The notes beneath the pieces were generated by a model that searched no databases, had not been told where the DNA came from, and saw only the letters and a program-made list of their open reading frames with translations. The translations under genes were made by a program, and so were the position numbers. 54,904 bases of DNA from Candidatus Fermentibacterota bacterium (GTDB taxonomy: Bacteria; JAFGKV01): assembly GCA_016928395.1 (NCBI GenBank), contig JAFGKV010000029.1, positions 1-54,904 of the forward strand, given 5' to 3'. Positions 1 to 54,904 of the stretch are shown here, piece by piece (position 1 is the first letter of the stretch; each line of letters starts with the position of its first letter).

Positions 1-131
1 CCACGAGGTGATTCTCGGACGGTCGAAGGCGCGATGCACGGACCAGCGCCGCGGTCTGTGAATCCCTGAGTTTCCGAATGCCGCCTCAGACTCCTGAACT
101 CGATCCATCTGCCACGATCATCGCTGGCGTA

Positions 132-791
132 TCAAGAACTGGCCGTTGAGCCCGACTCAAGCACCACTATATCCCGGCACCCGTGCCAGAAGATGGAACG
201 TTGCGTGACAGATACCCTGACACCCTCATCGGAGAGAATGCCGCTGATGCCTCCCGCGCCCAGGTAGTCAGCAAAGGAACGGTAGTGCTCCGGTCCGCCT
301 ATTGCCTCCACGAGTCGCAGCGCAATGCCATGGGCGTTTCTGGGGAGTGGAACTTGAGAATCGACCGCGATCACGCGCCGGGCGACGCGCGATGCCTCAT
401 TGAGCACGTTGATCTGCTTCCGTCTCGGTACCTCATGGAGCAGAAAGAGAACCGTGGCATAATCGAAGGCCCCCTGCTCAAGACCCTCGAGATCACTCCC
501 ATCACCGTGCACAAAGCGCACATTGTCGAATCCATTGCGTTTCTCAGCGAATGCGATCATCCGGCGCGACAAGTCGATTCCCGTGACCTGACACTCTTTC
601 CGTGCTCTCAGCTCGAGACAGAGCTGGCCCGTGCCACAGCCGACATCTAGAACAGTGGCCCCCTTCGGGATGGAATCAACGACACGCCTGCGGGCCTCGG
701 CGAGGGGGCGATCATAGAGTGCGTGATACACTGCACCATGGGTGAAGCGACTCGCATCTTCTGATAGAGCATTCCTGCTGGATCGCATCAT
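132..791 (-). CDS. Class I SAM-dependent methyltransferase
   Basis: This 219-residue soluble protein has the Rossmann-type SAM-binding motif I VLDVGCGTGQL near residues 47-57, followed by an acidic strand end (VTGID) and a GDGSD loop, which is the usual layout of small class I methyltransferases of the Methyltransf_11/25 type. No signal peptide or membrane segment is visible. The start is ATG with a second in-frame ATG directly after it. GGAGGG lies 5 to 8 bases upstream, so either ATG could be used. The substrate cannot be read from the sequence. The neighbour on the same strand, the YGVxG-repeat surface protein, ends 48 bases upstream and may be co-transcribed, but no functional link is evident. 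Family assignment is firm; specificity is unknown. Confidence 0.85.
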   Translation of the reverse strand: MMRSSRNALSEDASRFTHGAVYHALYDRPLAEARRRVVDSIPKGATVLDVGCGTGQLCLELRARKECQVTGIDLSRRMIAFAEKRNGFDNVRFVHGDGSDLEGLEQGAFDYATVLFLLHEVPRRKQINVLNEASRVARRVIAVDSQVPLPRNAHGIALRLVEAIGGPEHYRSFADYLGAGGISGILSDEGVRVSVTQRSIFWHGCRDIVVLESGSTASS

Positions 792-839
792 CTGAACCCT
801 CCACGTTGGGTCGACTCAAGACTTGGCAGACTGAACGTC

Positions 840-3146
840 TCATGGCGTAACCGTCTGGGAGCCATGTCCCAGAGCCGCGTTCCCCCGGTCTCGGCAGTGT
901 AGATCTGGAACCGCATGGGGTAGGGCCCATCGGCTGTGGGCGTCGAGGGGTCTGAGGTTCTCCTCCTCCCGGATGGCCTCTTCTCTACTGAAGGATTGCC
1001 TCGCAATCGCCGGAGGTTTCAATGCTTCTCGGCTGAAGTCGAATCCCGTTTGCCCATTCTCCCTGGGCGTAACCGGCGCCGACGCGCGTGCCATGCGGAC
1101 CCGTTCGAATCCACGTCGCTTTGCGACGATCCTGTAGTCAAACATGATCGTGCTCGCTGACCCACTCAGCGCCCGGACCACAAAGGAGTCCGGGTTCTTG
1201 AGGGCCACATAGAGCCCGCAGTCACCTTGAGGCGTCACGAACACCTGGTAGGGCTCGTGCAGGCTTACCGTCTGTGTGAACACCGGATCGATGGCAACGA
1301 CAGCCTCACCATTCACGAGCCGCGCTGAACCGACATCCTCGAAGAGGACATCCGGGCTTTCCACTGTGTAGAGGTGAACCCAACCATGGTCTGCGGTTTC
1401 GACTACCGCCGCCTTGGTGCCCGTTGCCGCGAAGTTGCCGTAGGAATAGACGCCGTAATCGACATTGGTCCCATGTGCCCTTCCATAGACAGCGGTCCCG
1501 ACCGAGGCATTGGTCTCTCCGTAGACGGCATACCCATCCGGCGAATCGACCTCCCCGTAGATGCCGTAGGTCGTTCCCGTGTCTCTTCCCACAAAACCAT
1601 AAACGCCATAGAGCGGATAGGTGCCGCTGGAGTTTCCGGCAATGCCCAACACGCCGCACCCGGCTTGTCCATCGGCACAGCCGTATGCGCCACATTGTCC
1701 ATACGGGGAACTCGTGCTCGAACAATAGCCATAGACGCCGTACGCACTGGCGCTGCCGGAGGAGTTCTCGCCGTAGACCCCGCAGGCCGTATGCGTGGGG
1801 TGATGGGCAAGTCCGTAGACGCCTGCGCCATTGGCGGAGTGGGTTATCCCACGAACCCCATAGCCAGTCCCTGTTGTGCCATGACATGTGCCTTGTACGC
1901 CGATGCCATCTCCGGAATTGGTCTTGAAATAGCCACCATAGTTGACGCCCGAGTACGCATATGCGGAACCGTACACACCGCGTCCGCTTTCGGCGGAACT
2001 CGAGGCGCGGACACCATACGTTGTTCCAGTCGTGGCAGTAGCACTCCCCGAGACGGCTATGCCTTCTGACGATGCCGTCTCTCCCTTGACACCATAGGCC
2101 AAGTTGGTGGTGGCCCATGAACGTCCATACACCCCTATACCAGTACCACTAAAGCTCTCGCCGTAGACGCCGATCGCGTCTCCATGGGTCGCAAGAGCTT
2201 CACCCCATACTCCCCTTCCATTGGATGAGGAAGCCCTCCCCCAGACGCCGCTGGTATACCCTTCCGTCGCGTAGTTGGCGCCGAACAGCCCCCCGCCGTC
2301 AGGGGAGTTATCCTCGAATACCCCTCCGAAATTGACGCCAGCCGTGGCAGCCGAGAGGCCATAGACTGCCATGCCGTTAGTGGATTGAGTCTCGAACCAG
2401 CCGCCGCGCGTGACACCCGTGGCGGCCTCAGCCTTGCCAAACACGCCCGTACCCTGGCTTGACGAACTCACCCCGAACACACCGTAGTTGACGCCGGCAG
2501 TAGAGAATGCCTGGCCGGCCACTCCCATGCCGTCGGTGGCAAGGGTCCTGCCGAAGACGCCGTAGGGAGCTCCGCCCGTGGCGGTGGCGGTGCCGTATAC
2601 ACCGGCGCTCCCCCCTGAGGAAGTCTCACCATGAAGCCCGTGGGCGGTTCCCGCGGCAGCCATGTTCAGCGCACTGAGTACGGCCATCGCGCCTGATGAG
2701 ACCGCGCCACATACTTCCGTGCCAGGCACTATCCCGCTGGCCATGTAGGCGTACCCCACGCTCCCCAGGCGCTGCCTGGGGCTTTGGAGCTCATAGTTGA
2801 AATAGACCTGGAGCCAGTAGTCCTGATTGAAGGCCAGGTTGAGCACCGGCATCGTGCCCGCGCCCAGCATCACACTGAACACGCCCCCGGAGAGCGTCAC
2901 CGTTTGAGGCCCGCTGTCCCAGAGTTGGGTTCCTCCCGTTTCGGCAGTGTAGATCTGGAACCGCATCGGGTAGGATCCGTCGGTGACGGGAGTTCCACCG
3001 CTGTCCGTGACCTTCCCCTGGTAGCTCATGACCTGGGGGATATCGGCGAAAACCGGGGCGGGGAGTATGACCAGAACGATCTGAACGAGCAGAACCAGAG
3101 AAACGGAGAGGTGCCGGTTAGTAGCGGAAGCAGAGCGACTGAGCAT
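840..3146 (-). CDS. Secreted YGVxG-repeat surface protein
   Basis: This is a 768-residue exported protein. Residues 1-35 form a signal peptide with a hydrophobic LVLLVQIVLVILPAPVFA core. Residues about 36-130 are a beta-rich domain (YQGKVTD, MRFQIYTAETGG, QLWDSG) that is also found in the protein at 25258-26508. Residues about 165-590 consist of some twenty degenerate repeats of roughly 20 residues with GVYG, YGVxG and GVWG cores, which suggests a regular beta-solenoid. A C-terminal domain follows, with TPQGDCGLYVALK and FDYRIVAKRRGFERVR. The start ATG has GAGGTG five bases upstream. The last 35 or so residues are anomalous: they read through a frameshifted remnant of a second copy of the N-terminal domain, so the original C-terminus has probably been replaced. 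A role as adhesin or cell-surface fibre is inferred from the repeats only. Confidence 0.8.
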   Translation of the reverse strand: MLSRSASATNRHLSVSLVLLVQIVLVILPAPVFADIPQVMSYQGKVTDSGGTPVTDGSYPMRFQIYTAETGGTQLWDSGPQTVTLSGGVFSVMLGAGTMPVLNLAFNQDYWLQVYFNYELQSPRQRLGSVGYAYMASGIVPGTEVCGAVSSGAMAVLSALNMAAAGTAHGLHGETSSGGSAGVYGTATATGGAPYGVFGRTLATDGMGVAGQAFSTAGVNYGVFGVSSSSQGTGVFGKAEAATGVTRGGWFETQSTNGMAVYGLSAATAGVNFGGVFEDNSPDGGGLFGANYATEGYTSGVWGRASSSNGRGVWGEALATHGDAIGVYGESFSGTGIGVYGRSWATTNLAYGVKGETASSEGIAVSGSATATTGTTYGVRASSSAESGRGVYGSAYAYSGVNYGGYFKTNSGDGIGVQGTCHGTTGTGYGVRGITHSANGAGVYGLAHHPTHTACGVYGENSSGSASAYGVYGYCSSTSSPYGQCGAYGCADGQAGCGVLGIAGNSSGTYPLYGVYGFVGRDTGTTYGIYGEVDSPDGYAVYGETNASVGTAVYGRAHGTNVDYGVYSYGNFAATGTKAAVVETADHGWVHLYTVESPDVLFEDVGSARLVNGEAVVAIDPVFTQTVSLHEPYQVFVTPQGDCGLYVALKNPDSFVVRALSGSASTIMFDYRIVAKRRGFERVRMARASAPVTPRENGQTGFDFSREALKPPAIARQSFSREEAIREEENLRPLDAHSRWALPHAVPDLHCRDRGNAALGHGSQTVTP
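846..945 (-). repeat. Remnant duplicate of N-terminal domain, frameshifted
   Basis: About 100 bases here match 2895-2995 on the same strand at clearly more than chance identity, including the shared run TCGGCAGTGTAGATCTGGAA. One base is missing relative to the intact copy between the CGT(A/C)ACCGT and TCGGCAGTGT blocks. In one frame the remnant still reads PYPMRFQIYTAETGGTRLWD. The surviving gene reads through it in another frame and ends inside it. It is most simply the debris of a lost tandem paralogue or of recombination between two paralogues. Confidence 0.85.
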
Positions 3147-3264
3147 GACACACCTCAGGCTGGGCAGTGTACGTGGTCTTGCTTCGGATCGAGATCCGAA
3201 GAGGGGTCTTCATGTCAGACATACGCATTCCAGGAGATGATTCTCGTACGGATCGACCGGCTGG

Positions 3265-3287
3265 ATTGCCCGAACCAGTCGGGCAAT
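3265..3287. other. Stem-loop in 3147-3345 intergenic gap
   Basis: ATTGCCCGA and TCGGGCAAT form a perfect 9-bp stem around the loop ACCAG. It lies between the kinase stop (3346) and the start of the YGVxG-repeat gene (3146), both on the minus strand. It is not followed by a T-run on either strand, so it is a weak candidate for an intrinsic terminator and could equally be a 5'-UTR structure. Confidence 0.5.
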
Positions 3288-3345
3288 GACACGGGGAGGG
3301 GGACGGAGGGGCAGTTCCCACCGAAGGGGCCTGCGGCGTTCTGCG

Positions 3346-5994
3346 CTACAGGTTTAGGTCTTCGATCATATAGAGGAGGTCCCTGCTCTTGTTTACCAGC
3401 ATCAAGACGGTCGAACTCTCAGCTCCCTTGTCGAATGCATCGATGATGAAGGATCGTGCGGTTTCTATGGGACCTCTCAATTGCTGCGGTCCGCCGCCAT
3501 CCAACCCGGTCCGCCAGATACCGGCAAACTCTTCGTACCTGGTAAAGATGAGCGAATCGCCGTCTTGGTCCCAGACGGGGAATGCGCCATCGTGAGTGAG
3601 TCTTCGCAGTTGGGTGCCGTCGGACGAAACAACCCAGATTCCGCTGCTTGCGGTGTCGGCAGGACGTACTTCTCCGCCCCATGCAATGCGCGAACCATCG
3701 GGCGACCAGCGCGGCCCGACTATCCGTGATGCCGTTGCGACGATCGTCTCAACCCCGGTGTTCAGATCACGTACCACAAGCTCAGAATGCGTCTCATCGG
3801 AACGAACGGCAGCGAGTGTCTCACCTCCGGGCGAAAGATCCGGCCAGTCCCAGCGGTCGTCTGATAATGAGGTCACCAACACCGGCAGCCCCCCCTCAAC
3901 CGGGAGCCTCCAGATTCCGGTTTTATCCGCCGCGGTCGATCGGCCCGCCGCCAGCAGGAAAGCCTCGTCTTTCGACCAGCGGACTCGCCACGCGAGAATC
4001 GAACTCACGACCGACTCGGTTCCGCTACCCACATCGATAACACTGATGGTCGGATCACGCGCTTCGCTCCCGATCACAAGTGCGAGACGATCCCCTCGCG
4101 GCGAAAGGGAAGCCGAAAGAATTCTGTCTCTCGTGAGGAATGCCGCCGGGGGCTCTTCGGGTGCCGAAGCGACGTAGACCGTTGTCGCGTCGATGTAGTA
4201 CACGAACGCGACCCGGGTTCCATCCGGTGATACCGACGGCGCCGTGCATGTTCCCGGGCCGCTGGTCAGTTGAACTGCCTTGCCCCGTACTGATGTGGCC
4301 CAGAGCCCGAACACGCTGAACGCGTCGCTGGAATAGACGATCCATTTGGAATCCGGAGTCCATGAGAGACCGTAGAGTTGAGCGCTTTGGTCGGTCAGTT
4401 GTCGGCGATCGGATCCATCGGGGCGCGCTATGAACAGATGGCCATCCCCGCCTTCGGGATTGCTCGTGGTATAGGCAATCCACTCATCGTTGGGGGACCA
4501 GCGAGGCCAGTAACCTACATCCGCTACTTTGACGATCGAGCCCTCTGGATGCCGAACGAGTATCTCTGTTCCGCTATCTGTCACCGACGCGTAGACGAGC
4601 TTGGAGCCATCACGTGAGAAATCTGCGGCGGATGCACCCTCAACGATCTTTTCGACGTTGCCGCCCAGAACGGATACCTGCCAGACATCGGGAGTGATTC
4701 TTGAGGAATCGCCTCGGTAGCTCGTGAAGAGGATGTGGTTACCGTCCGGAGTGAATTCGGGTGTAGGCCCACGAACATCCATGTCAGGAACCAGCGTGAG
4801 CAGTTCCCGTGTCCCAAGCTTGGTCAGATTGAGAGTGTGGCGTCCAGTGGCGCCGTCCGGTGCGATGACTGCAAGCAGATCTCCCGATGGGGCGAAGGAA
4901 GGCTTGATAATCCCATGGGGCAAGCCCGGGATTTCGTGGATTCGACCGGTGATCGGTCGGTCAAAGAGCCGGTAGTCCTTCGTCAAGACGCGCCCGTCAC
5001 CATGTGTCCAAAGCCAGGAGTCCTTACGGACAAGCTGTGAGACAACTACCGCCATCATGGCCAGTGCGGCGGCTCCGATTCCTAATCTCCGTATCACGCG
5101 GAGGCGAACCCAAGGCGGCCCAATCCTGCGCATGGACAGGTCGGGGCCAGGGCCAAGATCCTTGGAGTGAAGTGACGTAGAATCCTGCAGCAAGCACGAG
5201 AGATCTCGTATCATCTGCTCCGCGTCTTGATATCGCAGGGCCGAGGTTCGCTGTACGGCGCGCGCAACAATGGACTCCAGGTCCCGGGGGACTGCGGTGC
5301 AACGTGCAGACACCGCGGGGACATCCTGGTTGAGAATGGCGTGGAGTACCGCACCCGGCGAATCACTCTTGAAGGGGAGCTCTCCCACGACCATCTCGTA
5401 CAGAATCACACCCAGCGACCAGAGGTCTGTCCGGTGATCTACCGCAGTGCCTTCGACCTGTTCCGGCGACATGTAGGCGATCGTACCGAGCTTGGAGCCG
5501 GTGTTGGTCAACCGCGTCTGGTCAACCATCTTGGCGACCCCGAAGTCGAGAATCTTCGCCTCGCCCTGTGCGGTGAGCATGATGTTCGCAGGCTTGACGT
5601 CACGGTGGATGATGCCGGCTCGATGGGCCCGCGCGAGTCCTTTGGCTACCTGCGTCGCGATGCGAACGGCATCGTGGATAACCAGAGGTCCCCGTTCCAT
5701 TCTCTGCTTGAGGGTCTCTCCCTCATAGTAGGCCATGACGATGAAGAGCTGACCCTCATCGGTTTCCCCGATCTCGTGGATGATGCAGATATTGGGATGA
5801 TCCAGGCTCGAGGCGGCCTTGGCCTCACGGATGAAGCGGTCGCGTGTGGGCTCGTCCTCTGCGACGGCAGGAGGTAGGAACTTCAGCGCAACGTAACGGT
5901 CGAGACGCAGGTCCTTCGCCTTGACGACGATGCTCATCCCACCCGCGCCGAGCCGTTCGAGGATTCGATAGTGTGAGACAGTGGTGCCAATCAT
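3346..5994 (-). CDS. Membrane Ser/Thr protein kinase with beta-propeller sensor
   Basis: The protein has 882 residues counting from the ATG at 5994; a start ten codons upstream is possible but less natural. Residues 8-270 are a Hanks-type kinase: glycine loop LGAGGM at 15-20, ATP-binding K38 in VALKFL, catalytic HRDVKPAN with D132, metal-binding DFG at 150-152 and MSPEQ at 175-179. All key residues are intact, so it should be active. A single membrane helix follows at about 305-322. The remaining 550 or so residues carry repeated blades such as FAPSGDLLAV, WSPNDEWIAY and WSPDGSRIAW, typical of a TolB/WD40-like beta-propeller. This is the PknB-plus-propeller layout common in Acidobacteria and candidate phyla. 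The kinase domain is predicted to be cytoplasmic and the propeller periplasmic. An FHA-domain protein encoded 3 kb away is a conceivable phosphothreonine-reading partner, which is inference only. Confidence 0.92.
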   Translation of the reverse strand: MIGTTVSHYRILERLGAGGMSIVVKAKDLRLDRYVALKFLPPAVAEDEPTRDRFIREAKAASSLDHPNICIIHEIGETDEGQLFIVMAYYEGETLKQRMERGPLVIHDAVRIATQVAKGLARAHRAGIIHRDVKPANIMLTAQGEAKILDFGVAKMVDQTRLTNTGSKLGTIAYMSPEQVEGTAVDHRTDLWSLGVILYEMVVGELPFKSDSPGAVLHAILNQDVPAVSARCTAVPRDLESIVARAVQRTSALRYQDAEQMIRDLSCLLQDSTSLHSKDLGPGPDLSMRRIGPPWVRLRVIRRLGIGAAALAMMAVVVSQLVRKDSWLWTHGDGRVLTKDYRLFDRPITGRIHEIPGLPHGIIKPSFAPSGDLLAVIAPDGATGRHTLNLTKLGTRELLTLVPDMDVRGPTPEFTPDGNHILFTSYRGDSSRITPDVWQVSVLGGNVEKIVEGASAADFSRDGSKLVYASVTDSGTEILVRHPEGSIVKVADVGYWPRWSPNDEWIAYTTSNPEGGDGHLFIARPDGSDRRQLTDQSAQLYGLSWTPDSKWIVYSSDAFSVFGLWATSVRGKAVQLTSGPGTCTAPSVSPDGTRVAFVYYIDATTVYVASAPEEPPAAFLTRDRILSASLSPRGDRLALVIGSEARDPTISVIDVGSGTESVVSSILAWRVRWSKDEAFLLAAGRSTAADKTGIWRLPVEGGLPVLVTSLSDDRWDWPDLSPGGETLAAVRSDETHSELVVRDLNTGVETIVATASRIVGPRWSPDGSRIAWGGEVRPADTASSGIWVVSSDGTQLRRLTHDGAFPVWDQDGDSLIFTRYEEFAGIWRTGLDGGGPQQLRGPIETARSFIIDAFDKGAESSTVLMLVNKSRDLLYMIEDLNL

Positions 5995-6232
5995 CCCGCA
6001 ACCCTCTTCTCGTGGGCCTGTCACCGCCCATGATACGGAAGCGGAGTCCGGGGATCAATGGTGGGGAGTGGTCGTGAGTGCGGAACACCCAATGTGGAAA
6101 CCCGTTCATGTGGATACGCCAGATGCGTGGCACTCGGGGTTACGGACGCGACAGCCTCCGTGCGCCTCGACCCCTGTAGCCCGTTCGCTCATTGCGGAAT
6201 CAGAGAGTAGCGGGCCATCCGTTGTGTGTGGC

Positions 6233-7294
6233 TCACTGGTCCTCGAAGTACTCGAACGCATCGACGATATCCAGATACGCGCCGTCAAACCCCGCCGCGA
6301 GGATCCTCCCGAGGTATGAGTCGCTGGTCCCATATATGAGCCGCTGCCACTCGGTGTCCCAATAGCGAACCTTGTAGTTGCCGGCCCAGTCAGGGTTCTC
6401 CTCGGTCAACCACGAAGGCGGTGAATGCTCCCACTCGGCGTTCCAGTAATAACGGTAGTCTTCTGCCTCGCCGATGCTCACGTAGGCGATCACGAGGCGG
6501 GAACCTCCGCCCACTTTGACGCCCAGAGACAGAACGTCCTCGGCAGTCAACATGGTATTCTGGTAGAACGCATCGATAAGCAGGACATCATAGTCGGTGG
6601 ACTTGAGCGCACCCAGGTAGGCTTCACGGTCTCGAAACCGCGAGGGATCAAGTAGATAGAGAAAGTTGCGGGATTCCGAGAGCGTCGTGATGTCGGAGGT
6701 GTTGCGCTCGAATGGAACAGCCGGGTAGGTGGGAATGGTATCCAGAGCCCTGTCGGTGGCAAACGAGACGTATCCCCGCTGCGCATTCTGAGAGTAGGAA
6801 TCGTCGACGTAGCGGGGAGTCGTGCAATAGTCGGTAATGAGCACGTCGACGCCAGAGGCCTCCGCCAGGTTGAGAAAGGAGATCATCCAGGATTGCTCCC
6901 CTGCGGGAGTCGGGATATCGTCACCGTGGTAGCCGTAGAAGAGATCTTCACGCCCCAATCCATCGATGGCCGCCACGTAAACGATACTGAGCGGACCATC
7001 GGGTGTTCCGGTATCCGTCAGGAGTTCCTGGCCATTCTGGGGTATAACGATGAATCGTGCGTGCGAGCTCTTGGCCCAGACACTGATCGCTTCGACGAAG
7101 TCGCGCATGTCCTGGCGGTAATCTCGTGGAAGTCCATTGGGATCGATACCATTGCTGCCGCACCCGCCAATGAGGCACGAGAGCACCAGCCACGGAATCG
7201 AAGCCACCTTGAGAAAGACAATCGAGCAAGGCCCGATCCGTCGGATGGATCGGACCGATCGCGCTCCTCTGCAGCTCTCTCCCCTCCGCCTCAT
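6233..7294 (-). CDS. GH114/TM1410-like glycosidase-fold lipoprotein
   Basis: This 353-residue protein begins with a basic stretch, a hydrophobic segment and the lipobox LIGGC (C45), so it should be a lipid-anchored envelope protein. The remainder follows the TM1410/MJ1477 (GH114, endo-alpha-1,4-polygalactosaminidase-like) TIM-barrel pattern: FVEAISVWAK, VLITDYC, DYDVLLIDAFY, SRLVIAYVSIGEAEDYRYYW, then PDWAGNYKVRYWDTEWQ and GFDGAYLDIVDAFEYF with the conserved acidic residues. Its ATG overlaps the stop of the upstream beta-helix gene as ATGA, so translation is probably coupled. Cleavage of a galactosamine-containing polysaccharide is the family expectation; many bacterial members are uncharacterised and the substrate here is unknown. 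Confidence 0.82.
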   Translation of the reverse strand: MRRRGESCRGARSVRSIRRIGPCSIVFLKVASIPWLVLSCLIGGCGSNGIDPNGLPRDYRQDMRDFVEAISVWAKSSHARFIVIPQNGQELLTDTGTPDGPLSIVYVAAIDGLGREDLFYGYHGDDIPTPAGEQSWMISFLNLAEASGVDVLITDYCTTPRYVDDSYSQNAQRGYVSFATDRALDTIPTYPAVPFERNTSDITTLSESRNFLYLLDPSRFRDREAYLGALKSTDYDVLLIDAFYQNTMLTAEDVLSLGVKVGGGSRLVIAYVSIGEAEDYRYYWNAEWEHSPPSWLTEENPDWAGNYKVRYWDTEWQRLIYGTSDSYLGRILAAGFDGAYLDIVDAFEYFEDQ

Positions 7295-8979
7295 CGGGCG
7301 ACCACCAGGGGGTGGATTGAGGGAGTGCCCCGAACCCTAAGCCTGCAAAAGTAGAGACCCCCCGGACATCGACGTTCCCAGTCATCGCATCCATCCCACG
7401 ACGTCTGATGCACGCCAGCCTCGAGAGGTCCCCCCACCAGGGATTTCACGCGGCGTCCCAAGAGATCATAGACCCCCAGACTCACTGCTCCTCCTTGAGG
7501 CAGCGAGTAGCAGATGGTGGTCACGTGGGAGAACGGGTTAGGCGAGCTTCCCATAAGGTATGCATGAGGCGATCCCATGGGCTGTGAGGGGCCATGTCCG
7601 TGGGCGCCGAATTGATGCTCGAACGCGCCGATGTCGTATCCCGAGCCCGCGGGCCGTGGATTGCCGTCGTGGTCCACCGGCGGTGCATCCGTTGCAGTTC
7701 CGTTGTCTACGGCCACGCTCGTTTCAAGCACGTGCAGATCGAAGCTCACCGGATCGACGAAGAGGTCTCCCAGCGAGTAGACCACCCGCGAATGTGCATC
7801 TTGACCGCTGTATGCGGCCCAGTCGCCCGCCGCTACCTGGTCCAGACTGAACTCATCCTCGTAGCCGACAATGATGACCCGGTCACCGTCATCATCATGG
7901 AATATGTTGTGATCGCCCTGATAGGTGCGTGCGTCCCGCTGCTCAAATGCGAGACCGATGTTGTCGTTGCCCGCGAGGATGCAGTTGTACATGCGGAGCG
8001 AATCGCTGCTGTTCTCGACCCAGACGTTGTACGTGCCGGCATCCATGAGCGTACAGCTGTGCAGCACCGTCGTGCCCGGATTGCCTCCCCAATCGAGTTC
8101 TATGTTGGAGACCGTATTGTGGTAGGCGAGGCAGTTCACCAGTGTCACCTGATGTCCCCAGAGTTTGAAGCCCCCGTTCCCACACTCATGCGCCGAACAG
8201 CAGTTCAGGAGCACGTTGCTGGCGCCTCCCCCCTCATTCTCGCCGATGTCGAACCCATCGTAGACGCCGTACGTCTCGCAGCGATTGAACACGAAATCGT
8301 GCTGAGTCCCATGGCCAATGGCGAAGCCGTCCACGTTCTGCTGGGGATCGCTGCCGGTATGAGATATGCACTCGTTGAACGTCCCATGATGACATGCTGC
8401 GCCGCCTGAGGGAGACGCATCGAAGCCGTAGAGCATGAAGTGATGCACCACGATACGGTTCATCTCGAAATCATGGGCGCCATGGGCCAGCCCAATGCCG
8501 CACCATACGTCATGGACAATGCAATCAGAGATTTCCAGATAGGCCGCTCCCTCCACCCAGACACCGTTGTCATTCCAGTTGCGGATCTCGAGACCGTTCA
8601 GAGTAATGTAGCTCTTGTCCACCACGATGCAGTTCTGCGATTCCTCCACGCCTATGCCGTCGATGATGGGCGTCTCCCCGGGATAGGCTGAGAAGACGAT
8701 CGACCCCTCCATGTCATTCCCATCGTGCTCGGTGTGGACGTGCTCAGTGTAGATGCCGGCCCGGATCAGGACGGTATCACCGGCCACCATGGTCTCCGAT
8801 GCGTGTTGAATAGTGCGCCATGGCAAACCGACCGTACCGGGATTCTCGTCACTGGCTGATGGATGATTGATGTCAACGCAGTATGTGGTGGCGTGTCCGG
8901 CGCCGGCGAACACAAGCGTCACGACGCACGCAAGGCGTGCTACCCTCGACGCCATCAGGGGTGAAGCGGTCGCATTCAC
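7291..8979 (-). CDS. Secreted right-handed beta-helix protein with FlgD-like C-terminus
   Basis: The product has 562 residues. The start is GTG with AAAGGAG seven to eight bases upstream, followed by a signal peptide ending near GAGHA. Residues about 30-90 (DENPGTVGLPWRTIQHA, AGDTVLIRAGIYTE) are the DUF1565-type opening of pectate-lyase-like helices. Residues 90-440 contain repeated N.I...G coils such as YLEISDCIVHDV and DFVFNRCETYGVYDGFDIG. Residues about 475-562 form a FlgD/T9SS-like Ig module: SSPNPFSHVTTICYSLPQGG, VYDLLGRRVKSLV, GVHQTSWDG and PGGLYFCRLR. This C-terminal style is widespread in FCB-related candidate phyla, where it can act as an export or anchoring signal. A polysaccharide-binding or lyase role is suggested by the fold and by the coupled GH114-like gene, but no catalytic residues are identified. 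Confidence 0.87.
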   Translation of the reverse strand: MNATASPLMASRVARLACVVTLVFAGAGHATTYCVDINHPSASDENPGTVGLPWRTIQHASETMVAGDTVLIRAGIYTEHVHTEHDGNDMEGSIVFSAYPGETPIIDGIGVEESQNCIVVDKSYITLNGLEIRNWNDNGVWVEGAAYLEISDCIVHDVWCGIGLAHGAHDFEMNRIVVHHFMLYGFDASPSGGAACHHGTFNECISHTGSDPQQNVDGFAIGHGTQHDFVFNRCETYGVYDGFDIGENEGGGASNVLLNCCSAHECGNGGFKLWGHQVTLVNCLAYHNTVSNIELDWGGNPGTTVLHSCTLMDAGTYNVWVENSSDSLRMYNCILAGNDNIGLAFEQRDARTYQGDHNIFHDDDGDRVIIVGYEDEFSLDQVAAGDWAAYSGQDAHSRVVYSLGDLFVDPVSFDLHVLETSVAVDNGTATDAPPVDHDGNPRPAGSGYDIGAFEHQFGAHGHGPSQPMGSPHAYLMGSSPNPFSHVTTICYSLPQGGAVSLGVYDLLGRRVKSLVGGPLEAGVHQTSWDGCDDWERRCPGGLYFCRLRVRGTPSIHPLVVAR

Positions 8980-9101
8980 TGTCGGTCTCCTTTCTGTCGC
9001 GAATCATGTCGTGGGGACTATCGATGCCTTCATCGGGGGATCTGCCGGGATACTCGCTCTCAGGGGGGCAAATCTCGCCCGAGACCCGCCGGTGGAGGAA
9101 G

Positions 9102-10931
9102 CTACTCGCAGCACGTCTCGACGAGGTCTGCGGTCCAGAGAAACTGGCGGAGGAATGCCCGCAGGACTTCCTGTCTAGTCGTACCCATGTGCTCTGAGAG
9201 CAGGTCGACGCTGGCGCTTCGTGACTGGAGCACCGCATAGAAGAGATGCTCGGGCCCCAGGAAGGTAACGCCGCAATCCTCTGCGGCTATCCTCGCGTCC
9301 TCCAGGCAGCGGCGGTAGTTCACGGTGGGAACCGGGATGGGCTGGAATGCGGTATCAGGCACGTCTCGCGAAGACGGAAGATCAGCGGGGCTGGCCCCCA
9401 CCTTCCGCAGGACTGCCTGGACGTGCTCCAGGTCTTCATCGACCAGTGCAGCCAGGAGATGTCCCGTCTCAAGCCGTTCGGCCCGCTCTGCGCGAGCCCG
9501 TCGTTCAGCACTTCTGATGACCCTCAGAGCCTCCGGATCCAGCGGCATATGCAGGGGAGTGACCGTCTGCCGAGCAGCGGCAATGTCAAGAGCGAAGACA
9601 AAAGCGTCCCGAGAGATGGGTGTTGATGAACCGACGAGCGCTTCCTCGAAGGTCAGCTTTCTCCCGCTGCTCGTCGCGTATCGATCGGTCAAGCCTGTTG
9701 GTTCGAGGAGCATGATCCCGCTCCGGGCCAGCTCGCGGTTCAATCGATCAACGTCGCTGATGACCGGCTCCACACGGGGGCTGACCGTGGTCCAGCATCC
9801 GACAACCGCGTGATACCAGCGGTGATCTCCGCGCAGCACAACCACCACCGGCTGCACATTCACATGTTCGAGTACCGAGGCGAGGAACAGCGCAAGATCG
9901 ATGCACGTACCCTCCCCCTGTCTGCCGCGCTGACCCGCCATGACCCGATGAGGAGGGCGAATCGTCTGGCTCCCGCTCTCGGATCCGGGGTCGGGCGGAA
10001 CATACTTGATGTCATACCGATCCCTCAGCGTCGTGTAGAGGGCTTTGAGTATCTCACGAATCCCGTGCCCGTTGAGGATCCGGAAACCCTGACAGGATGC
10101 CGACGCAAGCTCATGCATCTGTAGGGAGCCCATGGCCTCTGCGGCCACCGACGTCACCGAGGGATGGGCGGGTTGTACAAAACAGGCCAGACTCTTTCGG
10201 TACGCGGTATGAAGCGGCCACTCGTGAAAGCCGAGAATGTCGATTCCCTGCACAAGCGCAACTTCGTCGTCAAGGGCGACCTCCACCGTGGCCCGTCGCC
10301 GCCCCACCTGGCCTTCCAGTTGTTCATAGCGGAGACGGAGGGGTACTTCACCGAATTCTCGTGTGGATTTCCCCGGGATCTCTTCGCATGCCAGCTGGCA
10401 CGGATAGCTATAGCCGGGTATCGTGATCGTGATACGAAGGGGACCACGTACATCGGGGGAGAGGTTTTCGAGCCTAAGAGCGGTGATGACCGGGATACTG
10501 CAGTGATGCAGGCTGTAGGTAAGGGTCGGAATCATCCGCAGTCTGATGCCCATTTCATGCCACGTGGCACAGTGGACGTCAGACGGCGATATGACCCAGG
10601 TGGTCTCTCCCATCTGCACGGTGACCCCCGGCAGGATGGTGGTCGGATGCGAAATGCCCTGAATCTCGCGTCCATCGACGCGAGTGCCGCCCTTGCTCCC
10701 GGTATCTTCGACAAACCACGCGCCCCCCGTGAAGCCAAATCGTGCATGGCGGCGGCTTACCGAGGTGTCAGGAAAGAGATCGAGATCAGGGCGCCACTCA
10801 CCAGAATGCTCCCGACGCCCTATCGTGTATGAGCGGGAAGGATCGAGCGGGTATTCGCGGACTGCCGCGGGCCCGTGGAGGATGTGGAGGGTCCATCCCT
10901 GTGAACCGGCCAACGTATCCGATGAGGTCAT
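9102..10931 (-). CDS. FHA / DUF4011-N transglutaminase-like / Clp-N fusion
   Basis: This 609-residue cytoplasmic protein has no signal or membrane segment. Residues 30-110 are an FHA domain (YTIGRRE, SVSRRHARF, VEDTGSKGGTRVDG), which binds phosphothreonine peptides. Residues about 128-245 are a beta-sandwich and 245-460 a transglutaminase-like fold with FVQPAHPSV, GTCIDLALFLASVLE (C343), HRWYH (H370/H374) and LLEPTG (E410), a plausible Cys-His-acid triad. This two-part core has the order and motifs I know from the N-terminus of DUF4011 defence-type helicases. Residues about 470-600 are two Clp-N-like repeats (ETGHLLAALVDED, LGPEHLFYAVLQ), which in ClpA/B/C recruit adaptors or substrates; no AAA+ ATPase follows. 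It overlaps the anti-sigma gene by ATGA, so the pair is probably translated together. A regulated conflict or protein-quality effector is inferred; enzymatic activity is unproven. Confidence 0.82.
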   Translation of the reverse strand: MTSSDTLAGSQGWTLHILHGPAAVREYPLDPSRSYTIGRREHSGEWRPDLDLFPDTSVSRRHARFGFTGGAWFVEDTGSKGGTRVDGREIQGISHPTTILPGVTVQMGETTWVISPSDVHCATWHEMGIRLRMIPTLTYSLHHCSIPVITALRLENLSPDVRGPLRITITIPGYSYPCQLACEEIPGKSTREFGEVPLRLRYEQLEGQVGRRRATVEVALDDEVALVQGIDILGFHEWPLHTAYRKSLACFVQPAHPSVTSVAAEAMGSLQMHELASASCQGFRILNGHGIREILKALYTTLRDRYDIKYVPPDPGSESGSQTIRPPHRVMAGQRGRQGEGTCIDLALFLASVLEHVNVQPVVVVLRGDHRWYHAVVGCWTTVSPRVEPVISDVDRLNRELARSGIMLLEPTGLTDRYATSSGRKLTFEEALVGSSTPISRDAFVFALDIAAARQTVTPLHMPLDPEALRVIRSAERRARAERAERLETGHLLAALVDEDLEHVQAVLRKVGASPADLPSSRDVPDTAFQPIPVPTVNYRRCLEDARIAAEDCGVTFLGPEHLFYAVLQSRSASVDLLSEHMGTTRQEVLRAFLRQFLWTADLVETCCE

Positions 10932-11629
10932 GCGGGGTTGTCCGGAGTCTTTTCTATCAACAACAGGAAGTCTCCCGACGGGATCTCCTCAAACTCTGTA
11001 AGAACGAACGCCTCACCTTCGACGGCCCGAAACGGAGCCACGTGCGCCCAGGAGCCATCTCTGGCCACCAACGCAACCAAGGGCCGGGGAACCGTAGGGA
11101 CGTCAGACTGCACGAGTGCTCTTCTTTGAGTAGGATCGAAGGTGACCTTGGTCCACTGTGGCGTCGGTGCCACAAACGCGGCCCACGGCTGGCCTCCCCC
11201 TGATCCTGCAATCGAGAACGGCACGGGGACCGGTTCGAATCGGGGAAAGCTCATGCCGTGTAAGAACTCCAAACCCTCTTGAGCGACACTCACCGCGTGT
11301 GTCGATGCATCGAGAAAAACGGAGAGGGCTGTGCCGACGCTCTCGGTGATGTGCGCCGCCCACTGTGCCAGCCGTTCGCGCAAATCAGGGGAGGCCGGGG
11401 CTCTGCTCAGCGCATAGCGAAGGCGTGCAACCTGGAACTCCTCGGCATGCGTTGTGACCGTCCAGGTTTCCCAAATCTGATCGAAGTTGCCCCGTACCGA
11501 CAGAAGAGCCTTCACACGCTCGGCACAGTGCTGGCAGGTAGCCAGGTGGATCTCCACGTCAAGGCATGTGTCATGATCCAGCTCATCGACGGCATAGGCA
11601 CGCAACTGGTCAGAGTTTAGGTGATCCAT
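10928..11629 (-). CDS. Zinc-finger anti-sigma-like protein
   Basis: The product has 233 residues. The N-terminus carries a ZAS-type motif HLATCQHC (H27, C31, C34) after the helical segment LNSDQLRAYAVDELD, as in zf-HC2 anti-sigma domains. Residues 65-140 are helical, and residues about 140-233 form a predicted beta-rich domain (PWAAFVAPTPQWTKVTF, PLVALVARDGSWAHVAPF, GDFLLLIEK). No transmembrane helix is visible, unlike most anti-sigma factors that sense envelope stress, so this one should be cytoplasmic. It starts two bases after the sigma factor stop and its end overlaps the FHA gene. The expected role is to hold the adjacent ECF sigma factor inactive until a signal is sensed, possibly through the beta domain. 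The sigma/anti-sigma pairing is inferred from the motif and gene order. Confidence 0.78.
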   Translation of the reverse strand: MDHLNSDQLRAYAVDELDHDTCLDVEIHLATCQHCAERVKALLSVRGNFDQIWETWTVTTHAEEFQVARLRYALSRAPASPDLRERLAQWAAHITESVGTALSVFLDASTHAVSVAQEGLEFLHGMSFPRFEPVPVPFSIAGSGGGQPWAAFVAPTPQWTKVTFDPTQRRALVQSDVPTVPRPLVALVARDGSWAHVAPFRAVEGEAFVLTEFEEIPSGDFLLLIEKTPDNPA

Positions 11630-11631
11630 CT

Positions 11632-12468
11632 TCAGTTTCCTCGCTGACGTGGGCGCGATTGCCCGTGTGTCTCAATGTTCGTCGCAGCGATGAGTTTTCT
11701 CGTACAGGTTCTTACCCGGTCACACCAATCGCTTATGTTTGCTGCCGGATCACCCCCGAAAAAGACCTTCAGCGCAAGGCTTCCGACCGCCAGCTCGGAA
11801 CTCATACCCCGATCATCGTATTCGCGCTCGCCATACACCTCAACTGCGGGGGAATCCATGACAGCCAGGAGCGGAGCGCAAAATGTGCTGTGGAAGGTTC
11901 TCTGTGACATGTAGTGCTCGAGAGGTGCGTAATAGGACTCGAGAAACTCATCCGTCAGGCTCATGAGGGACGACTCGGCCCGCTCCTTGACTATCTCCCG
12001 AGGCCGCCATTGGAGAAGCTTCACAAAGCCGAACATGAGAATCTGATGCGGTTTGGCGCCGCAGACGAACACGAGCCTCAGCAGTTCAAGCCGCTCTAAC
12101 GGCTCATGGAAGGAGCGAGTCTCAGCCGCGAGACTCCGAATCCGGTGGCTCTGTTCGGATAGGCGGCTATCCGCTCTCGCACGATGCCGCCAATAGTCCT
12201 GTACCACATGAAGCGCCACATTCCGCAGGAGCGTGTAGAGACGGTATTGCCGGTCAAACAGCCCTTGGTCCAGGCTTCGACGTGCCCGGATGAAGCACTC
12301 CTGCGCAAGATCCTCTGCGTCTTCGGTAACCCCTATCCGCCCGGCGATGAACCCCCGAACGGGCAGGAGAAAGGCGTTGTAGAGAATCCCCCACGCCTCA
12401 GGATCGCCGGCGATAGCCGCCTCGACCAGCGCCAGTTCTTCACTCTCGGCAAGGAATCGTCTCTCCAT
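11632..12468 (-). CDS. Atypical ECF-like RNA polymerase sigma factor
   Basis: The product has 278 residues from the ATG at 12468, which has AGGTG about eight bases upstream. A longer in-frame reading to 12651 has low-complexity arginine-rich sequence and no supporting site. Residues 10-100 match sigma-70 region 2: ALVEAAIAGDPEAWGILYN, AEDLAQECFIRARRSL and RLYTLLRNVALHVVQDYWR, the helix that melts the -10 element. The rest is unusual. A standard region-4 helix-turn-helix is not obvious; instead there is a segment GAKPHQILMFGFVKLLQWRPREI and a long C-terminal extension ending NISDWCDRVRTCTRKLI. It is the first gene of a compact operon with the anti-sigma and FHA/Clp-N genes, and probably autoregulates it as ECF factors often do. 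Confidence 0.82.
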   Translation of the reverse strand: MERRFLAESEELALVEAAIAGDPEAWGILYNAFLLPVRGFIAGRIGVTEDAEDLAQECFIRARRSLDQGLFDRQYRLYTLLRNVALHVVQDYWRHRARADSRLSEQSHRIRSLAAETRSFHEPLERLELLRLVFVCGAKPHQILMFGFVKLLQWRPREIVKERAESSLMSLTDEFLESYYAPLEHYMSQRTFHSTFCAPLLAVMDSPAVEVYGEREYDDRGMSSELAVGSLALKVFFGGDPAANISDWCDRVRTCTRKLIAATNIETHGQSRPRQRGN

Positions 12469-13166
12469 GCTCTTCACCTGCCTCGGTGCCCCTCTGTGTC
12501 GGATCCTCACTGCGCGATCGTGCCCATCGCCCGGCAATGACTGTTCCAGGTTCTCGAGCAACCGGCATAGACCCCATCTGCTTACTCCGCCATGGCTGCG
12601 CGCCGAGCGCACACAAGAACAAGGGTGGGCTCCTCGAGCCATGACGTGCAATGATCATCTCAAACTACCTCCTCTTGGATGGAACCACACTGAAAAACGT
12701 CCACGACTCGGCACCATCGAGTGGCACCTCTACCGCACAGCACGACCACGTCTCGTAGATCCCCGAGAGTAGAGTGTTTGCCGTCCCCGCGCTCTGTGAG
12801 AACCGAGTGGTCGCGTATCATGCGGGTTTCTTGCCCTCGGCCGGTCTCCGTATGGGGGAATGAGGAGGTCGGCATCTCTCTCCTGTTTTCCTCCCTAGGG
12901 AAACCATGCGGGGATCCAGAGTCCCATCGACCGCGCCGGGCCGTGACCCGTGGCGACATGACCACAAGAATGTGCCACGTGGCCTTGGACGGCCGGGCAG
13001 TAACATGAGGCTCTCGAATGTCCCCCGAACCGGTGGCCAGCATGACCTGAGCGGCCTCCTGGAGAACTTCACAGGCAGTCACCCTCCTTCAATCGCCGTC
13101 ACTTGCGCGAACCCCGCTTTGCAGTTTTCTACCTCGCGGACGGATTGGCCTGACAAAGGAGATGTG
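12469..13166. other. Divergent intergenic region (sigma operon / sulfatase)
   Basis: About 700 bases separate the divergent starts at 12468 (minus) and 13167 (plus). Open frames crossing it have no recognisable protein character and lack ribosome-binding sites, so I treat it as noncoding. It must hold the promoters for both directions, but I could not identify a convincing -35/-10 pair. Confidence 0.5.
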
Positions 13167-15470
13167 ATGGCACATCAACAGAGAGAGTCTGGATGGCATG
13201 TTGTGCTGACACGAGGCCGGAGTGCGCTCAAGTTCTCGGCTCTGGTCTGTATGACCCTGGCATGCACCCGCCCAACTTTGGGCGTTCTCAGTCTTCTTGA
13301 TCAAATACCGGAGGAGGAGCCAGCGGGTCCCTGGACCGCCGTGGCATTCGTCAGGGAGCGGGGCGGTCCTCTCGCTGAAGAGCCGGCTGTGCTTCCATCG
13401 AATCTCAGTGCGCACAGAATTCGTCTGACGTCTCGCGAGGGTCTTCATCTTCCATCGGGCGGAATGATTCTCGCCCGCACCGCCTATCAGCGCCGATGGG
13501 GAGAAGGGCAGGTAGCGGAGTTGGCGGTGCGTCGAGGGGACTCTATCGTGGCAACAAGGGAAGCACCCTTGGGACCAAGCTGGCAGGAGTTCCGTCTTCA
13601 CATTCCACGGGATGGCGCCGACGCGCTGGAACTTCGGTGCAGTGTGCCGCCGGGCACTGAAGTTCCACCCTTCAGTCTTGTCGCCGTGGCCATGGAGCCC
13701 AGCGCTTCTCCGGCTGAGGTGCGCCGTGCCTCGTCACTTCTGGCCTGGGCTGCTCGTCAGTCCATATACATGACGCCCACACTTCTGAAGTGGAAGCGGT
13801 TTCATCTCGCCCTCGAAGCCGGAAGCTCGGAGATCGTCACCATGGCTGGCGGCGACACCCTCGCTTTCGACATCCCGACGCCCTTTTGCGGGGGCACTCT
13901 TAAGTTCGCGGCGATCGAACTGAAGATGGAGACGGGAACGGAGGCAGTTCTCCATCTCGAGGTACACAATCGCGACCGGTGGGAGCGCATGGCAGACTGG
14001 GCAATGGAGGATCGGCGACGAGAGGTATCACAGCGTCAGAGCTTCGACCTTCCGGTGATTGGCGACAAGATCCGCTTCACACTGACAGGCAAGGATGAGC
14101 TCATCGGTCTCGCCACGCCGATGGTCCTGCCGCGGCATGCCTCGGGCGCGGGCAAGAACCTTGTTGTGATCGTGCTGGATACGATGCGTGCCGATCGGCT
14201 GGGTTTCTATGGATACGAGACACGCCCTACTTCCCAGGCCCTTGACTCGCTTCTGGATGCCAGGGGCTTCTCGATCTTCCACGCCGCATCCTCCGGAGGG
14301 CCGAACACCCTATCGGCAACCCCGAAGTTCCTCGCCTCTCGATACTTGAACATCCATGAACCAGAGAGCGTCCCGCGCGGCAATCTGATGCTGGCGGAGA
14401 TGCTCAGGAGCCATGGCTACTACTGCGCTGCATTCACCGGTGGCGGGGTACTCCAGTGCCCGGGATTCGATCAGGGCTTTCACGAGTTTCACACGGCGCG
14501 CGGCCCGGGCAAAGTCGAGGAAGTATTCCCTCCCGCGCGAGTGTGGCTGGAGACCAACCCCACTCGCCCGTTCTTCCTGTTTGTCCACACCTATGAACCC
14601 CATACACCCTATACCCGCGACCTCTTCTGCCGGCATCTTCCCCATGGCGGATTGGGCGATATCTCCAAAGGAGAGCTACTCATGGATGGAACCGCTGGGG
14701 CGCGGGATGTCGTGGGTGACATCATGGAGCTGTCTTTTGAGGAAAGCCTGTATGTCGAAGCGGCATACGACGGCGGAGTGAGAGTCGCCACCGACGCTGC
14801 TGTCGAGCTGCTGACATTGCTGGACCGCCTCGGCCTCTGGGAGAACACGGTTGTCGTCATCCTGAGCGATCACGGGGAAGAATTCTGGGAGCATACCGGG
14901 TCGTATGCGCATCACTCCTCGTGGTCTGTCTACAATGAACTGCTGCACGTACCGTTCGCGTTGCGGGAGGCCGGCTCCGATGGGGGTAAGGCCCGCCACA
15001 TCCATCAGAACGTGAGTACCGTCGATCTAATGCCTACAGTCGTGGAGCTGTTGAGACTCCCGTCCGTACATCCCATGGATGGGGCCAGTCTCGCTCCCGC
15101 GCTGAGAGGCACGCCGGTGAAGAGAGCCATACCGATACTGGCAACCAGCAGTCCTCGCGGCGCAAGCCCGCGGGTATGCGTGATCAAGGATCGGATGAAG
15201 TACTGCGCACCGGACAGCGCGGGCCGCGGCCCCGAGCTGTATGATCTTCAGGCCGATCCTCGCGAGCTTCGCGACCTCGTACAGAAGGATTCGGCACGGA
15301 CACGGGAGATGGAGTTGCTGCTTCAGGCCGGAATACGGGCCGCTGCCAAACCGATGGCCTCTGAACCGGCCGGTGCATATGAACTCCCGGATGGGTTGAG
15401 GGCCCAGCTCGAGCTTCTCGGGTATCTCATTCCTGAGGAGCGCCGCGAAGGTCGAGACCGGGGAAGGTGA
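13167..15470 (+). CDS. Sulfatase-superfamily hydrolase without FGly signature
   Basis: The product has 767 residues from the ATG at 13167, which has AAAGGAG six bases upstream; the frame is open further upstream but without family sequence. A basic N-terminus and hydrophobic LKFSALVCMTLAC suggest an exported or lipid-anchored protein. Residues about 40-320 are a beta-rich domain. The sulfatase/alkaline-phosphatase core begins at KNLVVIVLDTMRADRLGFYG and includes GYYCAAFTGG, PFFLFVHTYEPHTPY and the metal site VVVILSDHGEEFWEHT. The CxPxR or SxPxR motif converted to formylglycine in true sulfatases is absent. The corresponding stretch reads SSGGPNTLSATPKFLASRY, with a threonine at the likely nucleophile position, as in some phosphotransferases of the superfamily. 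It may hydrolyse or transfer a phosphoryl or sulfate group on surface glycans; specificity cannot be read. Confidence 0.85.
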   Translation: MAHQQRESGWHVVLTRGRSALKFSALVCMTLACTRPTLGVLSLLDQIPEEEPAGPWTAVAFVRERGGPLAEEPAVLPSNLSAHRIRLTSREGLHLPSGGMILARTAYQRRWGEGQVAELAVRRGDSIVATREAPLGPSWQEFRLHIPRDGADALELRCSVPPGTEVPPFSLVAVAMEPSASPAEVRRASSLLAWAARQSIYMTPTLLKWKRFHLALEAGSSEIVTMAGGDTLAFDIPTPFCGGTLKFAAIELKMETGTEAVLHLEVHNRDRWERMADWAMEDRRREVSQRQSFDLPVIGDKIRFTLTGKDELIGLATPMVLPRHASGAGKNLVVIVLDTMRADRLGFYGYETRPTSQALDSLLDARGFSIFHAASSGGPNTLSATPKFLASRYLNIHEPESVPRGNLMLAEMLRSHGYYCAAFTGGGVLQCPGFDQGFHEFHTARGPGKVEEVFPPARVWLETNPTRPFFLFVHTYEPHTPYTRDLFCRHLPHGGLGDISKGELLMDGTAGARDVVGDIMELSFEESLYVEAAYDGGVRVATDAAVELLTLLDRLGLWENTVVVILSDHGEEFWEHTGSYAHHSSWSVYNELLHVPFALREAGSDGGKARHIHQNVSTVDLMPTVVELLRLPSVHPMDGASLAPALRGTPVKRAIPILATSSPRGASPRVCVIKDRMKYCAPDSAGRGPELYDLQADPRELRDLVQKDSARTREMELLLQAGIRAAAKPMASEPAGAYELPDGLRAQLELLGYLIPEERREGRDRGR

Positions 15471-15618
15471 GCGATCGCAGGCGGTTGTGGCGTTCCTTTG
15501 CAGACCGCCTTCCCGTATGAAGACAGAGGAGAGTGTCGGCTGCCCCTGTTCGAGAGCACGGGGGTCTGCCATTCTGTCAAAATCACACTAGCGAACCATG
15601 GCGTGCCACGATACCGAA

Positions 15619-15678
15619 AGCGATACCGATTCCGAGCCTCTTCTGCGGGCGACGGGAGATGGTCGCCCCTTCGACGGC
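15619..15678 (+). repeat. Dispersed stem-loop repeat, copy 1
   Basis: This copy begins AGCGATACCGA, contains the inverted arms GGGCGAC and GTCGCCC, and ends TCGACGGC. It aligns with the reverse strand of 20133-20188 and with 40182-40226. It lies in the 409-base gap between the sulfatase (ends 15470) and the GT39-like gene (starts 15880), in which no gene is evident. The conserved arms with variable loop resemble REP/MITE-like intergenic elements. Confidence 0.75.
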
Positions 15679-15879
15679 GAAGTGTCATCGCCCATGCTCT
15701 CAACCCGAAAAATCCGACGGCCCCCCGCGCTCCGAGAGACCCGGCCGAACCTCAAACCCCGCCACCTGAGTGGCGTGGTGCAGCTCGCACGCAGTTCTTC
15801 CTTGACGAAACCACCCAAATTGCTTCTCACTTTCAGCACCTAGATGGCTTGAGCGATACGAGCGGGAGAGGAAACACAC

Positions 15880-17820
15880 GTGCCGCGTAGACCGACCCCC
15901 CAGGTGCGGCGGGTTGACCGCCCATGCGCCCCCGTGTTCGCCGTGCCGCTGAATCGGCGTCACGAGGCCTTCACCCTTGGTGTGGCCCTGCTGCTGTGCC
16001 TGGCGCTGTGCGGGGCCTACCTGGCCCAAGCGCGGCAGATAACTGAGAGTTTCGGCTTCCCTCTGGACGACGCCTGGATTCACCTCACCTTCGCCCGGAA
16101 TCTGGCTGTGCACGGCTCCTTCGCCTACTACCCGGGCGACCCGCCCGTGGCCGGCTCCACAGCGCCCCTCTACACGGGCCTTCTGGCCGCGCTGTATGGG
16201 ACATGGCACAACGAGTTCATCATCAGCTACATCCTGGGAATCGCCGCGCTGATCGCCGGGATGTTCCTCTTTTATGCCCTGGCCAGACGGGAATTCGCCA
16301 GCGGGCCGTGGAGTGCACTGGCCGCGACGCTGCTCTTCGCCACCCAGCCGCGCCTGATACTCCTTGCGCTCTCCGGCATGGAAACGACCCTGTTCATCGC
16401 CTTGATACTCGCGGCCCTCCTCGCCTACCGTTCGGGCCATTCCGTCCTACTGGGCGTCTGCTTGGGCCTGGTGCTCTGGTGCCGCCCCGACGGGCTTGTG
16501 CTGTGGCTGGCCATCGGCGCAGACTGGGCCGTCCGGCGACTGAACGGCGGGCACCATGATGAAGACCAATGGCGTATCCGGCCGATAATCCAGGCCTTCG
16601 TCGTCGCTCTGCTCTTCGCTGCTGGGTACGCGGCATACAACTGGGCCCTCTCCGGATCCCCTCTACCCACCACCTTCGGCGCCAAGGGTGTGTACTACCG
16701 CGCCACCATGACCCGCGGGCACTTCCTCACCGTGGAAGTTGCCGACGCATTCGGCCGGGGAGAGCTGTCAATCCTGTGGGTCTTCGGGGCACTCGCGCTG
16801 ATCACGACTCTGTGGAACGTATTCGAGGGGAGGCCTACACCCTGGCTGGTGCACGCCCTCTTCGTACTGGGGTTGGTGACGGCCTACTACGTGGTTCTGC
16901 CCTTTGCTCATCGTTTCGGCCGATACCTCATGCCTGCGTTGCCGTCATGCCTGTTGATGGCATGCGGTGCGGTCTACGATCTGGCGTGGCTGGCCGCCCG
17001 GAAGGGCCGGAGGACATGCGTGGTTGTTCGCTGGGCGCCTGCCGGAATCCTCGCCCTGCTCCTGGTTCAGTGGGTCGTGGGTGCCCGGCATTTCGCCGCG
17101 GTGTATGCCGCGTGTTGCGCCTATCATGACACCCATCATGTCGCGACTGCCCGCTGGCTGGCGCAGAACACGCCGGAGGATGCCCGAATCGCAACCCACG
17201 ACATCGGGGCCCTCGCGTTCTACAGCGGACGGAGGATTGTGGACATGGCAGGCATCGTCAGCCCCGAGGTCATCGCGCACATCGGCACGCCTGACTACAC
17301 GGCCTATCTGGATGAATTCCTCATCCGCTCTGGGGCTACCCACACGGTCACTCTGGGTGACTGGTTCGTGCCGGCCAACTCGCCGCGGCTGTACGTCCCA
17401 TCACCGGAACCAGAAATCCTGACGGTGCATTCCTTCCTTCCCGGCATTACCCATATCGAGCTTCCCATCGTCGCCTCGCTCATCGCCCAGGCAGGGAACC
17501 TGCTGGACCGGGGCAAACCCCATGAGGCCCTGGGACTGCTCCAGGAGATCTTCCGTCGGGACACTCGCTCGTCCCGTGCCCACCTCTTGGTGGGAGCGGC
17601 CCATGCGATGCTCGGGGATGATGCCCTCGCGCGGCAGATGCTCCACCGATCGCTGGAGCTGTATCCCGGCAGTGCCCTGGCCCACTTCGAACTGGCCCGC
17701 CTTGACCTGCGGGCCGGCGCCGCTGCGGAGGCTGCGGGCCGCCTACGCGCGAGCCTGAAGCTCGACCCGTCGTTCTCCCCCGCCCAAGAGCTCCTGGCGG
17801 AGATCGAGGCGCACAACTGA
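15880..17820 (+). CDS. GT39-like polytopic glycosyltransferase with TPR tail
   Basis: This 646-residue integral membrane protein starts with GTG preceded by GGGAGAGGA. A first helix near residues 30-50 is followed by a periplasmic loop with FPLDDAWIHLTFARNLAVHG and YYPGDPPVAGSTAPLY, the acidic-pair loop typical of ArnT/PMT-type GT-C enzymes that use polyprenyl-linked sugars. Some ten further hydrophobic segments run to about residue 400. A soluble domain includes TPEDARIATHDIGALAFYSGRRIVD, a sequence common to this group. Residues about 530-646 are TPR repeats (KPHEALGLLQEIFRRDTRSSRAHLL, DDALARQMLHRSLELYPGSA). It is expected to transfer sugars to lipid, glycan or protein at the periplasmic face. 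The sugar donor and acceptor are not evident; the adjacent sulfatase-like gene fits an envelope-glycan setting. Confidence 0.85.
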   Translation: MPRRPTPQVRRVDRPCAPVFAVPLNRRHEAFTLGVALLLCLALCGAYLAQARQITESFGFPLDDAWIHLTFARNLAVHGSFAYYPGDPPVAGSTAPLYTGLLAALYGTWHNEFIISYILGIAALIAGMFLFYALARREFASGPWSALAATLLFATQPRLILLALSGMETTLFIALILAALLAYRSGHSVLLGVCLGLVLWCRPDGLVLWLAIGADWAVRRLNGGHHDEDQWRIRPIIQAFVVALLFAAGYAAYNWALSGSPLPTTFGAKGVYYRATMTRGHFLTVEVADAFGRGELSILWVFGALALITTLWNVFEGRPTPWLVHALFVLGLVTAYYVVLPFAHRFGRYLMPALPSCLLMACGAVYDLAWLAARKGRRTCVVVRWAPAGILALLLVQWVVGARHFAAVYAACCAYHDTHHVATARWLAQNTPEDARIATHDIGALAFYSGRRIVDMAGIVSPEVIAHIGTPDYTAYLDEFLIRSGATHTVTLGDWFVPANSPRLYVPSPEPEILTVHSFLPGITHIELPIVASLIAQAGNLLDRGKPHEALGLLQEIFRRDTRSSRAHLLVGAAHAMLGDDALARQMLHRSLELYPGSALAHFELARLDLRAGAAAEAAGRLRASLKLDPSFSPAQELLAEIEAHN

Positions 17821-18169
17821 GCCTCGTGCGGATCCCTTTCAGGGTTTCCGTGAGGAAGAACTCAGAATCCGGGATCCAGGAGTTTGAGTACCACAACAGC
17901 CTACCATTCAAGCCCTGAAAATGCGGCATTCTGACTGAGTGCTGGCTTCTGTCTCCCGAAGATCGTGAAAGCCCTTGACCCACAGAGCGGCAAGCAGGCG
18001 GGAGGGCACAGAGACCCTTGACACCGACGAACTCGTGCGACTCCGATTTCGAGTCATCACCGCCTGCATGGTGGTTCTCGGAGCGGCTGGTGCCCTGACC
18101 GATTCATACTCGGACGACGCGTCACGAGAACCATGAACCGCCAGAACCGAAGAGGGTCATGACCGGCGC
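17821..18169. other. Noncoding gap before oxidative-stress operon
   Basis: Roughly 350 bases contain no supported gene. A 7-bp inverted pair GGATCCC/GGGATCC flanks about 30 bases shortly after the GT39-like stop. It lacks a T-run and is not a convincing terminator. The promoter of the next operon begins at 18170. Confidence 0.45.
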
Positions 18170-18216
18170 TTGACACAACAGGAATCGTTCCTATTATGCT
18201 TTCTGAATAGTTCCTA
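18170..18216 (+). promoter_or_regulatory. Sigma70-like promoter with twin operator repeats
   Basis: TTGACA (18170-18175) and TATTAT (18192-18197) are separated by 16 bases, close to the vegetative consensus. GAATCGTTCCTA (18182-18193) overlaps the spacer and -10, and GAATAGTTCCTA (18205-18216) sits at the expected start of transcription. The two 12-mers differ at one base and repeat every 23 bp, about two helical turns. A repressor bound there would block the promoter. GGAGGAG follows at 18221-18227, ahead of the Fur-like remnant. The best regulator guess is the Fur/PerR family, by position only. Confidence 0.75.
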
Positions 18217-18240
18217 CATCGGAGGAGTTCGTCCGAGTTG

Positions 18241-18551
18241 ATGAAGGCGAGATCCGAAATCGGGTCACGCGGTGTGGCGAAGCCTGCGCCTTGGGGTGAG
18301 TGCGACTGACGCACCAGCGTCTGGCGATCTTCCGCGAACTGGCCCAAAGTGGCGTTCACCCCGACGTTGATGCCATCTGGCAGGCGGTGCGGCAGCGGCT
18401 CCCCACCGTATCGATGGATACCGTGTACCGGCCCCTGTGGCTCCTGAACGACATCGGCGCCATCACCACGCTGAGGCTTCCCCGCGAACGGATCCGCTTC
18501 GATGCCAACATCGGCGTGACCGAAACCGCACGCCACGAATACCTTGACTGA
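18241..18551 (+). pseudogene. Degraded Fur/PerR-family regulator
   Basis: Positions 18300-18551 read RLTHQRLAIFRELAQ, HPDVDAIWQAV, VSMDTVYRPLWLLNDIGAI and LPRERIRFDAN, the winged-helix half of a Fur/PerR repressor. The gene is broken at both ends. Upstream, an ATG at 18241 opens MKARSEIGSR in another frame, which stops at 18307-18309, and the Fur frame itself has TGA at 18297-18299 just before VRLTHQR. Downstream, the frame ends soon after RFDAN with no trace of the histidine- and cysteine-rich metal-binding and dimerisation domain. A GTG at 18300 could start an 83-residue DNA-binding fragment, but it lacks helix 1 and a good ribosome site. The position first in the operon matches PerR genes that control peroxide defence. 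Sequencing error is possible for the 5' frameshift but not for the missing C-terminal half. Confidence 0.7.
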
Positions 18552-18591
18552 CTCCTCCGCGAGGAGGAACTTTGACACTGAGTCTCTCACC

Positions 18592-18600
18592 AAAGGAGGT
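18592..18600 (+). promoter_or_regulatory. Ribosome-binding site setting the PrxU start
   Basis: AAAGGAGGT is a near-perfect Shine-Dalgarno sequence four bases before the ATG at 18604. It favours that start over the internal ATG at 18718, which has a weaker GAGGAG. A small hairpin, CTCCTC-CGC-GAGGAG at 18552-18566, lies just upstream. Confidence 0.65.
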
Positions 18601-18603
18601 ACG

Positions 18604-19320
18604 ATGACCGACGTGAAGAAACCGGAGGGCTGCGTGGCCGCCGCTGCGGGGCCCGTGAGCCCAAAGCCTGCAGCGGCGTCGTCGACATCAATCGATCCAG
18701 CCAGAGAGGAGACACACATGCACGTCACCGTTGGTAAGCCGGCACCTGACTTTGAAGCTGCAGCCTTCTACCAGGGCGGCTTCAAGAACATCAGGCTGTC
18801 AGATTATCTGGGGAAGTGGGTATTCCTCTGCTTTTATCCCGGCGATTTCACATTTGTGTGACCAACGGAATTGTCGGCGGTCGCCGGCAAAGCAGAGGAG
18901 TTCAAGAAGCTCGACGTCCAGGTGCTCTCCTGCAGCACTGATAGCCGTTTTGTCCATAAGATTTGGCAGGAACAGGAACTCTCCAAGATGGTCGACGGAG
19001 GGGTGCCGTTCCCCATGCTCTCCGATGCAGGCGGAAAGATCGGCACGGTCTACGGCGTGTACGACGAAGCCGGGGGCGTCAATGTGCGGGGGAGATTCAT
19101 AATCGACCCTGACGGCATCATCCAGGCCATTGAGATTCTGACACCGCCGGTGGGCCGCAAGGTGGCGGAGTCCATCCGGCAACTCCAGGCATTCCAGCAC
19201 GTGCGCGCCACGAAGGGCGCGGAGGTGTGCCCGGCGGGCTGGGAGCCCGGCAAACCGACCCTGAAGGTGCACCCCGATCTGGCGGGGCGAGTCTGGGAGA
19301 TCTGGAAGCCGGACGAATAG
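18604..19320 (+). CDS. prxU: Selenocysteine-containing 2-Cys peroxiredoxin
   Basis: The product has 238 residues if TGA at 18859-18861 is read as selenocysteine (residue 86). The protein is an AhpC/Prx1-type peroxiredoxin: [24 protein letters not shown] then TGA then [10 protein letters not shown]. In cysteine homologues this site is DFTFVCPTEL, so the TGA falls exactly on the peroxidatic residue. The frame continues unbroken to the resolving cysteine in EVCPAGW (C209) and the usual C-terminus. Upstream of the conserved domain is a 38-residue Ala/Pro-rich extension. The enzyme reduces peroxides in the cytoplasm with a thiol donor, and Sec raises reactivity. PrxU selenoproteins are known, for example from Eubacterium acidaminophilum. 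Other genes here use TGA as a normal stop, so a recoded genome is unlikely. The Dps-like gene follows after 20 bases. Confidence 0.9.
18859..18890 (+). promoter_or_regulatory. Sec codon with bacterial SECIS hairpin
   Basis: TGA (18859-18861) is followed after nine bases by TTGTCGGC (18871-18878), loop GGTC (18879-18882) and GCCGGCAA (18883-18890). The stem is eight pairs with one U-G wobble. The loop starts 17 bases after TGA and carries GGTC, the G-U-containing loop recognised by SelB in E. coli fdhF. The distance falls in the range described for bacterial SECIS elements. Confidence 0.85.
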
Positions 19321-19340
19321 ACAGGAAGGAGCCTGCATCT

Positions 19341-19841
19341 ATGGGAACCAAAGGTCGATCTATCGTCAAGATGGACATTGGCCGCGTCGTGGAGCTGCTC
19401 AACAAGGCATTCTCCGACGAGTGGCTGGCGTACTATCAATACTGGCTGGGCGCCAAGATCGTGTCCGGCCCCATGAAGGACGCGGTGATTGGCGAGCTCA
19501 TGCAGCATGCGGCCGACGAGCTGCGGCATGCCGACATGGTCTCAACCAGGATCATCCAGTTAGGCGGTACGCCGGTGACCACCCCCAAGGGCTGGTTAGA
19601 GCTCTCCAACTGCGGGTATGACGAGCCGGCGGATCCGTATGTACAAAGGATTCTGGAACAGAACATCGCCGGCGAGCAGTGCGCCATCGGGGTCTATCAG
19701 GCGATCATCGAAGAAGTCGGGCTGAAGGATCCCGTCACGTACAATATCGCGCTGCAGATCCTCAACGATGAGGTCGAGCACGAAGAGGATCTCCAGTCTC
19801 TTCTGGAGGACCTCTCCAGCTTGATCGCACGGCACGGATAG
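19341..19841 (+). CDS. Dps-like ferritin (DPSL/thioferritin type)
   Basis: The product is a 166-residue four-helix ferritin-like protein. The ATG at 19341 has AGGAAGGAG nine bases upstream. Di-iron ligands are in place: E27 (DEWLAYYQYW), E60 and H63 (ADELRHAD), E112 (GEQC), E144 and H147 (DEVEHEED). Two cysteines, C91 (LSNCGYDEP) and C114 (GEQCAIG), recall the cysteine pair near the di-iron site of archaeal Dps-like DPSL proteins, which form 12-mers and oxidise iron with peroxide. Bacterioferritin is a less likely alternative. It lies 20 bases after the selenoprotein peroxiredoxin and before a strong terminator, so it belongs to the same peroxide-response operon: one enzyme removes peroxide, the other stores iron and prevents Fenton chemistry. 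Confidence 0.87.
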   Translation: MGTKGRSIVKMDIGRVVELLNKAFSDEWLAYYQYWLGAKIVSGPMKDAVIGELMQHAADELRHADMVSTRIIQLGGTPVTTPKGWLELSNCGYDEPADPYVQRILEQNIAGEQCAIGVYQAIIEEVGLKDPVTYNIALQILNDEVEHEEDLQSLLEDLSSLIARHG

Positions 19842-19863
19842 CGCCCCGGGGACTGATTGCCTT

Positions 19864-19896
19864 GGGATGGGCCCGGCCGGGCCCATCCCTTTCTCG
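19864..19896 (+). terminator. Intrinsic terminator of the PrxU-DPSL operon
   Basis: The 26 bases at 19864-19889 are a perfect palindrome, 13 bp per arm, starting GGGATGGGCCCGG, immediately followed by TTTCTC. It lies 22 bases after the ferritin stop, where an intrinsic terminator is expected. Confidence 0.85.
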
Positions 19897-20538
19897 ATGT
19901 TCGCTCCGCGCGCAGTCTCCCGGGTTCAGGGTCTATAATGTGGAATTATGGAACGATGGAATGACTAAATGATTGGATGACTCGGCCCGCTGCGCGGATA
20001 GTTCTCAGTCATCGGTTGTCAGTAAGGCCGCTGGATGCAACTGCACCCAGGTTTTTCGAGGTGGAGAGGACGGCCGGCAGTCAGCTATCGGCACTCAGCT
20101 ATCAGGCCCGCCCAGCGCTCCGAGGAACCGTTGCCGTCGTAGGGGCGACCGTCTCTGGTCACCCGCAGGGGCGGGGGTCGGTATCGCTCTCGAGAGGCGT
20201 ACCTCCGAGTAAGAGTGCGTGGATGTACTCTCAGACGAGTGGAGCCTCTGGATGCGAAGACACTCAGGGTTTTCACGGTGGAGAGTACACCGAGTTGTGG
20301 CCCCGGCGCTCTGCGCTACTGTCACGTCGCAGAGCGAGGCGAGCGAAGTCGGGGGTGTGAAATTGCGCCTTCTTCATGTCCTTCGTGGTGATCTTCCTTC
20401 TTTGCGGCTGTGCGTGAAGTTACAGCCCATGTCTGGATCGAGGGCTGCCGACCGCCGACTGGAACAAAACGCCGGAATGCTGCGCCACGGTGAGTGCGCG
20501 CGGAACTCCGGCCAGCAGCGCGTGGATCCGGGGAGGAG
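19897..20538. other. Repeat-rich noncoding gap
   Basis: No gene is supported in this 640-base stretch. It holds a degenerate short-period tract (GGAACGATGGAATGAC and similar, about 19945-19980), a CAGCTATC repeat pair near 20084-20102, and the second copy of the dispersed stem-loop element. Confidence 0.6.
20133..20188 (-). repeat. Dispersed stem-loop repeat, copy 2
   Basis: Read on the minus strand this begins AGCGATACCGACCCCCGCCC, carries arms GGGTGACC and GGTCGCCC around AGAGAC, and ends TACGACGGC. It matches copy 1 at 15619-15678 with a three-base length difference. One arm substitution (C to T) preserves pairing through a G-U wobble. Confidence 0.75.
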
Positions 20539-22752
20539 CTACCGGTCGATCCAGACCTGCAGCCACGATGATCCGTCGATCTGGCAGTGCTCGACGCGGA
20601 ATCGATGGGTCCCCGTGCCCACGGTGAAGACCCCTCGATCCTCCCGGGCGAAATGCGGCGTCCAATTCGTGATGACCGGTGCGTCGTTCACGAAAAGCCG
20701 TACGCCGTCATCCGATATGGTGTGGGCGGCATAGGTTCCGGTGGGGAGATTGATGGACGTTTCACAGACCGTGGCGAACCGCTCCGCGGGCACGGCATCG
20801 GTAGGGGCCTTGCCCCCCCACCAGAAGTCGACGGCATCCACCAGCAGCGAATCCAGGGGCGGCGCCGCGATCACAGCCGACCAGTCCTTTGGGAGATCGT
20901 CAGGGCCTGAACGCTCCCAACCAAAGAAGCGAACCCGCCACGGCGCCGAGGCCAGAGAGATCTGGCAATCGACAGGTTCCCCGGCGAGATCTATCTGCAG
21001 CGTGGTCGTCACGAATCCCTGCCGGTGAGGTGTTACCACGATCTCCGCCGGGATTCGCCCGGCCAACGGTTCGACAAACACCGGCCCCGTGACCAGCCCG
21101 ACATTGAAGTAGCCCGGTGGTCCTGTGATGAACACCGTGCCAGTGCCCCACGCCGCAGAGGCCAATGGAAAGAGATGGGGCAGGGAGACATCCACGGGTC
21201 CCCAGTCAGAAATGACAATACTCTGGCGTCCCCGAACCCGATCCGGGGAGAGAAAGGCATCGCCCGTTCCTCGCACAGGAGGCGGAGGAAGCGAGCGCTG
21301 GAAACCGCTGGAATCCGCTTCGGGAGCCGCAGTCAGTGAGTCGGTAATGACGACCTCGCCCTCGAAGTCATGGACGATGGTGAAGTTGGCCCCCAACCTC
21401 ACGGGCTCCCGTGCCTCGTTGTTCACACTCAGCGTGCCCCCAAGAACGGTGTTGCGCCGGAATGAAAGCGCCGGGCAGACAGACCGTACGGTGAGAGAGG
21501 TCTGCAGCGGATTGAACTCGTTTTCCTCGATGCGGATGTCCACCGAGTTGTCGAGCCGGATCGAGGTCGAGTCGGCCTGGAATCGGTTGCGGAGAATCCG
21601 GTACCGCTCCGACCGCGTGTTCTGCGCTCGCCCAAAGGGCAGAGAGTCGAAGTGGGCATTGGAGAAGGCCCACAGCAGTACGCCGACTCTGTTGGCTTCG
21701 AATATATTGCCCTCGATCCAGTTGTCATGGCCGTGCTCGATGGCAATGCCGGCCCGGGCGCACCGCGAAATCACATTCTCCACGATGTCGGTATTGTAGG
21801 AATACCCTGCCCAGATGCCGTACTCACATTCGTCCATGGTGTTCGCGATGAAGCGGTTGCCGTCGGAGAAGGTCGCCTCGATACCATTGGCCACGGCGTG
21901 GGAGAAGTCATTGCCATAAAGCAGATTCCGGTTGGAACCGCCGGTGCCGGTCCGCTCAAGCGTTTCGTGACCGGCGTAGAGAAAAAACCCGTCACCGCCA
22001 TGGGTCGCGCTGTTGAACGCAAACACATTATCGGAACACTGCTCGAACACCAAAATGCCTGCGGAATCCTGCCCGCGACGATACAGGTCGTGGCTGTAGC
22101 CTCTGACGCAGTAGTCGAAGCGGTTACGGCTGACCTCATTACTGCACGACCGCCACATCCCCAGGCCCCATCCCGACATGAACGACATGTCGTTGTCATA
22201 GACAAAGGAGCTGTCGGTTCTGGAGAGGATGATGCCGTTCTGGCCGTCGTGGCCGGTATTGCCTTCGACCACAACGCCAAGGCAGCGATCCAGGTAGATA
22301 CCTGCACCGTAGTTCGTCATCCACTCGTCTTCGTCATTGTGATGGGGCCACAACCAATCGACTAGATTCTCCCGCACAGGCGTCGAGTGCAGCCGCTGCC
22401 GGTAGTTTTCGGAGACATCGCACCCCTGGATGACCAGGCTGGTGCATGCACGGGCAAGAATGCCGACCTTGAAGCCCCGGATAGCAGCATTGGCAATGCG
22501 TACGTCGCGTACCCCCTCCGCCACGACGGCAACGCCATCGAACTCATCGGCTGCGCGGTCGGCCTGGGAACTTCTCAGCACCACGCCGGCAAGATCAAGT
22601 ATCGCTCCGTCCTCCACGACGCGGATCGGCTGAGAGATGACATAGGTCCCCGGCGATACCACCGTCGAACCACGGATTTCCATTCCATCGGTCAGCGGAA
22701 CAGCCCACGCAGCCACGGGAATCAACGCGGATAGAAACACCCGATACCGCAT
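20539..22752 (-). CDS. Secreted NosD-like beta-helix protein with PA14 C-terminus
   Basis: The product has 737 residues from the ATG at 22752, preceded by GGGAGAG. A short signal peptide (MRYRVFLSALIPVAAWA) is followed by a right-handed beta-helix with repeating coils such as GVAVVAEGVRDVRIANAAI, GIILSRTDSSFVYDNDMSFM, GIWAGYSYNTDIVENVI and GIAIEHGHDNWIEGNIFEAN, typical of NosD/CASH-domain proteins. The last 90 or so residues (INLPTGTYAAHTISDDGVRLFVNDAPVITNW) match the PA14 fold, a carbohydrate-binding module with the diagnostic SDDGVRLFVN. It should therefore be an extracellular glycan-binding or glycan-modifying protein. No catalytic residues are recognised. It appears to be transcribed alone. 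Confidence 0.85.
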   Translation of the reverse strand: MRYRVFLSALIPVAAWAVPLTDGMEIRGSTVVSPGTYVISQPIRVVEDGAILDLAGVVLRSSQADRAADEFDGVAVVAEGVRDVRIANAAIRGFKVGILARACTSLVIQGCDVSENYRQRLHSTPVRENLVDWLWPHHNDEDEWMTNYGAGIYLDRCLGVVVEGNTGHDGQNGIILSRTDSSFVYDNDMSFMSGWGLGMWRSCSNEVSRNRFDYCVRGYSHDLYRRGQDSAGILVFEQCSDNVFAFNSATHGGDGFFLYAGHETLERTGTGGSNRNLLYGNDFSHAVANGIEATFSDGNRFIANTMDECEYGIWAGYSYNTDIVENVISRCARAGIAIEHGHDNWIEGNIFEANRVGVLLWAFSNAHFDSLPFGRAQNTRSERYRILRNRFQADSTSIRLDNSVDIRIEENEFNPLQTSLTVRSVCPALSFRRNTVLGGTLSVNNEAREPVRLGANFTIVHDFEGEVVITDSLTAAPEADSSGFQRSLPPPPVRGTGDAFLSPDRVRGRQSIVISDWGPVDVSLPHLFPLASAAWGTGTVFITGPPGYFNVGLVTGPVFVEPLAGRIPAEIVVTPHRQGFVTTTLQIDLAGEPVDCQISLASAPWRVRFFGWERSGPDDLPKDWSAVIAAPPLDSLLVDAVDFWWGGKAPTDAVPAERFATVCETSINLPTGTYAAHTISDDGVRLFVNDAPVITNWTPHFAREDRGVFTVGTGTHRFRVEHCQIDGSSWLQVWIDR

Positions 22753-22825
22753 GGTTCTCTCCCTTGGTGTTCGCCTCATGTGACCGTGGCCGCGAAACAG
22801 TTCGTTTGTCCGGGTGCAGCCATGC

Positions 22826-23251
22826 CTACGATGCCTCCCACACCTCCGGGTTCATGGACGCCATGGACTGAAGCTCGATGCGGTAGGGCTTCACCACGAG
22901 AACGGCGAGGTTGGGATCGTCAGGCCCGCTGAAGTAGACCTTGAGGCCATCGTGCCAAATGCGAAGGCGATCAACTTCATCGGTGCTCACCCGCGCCGTG
23001 GCTTGGATCTGGAGGTAGTCCTGGGCCTCGGCCAGAGAGCTGACACCACAGCTGATGTGTACCTCGGGAAAGCGGGCTATGTGGGAGGCCTTCCGCGACG
23101 TGGCAAATGTCGCGATACGCATGGTAAGGTCATCTTCGGTTACCGCAGTCACGTAGCGCACCCACGGCCTCCCGCCTTCACTTACCGTGGCGAGGTTGAC
23201 AAGCTGGGCGCCACCGAGTTTCTGTCTTATCCTTGCACGTAAGTCCGGCAT
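22826..23251 (-). CDS. Pyridoxamine 5'-phosphate oxidase-like FMN protein
   Basis: This 141-residue cytoplasmic protein has the split-barrel pattern of the PNPOx-like family: LVNLATVSEGGRPWVRYVTAVTEDDL, IATFATSRKASHIARFPEVHISC, DYLQIQATARVSTD and VLVVKPYRIELQSM. The length fits the small general-stress members that bind FMN, F420 or heme rather than true PdxH. ATG at 23251 is preceded by GGAGAG. It stands between the beta-helix gene (same strand, 74 bases downstream) and a divergent DUF1028 gene. A redox or cofactor-related role is all that can be said. Confidence 0.85.
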   Translation of the reverse strand: MPDLRARIRQKLGGAQLVNLATVSEGGRPWVRYVTAVTEDDLTMRIATFATSRKASHIARFPEVHISCGVSSLAEAQDYLQIQATARVSTDEVDRLRIWHDGLKVYFSGPDDPNLAVLVVKPYRIELQSMASMNPEVWEAS

Positions 23252-23263
23252 AGTCTCTCCTTT

Positions 23264-23275
23264 CGTGCATGCACG
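23264..23275. promoter_or_regulatory. Perfect 12-bp palindrome upstream of PNPOx-like gene
   Basis: CGTGCATGCACG is fully self-complementary and lies 12 bases upstream of the PNPOx-like start codon, next to its ribosome-binding site and in the divergent gap toward DUF1028. It could be an operator for a dimeric regulator; no matching second copy was seen. Confidence 0.35.
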
Positions 23276-23487
23276 TATCCTGCAAGATTAGCCCCCCGAC
23301 GGTGCGAACGCAACGAATCGGTGGGCATTCCCCCCACCACGGGGAACGCACAGCAGGGCTACGCGACGGTTCTGCAGGCTGTTCTCAGCGTGGGCCGTCG
23401 ATGTTTCGCCCGGTGAGTGTTCGAGACGGAGGAGATCGTTGGCACAGCCGGCCCTGCAAACAGCGGTCGGGCAAAGGAGGTGTGCTC

Positions 23488-24462
23488 ATGCATCGGTTGA
23501 TCTGGGTTTTGGTGACTCTGGAGCTCATTGCGGGTGCCGCATCCGCAACCGAGCCGGTCGCGACGTTCTCCATCGTGGCCTTCGACTCCGTCACCGGCGA
23601 TCTCGGCGTGGCCGTGCAATCAAAGTTCTTCGCGGTCGGCGCGGTGGTGCCTTGGGCACGGGCCGGGGTCGGCGCCATTGCCAGCCAGGCCTACGGCAAT
23701 CCCGCGTATGGGCCCCGGGGTCTCGATCTGCTGACATCGGGGCTTGTGGTGAAGGAGGTCATTGACGAGCTGTTGTCCGGCGATCCTCAGCGAGAACAGC
23801 GCCAGCTCGGCATCGTCGATGGTATGGGCCGCAGCGCCGCCTTCACCGGTGCTGAGTGCCTGGCATGGGCTGGGCACAGAGCGGGCAAGGGTTTCTCCGT
23901 TCAGGGAAACATCCTGGTCAGCGAGGCGACGGTTGCCGTTATGGCCGAGGCTTTCAGTTCGACGGACGACCTGCTAGGTGAGCGGCTGATGCGGGCCTTG
24001 GAGGCGGGGCAGCAAGCCGGAGGTGATTCCCGGGGCATGCAGTCGGCAGCGATGCTCATCGTGCGGAAAGCGGGCGGCTACGGCGGCTACAATGATCGCT
24101 ACTGTGATCTGCGAGTAGACGACCATGAGAACCCCATCGCCGAATTGCGGCGGATCTTCGATATCTGGAAGGTGCAGGCCCTGATCACCGAAGGGTATGT
24201 GCGAGCTGAAGCGGGTGATACCGAAGGCGCAATCTCTCTCGGTCACCGGGCGGTCATGGCCGACTCAGTCTCCGGAGAGCCCCACTATCACGTGGCCTGC
24301 TACTTCTCAAAGGCCGGCAGACGTGAAGAAGCACTGGGGAGTCTGGCCCAGGCCATCAGGCGAGACTCGACGCTGGCTCGCCGTGCGCCCGAGGATCCTG
24401 ACTTCGCGCCTCTCAGGGCGGATCCGCGTTTCATCGCAATGACGTCGTTGCCGAAGCCGTGA
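23488..24462 (+). CDS. DUF1028 family exported protein with TPR tail
   Basis: The product has 324 residues from the ATG at 23488, which has AAAGGAGGTG seven bases upstream. A signal peptide (LIWVLVTLELIAGAASA) precedes the DUF1028 core: ATFSIVAFDSVTGDLGVAVQ, SKFFAVGAVVPWARAGVGAI, NPAYGPRGLDLL, GGDSRGMQSAAMLIV and GGYGGYNDRYCDLRVDDH. The fold belongs to the Ntn-hydrolase-like group, but biochemical function is not established for the family. The C-terminal 95 residues form TPR-like helices (GDTEGAISLGHRAVMADSVSG, GRREEALGSLAQAIRRDS) ending in DPDFAPLRADPRF. The stop overlaps the next gene's GTG by four bases, suggesting co-expression with the phosphopantetheinyl transferase without obvious functional connection. 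Confidence 0.88.
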   Translation: MHRLIWVLVTLELIAGAASATEPVATFSIVAFDSVTGDLGVAVQSKFFAVGAVVPWARAGVGAIASQAYGNPAYGPRGLDLLTSGLVVKEVIDELLSGDPQREQRQLGIVDGMGRSAAFTGAECLAWAGHRAGKGFSVQGNILVSEATVAVMAEAFSSTDDLLGERLMRALEAGQQAGGDSRGMQSAAMLIVRKAGGYGGYNDRYCDLRVDDHENPIAELRRIFDIWKVQALITEGYVRAEAGDTEGAISLGHRAVMADSVSGEPHYHVACYFSKAGRREEALGSLAQAIRRDSTLARRAPEDPDFAPLRADPRFIAMTSLPKP

Positions 24463-25169
24463 TCACCACTGTGGAGCCCTTTGCACCGTTCACTCCGGCG
24501 TTCCACGTTGCGCACCGGCATGGACGCCTGAGAGCAGTCTATCTTCCGAAGGACGCCGTACGCACAAACGAGGAGGATTTGAGCCATCTCGATACCGAGG
24601 AACGGAACCATGCAGAGCATCTTCCGCCCCGGCGACGAGTCCAGTTCGTCGGAGGCCGGCTGGCCATGCGCGCCCTCCTGGATGAATCTGCCGTCGCTTC
24701 ATGGGCCGTACTCTCCCTTTCGTCGGGCGCGCCGCTACTGCCCCCGGGATTCACGGGGTCCATCAGTCACACGAAGGGCCTGGCAGTAGCCATCCTTGCC
24801 CGCGGAGACCATGGTCTGGGCATTGACGTCGAAGACGTGACCCGGTGCTGCCGTGACGTGGGCCGCCATGTTCTGTGCGACGATGAACGGGAAGCCCTGG
24901 CCGGCCTTTCGGAATCAGAACGGTGGTCTCAAACCCTCCTACGTTTCTCCCACAAGGAGTCGCTCTACAAGGCGCTGAACCCTCTGCTTGGGAGATGGAT
25001 AGGTTTCCGGGAGCTGGCGGTATGGCCCAGGGACGATGGGACGGCCGACGTCGACTCCCGGGCCGATGACCTCAGCCAGTTTCCGCTTGAGGCGGCGTGG
25101 CTCACGGTCGACCGGTGGATCCTCACCACCGCGGTTGCCCGGCGACAGGGTGGTGCACTGACACGGTGA
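24459..25169 (+). CDS. 4'-phosphopantetheinyl transferase (EntD/Sfp-like)
   Basis: The protein has 236 residues and starts with GTG overlapping the DUF1028 stop (GTGA). The three motifs of the superfamily are clear: GFTGSISHTKG (98-107), GLGIDVED with metal ligands D123 and E125, and RFSHKESLYKAL with E167 and K171. It transfers the phosphopantetheine arm of coenzyme A to a serine of acyl or peptidyl carrier proteins in the cytoplasm. The long form with an N-terminal EntD-like half is typical of enzymes that serve secondary metabolism or act as a general carrier-protein activator. No polyketide or peptide synthetase is in the window, so the partner carrier protein is unknown. Confidence 0.9.
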   Translation: MITTVEPFAPFTPAFHVAHRHGRLRAVYLPKDAVRTNEEDLSHLDTEERNHAEHLPPRRRVQFVGGRLAMRALLDESAVASWAVLSLSSGAPLLPPGFTGSISHTKGLAVAILARGDHGLGIDVEDVTRCCRDVGRHVLCDDEREALAGLSESERWSQTLLRFSHKESLYKALNPLLGRWIGFRELAVWPRDDGTADVDSRADDLSQFPLEAAWLTVDRWILTTAVARRQGGALTR

Positions 25170-25207
25170 GACACAAACGGGAGGGCACGCCCTGCCTCCC
25201 AAAAGAC

Positions 25208-25243
25208 AACGGCTGCCGCCGGGACTCGCCGATGGCAGCCGTT
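25208..25243 (-). terminator. Intrinsic terminator of the FN3/surface-protein operon
   Basis: AACGGCTGCC and GGCAGCCGTT form a perfect 10-bp stem around 16 bases. Read on the minus strand it is followed by GTCTTTTG, and it lies 15 bases after the stop of the 25258-26508 gene. On the plus strand it could also slow convergent transcription from the PPTase gene. Confidence 0.75.
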
Positions 25244-25257
25244 GCTGAGAAGACCGG

Positions 25258-26508
25258 TCAGTTTACCAGCCAGTAGACGAAGTCAACGATCCCCTCGGGG
25301 GCATTGCTGGCAACATGGAAGCCTGCGCCCGGCAGAATACCGTCGATCCACCATACTCCAGCCGGAGGCCCGCCAGGGACCGACCCTGGGTAGGCGACCA
25401 TTGTCGGGAAAACCCAGATAAGGCTCATTGGGGTCACGTTGATGTCGGGGATGAACACCGAACTCGCACCCGCGCCCGAGGGGCTTCCGGGATTCCACAT
25501 CACCGGCCCTGGGAGCGCCATGGATGCGACATTGGCCGGCCCCATGCCCGGGCTAAGCAGCATCGGGTTCAGCCCGGGGTTGAACCCGGCCGCCGTGAGA
25601 TGACCCTGCCCGATGATGAGGGCGATGTCGTCTCCTGCCCCCGGCGCCGACGGACCACCCGGATGGTAGAACTCACCACCGGCGGCGTTGGGGCCATCGG
25701 CCATGCCGTAGACTCCGGCAGCCAGCGGCATGCCCATGGGCGAGAACTGGGGCTCCGCGGCGCACCCGATGGCGCCCTCGACCAGGGCATTGCCGTCAAC
25801 GCCAAAGACGCCTTCGCGCTCGGTGCCCAGCGATCCGAATCGCGGCATACCCATCTGAGCGCCCAGCGCTCCGACCTTGCTCGATCCTCGGGTCAGTCCG
25901 CCCATGTCTGTGCTGGAAATCGCACCCGTGGTACTGCTGACGGTATTGCGGCCACGGATGACATCGACTCCGTCGGTGATGCCGGTCCCGTGGAAGGCCG
26001 TTGAATCGACCGCTACCTTGAACCCCTGATAGCCTCCCTGAATGCTGAGGGCAAAGAGGCCCGCGGCATTGTTCCAGGTCTCATTCAGATGGTCATGGCC
26101 GGCCAGGGCATAGCCGCTGCCGTCGATGCCGTCCAGCGTGGCTGCATCAAAGGCCCACGGCACGCTGGTCAGCTTGACCCGGGGCGTGATCACCGTGGAG
26201 CCGACGGTGCTCTCCACCCAGAGGGATGCATTGTTGGCGAACAAGGTGTCGGGCAGCGCAGTCGTTGAGCCCAGCACAACATCAAACACACCATCGGTGA
26301 CGGTGATGCTGCTATGCGTCTCCGTCCACAGGCTCGTGCCGCCGGTGGAGGAGGCATATATGTCGAAGGTTATGGCCACGGTGCTGTCGATAGGGTCGCC
26401 ACCGGCGTAGGTAAGCTGACCCTGGAAGTTGGTTTCCTGACGGGAGGAGCCCCAGGCCGCCGCGCAAATGATTGCCAGAACGCCCACGCCGATGATAACC
26501 TGCTTCAT
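25258..26508 (-). CDS. Secreted surface protein sharing the 768-residue protein's N-domain
   Basis: The product has 416 residues from the ATG at 26508, with AAGGAG seven bases upstream; a longer in-frame reading overlaps the FN3 gene and is not used. A signal peptide (MKQVIIGVGVLAIICAAAWG) precedes the domain NFQGQLTYAGGDPIDSTVAI, FDIYASSTGGTSLWTET and GVFDVVLGSTT, matching the order and key residues of residues 40-130 of the YGVxG-repeat protein at 840-3146. The middle (GLTRGSSKVGALGAQMGMPR, GVFGVDGNALVEGAIGC) keeps a few YGVxG-like turns, and the C-terminus is rich in G, P and M. It overlaps the FN3 gene by ATGA and is probably translated with it. It is likely exported to the cell surface; function unknown. 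Confidence 0.8.
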   Translation of the reverse strand: MKQVIIGVGVLAIICAAAWGSSRQETNFQGQLTYAGGDPIDSTVAITFDIYASSTGGTSLWTETHSSITVTDGVFDVVLGSTTALPDTLFANNASLWVESTVGSTVITPRVKLTSVPWAFDAATLDGIDGSGYALAGHDHLNETWNNAAGLFALSIQGGYQGFKVAVDSTAFHGTGITDGVDVIRGRNTVSSTTGAISSTDMGGLTRGSSKVGALGAQMGMPRFGSLGTEREGVFGVDGNALVEGAIGCAAEPQFSPMGMPLAAGVYGMADGPNAAGGEFYHPGGPSAPGAGDDIALIIGQGHLTAAGFNPGLNPMLLSPGMGPANVASMALPGPVMWNPGSPSGAGASSVFIPDINVTPMSLIWVFPTMVAYPGSVPGGPPAGVWWIDGILPGAGFHVASNAPEGIVDFVYWLVN

Positions 26509-27119
26509 CGTACACTCCTTCCTGTTGACCCCGGTTGAGACGGCACATCGAAGCCGTTCTTTAAAAGGGTTCCCGTACTTGAGAAATCGTGCTCGCCGAC
26601 GGTGTTGGACGGTGCGCCCTCGCCGCCCGAACTCCACGCGCGAACCCGATACGAATAGTCCACGGAGGTGTCGCCAATGCCGGTGGTGACCGTCAGCGTT
26701 GTGTCCGGCGCGTTGACGACGGTCCATGGGGCGCCGGTGGCATCGAAGTAGGCAACGCTCTCACGAAACACCCTGTACGCATCGGCGTAGGGCGTGGTGG
26801 TCCAGGTGAGTACTGCACTGGTGCTGGTGGCCAGAGAGATGAGAAGGGTATCCACTGAACCAGGGGTTACTTCAGGTAGGATCGAGTACCAGAACCCGAC
26901 GTTTTCGCAGAACGACCCGGCCGCCGTCCGTCCGATGCCGGACCCCTGGCCGACCGTGGCATTGAGCCGGAACACCCCGCCCGTGCCGGGTGCACCTCCC
27001 GCTGACACCACCGTGGCCTGCTGCTGAATCGTCTGACAGTGGGCCGCAGGGGGGGCCACTAGTACTGTGACGAGTACGGCCACACCGATGCATGGCCCTC
27101 TGGGCAGCCAACGACGCAT
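26505..27119 (-). CDS. Secreted fibronectin type III-like protein
   Basis: This 204-residue protein starts at an ATG with AAAGGAGGTG upstream. A signal peptide (IGVAVLVTVLVAPPAAHC) is followed by a segment QQQATVVSAGGAPGTGGVFR, LNATVGQGSGIGR and ENVGFWYSI that recurs at the N-terminus of many exported proteins of FCB-type candidate phyla. Residues about 90-175 form one FN3-like fold: LISLATSTSAVLTWTTTPYA, DAYRVFRES and DYSYRVRAWSSGGEGAPSNT. No C-terminal sorting module is visible. It is the first gene of a two-gene operon with the surface protein at 25258, joined by an ATGA overlap, so the pair probably forms or decorates one extracellular structure. Confidence 0.8.
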   Translation of the reverse strand: MRRWLPRGPCIGVAVLVTVLVAPPAAHCQTIQQQATVVSAGGAPGTGGVFRLNATVGQGSGIGRTAAGSFCENVGFWYSILPEVTPGSVDTLLISLATSTSAVLTWTTTPYADAYRVFRESVAYFDATGAPWTVVNAPDTTLTVTTGIGDTSVDYSYRVRAWSSGGEGAPSNTVGEHDFSSTGTLLKNGFDVPSQPGSTGRSVR

Positions 27120-27398
27120 GGAGCACCTCCTTTCAGGGCGATAACTGCGTCTGATGGGAGCACAGGGTAAATGAAACGGTGGGCCGCTCTATGGTCAACC
27201 GTCAAGGCCCAGATCTGGGATGGGAAGACGTATCAGGCTGAACTGAAGTCTGCCGGATCTCCCATTGTCACCGCCGTGTTGACTGAGGTGGTCAAGGAAT
27301 GGTTGACGTACATGGCGCCGTGTCCCGATACTTGGCGTGCCTCTCAGTCGTTGTTCTCCACGATGACTCTCTCCCTCGGCACGAAAGGAGTGCGACAT

Positions 27399-28547
27399 AT
27401 GGATAGGAGAATCTCTCTCCCTGCAGTGATGGTGGCAGCAGCACTGGCTCTATCGTCAGGCTGTGCCTCGACGCGGGCAATCATCGCGAACGTTGATGAC
27501 CCTAATGCTCGCGCAGCCTACGAATCGTCCATCGGGGCCACCCCGCTTCACGGCTGCGCCGCCTTCGGGTCCGTGGCACAGGTTGCTGATCTCCTGCGGC
27601 AGGGAGCCGACGCCAATGCCCGTGACCGGCTTGGACAGACTCCCCTCTTCCCCGCGGTGCTCCGAGGCGAACGGCGCGTCGTAGAGGAACTTCTGTCGCA
27701 CCGGGCCGATGTGAACGCCAAGACCGACCAGGGCGTCACTCCACTGCACGTGGTTGCATCGGGGGAAAAGGACCTCAAGGGCATCATGACCCTGCTTGTG
27801 TCGCGGGGTGCTGACGTGAACGCGGTAACCCGGCAGGGCGAGACCCCGCTCCACCTGGCGGTGAGACACGGCCACCGCGGGAGTGCCAAGGTACTCCTGG
27901 ATCGCGGCGCCAATGTCAATGCCGTCGACATCAGCGGTGTGTCGCCGCTATATGAATCCGCACGGCGGGGAAACACGGACATCGCCAAAGACCTTCTCAC
28001 CAAAGGCGCAGATCACAACGCTCGTTCGCAGACCGGGGCAACGGCCCTGCATGCTGCAGGACTCTACGGCCACGACGGCATGGTCAAGCTCCTACTGGAC
28101 AATGGCGCCGACCCCAATGCCCGGTCGACCAACGGTTCGGCACCCCTGCATGTCGCGGCCGCCGCCGGCCATCGTAAGGTGGTCGAGCTGCTCCTGGCGC
28201 GCGGCGCCAATGTGGGCGCCACGAATGATGACGATCTGACTCCGCTGGGCATTGCCAATAAGTTCGGCCAGGGCAAGATCGCCGAGGTCATGCTCAAGAC
28301 CATGCCGCCTTCTGAACCGGCAACGGGGACCAGCGTCGAGGCCTCGAAGACTCCGGCCGCCAAAGAAGTTCGCCAGCCTGACGATGAAGCTGAGGCCAAG
28401 CAACCGGCATCGCTGAAACAGCCAAGGGATGCCTCGCCGCAGTCAGTCACGCAGAGGCTTGAGAAGCTGAAGGAGCTCTTCGACAAGGGCCTCATAGATG
28501 AGGACGAATACCGGGACGAGCGCGCACGGATCCTGAAGGAGCTGTAG
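27399..28547 (+). CDS. Ankyrin-repeat lipoprotein with C-terminal SHOCT domain
   Basis: The product has 382 residues from the ATG at 27399, preceded by AAAGGAG; an upstream in-frame extension has no site. The N-terminus has a lipobox LSSGC, so it should be anchored in the envelope. Seven or eight ankyrin repeats follow at about residues 45-290, each close to GATPLHGCAAFGSVAQVADL or GETPLHLAVRHGHRGSAKVL with the LLxRGADVNA ending. After a linker rich in A, E, K and P, the last 33 residues (RLEKLKELFDKGLIDEDEYR) are a SHOCT domain, a short helical module often found at C-termini of membrane-associated proteins. The combination suggests a periplasmic protein-protein interaction scaffold. The partner is unknown. 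Confidence 0.88.
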   Translation: MDRRISLPAVMVAAALALSSGCASTRAIIANVDDPNARAAYESSIGATPLHGCAAFGSVAQVADLLRQGADANARDRLGQTPLFPAVLRGERRVVEELLSHRADVNAKTDQGVTPLHVVASGEKDLKGIMTLLVSRGADVNAVTRQGETPLHLAVRHGHRGSAKVLLDRGANVNAVDISGVSPLYESARRGNTDIAKDLLTKGADHNARSQTGATALHAAGLYGHDGMVKLLLDNGADPNARSTNGSAPLHVAAAAGHRKVVELLLARGANVGATNDDDLTPLGIANKFGQGKIAEVMLKTMPPSEPATGTSVEASKTPAAKEVRQPDDEAEAKQPASLKQPRDASPQSVTQRLEKLKELFDKGLIDEDEYRDERARILKEL

Positions 28548-28734
28548 GCACTCACCAGCGGGTGGTCCACCTGATCGGGCGCTCGCGACGCCGGCGTATG
28601 CGGAGACCTGCTATTCTAACCTTGGAATAGTCGAGCAGATTCTCTCGTCCTTTGGGTGGATGCCGTGTGGTACCCCCGCAACCTCGTGTGGTGCGCGGAT
28701 TGTGGGCAGGATATGCCAGGCGAGCGCCCCGCTT

Positions 28735-28769
28735 GACCATGAGGCACTCGTGGGCAGCGCCTCATGGTC
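28735..28769 (-). other. Hairpin overlapping the 3' end of the GHMP kinase gene
   Basis: GACCATGAGGC (28735-28745) and GCCTCATGGTC (28759-28769) form an 11-bp stem with a 13-base loop that includes the stop codon of the minus-strand kinase gene. No T-run follows on the minus strand, so it is either a weak terminator or an mRNA-protecting structure. Confidence 0.5.
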
Positions 28770-30018
28770 GCCCCATTCCCCCCTCCACCATGGCCACCCC
28801 GTCCACGAGAGACAGCTCATGGATCGACCACAGATCTGCATATGACGGACAGCGGGCCGGGTACTGCCGCCCCACCGCGTCGCGCAGTGCAGGGATCGCG
28901 TCTGCCCGGACTACTGCGCCCGAAGCACCTTTGTCCCCGCCTCCCAGCATGCGTTCACCCCACACCCCGGGAACGGTGCGTGCGATATCGCACATGGCCT
29001 CCAGCTCCGGCCCAGATACTTGGTAGTCATCACGGAGGCCGATCCCATCGTGTCGGAAAATGCCGCCGACGGTTCTCATGTCGCCGCGGCGCCAGGCGTC
29101 GAGCAGTCGGGGGAAGCGTAGCTGAGCCTCGTGCAGATACGTGAGTCGTGGGAGCAGCCGGGGAGGCACGCTGATGACGCCACATTGGATGGCGGCATAC
29201 TGATCTGATGAGACCTCTGCCAGTGTCCGCACCGCGAGACCCGCCCGATTCAGGAGCCGCACCAGTTCATCACACTCCTGCCGCCTGATACGGTAGGTGG
29301 ACTCCTCGAGACCAGGCCGCGCAGTGCCCGTGTCGAGCATCACAAACCTGAAATCAGCGGCGGATTCGGGAAGGGCGACGTGACTCACCTCCTGACGGGA
29401 TGGATCGAAGAGCGTGCCTGTCCCGGCGCGGCCGAAGAGGATCATCACCTGATCCATAATGCCACACGGCGAGCCGATGTAGCGGTTCTCCACCGCCTGG
29501 GCCAACTCAGCCACGCGGAGCCGGTCATCCATGACACGGCCGTTCACATCCAGCAGTGCGAGAATCAAATTGATGGAGAGCGAGGCCGAACGCGACATGC
29601 CTCCCCCGGGGATCTCGCTGTAGATCACGCCCTCAATGCCCCGAGTCAGGGGGATGCCTGATTCTTGGAGGACATGCGCTACACCCAATGGGAATCTGGC
29701 CCATGTACCTTTGATCGAGGGTGATCGCGGCGGGGGAAGCTCATTCAAAGTGAACTCCACGAGTCCCTCGTGGGCAAAGGAGGCGCTGAACAGGCGAACG
29801 CTGCGGCTGTCCGTGCCCCGATATGCACACCATATGAAGCGATCAACACTGACGCCGAACAACTCCGTGCCATTATAGTCGCCATGCTCAACGCTGAGGC
29901 ACAGCCGCGATGAGGTACGGCGGACCGACGCCGTGTCTAGTACAAACCCTGCCGTTGATGCAGCATGAGCCATAGCCGCGATGGCGCGACGGTCTGCATC
30001 GTGTAGGTTGGACTGCAT
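28762..30018 (-). CDS. Galactokinase-like GHMP sugar kinase
   Basis: The product has 418 residues from the ATG at 30018, with GGAG about eight bases upstream. GHMP features are present: an N-terminal signature related to GRxNLIGEHxDYNGG but altered to RLCLSVEHGDYNGTELFG, an ATP-binding loop PGGGMSRSASLSINLILAL (canonical GLSSSAA is changed), GIMDQ with the likely catalytic aspartate, and motif 3 GGGDKGASGAVV near the C-terminus. The architecture and GIMDQ place it with galactokinases, but the altered sugar-binding signature suggests another sugar or a derivative. It is predicted cytoplasmic and ATP-dependent. No uridylyltransferase or epimerase of the Leloir pathway is adjacent. The SLC13-type transporter starts divergently 300 bases away. 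Confidence 0.8.
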   Translation of the reverse strand: MQSNLHDADRRAIAAMAHAASTAGFVLDTASVRRTSSRLCLSVEHGDYNGTELFGVSVDRFIWCAYRGTDSRSVRLFSASFAHEGLVEFTLNELPPPRSPSIKGTWARFPLGVAHVLQESGIPLTRGIEGVIYSEIPGGGMSRSASLSINLILALLDVNGRVMDDRLRVAELAQAVENRYIGSPCGIMDQVMILFGRAGTGTLFDPSRQEVSHVALPESAADFRFVMLDTGTARPGLEESTYRIRRQECDELVRLLNRAGLAVRTLAEVSSDQYAAIQCGVISVPPRLLPRLTYLHEAQLRFPRLLDAWRRGDMRTVGGIFRHDGIGLRDDYQVSGPELEAMCDIARTVPGVWGERMLGGGDKGASGAVVRADAIPALRDAVGRQYPARCPSYADLWSIHELSLVDGVAMVEGGMGRP

Positions 30019-30320
30019 CACACTACTCCAGAGCGAGCGCGTTGATCTTAAGCACCAACGGTCTGGGCCTGAGGGTGCGGACACAGACCCAACGGCGATC
30101 CTCGATTCGGCCTCTACGGCTGTTGCCGGGATTCTCGGCGCCGCACTCCGTGTCGTGGATTGCACTGTATGGCCGCTGAGAGAGCCGCATGCTCATTGGC
30201 ATTGGCCGGCGTACCGATCATCACCCTTGAGCGTCTGGGCACACTCAGAGCTAATTGGGCGGAAGCCCCGTTCGTCAAGTGCGAGGACGTGCTCGCCGTC
30301 ACCCCCGGAAGGGCGCCTGT

Positions 30321-32090
30321 ATGGAAGCAGCGATTCTAGTCTTGATCATCATTGCTTCAGTCGTGCTGTTCGTAACCCAAATCGTACGCATCGAAGTCAC
30401 CTCTCTGTTTATCCTGGCGGCGCTTTCACTCACTGGCATTCTCGGCGGCGAAGACGTCCTGTCAGGTTTTTCCAGCCCCGCCACCATCACCGTGGGCGCC
30501 ATGCTTGTCTTGAGTGCGGGGGTCGCCAAGGCAGGCGTCGCGGACTACGCGGCGGCCCTCCTTCAACGGTGGGCCGGCACGACCCAATGGGGCCTCCTGC
30601 TCGCCCTGGGAGTGACGGTGAGTTTCTTCAGCGCATTCATAAATAACACTGCCATCGTTGCCATCACCGTTCCGATAGTATTGACGCTGTGCCAACGCAC
30701 CGGCCGGGCGCCCTCCAAGTTCCTCCTACCCGTGAGCTACTTCGCCATCATGGGCGGAACATGTACGCTCATCGGGACCAGTACCAACATCATCGTCGCA
30801 TCGATTTCCCGATCGTCGGGAGGCCCACCTGTCCATATGTTCGAGTTCACCAAAATGGGCCTGCTGTGCCTTCTTGCCGGCATCGCCTGCATCCTGCCTC
30901 TGGCCCGCTTCTTGCCGACACGCACCACGTTGGGTCTCATGCTGTCTCCGCGTGCCCGCAGCCAGTTCGTGAGTGAGGTGGAGATCCCGCCGGGAAGCAG
31001 GCATGCCGGTAAAGCGGTGGGCGAACTACTGAAGGAGATCAGGATCCTCGAGATCTTCCGGGGAGACGAATCGCTCCTGTGGCCCGCACCGGATCACACC
31101 ATCCTCGCGGGCGATATCCTCCTCATCGAGGGCAGTGCCAAGGCCATCGGCAATCTGATGGACAGTGCGGATGTGGCGCCGGCCACCGTGGTGGCGGACG
31201 ATGAACGGGTCACTATTCGACAGGTCGATCGTACGGTGACCGAGCTGGTTATCACCCCTGCCTCGCGGTTCGTCGGCCAACGCGTGAAGGACATAGGGCT
31301 TAGGAGGCGCCACGGCATTGTCGTGCTGGCGGCACGGCGCCTGGGGGTCGGGCATCACATGTACGGCCTGAGGAAGATGGCCCTTCGCCCTGGGGACGTG
31401 CTCCTGGTGCAGGGAAGCATCGAATCCCTGCGCGATCTTCAGGAAGGCGGCGATGTCCTACTGGTGGAAGGAATAGATCGAACCATGACCTTTCCACACC
31501 GGGCGCCGTGGGCGGTGGGAATCCTGAGCTCGGTGGTCGTGCTCGCTGCCCTGGATGTGGCGCCACTGGTAGCACTGGCGCTCTTGGGCGTCGCGCTGAT
31601 GCTAATGACCCGGTGTCTCACCGTGGCAGAGGCCACCCGGGCTTTGGACAGCTCGGTGCTCTTTCTGCTGGCGGGAACCATCCCCCTCGGTGTGGCGATG
31701 AACAAAACGGGGATCGCCCACTACTTGGCCGAGAATCTGGTAAGGCTGGCAGGCGGCCACGAGCTGGCCCTGGTCGGAGGCTTCTGCGTGCTGACCGGCC
31801 TCCTGACCGAAATCGTCTCGAACAACGCCACCGCCGCCCTCCTGACTCCCGTTGCCCTGGCGGTTGCCTCGACGTCAGGCGTAAATCCTAAAGCCATGCT
31901 CATGGCCATCATCTTCGGCGCCAGTTCGAGCTTCGCAACCCCTCAGGGATACCAGACCAATGCCATGGTGATGGGAGCTGGAGGCTACCTTGTCCGCGAC
32001 TACCTTCGGGTAGGCCTGCCGCTGAAGATCGTCATCCTGGCAACGGCCATCGCGCTGATTCCCCTCTTCTGGCAACTGCGAGCCGTCTGA
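30321..32090 (+). CDS. SLC13/DASS-type anion transporter with two TrkA-C domains
   Basis: This 589-residue inner-membrane protein starts at an ATG preceded by GGAAGGG. Residues 1-190 hold about five hydrophobic segments with FFSAFINNTAIVAI and GTCTLIGTSTNI, the SNT-type signature of DASS/ArsB-like carriers. Residues about 205-385 are two cytoplasmic RCK_C/TrkA-C domains (VEIPPGSRHAGKAVGELL, DILLIEGSAKAIGNL; VITPASRFVGQRVKDIGLRR, DVLLVQGSIESLRDL). Residues 395-589 contain the second repeat with EIVSNNATAALLTPVALAV and FGASSSFATPQGYQTN. This layout matches sodium-coupled sulfate or dicarboxylate permeases such as SdcS relatives and CysZ-independent sulfate importers. The TrkA-C pair probably binds a nucleotide or ion for gating. 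The transported anion is not determined. Confidence 0.9.
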   Translation: MEAAILVLIIIASVVLFVTQIVRIEVTSLFILAALSLTGILGGEDVLSGFSSPATITVGAMLVLSAGVAKAGVADYAAALLQRWAGTTQWGLLLALGVTVSFFSAFINNTAIVAITVPIVLTLCQRTGRAPSKFLLPVSYFAIMGGTCTLIGTSTNIIVASISRSSGGPPVHMFEFTKMGLLCLLAGIACILPLARFLPTRTTLGLMLSPRARSQFVSEVEIPPGSRHAGKAVGELLKEIRILEIFRGDESLLWPAPDHTILAGDILLIEGSAKAIGNLMDSADVAPATVVADDERVTIRQVDRTVTELVITPASRFVGQRVKDIGLRRRHGIVVLAARRLGVGHHMYGLRKMALRPGDVLLVQGSIESLRDLQEGGDVLLVEGIDRTMTFPHRAPWAVGILSSVVVLAALDVAPLVALALLGVALMLMTRCLTVAEATRALDSSVLFLLAGTIPLGVAMNKTGIAHYLAENLVRLAGGHELALVGGFCVLTGLLTEIVSNNATAALLTPVALAVASTSGVNPKAMLMAIIFGASSSFATPQGYQTNAMVMGAGGYLVRDYLRVGLPLKIVILATAIALIPLFWQLRAV

Positions 32091-32114
32091 ACTTAAGACG
32101 ACCTCCCTAACCCA

Positions 32115-33110
32115 TCACTCTCCATCCCGGACGATACGGCTTCCACCCGATGATTTGGCGCGGTACAGGTTGTGATCCACGCGGGAGAACAGTGATTCCC
32201 AGGTGTCTCCCTGCCTCAATAGCGTCACCCCGATGCTGGCCCGTACGGGCTTCGTAAGCGGAGGAAAGTCGTTCGTGCGGGCCCCAAGGCTGGCCAGGAT
32301 CTGCTCGGCTCTAAGCAAGGCATCATCCTCACTCATTCCGGGCATCACCACGAGGAACTCGTCACCCCCGAGACGAAATGGCAGATCGGTCTGCCGCACG
32401 GCGACCTTGAGTACGCTGGCCACCTCTCGGAGCACGGCATCCCCGATCTGGTGGCCAAAGCGGTCATTCACCTTCTTGAACTGATCGAGATCGATCAGGA
32501 GGGCGGCCAGCTCACTGCGACCTGCGCAGGCACGCTCCATCATCACGGGAATCTGGCAATCCAGGCATCGCCGGTTGTAGAGGCCGGTGAGCCCATCAGT
32601 CCGCGCGCGGAGTTCGGCGACGTCAAGCTCTTGCTGTGTTCTTCGGAGATAGTCGAGGCTCTGCTCAAGCTCTAGATTCCGCCGGGTGAGATCCGCCACA
32701 AGCTGCTGCTCGGACTCCACCAGATAGGCACAGGTCTGCACCAGAAGAACAGCCAGCAGGGCGGGCCGGTCCCGGAGAATCTGGTCGAAAGCGGCCTGAT
32801 CCAGTTCCCGGAGAACGCTATCCGCGGCAGCAGCTGCCCCGGCGGTGCGCGGTCTCCGTCCAGTGAGCAAGGCCAACTCGCCGAAGAAACTCCCCGGTCC
32901 CAGCTTCTTGCGGGCCTTGCCGTGCTCGAAGATCAGCTCAATCTCTCCCTGCTCAACGACGTACATGGTCTCGCCCTCGTCTCCCCGGCTGAAGACGGGT
33001 GCTCCGGCGCCGAACTTGGTCTTTCGGCCAAAGCCTGAGAGTTCCCTGATGAGTTCCGCAGTCAGGGTAGCCCGGGGCGAACGCTGCATGACAATGGAGG
33101 GGGATTCCAT
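32115..33110 (-). CDS. Cyclic nucleotide-binding GGDEF diguanylate cyclase
   Basis: The product has 331 residues from the ATG at 33110 (GGAG six bases upstream); a GTG at 33158 is an alternative. Residues 20-130 are a Crp-type cNMP-binding fold (PVFSRGDEGETMYVVEQGEI, LGPGSFFGELALLTGRRPR with the phosphate-binding cassette). A coiled-coil linker rich in L, E and Q spans about 132-165. The GGDEF domain follows: TDGLTGLYNRR, LIDLDQFKKVNDRFGH, catalytic GGDEF at 248-252 and the inhibitory RxxD at 239-242, five residues ahead. It should make cyclic di-GMP in the cytoplasm in response to a small ligand and be subject to product inhibition. It ends 24 bases from the convergent transporter gene. The HD-GYP gene at 48263 could degrade the product. 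Confidence 0.92.
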   Translation of the reverse strand: MESPSIVMQRSPRATLTAELIRELSGFGRKTKFGAGAPVFSRGDEGETMYVVEQGEIELIFEHGKARKKLGPGSFFGELALLTGRRPRTAGAAAAADSVLRELDQAAFDQILRDRPALLAVLLVQTCAYLVESEQQLVADLTRRNLELEQSLDYLRRTQQELDVAELRARTDGLTGLYNRRCLDCQIPVMMERACAGRSELAALLIDLDQFKKVNDRFGHQIGDAVLREVASVLKVAVRQTDLPFRLGGDEFLVVMPGMSEDDALLRAEQILASLGARTNDFPPLTKPVRASIGVTLLRQGDTWESLFSRVDHNLYRAKSSGGSRIVRDGE

Positions 33111-33436
33111 GGGCGCTCCACTACGGCTCGGAGAAAGGCGCAATTCGGTGGTGAGCACGCCCTGATATTACGCCCGAACACTCCTGGGATCAAATTCGAT
33201 GTGCCCCACGGCGGCGTAGGACAAGAGACGAAGGAAGGAACCATGCCTCCTGGCGAGCCGGTTGAACACCGCACGATTACACCCTCCTGAAGAATGGGAT
33301 GAACCCCGAGCTCTTTCGCGCGGCGAGAGTATGATCTCTTGTGTTTCGGCTCATCGCTGCCCTTGCCAACGAAGCTCCCGCCACGAGAGGCAGACCATCG
33401 TCCGCAAGATCCTCTGAAAGAACAGCAAGGATTATG

Positions 33437-33465
33437 TTGACATGGAATACTCCGTTCTATACTAT
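33437..33465 (+). promoter_or_regulatory. Promoter of the PadR-RND operon
   Basis: TTGACA (33437-33442) and TACTAT (33460-33465) are 17 bases apart. ATGTTGACAT, a 10-bp palindrome at 33434-33443, overlaps the -35, and GAATA/TATTC arms flank the spacer and -10. PadR proteins bind such ATGT/ACAT- and ATACT-type inverted repeats, so autoregulation by the PadR gene 86 bases downstream is likely. Confidence 0.65.
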
Positions 33466-33495
33466 TCGTCGATGATTTAGTCACTCATGGAATAC
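33441..33495 (+). repeat. Direct repeat CATGGAATAC in the PadR promoter region
   Basis: CATGGAATAC occurs at 33441-33450 inside the promoter spacer and again at 33486-33495 in the leader, 45 bp apart. It may mark two binding sites of one regulator. The rest of the gap from 33111 to 33550 shows no gene. Confidence 0.5.
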
Positions 33496-33550
33496 CTCAC
33501 GCTCTGCCCAATCGCACGGGCGTTGAGAATACGCTGAGAGGAGGCATTGA

Positions 33551-34153
33551 ATGGCGCAGTTGAGGAAGAACGAGCTTGCCGCTCTTGGCCTGGTGAATCG
33601 CGAGCCGATGCACGGCTACGCACTCACCCAGGCGATCCAGCATCTTGGTCTTGAGCAATGGACCACCGTGTCCCGGTCATCGATCTATGCCGCGCTTCGT
33701 CGGCTCGCTCGGGAAGGGGCCGTCTCCATCACGCACGAGCGAGAAGGGAATGCCCCGGAACGGACCGTCTATCATATCACCGCAGCAGGCCGTTCACTGC
33801 TGCTGGAGATACTTCGCGAAGCGGTGAGCTACATCGGGCCGGAGGATCGATACTTCTACCTGGGCATGGCGTTCGCTGAGGCGCTTCCCATGGGGGAGAT
33901 ACTCGATCTCCTCGCTCGCCGACTCCGGCAACTCACGGAGGGCATGCTGCACGAGATAAAGGATCACGAGGATGTGATCTCCTCCGGCAGGTGTCCTAAT
34001 CAACTCAGCATCATGACGCAGGGGGGCATTCGCCATCACGAGATCGAGATCGACATCTGTTCGCAGCTTCTGGACATGTATCGCTCCCGACAGGGCGACC
34101 TCGATGTCGACCGTCTGTCCCGGCATGGAGGTCGAAATGGCGAATCATCATAG
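33551..34153 (+). CDS. PadR family transcriptional regulator
   Basis: The product has 200 residues; ATG at 33551 follows AGAGGAGGC. The N-terminal winged helix is of the PadR type: AALGLVNREPMHGYALTQAI, WTTVSRSSIYAALRRLAREG and ERTVYHITAAGRSLLLEIL. The C-terminal half is a helical dimerisation and ligand region of the Vir_act_alpha_C kind (DRYFYLGMAFAEALPMGEIL, RRLRQLTEGMLHEIK). It is the first gene of a four-gene operon with a TolC channel, a membrane-fusion protein and an RND pump; the TolC start lies inside its last codons. PadR proteins typically repress efflux genes until a toxic ligand binds, which fits here. The ligand is unknown. Confidence 0.9.
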   Translation: MAQLRKNELAALGLVNREPMHGYALTQAIQHLGLEQWTTVSRSSIYAALRRLAREGAVSITHEREGNAPERTVYHITAAGRSLLLEILREAVSYIGPEDRYFYLGMAFAEALPMGEILDLLARRLRQLTEGMLHEIKDHEDVISSGRCPNQLSIMTQGGIRHHEIEIDICSQLLDMYRSRQGDLDVDRLSRHGGRNGESS

Positions 34154-35627
34154 TATGGCTCGCTTTCTCCGGCCTCTCGCCAGACGGTGCATCATCGCAG
34201 GGTGCCTGATCCTGCTGGTTGCGGGCGGCGCCACCACGCCCGCCGCGCAGCCGGGCCTGGATTCATCGGGCAGCGCCACGGGCGCCGATGCGGTCATCAC
34301 GCTCCCCGAGGCAGTAGGAAAGGCATTGGCCAGCAATCATGGTCTCGCGGCTGCCCGTGAGGGCTACCGCGCCGCGACGTGGGCGCACCGTCAGGCCAAG
34401 GCCAATCTTCTCCCCTCGATCTCCCTCGAATCCAGCTACACACGGCTGGACGACGAGACGGTCGCCCGAGCCAATGCGTTCGGTCGAGAGATCACCATGT
34501 TCTTCCCGGATAGTACGGGCCAGCTCCAACCCTTCACCATCCAGATACCCCAGACCGTGTTTCGTGATGGGTATCAGACATCGGTGAACGGCCAACTGCT
34601 AGTGCTCAATCCGGCCGTATGGAACGGAGTCGGCCTGGCCGGTGCCGCCAAGGGGATGGCTGAGGGGGAACGAAACCTGGCCGTGCAACGGGCCGTGCAT
34701 CAAACGGTGCGGGCCTACACAGAGCTTCTGAAGATGCGATCATTGAGTCTGCTTCAGGAGGACCATGTTGCCCAGGCCGAGCGCAACCTGGCCCAAGCGG
34801 AGCGCTTGGCAGGCGTTGGGCGTTACGGCGAAGCCGATGTGCTCCGCTGGCACGTAGAGGTTGCCCAGCAGCGCGGCCTGCTGGCAGATACCCGCCGAGG
34901 TCTTCGTGTGGCCTCGCTGACGCTGGAGAACCTCCTCGGCCTGGATCCCAAGGGGATTACCCAGGCGGACTCCTCCCTGCCGGGGTCACTCAGGAATGCC
35001 GTTGACCACTATCGAAACCTGGATGCCAAAGGCTGGGATGAGTTCTTGAACCGAAGCCTCCAGGATGTGGTCGTCCGGAATCCCCAGCTGGATGTGCTGG
35101 CGCAGAGCCAGGCTCTGGCACGCCTGCAGCACCGCCAGAGTCTGACCTCATTCCTCCCCAGCATGACTATTGCCGGATCCTATGGCTGGCAGAACAATGA
35201 CACACCCGAGATGGATGGGGAGAAGACATGGTCTCTCACTGCGGCGGTCAGCGTGCCCCTATTCACCAGTTTCTCCAACCTCTCGGGATACCAGAACACC
35301 AAGCACAAGGCTCGGCAGGCCCAAGAGGCAAGCCACGATGCGCGCCGTGGCATCTTGCTGGCGGCCGAAGCGGCGCGGACCGCGATGAGGAGTGCCGCCG
35401 TGCACCTCGACCTGGCAGAAACCGGTCTGATCAGCGCCCGCCGGAATTACGAGATCCAGCAGAATCGGTTCACCTTGGGTCGACTGGGAAATCTGGAATG
35501 GATCGATGCCAATCTGGCGCTGCGATTGTCTGAACAGGGATACCACACCAGCTACTACGACCTGGTTCTTGCCATTGCAGACTACTACGAAGCGATGGGC
35601 GAGATTCTGGCACTTCTGGAGGAGTAA
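34137..35627 (+). CDS. TolC-family outer membrane efflux channel (pump 1)
   Basis: The product has 496 residues from the ATG at 34137, with GGAGG six bases upstream inside the PadR gene; the two genes overlap by 17 bases. A signal peptide (CLILLVAGGATTPAAA-type) leads into two repeated OEP domains with TolC character: ITLPEAVGKALASNHGLAAA, SISLESSYTRLDD, RAYTELLKMRSLSLLQEDHV, AERNLAQAERLAGVGRYGEA, DVLRWHVEVAQQR, then LAETGLISARRNYEIQQNRF, TLGRLGNLEWIDA. Length and heptad content fit a trimeric beta-barrel with a periplasmic alpha tunnel. It is the exit duct for the adjacent MFP/RND pair in the same operon. Confidence 0.9.
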   Translation: MANHHSMARFLRPLARRCIIAGCLILLVAGGATTPAAQPGLDSSGSATGADAVITLPEAVGKALASNHGLAAAREGYRAATWAHRQAKANLLPSISLESSYTRLDDETVARANAFGREITMFFPDSTGQLQPFTIQIPQTVFRDGYQTSVNGQLLVLNPAVWNGVGLAGAAKGMAEGERNLAVQRAVHQTVRAYTELLKMRSLSLLQEDHVAQAERNLAQAERLAGVGRYGEADVLRWHVEVAQQRGLLADTRRGLRVASLTLENLLGLDPKGITQADSSLPGSLRNAVDHYRNLDAKGWDEFLNRSLQDVVVRNPQLDVLAQSQALARLQHRQSLTSFLPSMTIAGSYGWQNNDTPEMDGEKTWSLTAAVSVPLFTSFSNLSGYQNTKHKARQAQEASHDARRGILLAAEAARTAMRSAAVHLDLAETGLISARRNYEIQQNRFTLGRLGNLEWIDANLALRLSEQGYHTSYYDLVLAIADYYEAMGEILALLEE

Positions 35628-35632
35628 TGCTC

Positions 35633-36790
35633 ATGGCACGAGTACCATCCACTACGCTCACGAGAACACGAGTGCTCTCTGTTGTTCGAGGCATCTTCAC
35701 TACGGCTCTGACCGCGGTGCTGGCAGCAGGGTTAGGCTGCCAGAAGCCTGCGTCTCGGGCTGAAACCCTGGCAGCCGTCCCCGTGGAGATCATCGAGGTC
35801 ATCCCTGCATCCCTGGAGGAGACCACTGCACTCTCCGGCGTCTTGGCGGCTATCCGCGGGGTGGATGTCGTATCGGAAGTCGCCGGTAGGATCGAGACCA
35901 TTCACCGGGACGTCGGGCAGACCGTTCGCGAAGGTGATCCTCTGGCAACCCTGGATACGCAGGTCATGCGCGAGACGCTGAATCAGGCGGAGGCGGCTCT
36001 GCTGGCTGCGGGGGCGCGCCATGCAATGGCCAAGGAAGACCTTTCCCGCGATTCGACTCTCTTCAGCCATGGCGATATCGCCCAGGCGGCCCTGGATGCC
36101 GGCACCATGGCGTATACCGCAGCCTTGGCGGATCTCAAGGCGGCCCGAGCCGCTCGGGAGTTGGCTGCCAGAAGCCTGAGCGAAGCAGACATCCGCGCGC
36201 CTTTTGCAGGCGTAGTGGCACGGCGTCACTGCGATCTTGGCTCCTACGTAGCACCGGGGATGCCGGTTTTCCGCGTCGTAGCCCTTGATTCCTTGCGTCT
36301 GGTGGTAAACGTGTCACAGAGGCACGTCGGTCGTCTCTCGGTGGATGGGAGCGTCACCATGACCACCGATGCACTGGGTGACCGCCAATTCGTGGGACGA
36401 ATCCGCTCCATCTCCCCGGAAGCGGATAGCATGACCCGCACGTTTCCCGTCGAAGTCCTGTTCGCAAACCCTCCTGGCAGGCCGCTGCGCAGCGGCCTGG
36501 TGGTCAGGGCAACGCTGATGCTGGGGGCACTGGATGAGCGTATCGCCGTGCCTCGGGAGGCGGTCATCCGTCGGACAGGTGGGCACTTCGTATTCGTGGT
36601 GGCCGATTCGGTTGCGACGCAGCGGATCGTGACCCTTGGTCCCCTGATCGGCGACCAGTACGTGGTCGAAGAGGGATTGGAGTCGGGCGAGCAGCTGGTA
36701 GTGGCCGGTGTGCAGAATCTTCACGACGGGGCACCGGTCTCCATCGAGGCCCATGGCACCGTTCAGAAGGGTGAGGAGGAGAGTCCATGA
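35633..36790 (+). CDS. RND efflux membrane-fusion lipoprotein (pump 1)
   Basis: The product has 385 residues from the ATG at 35633, eight bases after AGGAG; the ATG at 35627 overlapping the TolC stop is too close to that site. A lipobox LAAGLGC anchors it in the inner membrane. Adaptor features follow: a barrel-sandwich hybrid half (VVSEVAGRIETIHRDVGQTV, REGDPLATLD), a helical hairpin (LNQAEAALLAAGARHAMAK to ELAARSLSEADIRAPFAGVV), a second lipoyl half (GSYVAPGMPVFRVVALD) and a beta-barrel/MP region (AVIRRTGGHFVFVVADSV). It bridges the RND pump and TolC in the periplasm. The stop overlaps the RND start by ATGA. Confidence 0.9.
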   Translation: MARVPSTTLTRTRVLSVVRGIFTTALTAVLAAGLGCQKPASRAETLAAVPVEIIEVIPASLEETTALSGVLAAIRGVDVVSEVAGRIETIHRDVGQTVREGDPLATLDTQVMRETLNQAEAALLAAGARHAMAKEDLSRDSTLFSHGDIAQAALDAGTMAYTAALADLKAARAARELAARSLSEADIRAPFAGVVARRHCDLGSYVAPGMPVFRVVALDSLRLVVNVSQRHVGRLSVDGSVTMTTDALGDRQFVGRIRSISPEADSMTRTFPVEVLFANPPGRPLRSGLVVRATLMLGALDERIAVPREAVIRRTGGHFVFVVADSVATQRIVTLGPLIGDQYVVEEGLESGEQLVVAGVQNLHDGAPVSIEAHGTVQKGEEESP

Positions 36791-39700
36791 GCTTCTCCAC
36801 CGCCCGTTTTTCCGTTGGTCAGCCGGTCCTGGTGAACCTGCTGATGATCGGCATCATCGTGGGGGGGCTCTTTGCGATCTTCTCGATGCCCCAGGAGCTC
36901 AACCCCAATATCAGCTTCAACTGGGTCTTCGTCACCATTCCCTACCCAGGGGCCTCGCCACAAGAATCCGAGGATCTGGTGGTGATCCCCGTGGAGAAGG
37001 AGATCGACAAGATCGACAAAGTCGATGAGATCAACACCACCGCGGGCGAGGGCTTTGCGTTCTTCCTAGTCAAGTTCGAGGAGATGTCATCCTCTGACTT
37101 CACGGCTAAGATGCAGGAAGTTCGCCTGGCCGTGGACAAGGCGGTCATTCCCGATGAGACCGAGGATCCCATCGTGGAAGATTTCGGGTCTGACGACTTC
37201 GTGCCGGTGTTCTCCGTCGCCATCACCTACGATACCAATGCGGAAGTCGCGGCCGCGGTGGCGGATGACATCGTAGACGAAATCGAGCGGGTCTCCGATG
37301 TGGCCAAGATACAGGTGTCGGGCCTGGAGGATCGGGAGATCTGGGTTGAGGTCGATCCGGTCCGACTAAACGCCCAGCACCTCACCTTGGGTTCAGTGGT
37401 CCGCGCCCTGGCTTCCCGCAATGTCAATCTTCCCGGAGGCACGGTCGAAATCGGCCGTTCGGAGTTCCAGGTGCGCATGTTGGGGCGGTTCACGTCGCCT
37501 CAGGAGATTGAATCGCTGGTGCTCACGGCGGAACCCGACGGGCGTGCCGTGCGTCTGGCAGATGTCGGGTCGGTGCGAATGACCCGGGCCGAGAACTCGG
37601 TGCTTTCCCGTATTGATGGGCAGCCCTCCCTCACGATCTCCGTATCCAAGAAGGCCGGTGGCTCAACCTTCGAGATCGTGGGACGGATCAAGGAGATCCT
37701 GGCCCAGTATCAGGAGCGAATCCCCGAGGGGATTGAATTCACCACCACCATCGATACGACCCGGCACATCCGTGATATCTTGAGCGTTCTCCGTAACAAC
37801 GCCGTTGTCGGGCTCGTGCTCATCTTCGGGATTCTGTTCGCATTTCTGGGCAAAGGAAATGCCCTGCTGGCCGGGCTGGGGATCCCCATCTCGTTCCTCG
37901 TGGCATTCATCCTGATGTGGCTCACGGGGCAGACCATCAACGGATCCAGCGTGTTCGGCATGATCATCGTCTTGGGGATCATCGTCGATGATGCCATCAT
38001 CGTGCTGGAGAATGTACACCGCTACCGTCAGCAGGGAGTACCACTGAAGGATGCCGTCATCCAGGGCACTGAAGAGGTCTTGGGGCCTATCACGACCGGC
38101 ATTCTGACTACCGTGGCGGCATTCGTTCCGCTGATGCTGATTCCCGGCATCATGGGCAAGTTCATGCGGGTCATCCCCATCGTGGTCAGCCTGTCACTGC
38201 TGGCGTCGCTGTTCGAGGCCAGCACGCTTCTGCCCTCACACATCAACGACTGGACCAAGGGCTCGACTCGGCACAAACGGCCGGAGTTCAAGTTCTACCT
38301 GTGGCTCAGAGATCGTTATGAACGTCTCCTTACCAAGCTGCTCTGCCGACGCTACTGGGTGGTTGGTGGGGTTGTGGTGCTTCTCTTTATCTCCATCGGC
38401 CTCATTCCGCTGGTCGGTGTGCAGATGTTCGGCAGCGAGGATCTGGACTTCTTCCGGGTGTTGGTGAAGCTGCCCGAAGGCACCTCGTTGGAGGAGACGG
38501 ATCGGGTCATCGGCAAGATCGAGGCCGAAGCCCTGGCCCTGCCCGAGCAGGAGCTGGCCTATGTGGAGGCCAACAGCGGGTTGTATCAGGGGAACAGCGA
38601 GTGGACCATCCGGAAGAACGTCGGACAAGTCATTGTCAACTTGGTCGATCGCCATGAGCGTGACCGTTCCCTGGATGAGGTCATCGTCGATCTCCGCGAG
38701 CGAATCAGTGGCATCAGCGGAATCTCGTCGCTGGAGTTTGAACTGCCCACGAGCGGGCCGCCCACGTCCAAGCCGGTCAGCGTCCGCATCACGGGGAAGT
38801 ACTTCGCCGAACTCCGTGGTGCAGCGGATGATCTCGAGGCACTCCTCGCACAGACCGATGGCGTGTTCGACATCGCCGATGACTTCCCGGCGGGCAAGCA
38901 GGAGATCCGCATCGCCATCGATGAGGAGCGGGCAGCCCTCCGGGGTCTCACCGTACAGGAGGTCGCCCTGGAGGTGCGCACGGCACTCTCGGGCTTCACC
39001 GCTACCACGTATCGCGATGGCGACGAGGATGTCGATGTCATCGTGAAACTGCCCGAGAGCGCCCGCAACAGCATGGAGGAGATCCTGGCGCTGCGGATGA
39101 GCAACTACGCAGGCGCGACCGTGCCGTTGGCCGATGTGGCCGAGTTCTCCCTGCATACCACGGTGACCGAGATCCATCGCCGCGATCTGGCGCGCACCCT
39201 CATCGTCGGTGCCGATATCGACAAGTCCACCACCACCGTGGACAAGGTGATGCGACAGATTGCTCCGCACTTTGACCGCATTGCCAACCGCTACGAGGAG
39301 ATCCGGTTCGAGATCGGAGGGGAGTTCGAGGAGTTCAGCGAGGCGTTCCAGGATATGGCGAAACTCTTCGCCATCGGCGTGATTCTGATCTACCTGATCT
39401 TGGGAACCCAGTTCAGGTCATACATCCAGCCCCTGATCATTCTTGCCACCGTACCCTTCGCATTCATCGGGGCCATGGTGGGGTTGATTGTGGCCGGCGA
39501 CAAGTTCAGCATCACGACCCTGTTCGGAGTCGTGGCCCTGGCGGGTATCGTGGTCAACGACTCCATCGTCCTGATCTCGTTTATGAACAATGCACGCCGG
39601 GAGGGGGTGGACCGCTGGAAATCAGTCACCGATGCGGCGGTCACCCGCCTTCGGCCCATCATTCTGACCTCGGTGACCACCATCGGAGGCCTCTTGCCCA

Positions 39701-39900
39701 CCACGCTGGGCATCGGAGGTAGCTCGGCGGTGTGGCGACCTCTGGCCAATACCATTGCATGGGGCCTGCTGTTCTCCACCATTCTGACCTTGATCGTGAT
39801 CCCCTGCATCCTCTCCATCGTGGATGACATCCGTGTCAAGGCGGGCAGAGATCTGGTCAGGTCTGAGAATGGCGTGAAGCCGCCGTGTGAGGCGACCTAG
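36787..39900 (+). CDS. RND efflux permease (pump 1)
   Basis: This 1037-residue AcrB-type inner-membrane transporter starts at an ATG overlapping the upstream stop. It has the expected 12 membrane segments and two large periplasmic loops at about 40-330 and 560-860. The proton-relay pair is intact as D401-D402 in IIVDDAIIVLENVHR, and the second-half signature VALAGIVVNDSIVLISFMNN is present. The opening PVLVNLLMIGIIVGGLFAIF and PYPGASPQESEDLVVIPVEK match HAE1/HAE2-type pumps. Powered by the proton gradient, it exports hydrophobic compounds through the neighbouring MFP and TolC proteins. Substrate is not readable. No gene follows for 0.8 kb. Confidence 0.93.
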   Translation: MSFSTARFSVGQPVLVNLLMIGIIVGGLFAIFSMPQELNPNISFNWVFVTIPYPGASPQESEDLVVIPVEKEIDKIDKVDEINTTAGEGFAFFLVKFEEMSSSDFTAKMQEVRLAVDKAVIPDETEDPIVEDFGSDDFVPVFSVAITYDTNAEVAAAVADDIVDEIERVSDVAKIQVSGLEDREIWVEVDPVRLNAQHLTLGSVVRALASRNVNLPGGTVEIGRSEFQVRMLGRFTSPQEIESLVLTAEPDGRAVRLADVGSVRMTRAENSVLSRIDGQPSLTISVSKKAGGSTFEIVGRIKEILAQYQERIPEGIEFTTTIDTTRHIRDILSVLRNNAVVGLVLIFGILFAFLGKGNALLAGLGIPISFLVAFILMWLTGQTINGSSVFGMIIVLGIIVDDAIIVLENVHRYRQQGVPLKDAVIQGTEEVLGPITTGILTTVAAFVPLMLIPGIMGKFMRVIPIVVSLSLLASLFEASTLLPSHINDWTKGSTRHKRPEFKFYLWLRDRYERLLTKLLCRRYWVVGGVVVLLFISIGLIPLVGVQMFGSEDLDFFRVLVKLPEGTSLEETDRVIGKIEAEALALPEQELAYVEANSGLYQGNSEWTIRKNVGQVIVNLVDRHERDRSLDEVIVDLRERISGISGISSLEFELPTSGPPTSKPVSVRITGKYFAELRGAADDLEALLAQTDGVFDIADDFPAGKQEIRIAIDEERAALRGLTVQEVALEVRTALSGFTATTYRDGDEDVDVIVKLPESARNSMEEILALRMSNYAGATVPLADVAEFSLHTTVTEIHRRDLARTLIVGADIDKSTTTVDKVMRQIAPHFDRIANRYEEIRFEIGGEFEEFSEAFQDMAKLFAIGVILIYLILGTQFRSYIQPLIILATVPFAFIGAMVGLIVAGDKFSITTLFGVVALAGIVVNDSIVLISFMNNARREGVDRWKSVTDAAVTRLRPIILTSVTTIGGLLPTTLGIGGSSAVWRPLANTIAWGLLFSTILTLIVIPCILSIVDDIRVKAGRDLVRSENGVKPPCEAT

Positions 39901-40728
39901 GGCGACTGCGGCGGCCAAGAGTCGTGGGCATAGACGCCGCACGCCGAGTTCAGCGGAGAGACCTGATGGCGTGTGCCTGTGTGGAAGCATATCCGAAACC
40001 CCAACACGTACAAAGAGGCGTGCTCGATTTGCCCCGGTTTTTCGACTGCGACCCCGCCGCAACCCCATCCCGCGGGCGGAGTCAGAGCTCCGCCCCTACT
40101 GGGCAACGGTGCCGCGGATATCCGTAGGGGAGGGCGCCTCTGCCCTCCCGCGCAGCGCGATCGAAGAGGGATCTCGTCGACTGCGATACCCCCCCCGCAA
40201 GCGACCAGGGGCGGTCGCCCCCACGGCGGGCGGAGTCAGAGCCTTGTGCCCCTACAAGGAGGGGTGAGGGAGATGAGTCACCATGAAGAGCATGAAGGGT
40301 GAAGGAGTAAGGAGTGAGGAGATGAGTTGCAGGAGTCAGGACCGCTGAGAGGATTGAGAACTCGTTTGAGAGCCCTCGCGCACGCCGCACCGACGGATGC
40401 GGGGCGGCGTGGCTCCAGTGGGCCGTACTCTCAACCCTAACAAAGTGTGTAGGCCACACAGACAACTGCTGACTCGTCGCGCCGCGAGGTTTTCTGTAAC
40501 CAAAGCCCGGTCTCATGCCACCATATATGATGGTGCGGTTCCATACATAAGCGCGCGATACCCAGATCGGGTTCCCTGCAGTAATTTCCTCTGTTCGAGA
40601 ATCGAACCGGGATCCCAAGAGAGATCCATGCCACCGACATCGCCCATGATGTGCCGCCCGTTTTCCTCACGGTGCTTTGCGGCTGCCCGCGCCGGAGGCC
40701 GACGGTTGCACCCAGATCGGACAGAACC
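39901..40728. other. Repeat-rich noncoding gap between the two pumps
   Basis: This 828-base stretch has no supported gene. It contains two related repeat units (40042-40250), a purine-rich short-period tract (about 40262-40340) whose motifs recur at 52464-52500, and an ACCAT/ATGGT stem near 40520. It should also contain the promoter of the second pump, but no clear -35/-10 was found. Confidence 0.65.
40042..40250 (+). repeat. Tandem units with dispersed stem-loop copy 3
   Basis: Two units begin TCGACTGCGA, carry GGGCGGAGTCAGAGC (40074-40088 and 40228-40242) and end near CCCCTAC. The second unit includes TGCGATACCCCCCC and the arms GCGACC/GGTCGC around AGGGGC (40182-40226), matching the elements at 15619-15678 and 20133-20188. 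Confidence 0.7.
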
Positions 40729-41913
40729 ATGAGAAGAAAGCTCATTATCGGCATCGCGGCGGTGTTCGCCGTCGTTCTTGTTTGGCGCATCACTGCGCTT
40801 GTGTCGTCGGGTGAAGGAGGGCAACCCGGGCGAGGGGGCAGGCCACCGGTGGCGGTTGAAGTCGACAGCATCCGAATCGCTTTGATTCGCGATGTGCGGA
40901 CGCTGACTGGAACGGTCCATCCGAACTACCAGTACGTCGTCGCTCCGAAGATCGCGGGAAGGCTGACTATGCTGCGACCTCGGATCGGCGACTGGGTCGC
41001 GGCAGGAGAAGTCGTCGGCGCACTCGACGATGCGGAGTACGAACAGAACGTCATCGAGGCTGAAGCCAACCTCCGGATCGCCCGGGCTTCCCTCGCCGAA
41101 ACCGGCACGCAGTTCGAACTGGCGCGACAAGAGAAGGAACGGGTCGAGGCCTTGCAGGCCAAGGGAATTGCCTCTCCCTCAGAGCTGGACGCCGCCGTGT
41201 CAACCCATGCCGTCCTCGCTTCACGGATAGACCTCGCCACCGCGCAGGTAGAGCAGCGGGCGGCTGCCCTGCAATCTGCCAAGATTCGGCGGGGCTACAC
41301 GAGGCTTACCGCTTCGAGACCCGGGTTCGTGGGGGAGAGATTCGTCGATCCCGGCGCTCTGCTGTCACCGAATACTCCTGTGCTGTCAGTGGTCTCCATC
41401 GATTCGGTCATCGTCAAGGCAACCGTCACTGAGCGAGACTACGGCCACCTGAGGCCCGGTCAGACCGCCGAGGTCATGGTGGATGCCTTCCCTTCCCGCC
41501 GTTTTGTCGGCAAGGTTGCCCGCGTCTCGCCTGTACTCCAGGAGGCATCGCGCGTCGCCCAGGTCGAGGTAGTTGTCGGGAATGACTCACTGCACATCAA
41601 GCCAGGCATGTTCGCCCGGGTGGAGGTGGTGATCGAACAGAGGGAGGCCGCGCTGGTTGTGCCGGCCCGTGCACTGGTCATGAGGAACGGGCAGGGAGGG
41701 CTGTTCGTCGTTCCCCGTGACACAACGGTGGCCCGCTACCTGCCAATCAGGATAGGCATTCAGACGGCCACACACATCGAAGTGGTGGAACCCATGATTG
41801 AGGGATTGGTGGTTACCTTGGGGCACCACCTGCTGGAAGATGGTAGCCCCGTGGTGCTGCCCACGGCAGGCGAGCCCGCCCCTGGGGGAGGCAAGGCGAG
41901 GAAGCCGCAGTGA
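40729..41913 (+). CDS. RND efflux membrane-fusion protein (pump 2)
   Basis: The product has 394 residues from the ATG at 40729, chosen because it gives a proper N-terminal membrane segment (RRKLIIGIAAVFAVVLVWRI); the ribosome site is weak and an in-frame extension upstream lacks family sequence. HlyD/AcrA-type elements follow: YVVAPKIAGRLTMLRPRIGD and VVGALDDAEYEQNVIEAEAN, a helical hairpin to QSAKIRRGYTRLTA, the lipoyl half VDPGALLSPNTPVLSVVSID and a beta-barrel (RPGQTAEVMVDAFPSRRFVG). The C-terminus is rich in G and K. It is anchored by a single helix rather than by lipid, unlike pump 1. It overlaps the RND gene as GTGA. Confidence 0.9.
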   Translation: MRRKLIIGIAAVFAVVLVWRITALVSSGEGGQPGRGGRPPVAVEVDSIRIALIRDVRTLTGTVHPNYQYVVAPKIAGRLTMLRPRIGDWVAAGEVVGALDDAEYEQNVIEAEANLRIARASLAETGTQFELARQEKERVEALQAKGIASPSELDAAVSTHAVLASRIDLATAQVEQRAAALQSAKIRRGYTRLTASRPGFVGERFVDPGALLSPNTPVLSVVSIDSVIVKATVTERDYGHLRPGQTAEVMVDAFPSRRFVGKVARVSPVLQEASRVAQVEVVVGNDSLHIKPGMFARVEVVIEQREAALVVPARALVMRNGQGGLFVVPRDTTVARYLPIRIGIQTATHIEVVEPMIEGLVVTLGHHLLEDGSPVVLPTAGEPAPGGGKARKPQ

Positions 41914-44900
41914 GCATCGCCCGCGGTCCTGTCCATCGTCCCGTACTGACCACGGTCGTCTTCATCGTGGTGATCACCATCGGCGTCGTGGCGCTGTCCC
42001 GGCTCTCCATTGATCTCATGCCGGAGATCACCTTCCCCAGCGTCTCGGTTGTCACCGAATACGGCAATGTGGGCCCGGAAGAGATCGAGGAATCCATCAC
42101 GAAACCCATCGAGGAGGCTCTGGCGGCAGTGCAGGGCGCGGAGGAGATCACCTCCACGTCGTCTGAGGGTTCCAGCCAGGTGCAAGTGGCCTTTGCGTGG
42201 GGCACCGATCTCGATGTCGCCACCAACGATATCCGCGATCGGCTTGACAGGGTGATGGACCGGCTGCCTGAGGATGCCTCCCGGCCCATGATCAGGAAGT
42301 TCGACCTCTCCGCCTTTCCCGTCATGATTCTCGGTGCAGCCGGGAACCTCAGCCTCCTTGAGTTGCGGCACATCGTCGACGAGCAGGTTGAATACCGCCT
42401 GGAACGAGTACCGGGGGTCGCCGCGGTGGATATTCGTGGTGGGCTCTCGCGCGAAATCCACGTTGATCTGCACGCCCAGAAGCTCAAAGCGCTGGGAATC
42501 TCACCGGATGCCGTGGTCGCGACCCTTCGCAGCGAGAACCAGAACCTGCCCGCGGGTCCGTATCGTGAAGGCACCCTGGAGGTGTTGGTTCGCACGCAAG
42601 GGGAGTACCGCTCGCTGGAGGAGATCCGCCAGACGGTCATCATGGTTCGTGGCGGCACGCCGATCAGGATCTCTGATGTGGCCGAGGTAAACGACTCATG
42701 GGAAGAGGTGCGGCAGGTGGTCCGAATCGACGGTGCATCGGGCATCAGGATTGCGGTGAACAAGCAGTCGGGGGCCAATACGGTGAGCGTCGCCGAGGGA
42801 ATTCGTGCGGAGGTGGCACGGATCAATCGCGACATCCCCCAGATTCGCCTGACCCCAATCATCGACACCTCGACCTACATCAAGCAGTCCATCGCCACGT
42901 TGCGCGCCTCGACCCTCGTGGGCGGCACCCTTGCCGTCATCATTCTCTTCACCTTCCTCAGAAGCATCTCCAGCACACTGATCATCGCCACGGCGATCCC
43001 CATCTCCATCATGGCCGCCTTCGGGCTCATGTATTTCGGGGGATTCACCCTGAACATCATCACGTTCGGAGGGTTGGCCCTGGGCATCGGCATGCTGGTG
43101 GACAGCGCCATTGTCGTGCTAGAGAATATCTACAGACATCGTGAGTCTGGGCTTTCGCCGGTGGAAAGCGCTTTGACTGGAACCGGCGAAGTGGCGGCGG
43201 CAATCACGGCCAGCACATTGACCACGCTGGTGGTGTTTTTTCCCGTGGTCTTCGTCCGCGGGATGTCCGGAATACTGTTCCAGCAAATGGCCTACGTGGT
43301 GAGCTTCTCACTGCTGTGCTCCTTGGCGGTTGCCCTGACGCTGATCCCCATGCTCTCGTCGCGAATCCTTGCCCACCGGGGGGCCGACACCGGGCGACCC
43401 GGCGGAAGGCTCGCGCGGATCTATGCCGCCAGCGAGAACGCGTTGTGCTGGCTCGAAGAGCGGTATAGCAGCGCCCTGTTGTGGGCTCTGGGCCATCGGC
43501 GGCGGGTGCTTCTGGCTGCGGCCGGTATGTTGGCTGTCTCGCTCTTCCTGATGCGGTTCGTCGGCGTTGAGCTCATGCCGGCCGCAGACGAGGGGCAGGT
43601 GCGCGTCACGATCGAAATGGCGCCGGGCACGAGAGTAGAAGTCGTGGACAACGTCGCGCAGGCGGTGGAAGAGATCGTCCGTCGCCAGGTCCCGGAAGCG
43701 ACCTCGATTCTCGCGAGGGTCGGCAACGTTGGATTCCGTTCATCAGGGTCTCACACTGCTGAGGTCACCGTCAGCCTGGTGCCCCGGGCCCAGCGACGAC
43801 GAAGCAGTGAACAGGTCGCCAATGACCTGCGTAAACCTGTCAGCGGTCTCCCAGGTGCTACGACGCGGGTCCGCGCGGGGCAGGGCTTCTTCGTGTTGCG
43901 GATGGGCCAGTCATCGTCCAACTCCGTGACTATCGAGATCCGAGGCTATGACTTGGAGACCGCCGAGACTCTGGCCCAGCGCGTGGATGCGGTGGTCAAG
44001 ACTATCCCCGGCATCACGGATACGCGGCTCAACAGGGAGGAGGGCAGCCCGGAAAGGATCGTGCGCATCGATCGGCAGCGCGCGGCTGACTTGGGCCTGG
44101 GAGTAGCCCGCATCGGTGACGCGCTACGCACGGCAGTCGGGGGGACACGCGCGTCCTTCTACCGGGAAGGTGGGACACAGTATCCGATTCTTGTACGGCT
44201 GAGCGAGGCCGATCGGCAGAACTTGGGTGAACTGCTCGACCTCTCAGTGATCAATACGCGAGGAGAGGCGGTCGCCCTACGCAATGTCGTGACCCTCGTA
44301 ACCGCTGAGGGACCTCTCGCCATTGCCCGAAAAGACCAGGAACGAGTCATTAGCATAGAAGCCAACTACACGGGCCGCGACATGGGGTCGGTGATTCGCG
44401 ATATCCGAGCCGGGCTCCAGGGCGTGCCCATACCGAGAGACTTCGCCGTGCTCTTCGGCGGCGACTACGAGGAACAGCAGGAGGCGTTCAGGGAACTGCT
44501 GCTTGGCCTAATTTTGGCGATTTTCCTCGTCTATCTCGTGATGGCGGCGCAGTTCGAATCGTTCCGAGATCCGTTCGTGGTGCTTTTTGCGATCCCGATG
44601 GGCCTGGTCGGCGTGGTGTTTACCATGATCCTGACCGGCACGATCTTCAGCATGCAGGCGTTCATCGGTTGCATCATACTGGCGGGCATCGTGGTGAACA
44701 ACGCCATACTTCTGGTAACCTACACCAACCAGCTTCGGCGTGCCGAACGGCTTCCTCTGAGAGACGCCATAATGACCGCGGGTTCGCGGAGACTGCGACC
44801 CATTCTGATGACGACGTTGACCACGTCATTGGGGCTCTTGCCCCTGTCCATCGGTCTGGGCGAAGGGGGGGAGACTCAGGCCCCCCTGGCGCGGGTGGTG

Positions 44901-45008
44901 ATCGGAGGGCTCTTAGGCGGCATGCTCATTACCTTGATTGTGATTCCGGTCATCTACTCGCTGGTTGAGCAGAGACTCGCGTCAGCACGGGGGGAGGCGA
45001 GACAATGA
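41910..45008 (+). CDS. RND efflux permease (pump 2)
   Basis: This 1032-residue AcrB-fold transporter starts with GTG overlapping the MFP stop. N-terminal PVLTTVVFIVVITIGVVALS and FPSVSVVTEYGNVGPEEIEE, internal GGLALGIGMLVDSAIVVLEN and late IILAGIVVNNAILLVTYTNQ mark the family. The relay pair D-D of AcrB is D398-S399 here, a pattern related to the D-N form of SwrC/YerP-like pumps, so proton coupling may differ from pump 1. It is predicted to export amphipathic or peptide-like compounds, by analogy with that subfamily; this is inference. The TolC gene follows with an ATGA overlap, giving an MFP-RND-TolC operon. Confidence 0.92.
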   Translation: MSIARGPVHRPVLTTVVFIVVITIGVVALSRLSIDLMPEITFPSVSVVTEYGNVGPEEIEESITKPIEEALAAVQGAEEITSTSSEGSSQVQVAFAWGTDLDVATNDIRDRLDRVMDRLPEDASRPMIRKFDLSAFPVMILGAAGNLSLLELRHIVDEQVEYRLERVPGVAAVDIRGGLSREIHVDLHAQKLKALGISPDAVVATLRSENQNLPAGPYREGTLEVLVRTQGEYRSLEEIRQTVIMVRGGTPIRISDVAEVNDSWEEVRQVVRIDGASGIRIAVNKQSGANTVSVAEGIRAEVARINRDIPQIRLTPIIDTSTYIKQSIATLRASTLVGGTLAVIILFTFLRSISSTLIIATAIPISIMAAFGLMYFGGFTLNIITFGGLALGIGMLVDSAIVVLENIYRHRESGLSPVESALTGTGEVAAAITASTLTTLVVFFPVVFVRGMSGILFQQMAYVVSFSLLCSLAVALTLIPMLSSRILAHRGADTGRPGGRLARIYAASENALCWLEERYSSALLWALGHRRRVLLAAAGMLAVSLFLMRFVGVELMPAADEGQVRVTIEMAPGTRVEVVDNVAQAVEEIVRRQVPEATSILARVGNVGFRSSGSHTAEVTVSLVPRAQRRRSSEQVANDLRKPVSGLPGATTRVRAGQGFFVLRMGQSSSNSVTIEIRGYDLETAETLAQRVDAVVKTIPGITDTRLNREEGSPERIVRIDRQRAADLGLGVARIGDALRTAVGGTRASFYREGGTQYPILVRLSEADRQNLGELLDLSVINTRGEAVALRNVVTLVTAEGPLAIARKDQERVISIEANYTGRDMGSVIRDIRAGLQGVPIPRDFAVLFGGDYEEQQEAFRELLLGLILAIFLVYLVMAAQFESFRDPFVVLFAIPMGLVGVVFTMILTGTIFSMQAFIGCIILAGIVVNNAILLVTYTNQLRRAERLPLRDAIMTAGSRRLRPILMTTLTTSLGLLPLSIGLGEGGETQAPLARVVIGGLLGGMLITLIVIPVIYSLVEQRLASARGEARQ

Positions 45009-46558
45009 GACGTTCTGGCCGACACATTTACCAAGGTCTTTGCGGTCTAGATTCCCCGGCTGCGCTTGTCTTGGTTGGTCTGCTCTGTGCCGTAGTGCCA
45101 GCCAGGGGCGAGGCGGATCGCGCTGTTGAGACGCAGCACCGAGCCCCGCGAGGCGCCTCTCTGCGCCTGGGCGTGTGCGATGCGATTTTGATGGCGCTGG
45201 AGCACAATCAGACCGTGGCCATCAGCCGATTGGACCCGGCCATCACCGAGACCTATGCGGCGGAGCACCGCGCAGCGTTTGACCCTGAACTCAGCATCAC
45301 CGCCGAGCGTAGTGAAGCAAAGACGCAGCGGCGACTGGGATCACAGCCTGCGCCGTTCGACCTGGAAGATGAGCAGTTCGAGGGGACTGTGGCGCTCTCA
45401 CAGACGCTCCCCACCGGAACATCTTTTACCGTCAGCGCCGGCATGACGGGCTCGGTATCCAACCTCTACACCGATCAGTACACCGGCACGGCGGGGTTGA
45501 CCGTGACCCAGTCGCTGCTGCGGGGCGTCGGGTTCGGCGCGAACCTGGGGCGGCTGCGCAGGGCGCGGCTGGATGTGGCAATCTCCGAGGCGGAACTGAG
45601 GGGGGTGGCGCAGCAGGTCGCCGCCGATGTCGAACAGCGCTATTGGGATTACTATGTCGCGGGGCAGGAAGTCGCGATTCAGGCGGCCTCGCTGAAGCTC
45701 GCGACGCAGCAGTTGGCGGAGTCACTGGAGCGAGTTCGCGTGGGCAAGCTCCCCGAGTTGGAGCTGGCGGCAGTAGAGGCGGAGGTCGCTGCCCGCCAGA
45801 GCAACCTGATTGATGCGGAGAGTGCCCACGAGAAGGCGCGTCTGTACCTTCTGAACCGGCTGGGTCCGGTCGCCGAAGCACCCTGGTCGTTGGTGATTGA
45901 GCAACTCGATGCACCATTCACGCCCGATGACACCCTGGATGCCGTGGAGGCTCACGAGCAGGTGGCGCTGCGTTATCGGCCCGATCTGGAACAGGCCCGG
46001 CTGGCACTCAAGAAAGGCGATCTCGCGGTAGCCGAGACGGCAAACGGCCTCCTGCCGAGGCTCGACCTCTTCCTTACTTTGGGGCGGACCACGTACGCCC
46101 AGTCATTCGAGGAGGCCTACCCTGACCTCCAGAGCCCCTACTACCAGGTGAGCGCGGGCGTGGCGTTGGATTTCCCCGTACCGAACCGGGCACCTTCGGC
46201 CCAGTTGCGTCGGGCGAGGCTTTCCCGTGAGCAGCAATCCCTGGCAGTGGCGAATATGGAGCGTCTAGTCGAGCTTGATGTCCGTCGGGCCTATCTGGAA
46301 GTAGTCCGCTCGCGACAACAGATCACCGCGACCCGCCTTACTCGGGAACTCCAGGAGAAGAAGCTCGCGGCGGAAGTGGAGAAGTTCCGCGTCGGCAGGG
46401 CAACCAACTTCCTCGTGCTCCAGGCGCAACGTGACCTGACGGGCAGCCAACTGGGCGAGGCACGGGCGAAGGTTTCTTACCTCACGGCGCTGGTGCAGCT
46501 CTATGTGGCCGAGGGAACGCTCTTGGATCGCCGCGGAATCGCCGACCGCGGCATCTGA
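45005..46558 (+). CDS. TolC-family outer membrane efflux channel (pump 2)
   Basis: The product has 517 residues, with an ATG overlapping the RND stop. A signal peptide (ALVLVGLLCAVVPARG) precedes OEP repeats: RLGVCDAILMALEHNQTVAI, AFDPELSITAERSEAK, TVALSQTLPTGTSFTVSAGM, VEQRYWDYYVAGQEVAI, LAESLERVRVGKLPELELAA, LLPRLDLFLTLGRTTYAQSF, VRRAYLEVVRSRQQITATRL and EKFRVGRATNFLVLQAQRDL. It is an outer-membrane trimer serving pump 2. Its sequence is clearly different from the pump 1 channel, so the two operons are not a recent duplication. The next gene, a glycosyltransferase, is convergent. Confidence 0.9.
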   Translation: MRRSGRHIYQGLCGLDSPAALVLVGLLCAVVPARGEADRAVETQHRAPRGASLRLGVCDAILMALEHNQTVAISRLDPAITETYAAEHRAAFDPELSITAERSEAKTQRRLGSQPAPFDLEDEQFEGTVALSQTLPTGTSFTVSAGMTGSVSNLYTDQYTGTAGLTVTQSLLRGVGFGANLGRLRRARLDVAISEAELRGVAQQVAADVEQRYWDYYVAGQEVAIQAASLKLATQQLAESLERVRVGKLPELELAAVEAEVAARQSNLIDAESAHEKARLYLLNRLGPVAEAPWSLVIEQLDAPFTPDDTLDAVEAHEQVALRYRPDLEQARLALKKGDLAVAETANGLLPRLDLFLTLGRTTYAQSFEEAYPDLQSPYYQVSAGVALDFPVPNRAPSAQLRRARLSREQQSLAVANMERLVELDVRRAYLEVVRSRQQITATRLTRELQEKKLAAEVEKFRVGRATNFLVLQAQRDLTGSQLGEARAKVSYLTALVQLYVAEGTLLDRRGIADRGI

Positions 46559-46695
46559 TCCGCCCAGGTTCGAACGCGGTCCCCGCTCCACGGCGGCATG
46601 ATATCTGTCGTACGGTGTGGCCGTGCGCGGTGGCCATGCCGATTCCGAATTGCCTCGTTCAAGACCGCCTGCAAAGACCGTCGAGGAAGGCCACC

Positions 46696-47832
46696 CTAAC
46701 GCCCGGTTCCATAGTGCATGTCATACAGCTCCTCGAAGCGAGCGACCCCCCGCTCCCAGGGAAACAGGGAGGCTGTTTCGCGGGCTTTGCGGCTCATCTG
46801 TTCGGAGAGCGCCCGGTCCGCAGCCAGCGCATCTAGCCGCTCCGCCCAGAGCAGTGGGTCAGCCGGTAAGACCCATCCACTTTCCCCGTCAATGACCAAC
46901 TCCTCGGTACCGCTGACTCGCGAGGCGAGTATCGGCAGCCCGCTGGCGGCAGCCTCCAGGCTCACCAAACTGAAGGCCTCGTAGAGACTGGGCATGAGCA
47001 GAGCCATCCCAACCCGGTAGAGGGCCTGGATATCGGTTCGGGAACCGAGGAAGTGGATTCGGTGCTCGATGCCGAGCTTTTCGGCCAAAGCACGGTAGCA
47101 CGCCTCGGGCCCCGATCCCGCGACTATCAGATGCACGCCCTCGGCGGAGGCCGCGACGACACGGATGGCGAAGGGCAGGCCCTTCCTTGCCCACTCGCCG
47201 CCGACGAAGAGCGCATACGAGTGCTTTCGGGGAAGGCCCAAGGTGTGGAGCACGTTCTCACGCTCCCCGGGCCTCGCAGGAAGGAAGGTGTCGAGGTCAA
47301 CGCCGTTGGGGATGGGCTCGACCCGCTCGGGGGGAGTCTTGTAGGCATCCCGCAGCTCGCGGCCCGTGCCCTGGGAAACCGGCAGCAGCACACCCCCGGG
47401 CCGCGGGTAGAGCCGGCGTTCAACGGCCATGGCCAGGCGGTAGTGCGTCCGCCATGACGCGTACTGGCGGGCGGTCATCTCCTGCCGAAACTCCCTGCTG
47501 CGGCGCAGGATGCGATACTTGGCCCGCACCACGGTATGGACGCTGGAGAAGTCGAAGACGGGGCAGTTGGGGCCTTGACTGTGGATAAGGTGATCCTTGA
47601 GTGTGCGAGCTCGAGCACCCGCCAACACGTAGAAGCCAAGGTATTGCAGCGCGGCCGGGCCAGGGATTCGACGGATGGGTTCGCAACGGACCAGGCCGCC
47701 GGGCAGGTCACTGAGCGAATGGGAAATAACCGTCACTTCATGGCGCGTCGCTAACCGCCGTGCCCACTCGGCCACGCAGCGCTCATGCCCGCCGCGCAGG
47801 TGGCAGTGTTCAACTACGAAGGCAATCCGCAT
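46696..47832 (-). CDS. Family 4 glycosyltransferase
   Basis: This 378-residue GT-B enzyme starts at the ATG at 47832; an upstream in-frame extension is proline- and cysteine-rich and unlike the family. The N-domain opens MRIAFVVEHCHLRGGHERCV and contains VPVSQGTGRELRDAY-type acceptor loop sequence. The C-domain has the GT4 donor site: PNGVDLDTF, ALFVGGEWARKGL, VAGSGPEACY, FLGSRTDIQALY and the E-x7-E motif MPSLYEAFSLVSLEAAASGL. It transfers a nucleotide-activated sugar with retention, probably to a cell-surface polysaccharide or lipid, in the cytoplasm. No polysaccharide cluster surrounds it. Confidence 0.92.
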   Translation of the reverse strand: MRIAFVVEHCHLRGGHERCVAEWARRLATRHEVTVISHSLSDLPGGLVRCEPIRRIPGPAALQYLGFYVLAGARARTLKDHLIHSQGPNCPVFDFSSVHTVVRAKYRILRRSREFRQEMTARQYASWRTHYRLAMAVERRLYPRPGGVLLPVSQGTGRELRDAYKTPPERVEPIPNGVDLDTFLPARPGERENVLHTLGLPRKHSYALFVGGEWARKGLPFAIRVVAASAEGVHLIVAGSGPEACYRALAEKLGIEHRIHFLGSRTDIQALYRVGMALLMPSLYEAFSLVSLEAAASGLPILASRVSGTEELVIDGESGWVLPADPLLWAERLDALAADRALSEQMSRKARETASLFPWERGVARFEELYDMHYGTGR

Positions 47833-48262
47833 CACAGAACCATCCGGGTCGCAGGGTTCGGGTTTCAATTCATGGGGGAACAGGTTACAGGGAAGAGGAA
47901 ACAGGGGAAAGTGCACAATGGGCAGGAAGACCCGTGCTCGCTCCCAGGCTCCGAGTGGGCAGACGGCAGGAGCCCGCGATCCGAGATCCACAGCGTCTCA
48001 TGCGCTCATCCGCATCAAGATCAATATTCGGTGGGCAAGGAAGGTCAGCCAGCGGGAAGAATCCTTCTTCTGGCAGAACTCCCATCCCTTCCACTTCGTC
48101 CGGATTGACCCGGTGGCGAACCTGTGCCCCCTCGCATCCACGGGAAAGAACAGAAGATCATCCGCGTCTCCAGGCGTGATCTGATCTTGACTTCGACGGG
48201 CCACCTGGCACTTTGTCCCCGCTGTCATTGATCTGGGCAGCCGCGCCACGGGAGGAGGTCGC
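47833..48262. other. Divergent gap between GT4 and HD-GYP genes
   Basis: About 430 bases between two divergent starts show no supported gene. Open frames reading through it lack ribosome sites. No convincing promoter or repeat was recognised beyond GGAGGAGG at 48251-48258, which serves the HD-GYP gene. Confidence 0.5.
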
Positions 48263-49843
48263 ATGACAGAAATGCACGCTACGACCATCGCAGCCTCACA
48301 GGATGACCTCATCGCTCGGGTCATGGCGCTGGCACCCCTACCCAGCCTCACCCATGAGGCTCATCGCAGCGCCGACGCATTGATTCGGGATCTGCTGTCC
48401 CAACTCCGGAGCGATTCCGCCTTCTTGAGTTTTGATAGCCTCTTCAAACTGGTTTCCCACCTTGCGACCATCGGCGACCCTTCTGCCGCGGAATCAATCG
48501 CACGCATGAGTGCCGATCATTTTACCGGCGAGGATCGACCGATGTGCGCGGTGTCAATGCTGAACCTCGCGGGTCGCTCCTGCTACGACCAGTGCGCATT
48601 CGATGATGCGGAACACTGCTTCTCCCGTGGGCTCACTCTCGTTCCCAAGCCCGACGTGAGGCTTCAGACGCCCGTGCTGCTGATCAACCTGGCAAAGCTG
48701 TACACGGAGATGGGCAGATTCAGCGACGCCTTGAAGAAGTACGACGAGGCCAAGCGAATCGTCCGCTCCACGCTCAGTGGCGTGTTCGCAGATCTAGACT
48801 TCTTCCTTCCCCACGAAGTCGTGGGCCTTATCGTCAACAATACTGGATGGGTGCATCTTCGGACTGCCCGCGGGGCCGGCAACGACCCTGGACTCCTGAG
48901 ACAGGCCGGCAAGTCATTCGACGCGGCCCTGGGTCTTCCTCTGCATCCCAGAACCCGGCTTATCGCCTTGGGAAACCGTGCCGAGACCTATATCCGGCTA
49001 AATGACACGCGCAAAGCCGAGCGCATCCTGGGACCCCTCGAAACGGAATGCCTTGCCAATGGGCATCGGCTTCTGCCCCTGATCCATGGTAGATGGGCCC
49101 AGGTCTGCGCCGCCCGTGGTGATATCCTGTCCGCGGTGGAGTGGTCCAGGAGAGCCCTGCGGTCAAGTCTCCTGGCGGGCAACCCTCGGCAGGAGTTGCG
49201 GATTGTCGAGGTCATTGTCGACATCCTCCGCACCCTGCTGTCTGGGGTCTCTGACCCTCTGACTGCGCTGGGATCAACTGGAGAGCCCGTAGTCGCCCAT
49301 GTGCTGGAGTTGCTCCAGAGCAAGGATACCTACACCGGCGGCAATCACTCCGCGCGGGTCGCCAGCCTTGCCCGGAAGGTCGCCTGCGTAGGCGTGGATG
49401 ATACACCCACGCGGCAGCGATGGATTCGGCGCGTAGAACTCGCCGGGCTGCTGCACGACATGGGTAAGCTCTGCATTCCGTGGAGCTTACTGAACAAGGT
49501 CTCACCTCTGTCCAGCAGAGATTGGCAGCTTCTCAAGGCCCATACGACCATGGGGAAGACTATGTTGGAGAGTATCGGGCTCGGCCAGTTGGCCCTTGTT
49601 GCCGGCGGTCACCATGAACGGCCTGACGGCCATGGCTATCCAACCGGCTCGCCGAGCAGGCGACCGGAGCCTGCCATCGTAGCCGCTGCCGATGCCTTCG
49701 AGGCCATGACGTCGCCATCTCGCGTGTATGTGCGCCCCAAGACCCCCTCGGAAGCCCTGTGGGAGATCCGCAAGGCATCCGCTACCCAGTTCCGACCGGA
49801 GGTGGTCAAGGCCATGGTAGCAGTGCTGCAGCGACAGACCTGA
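48263..49843 (+). CDS. TPR-containing HD-GYP cyclic di-GMP phosphodiesterase
   Basis: The product has 526 residues; ATG at 48263 has GGAGGAGG about five bases upstream. Residues about 85-320 are TPR-like helices (CAVSMLNLAGRSCYDQCAFD, VLLINLAKLYTEMGRFSDAL, KKYDEAKRIV). Residues about 340-525 are an HD-GYP domain: HSARVASLARKV, LLHDMGK (H398, D399), HHERPDGHGYP (450-460, GYP at 458-460) and AAADAFEAMTSPSRVY. The core motifs are present, so phosphodiesterase activity on cyclic di-GMP is expected. The TPR half likely senses a partner protein. No membrane segment is present. It may oppose the GGDEF protein at 32115, 16 kb away. Confidence 0.9.
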   Translation: MTEMHATTIAASQDDLIARVMALAPLPSLTHEAHRSADALIRDLLSQLRSDSAFLSFDSLFKLVSHLATIGDPSAAESIARMSADHFTGEDRPMCAVSMLNLAGRSCYDQCAFDDAEHCFSRGLTLVPKPDVRLQTPVLLINLAKLYTEMGRFSDALKKYDEAKRIVRSTLSGVFADLDFFLPHEVVGLIVNNTGWVHLRTARGAGNDPGLLRQAGKSFDAALGLPLHPRTRLIALGNRAETYIRLNDTRKAERILGPLETECLANGHRLLPLIHGRWAQVCAARGDILSAVEWSRRALRSSLLAGNPRQELRIVEVIVDILRTLLSGVSDPLTALGSTGEPVVAHVLELLQSKDTYTGGNHSARVASLARKVACVGVDDTPTRQRWIRRVELAGLLHDMGKLCIPWSLLNKVSPLSSRDWQLLKAHTTMGKTMLESIGLGQLALVAGGHHERPDGHGYPTGSPSRRPEPAIVAAADAFEAMTSPSRVYVRPKTPSEALWEIRKASATQFRPEVVKAMVAVLQRQT

Positions 49844-49992
49844 AAGGAAATGAGGAATGCAGACAGAGCAAAGCCCCCAATAACTGCGACTTCATCCCCG
49901 ATTCGCCGAATCGAGAAGCCCCATGTGCTGACGGCGGATGAGGTCGTGCGTCAGCTACGCGCCGGGCCTGCCGGCCCTCGCGGCGTTCGAGA

Positions 49993-51192
49993 TCAGGAGG
50001 CCGCTTCGGGAGCGCTCTGCAGCATCGTCTCAGCGGCGGCCGGATCCAGTGGTGCGCCGCGCAGAAGCATGCCTTCCACCTGCTTGGCGAGTGCCTTGTT
50101 GCCGATGACTATTGCCCCGGCCAGCCGGCTTTCGTGCAGCAGGAGCTTCCCGTAGGAGAAGGCCGCGGCATTTTCGCGCCGCACTACGGTGAACCCCTCT
50201 TCGGGTGGATCTACCACCCCCATTGAGCTGACATCAATCCCCATGACCTTGAGCGCCGTGATGGGAGGAGTCTCCCTATACCGCTCGTTGCCGCCGGCCA
50301 TGTTGGCGGCAGCGACGCGTGCCTGCGCCTGGGCCACCGGTACGATTGCCCAGCAGCGGCCCTCATGGATAGCCGCATCACCCGCCGCGTAGATATCGGG
50401 GGCACTGGTGCGCATGGCGTCATCTACCTGCACGCCCCGAGACACCTCCAACCCGGCAGCTTCGGCCAGTGCGGTGTTGGGCCGCACGCCCGCCGCGACA
50501 ATCACGAGTTGTGCCCGAAGTTCACGACCACTGCTCAGGGTCACGCCAGTCACCGAGGCCTCGCCCACGATGACGTCCACGGAGTCCGCCAGATACACCG
50601 CGAAGCCCTGCCCCCCGACAAAGGCCTTGAGGATAGCTGCCCCCTCGGCATCGAGCTGGAGCGGCATCAGCCGAGGCTGGAGTTCCACCAGTGACACCTG
50701 AAGACCGAGGGTCTGCACGCCGCGGGCCGCCTCCAGCCCCAACAGCCCTCCGCCTATGACCACCGCCTCCCGGCACCGCGCCGCGTACTCCCGGATCGCC
50801 TGCGCGTCTGCCAGGGTGCGGATGGTGAACACACCGCGAATCTCGCGCCCCGGAATGGGGGGCACAAAGGGAGAACTGCCGGCAGCACAGAGCAGCCGGT
50901 CATACTCGACCTTCGTCCCATCTGCCAGCGTCATTGTATGCGCGTCCGGCGACAACCGGGTGACCGGGGCCCCCAGGTGCAGGGTGATCCCCTTCCGGGC
51001 GTACCAATCCTCCGTGCGGAGGATTACCCTTTCCAGAGGCATGGTGCCCGCAAGGTAGTCGGTAACATGGGGACGATAGTAATAGGCGTAGGGCTCCTCG
51101 GAGTAGACATGGACCTCGCCTGTTCCCCCCTTGGCAAGCTCCACCGCGGCGGCCATGCCCGCGACCCCATTGCCGATGATCAGATGTTTCAT
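49993..51192 (-). CDS. NAD(P)/FAD-dependent oxidoreductase (NirB-N/rubredoxin-reductase type)
   Basis: The product has 399 residues from the ATG at 51192 (GTG one codon upstream is an alternative). An FAD-binding GxGxxG (IIGNGVAGMAAAVELAKGG) opens the protein. EEPYAYYYRPHVTDYLAG is characteristic of the nitrite reductase NirB N-domain and rubredoxin reductase group. The NAD site is VVIGGGLLGLEAARGVQTLG, and the second FAD motif is PDIYAAGDAAIHEG. The C-terminal domain is present, but there are no Bfd, sirohaem or redox-active CxxC motifs, so it must pass electrons to a separate partner such as a rubredoxin or ferredoxin. Whether it serves the peroxide-defence proteins at 18.6-19.8 kb is speculation. 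Confidence 0.88.
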   Translation of the reverse strand: MKHLIIGNGVAGMAAAVELAKGGTGEVHVYSEEPYAYYYRPHVTDYLAGTMPLERVILRTEDWYARKGITLHLGAPVTRLSPDAHTMTLADGTKVEYDRLLCAAGSSPFVPPIPGREIRGVFTIRTLADAQAIREYAARCREAVVIGGGLLGLEAARGVQTLGLQVSLVELQPRLMPLQLDAEGAAILKAFVGGQGFAVYLADSVDVIVGEASVTGVTLSSGRELRAQLVIVAAGVRPNTALAEAAGLEVSRGVQVDDAMRTSAPDIYAAGDAAIHEGRCWAIVPVAQAQARVAAANMAGGNERYRETPPITALKVMGIDVSSMGVVDPPEEGFTVVRRENAAAFSYGKLLLHESRLAGAIVIGNKALAKQVEGMLLRGAPLDPAAAETMLQSAPEAAS

Positions 51193-51489
51193 CACTGAGC
51201 GTATCCTCCCGGAGTATGTCGGAATGAGATCATCGGACCAGCAGTCCTCACTGCCCTCACTGCCGCGTGATCGTTCACTGCCGCTGTGTGTGGCCGTTTT
51301 GGGCCGTTGTCAAGTTGTCAGAATGACGAGCGGCAGGGCCACCGTCGCTGCAGCCCATTCCCGACCATGCGTCTCCTGCGTCCGCCCCCACTCCGCACGT
51401 ACGGTCGCCTCGCTGCGTGACCCCGGTGCCCGATGGCTGTGCTTTGTACTCCGGAGCCTAATCCAGGCGCAACGTTCTCGGGAGGTCTC

Positions 51490-52410
51490 ATGCTGGTCTC
51501 TCACTATGCCTTGTCGGGGTGTGTCTCCGTGACCAGAGCATCCGCCGCGGTGAGCGTCGTTCTGGCGTTCTTCACGGCCACCTCGGCCGCGCAAGACCAG
51601 GTTCTCCGCTTGGATGGCGACGGCGACTACGTGGAGTTGCCGTCGGGCATCTTCCAGGATCTGACCGAGGCGACCATCGAGGCATGGATTCGGTGGGACG
51701 ACTTCGGTTACTTCTCGCAACCCATCGGCTTTGGGGTGCGCGAAGGATGGCGGGCACTGGCCATCAACAATGCCCCATATTCCCCGACACTCCATTACTT
51801 CATTCATGTCGGAATGGAGCGGCATCTCATCATCATCCCGGAGATCCTCAGACTGGGCCACTGGTACCATATCGCGGCGGTGTCCGGTCACGGAGGCATG
51901 AAGCTTTATCTGAATGGCGTCCTGGTCGGCTCCGATCCATACGGGGGTAGCTTCGACAGCATCGCGACCACACAGCACTGCTACCTCGGCAAACCCCACT
52001 GGGCGGCCAACGCCGACTTCAAAGGATGCCTTGACGAGGTGCGAGTGTGGAGCATGGCGAAGAGCGACGACGAGATCCGCAGGAGCAGGCATCAACACCT
52101 GCGGGGAGATGAGTCCGGCCTCGCCGGCTGGTGGACTTTCGATGGGGGCGACGCCGCCGACTCATCATCCCACCGGAGTCATGGCGTGTTGCGGGGTGAC
52201 GCACGGTGCGCAGAAGCGGATCTCGCCGGCGCGGGCGAGTTGCCGCGCCCCATTGCTCTGTCGGGCGTAGTGGCAGATGTGGAGGGTGCCCGCCTCCCGA
52301 ATGCCACGGTGACGCTGGAGCATGATTACCAACTGGTTGTTGCCGGATCAACAGACGACAGAGGGAACTTCCGACTCGTCACCTGGCCCAGACCGGGCGA
52401 GGGGGATTGA
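51490..52410 (+). CDS. Secreted LamG-domain protein, probably truncated
   Basis: The product has 306 residues; ATG at 51490 follows GGAGGT by a few bases. A signal peptide (ASAAVSVVLAFFTATSAAQ) precedes a concanavalin-like LamG/laminin-G fold: LRLDGDGDYVELPSGIF, ATIEAWIRWDDFGYFSQPIG, HWYHIAAVSGHGGMKLYLNG and GCLDEVRVWSMAKSDDEIRR, ending GLAGWWTFDGGDAADSS. Residues about 260-306 start a carboxypeptidase-regulatory-like domain (GVVADVEGARLPNATVTLE, GSTDDRGNFRLV) that stops after about 45 residues, shorter than this fold, and the DNA then passes into low-complexity sequence. The gene therefore looks cut off at its 3' end. Relatives known to me continue into receptor or further beta domains. Confidence 0.82.
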   Translation: MLVSHYALSGCVSVTRASAAVSVVLAFFTATSAAQDQVLRLDGDGDYVELPSGIFQDLTEATIEAWIRWDDFGYFSQPIGFGVREGWRALAINNAPYSPTLHYFIHVGMERHLIIIPEILRLGHWYHIAAVSGHGGMKLYLNGVLVGSDPYGGSFDSIATTQHCYLGKPHWAANADFKGCLDEVRVWSMAKSDDEIRRSRHQHLRGDESGLAGWWTFDGGDAADSSSHRSHGVLRGDARCAEADLAGAGELPRPIALSGVVADVEGARLPNATVTLEHDYQLVVAGSTDDRGNFRLVTWPRPGEGD

Positions 52411-52919
52411 AGGATGTGTGATCCGATCGTGTCCATCACGGCCCCAGGGTGAAGGTGTCCCTTGAGTGAGGAGATGGGAGATAGGAGTAAGGAGATGAGA
52501 GAGTCAAGAGGTGAAGAGGGAAAGGAGTCTGCAGTAGGCAGTTCGGGCTGAACCCCGAACCCTGAAACCCGCGAGCGAAGCGAAGCGGCAGTCTGCTGTC
52601 GGCTGGCAGAGAGCTGATAGCAGAAAGTTGAGAGCTGCCGCGCAGTGGCTACGTGCCCGCTTTACACCACAGATTCGCGTTCGGCGGCTGCGGTCCCGGC
52701 GCCTGCGGTTCCCCGTAGCTTGACATTTTGCCTACTTCCCAGACAGCCCCCAGACTTGGGATGCACGACAGGTGCGTATCGCGTAGGGAGCTTGGCGAGA
52801 CCGCAGGTAGTCATGCGGCACTCCGGCCCCACTTTACTCGCAGATGGCTCGATGTTCTGAGGGCCGACCTCTCGCTCCAAGATGGCCGTTGACCGGCACT
52901 CGCGCCCCGTTATGCCTCC
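52411..52919. other. Low-complexity noncoding stretch
   Basis: About 500 bases after the truncated LamG gene contain a purine-rich tract (about 52464-52535) with GAGTGAGGAGATG and AGGAGTAAGGAG motifs shared with 40304-40326, and CTGATAGC/CTGTCGGC-type short repeats at 52590-52635. A lone TTGACA at 52720-52725 has no matching -10. No gene is supported. Confidence 0.6.
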
Positions 52920-53092
52920 CGGCTGGCAATCCGCACGAAGCTGTGCCATATCCGATTGATCTGATCACACACCCCCAACACTGCGGAGAGCCATGGCCGA
53001 CCTGTTCACGCCGCTCTTCAACGCCTCGATCCTCCGCGCCCGGCTCGGTACGTTCGCGCCTGAGCTGAGTACCGAGCTGGCTGCTGCCCTCG
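52920..53092 (+). pseudogene. Truncated first copy of a duplicated cassette (MAD..PLFN)
   Basis: The 3' end of one frame (LAIRTKLCHIRLI then TGA at 52962-52964) is followed by an ATG at 52993 opening MADLFTPLFNASILRARLG and PELSTELAAALEV. After about 33 codons the sequence loses protein character and resemblance to the second copy. The same order recurs at 54700-54904. Between the copies, nearly all differences in the MAD gene are third-position or in-frame changes, which marks it as formerly coding. The N-terminus resembles, in my memory, Eco57I-type DNA methyltransferases, with low confidence. Positions 53093-53366 hold no supported gene. Confidence 0.55.
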
Positions 53093-53366
53093 AAGTGGCG
53101 TCCTCCTTCGGCGCTGGCCCGTCATGTGGACATCGTGAGCCAGTCGATTCGTGGCAAGGCCGAAGCCGAATCGACTCTGGTGACTGGCGAATCTGTCACC
53201 CACGCTCCACACGCTCTGCGCCAACGTCTCGGCCCAGATGGCTCCCGTGTGCCTTGTCCCTTGACACACACCACCCGCCCGGCAATACTACTCCTAACAA
53301 TACCCGCCAAGCCTCTGGCCTTTGGTCACGCTCAAATCGGCGGGTTACTCCTTTGGGTGGGCTGCC

Positions 53367-54527
53367 GTGAGTGATGCCCCGCTCCCCGCGGGAAGGCCAT
53401 TCGACTACGCGGGCATGCTGCAGGACATCAAGGGTCGCATCCGTGCGGCCCAGCTCAAGGCGGTCATGTCTGCCAACCGGGAGCTGATCCTGCTCTACTG
53501 GGACATCGGCCGGATGATTGCCGAACGCCAGGAAGAACAGGGCTGGGGCGCTGCGGTGATTCCCCGGTTGTCGCACGACATCCGCAGCGAATTGCCTGAG
53601 GTGAAGGGCTTTTCGGAGCGCAACATCGGATACATGATCCGGTTTGCGCGGGAGTACGGCACCCCCCTGATTTTGCAGCAACCTGCTGCAGAATTGGAAA
53701 TCCCTGATGGCAAGGGCGAAACAAGAGCGCCGCCGCCCGCAGCGCGATGGGCCGAAACCGATCCAAGGAGGATTTTGCAGCAGCTCGCTGCGCAAATCCC
53801 GTGGTTCCATAACGTGATCCTGATGGAGAAGGTCAAAGACCTCTCCATCCGCGCCTGGTACATGCGGCAGACCATCGAGCAGGGCTGGAGTCGAAGCGTG
53901 CTCACCACCATGATCCAGAGCGCCTCCCACGAGCGGCAAGGCCGCGCCGTCACGAACTTCCCCCGCCGCCTCCCGCCCGCGCAGTCGGATCTGGCTCGAC
54001 AGACGCTGAAGGACCCCTACGTCTTCGACTTCCTGACGCTGGATGAGTCCTTCCGCGAGCGCGAGCTGGAAACCGGCTTGGTTCAGCATTTGCAGAAGTT
54101 CCTGATCGAACTCGGCCGGGGCTTTGCCTTCGTCGGGCGGCAGTACCACATGGACATCGGCGACGAGGATTACTATCTCGACCTGCTCTTCTATCACCTC
54201 ACGCTCCGCTGCTTCTTCGTGATCGAGCTCAAGCGCGGCGCATTCAAGCCGGAGTATGCCGGCAAAATGAACTTCTACCTCAGCGCGGTGGACGATCGCC
54301 TCCGCCATCAAGACGACCGTCCGTCCATCGGCCTGATCCTCTGCCAGGAAAAGAATCGCGTAGTGGCCGAGTACGCCCTACGTGACATGCGAAAGCCGAT
54401 TGGGATTTCCGAGTATCAGCTTACGCACGCGCTGCCGCGGGAACTGCAGTCGGCCCTGCCCACGATTGAAGAAATCGAGCGGGAACTCAGCCAAGAGGAG
54501 AGCGCGGATACCCCCGAAAGAGGGTGA
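53367..54527 (+). CDS. DUF1016 (YhcG-like) PD-(D/E)XK nuclease family protein
   Basis: The product has 386 residues if the GTG at 53367 is used; an in-frame TTG at 53322 is an alternative. The N-terminal DUF1016_N helical region reads DIKGRIRAAQLKAVMSANRE, LLYWDIGRMIAERQEEQGWG and LSHDIRSELPEVKGFSERNI. The C-terminal nuclease part has WYMRQTIEQGWSRSVL, DPYVFDFLTLDESFRERELE, FVGRQYHMDIGDEDYYLDLL and FFVIELKRGAFKPEYAGKMN, giving a D...ExK active site (LDLLFYH, VIELK). A short insertion with two LQQ(L/P)AA-type repeats splits the N-region at about 110-150. DUF1016 proteins are often embedded in type I restriction-modification loci and phage-defence islands. Here the gene lies between two copies of the MAD..PLFN cassette, which supports such a setting. 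Confidence 0.88.
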   Translation: MSDAPLPAGRPFDYAGMLQDIKGRIRAAQLKAVMSANRELILLYWDIGRMIAERQEEQGWGAAVIPRLSHDIRSELPEVKGFSERNIGYMIRFAREYGTPLILQQPAAELEIPDGKGETRAPPPAARWAETDPRRILQQLAAQIPWFHNVILMEKVKDLSIRAWYMRQTIEQGWSRSVLTTMIQSASHERQGRAVTNFPRRLPPAQSDLARQTLKDPYVFDFLTLDESFRERELETGLVQHLQKFLIELGRGFAFVGRQYHMDIGDEDYYLDLLFYHLTLRCFFVIELKRGAFKPEYAGKMNFYLSAVDDRLRHQDDRPSIGLILCQEKNRVVAEYALRDMRKPIGISEYQLTHALPRELQSALPTIEEIERELSQEESADTPERG

Positions 54528-54699
54528 ATCAACCAGCGTCACCATCAAGGCAGCCAAGGGCCAAACCATGCTCCAGTGTGTCGGCAAACGACCGCTGACA
54601 CGCCTGAACGCCTCCCCGGCACAGAAGGTCGAGGTTTTCGGAGAAGATCCCGAATCCGGAGGCCGGCTCTACGACCCATACCGTGTCGAGCCACCCACG

Positions 54700-54904
54700 G
54701 GGTTGGCAATCCTAACGCCAACCGGCCATATTCGACTGGTCAACCATCTGAACACCAACATTGCGGGAAACCATGGCCGACTTCAAGCCGCTCTTCAACG
54801 CCCGCATTCTCCGTGTGGGGCTGGCGAAGTCCTCGCCGGAGCTTGCTGCGGTGGGGAACGTGTCGTCTTGGTCAAGAGGAGAGCGGGCGCACGGGATGTT
54901 TGTA
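54700..54904 (+). CDS. Second cassette copy: partial MAD..PLFN gene at window edge
   Basis: An ATG at 54773 opens MADFKPLFNARILRVGLAKS, homologous to the start at 52993, and runs off the window. Upstream, 54700-54772 matches 52920-52992 (GGCAATCC, CCATAT.CGA, CAACA.TGCGG blocks). The frame at 54773 stays open but becomes atypical after PELAAVGNVSSWSRGER, so this copy may also be damaged. An overlapping open frame from ATG 54568 through the window end (EVFGEDPESGGRLYDPYRVE, LAILTPTGHIRLVNHL) may be the preceding small gene, whose 3' end the first cassette also preserves. Function is unresolved; a restriction-modification methylase is a tentative guess. Confidence 0.4.

Follow-up and report, generated by a model that had tools for sequence, protein, structure and literature searches.

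At one end of a contig from Candidatus Fermentibacterota bacterium, the gene for a DUF1016 nuclease directly follows a leader, made up of promoter and abiF RNA, of the kind that normally belongs to the suicide-defence gene abiF in AbiF-type (type III) modules. The reading considered probable here, if only modestly so, is that this leader was brought there by recombination between duplicated cassettes, and that it attenuates the nuclease gene in cis and serves as an AbiF antitoxin in trans. What the sequence documents are the parts themselves, with their order and spacing, the presence of a sister AbiF cassette elsewhere in this genome, and an RNA conserved without a single change. Judged by its neighbours, the nuclease stands where AbiF would be expected in a toxin-antitoxin cassette of the AbiF kind, since the same leader, promoter, RNA and 22-nt spacing precede a true AbiF gene in another contig, C261. 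The window, meaning the whole stretch of 54,904 nucleotides analysed here, ends where contig C260 of the genome assembly ends, and its relevant features are the following.

52788-52892, + strand: 3' end fragment of a putative gene (containing ALRPHFTRRWLDVLRADL), no Pfam match
52993-53370, + strand: leader ORF, first copy (MADLFTPLFN..), 125 aa, probably a gene fragment; from the ORF listing
53261-53289, + strand: sigma-70-like promoter, TTGACA-17-AATACT, 10/12 matches
53303-53345, + strand: abiF RNA (RF03085), which acts as RNA antitoxin in AbiF systems; Rfam 43.5 bits, gathering score 37
53367-54527, + strand: DUF1016/YhcG PD-(D/E)XK nuclease, PADLOC PDC-S02, 386 aa, with an inferred GTG start
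54529-54756, + strand: methylase-like fragment (similar to the N-terminal part of site-specific DNA methyltransferases), tblastn E=8e-3
54773-54904, + strand: start of the leader ORF, second copy (MADFKPLFN..), running off the contig edge; from ORF and repeat comparison
54818-54904, no strand assigned: terminal 87 nt, identical to those of contig C261 and interpreted as a repeat at which the assembly broke

Two related gene starts of the form MADxxxPLFN, at ATG 52993 and ATG 54773, frame the DUF1016 gene 1.78 kb apart, as a sequence-only reading of this DNA had already proposed. Three direct repeats flank the nuclease gene, all in register: 62 nt at 53005-53066 and 54782-54843 (74%, spacing 1777), 27 nt at 52975-53001 and 54755-54781 (85%, spacing 1780) and 17 nt at 52921-52937 and 54701-54717 (82%, spacing 1780). 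A sequence search matched the second copy to the first region at 72% with E=3.4e-10, so the repeat is not a product of chance. The same reading had called the first copy truncated, and this holds: the ORF at 52993-53370 is at best a gene fragment, because it overlaps the promoter and the RNA gene and matched nothing in Pfam, PADLOC or NCBIfam. The contig ends within the second copy. Missing from the earlier description are the promoter, the abiF RNA and the methylase-like fragment at 54529-54756. Just before the first leader start, a 17-nt inverted repeat (88%, at 52412-52428 and 52958-52974) encloses 529 nt. A 41-bp stretch at 52700-52740, which contains TTGACATTTTGCC, matches contigs C47 (88%) and C52 (85%) of the same genome and was dropped as a common short repeat.

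The peptide of the leader ORF was found in its own genome only (four genomes searched), a tblastn search of plasmids with the MADxxxPLFN peptide gave nothing at E up to 10, and as plain DNA, across 60 related genomes including its own, the leader gave just one chance-like 35-bp match outside its own genome. The homologue in C261 (MADLLEPLF..) shares 57% amino acid identity with the first window copy over 42 aa. Differences between the two fall at codon positions 1, 2 and 3 of the MAD frame 14, 21 and 27 times, respectively, no more than a weak coding signal.

The protein between the two leader copies looks intact and is a candidate anti-phage nuclease. Its identity as a DUF1016 nuclease, assigned in the sequence-only reading, is borne out by matches to PF06250 (2.2e-67), PF17761 (9.5e-40) and PADLOC PDC-S02 (2.5e-149); it has the DUF1016_N and YhcG_C domains of the DUF1016/YhcG family together with intact PD-(D/E)XK residues. 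D272 and K289 are near-invariant across 80 relatives, the best 80 of 546 DUF1016 loci in GTDB genomes (best identity 67%), and E287-L-K is present, with E287 itself off the near-invariant list. Translation presumably starts at GTG 53367, with ATG 53415 a possible start. No solved structure matched the protein at E up to 0.1. The label PDC-S02 is taken here to denote a defence candidate only.

Upstream of this gene, the promoter was the one found in a scan of 53150-53450, against a mean of 0.0 in shuffles, and the RNA scores above the Rfam gathering threshold. An RF03085 search of the own genome, run with stricter filters, returned two sites only, the one in the window and one at 4533-4575 of C261. 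The distance from RNA end to effector start is 22 nt in both cassettes (GTG 53367 in the window, ATG 4597 in C261), and in 12 other loci with an Abi ORF (L014, L015, L018, L103-L109, L114, L116), where starts were chosen mechanically, the start follows the RNA by 11-44 nt. Folded over 53 nt, the window RNA is predicted to adopt the two-stem hairpin of the family (-18.6 kcal/mol, z -2.82). A hand-made hairpin scan (304 matches) was too permissive, and Rfam was used instead.

The sister cassette lies in C261, a 5,867-bp contig of the same genome that ends in the same 87 nt as the window and is ordered as leader ORF (MADLLEPLF..), RNA, Abi_2 gene, tail fragment and second MAD.. start. Window 52990-53354 matches C261 4229-4584 at 79%, window 54748-54904 matches C261 5708-5867 at 90%, and window 52805-53038 matches C261 5545-5778 at 79%; the fragment that comes after the AbiF gene resembles window 52788-52892. 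The RNA of C261 is above the Rfam gathering score, and the gene downstream of it is Abi_2 (PF07751, 2.1e-54; PADLOC AbiD, 1.8e-73), its protein matching the solved Abi family protein 8vz6 at E=4.9e-57 and carrying the HEPN-type motif R204-N-L-C-A-H209. C261 therefore has an Abi_2/HEPN gene right after the RNA, as an AbiF toxin-antitoxin should, whereas in the window DUF1016 holds that place and an own-built Abi_2 profile found no Abi_2 in the 1.5 kb after the RNA (L013). Also by the AbiF cassette, on the minus strand of C261 (L006) at 3950-4078, is a fragment of a ParE-like toxin (PF05016, E=0.0014, short of the curated threshold).

Similarity between the two cassettes varies from element to element. 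The leader agrees at 172 of 234 aligned positions (73.5%), the promoter segment 53236-53302 at 57 of 67 (85%), the RNA at 43 of 43 and the stretch from RNA end to start codon at 18 of 27 (67%); the next 28 positions past the start codon agree at 8 (29%) and are unrelated. This drop at the start codon places the exchange point at the beginning of the coding region. The longest identical run between the cassettes is 55 nt, and 43 identical positions on a background of 73.5% have p of about 2e-6 if independence is assumed. On the DUF1016 side, too, the RNA is thus the element that has changed least, through selection or recent gene conversion, and its identity could reflect recent conversion of the 55-nt tract rather than selection.

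The region looks like a mosaic of fragments of defence genes, surrounding a single intact-looking nuclease in the window and a single intact-looking AbiF in C261. The sequence-only reading had seen a defence or restriction locus undergoing duplication or insertion. Its defence part and its exchanged or duplicated cassettes stand, given PDC-S02 and the AbiF-type cassette in the sister contig, but a working restriction locus is not supported. Among the ORFs listed for 48000-54904, the range covered for restriction-modification pieces, the sole such piece is the 76-aa stretch at 54529-54756, which resembles a methyltransferase N-terminus and is cut off before the second leader start; the window holds no complete methyltransferase gene beside DUF1016. 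The best tblastn match of this stretch has E=8e-3 (53% over 34 aa) and the other 18 records have E of at least 2; 10 of the 19 matched records are annotated as site-specific DNA methyltransferase, and the fragment has no Pfam or NCBIfam match. In L077, DUF1016 has a similar stretch beside it, with 55% identity across 22 aa and E=0.006 in a comparison limited to the 80 loci.

How the borrowed leader might work can be proposed by analogy with C. difficile. There, the RNA RCd22 is made from a promoter of its own, reduces abiF expression in cis by way of termination and, in trans, binds AbiF directly and so neutralises it (PMC12373285). The contig end would accordingly be a scrambled defence-cassette locus in which the leader was captured by recombination between cassettes. 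The window RNA would be made from its own promoter, its hairpin would limit read-through into the nuclease gene, and the released RNA could neutralise the AbiF protein of the C261 cassette in trans. The nuclease would thereby inherit AbiF-style regulation, while its locus would supply extra AbiF antitoxin. Against the role in cis, a 72-nt fold of the window RNA is predicted to prefer a non-hairpin pairing, its minimum-energy structure involving bases immediately ahead of the DUF1016 start (z -0.18), and a terminator scan found no + strand terminator. The U-tract 3' of the RNA is weak (TTACTCCTTT). In the 72-nt fold of the C261 RNA the hairpin is the optimum, but with a stability like that of shuffles (z -0.14). 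Four other abiF loci were folded, of which L104 gave the outer stem, L014 a close variant, and L338 and L353 an optimum other than the hairpin.

A serious though unlikely alternative is that recombination simply left an intact-looking abiF RNA behind, so that RNA and promoter are now irrelevant and DUF1016 is transcribed independently of them or by read-through. Among DUF1016 loci, the nearest ones manage without the RNA: Rfam found none at gathering score in 78 near loci (L097 and L098 of the 80 were outside the scan), so that the RNA does not usually accompany DUF1016. A search of the genomes to which 40 of these 80 loci belong gave one abiF RNA, followed by an Abi_2 gene. Furthermore, 11 of 49 cellular abiF RNAs outside the own genome have no Abi_2 ORF within 1.5 kb downstream, some of them apparently orphaned by decay. 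A leftover would, however, be expected to drift like its surroundings, whereas the RNA is unchanged at all 43 positions and the promoter has kept 85%, against 73.5% for the leader.

These 49 RNAs come from RF03085 searches of 145, 40, 395, 398, 244, 247, 192, 185 and 8 genomes, some genomes being present in several sets; the searches over 40 genomes used stricter filters, losing weak matches. Thirty exceeded the cut-off; the other 19 fell short of it (E up to 0.001). Within 1.5 kb downstream, 23 of the former and 15 of the latter have an Abi_2 ORF or ORF fragment, according to an Abi_2 profile made from 12 loci; 10 of these 12 themselves belong to the 38 positives. Those lacking it are L111, L338, L353, L345, L351, L360 and L361 over the cut-off, and L112, L343, L348 and L356 below. 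In L361 the ORF after the RNA begins, by reading of the sequence, like a broken Abi gene.

Four of these loci have the abiF RNA before a non-Abi_2 gene, each a single case. In L111 the RNA accompanies an HTH protein (PF01381, 1.5e-10). In L338 (1501-2341) an RNA of 48.9 bits lies 31 nt upstream of a gene of the uracil-DNA-glycosylase superfamily (PF03167, 7.9e-10), and genomes of the same taxonomic order have an RNA one base different before Abi_2 (L335-L337). In L353 (1501-2322) an RNA of 38.4 bits is followed 22 nt on by a short ORF and then by Fic (PF02661, 9.3e-13; PADLOC PDC-S04), and the flanking ORFs read like putative methylase and specificity subunits. Recurrence of this Fic arrangement in the family was considered and rejected: among 8 genomes, 4 had matches, and the other 3 of these carry an Abi_2 ORF or fragment. 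Lastly, in L356 (176-1724) an RNA of 34.8 bits, below the cut-off, lies 200 nt upstream of an AbiEi/AbiEii pair. Elsewhere, L367 and L368 show, by reading, the order abiF RNA, Abi_2 and a putative site-specific DNA methyltransferase-like ORF.

Similar RNAs occur in viruses. Two abiF core patterns hit at least 217 viral-contig loci (L118-L334, IMG/VR), of which one was dropped for a motif touching the locus end. Among the matches listed, the 216 motif places form 144 sequence clusters; 179 are followed by 1.2 kb or more of sequence, 147 show 5 or more of the 6 stem pairs in fixed register, and 62 have a tRNA within 500 nt, compared with 25 at random positions. An Abi_2 ORF anywhere in the locus was seen at two of the 216. 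Examples of the motif are L130 1360-1396 and L164 76-113. Rfam confirms abiF in 16 of 20 short hand-picked loci from the first pattern. Two exact patterns of the window RNA and promoter had no match in viral contigs. Rfam also recognises abiF in phage Acj61 (L365 2001-2037, 58.0 bits) and phage CRP-143 (L366 1501-1538, 50.8 bits), with no annotated AbiF within the stretches viewed. A region of lactococcal phage sk1 reportedly protects against AbiF, as is ascribed to Rince et al. 2000; the SK1 record contains no abiF RNA even at E up to 5, and this explanation was rejected for sk1.

The rarity of AbiF beside abiF-type motifs in viral contigs (2 of 216 places, among the matches listed) makes phage-borne abiF RNAs candidate decoys against AbiF, and suggests a simple form of counter-defence. 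A precedent is ToxIN with the phage-borne pseudo-ToxI, an RNA antitoxin of which phages can carry a mimic (PMC3475682), although both the toxin and the RNA family are different. PMC9964418 mentions an abiF sRNA of a cyanophage and three Rfam entries from bacteriophages; beyond these, the literature searched, in part accessible, gave no report of free abiF RNAs as phage decoys.

Such free-standing copies also bear on an improbable second alternative, namely that the window RNA is a spare AbiF antitoxin placed upstream of DUF1016 by chance and kept against AbiF toxins here or on invaders, with the nuclease unaffected. Stand-alone copies are not unusual, in that 7 of the 30 over-cut-off cellular RNAs outside the own genome have no downstream Abi_2 ORF and 214 of the 216 viral motif places, among the matches listed, have none, and RCd22 itself acts in trans (PMC12373285). 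Nevertheless, the exact AbiF-like 22-nt spacing and the homologous C261 leader point to a cassette origin. Very unlikely is a third possibility, that the RNA is the true partner of the DUF1016 protein and binds and restrains it as an RNA antitoxin. Position and conservation are as in a type III antitoxin, and the single cases (Fic in L353, AbiE in L356, UDG-family in L338, HTH in L111) place abiF RNA before other genes. Yet none of the 78 near DUF1016 relatives carries the RNA at gathering score, and the RNA does not differ from its counterpart in the C261 AbiF cassette, nor does it show signs of having adapted. The known structure, as described in a review (PMC12737573), has one RNA on each AbiF monomer and inhibition through bulge nucleotides, presumably a misfit with a PD-(D/E)XK protein.

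Least credible of all is an assembly artefact, whether an AbiF-cassette leader misjoined to the DUF1016 contig or contigs from different strains: the assembly does have 343 contigs and an estimated contamination of 2.97%, the two contigs do have their last 87 nt in common and a 55-nt run is indeed identical between the cassettes, but this run is shorter than the 87 nt common to the contig ends, the window leader differs from C261 on both sides of it, and GC is 0.617 versus 0.621. The terminal sequence was in no contig other than C261 (40 of 58 candidates scored). The shared end of C260 and C261 is probably an assembly break at a repeat, and the sequence beyond 54904 would therefore be common to two loci.

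Capture of the leader by recombination between cassettes hence remains the preferred account, and it suggests that defence genes may borrow one another's RNA control switch. A broader and rather speculative proposition is that the abiF promoter-RNA leader is an exchangeable control and antitoxin module for different defence genes, with DUF1016 and the single cases of Fic with its short ORF, UDG-family, HTH and AbiE as instances, and that phages counter its AbiF arm with free-standing abiF RNAs, often beside tRNA genes. AbiF and its RNA have been proposed as ancestors of Cas13 and its guide RNA (PMC12373285 and PMC12737573), which gives weight to the question of whether the RNA stays with one toxin or can move between effectors. 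The locus is a natural swap experiment in which promoter, RNA and spacing are the same and the effector is different. It makes testable both the cis control of a foreign gene by an RNA leader and the use of one defence gene's leader as another's antitoxin. The literature searched, with preprints and most subscription papers outside it, gave no report of an abiF RNA upstream of DUF1016.

Set beside known systems, the locus looks like an unusual variant, an AbiF-type promoter-RNA leader before a different defence effector. With the AbiF/AbiD (Abi_2) type III-like systems, such as AbiFCd-RCd22 of C. difficile and PbAbiF (8vz6), it shares the promoter, the RF03085 RNA, the short spacer and the start codon; it differs in that the coding gene is a DUF1016 nuclease instead of an Abi_2/HEPN RNase, and in having one RNA motif where RCd22 has two. 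With the DUF1016/YhcG proteins, known as PDC-S02 single-gene candidates, it shares the full length, both Pfam domains and the catalytic D/ExK residues, and it is set apart from them by its abiF RNA leader, which Rfam detected in 0 of 78 near relatives.
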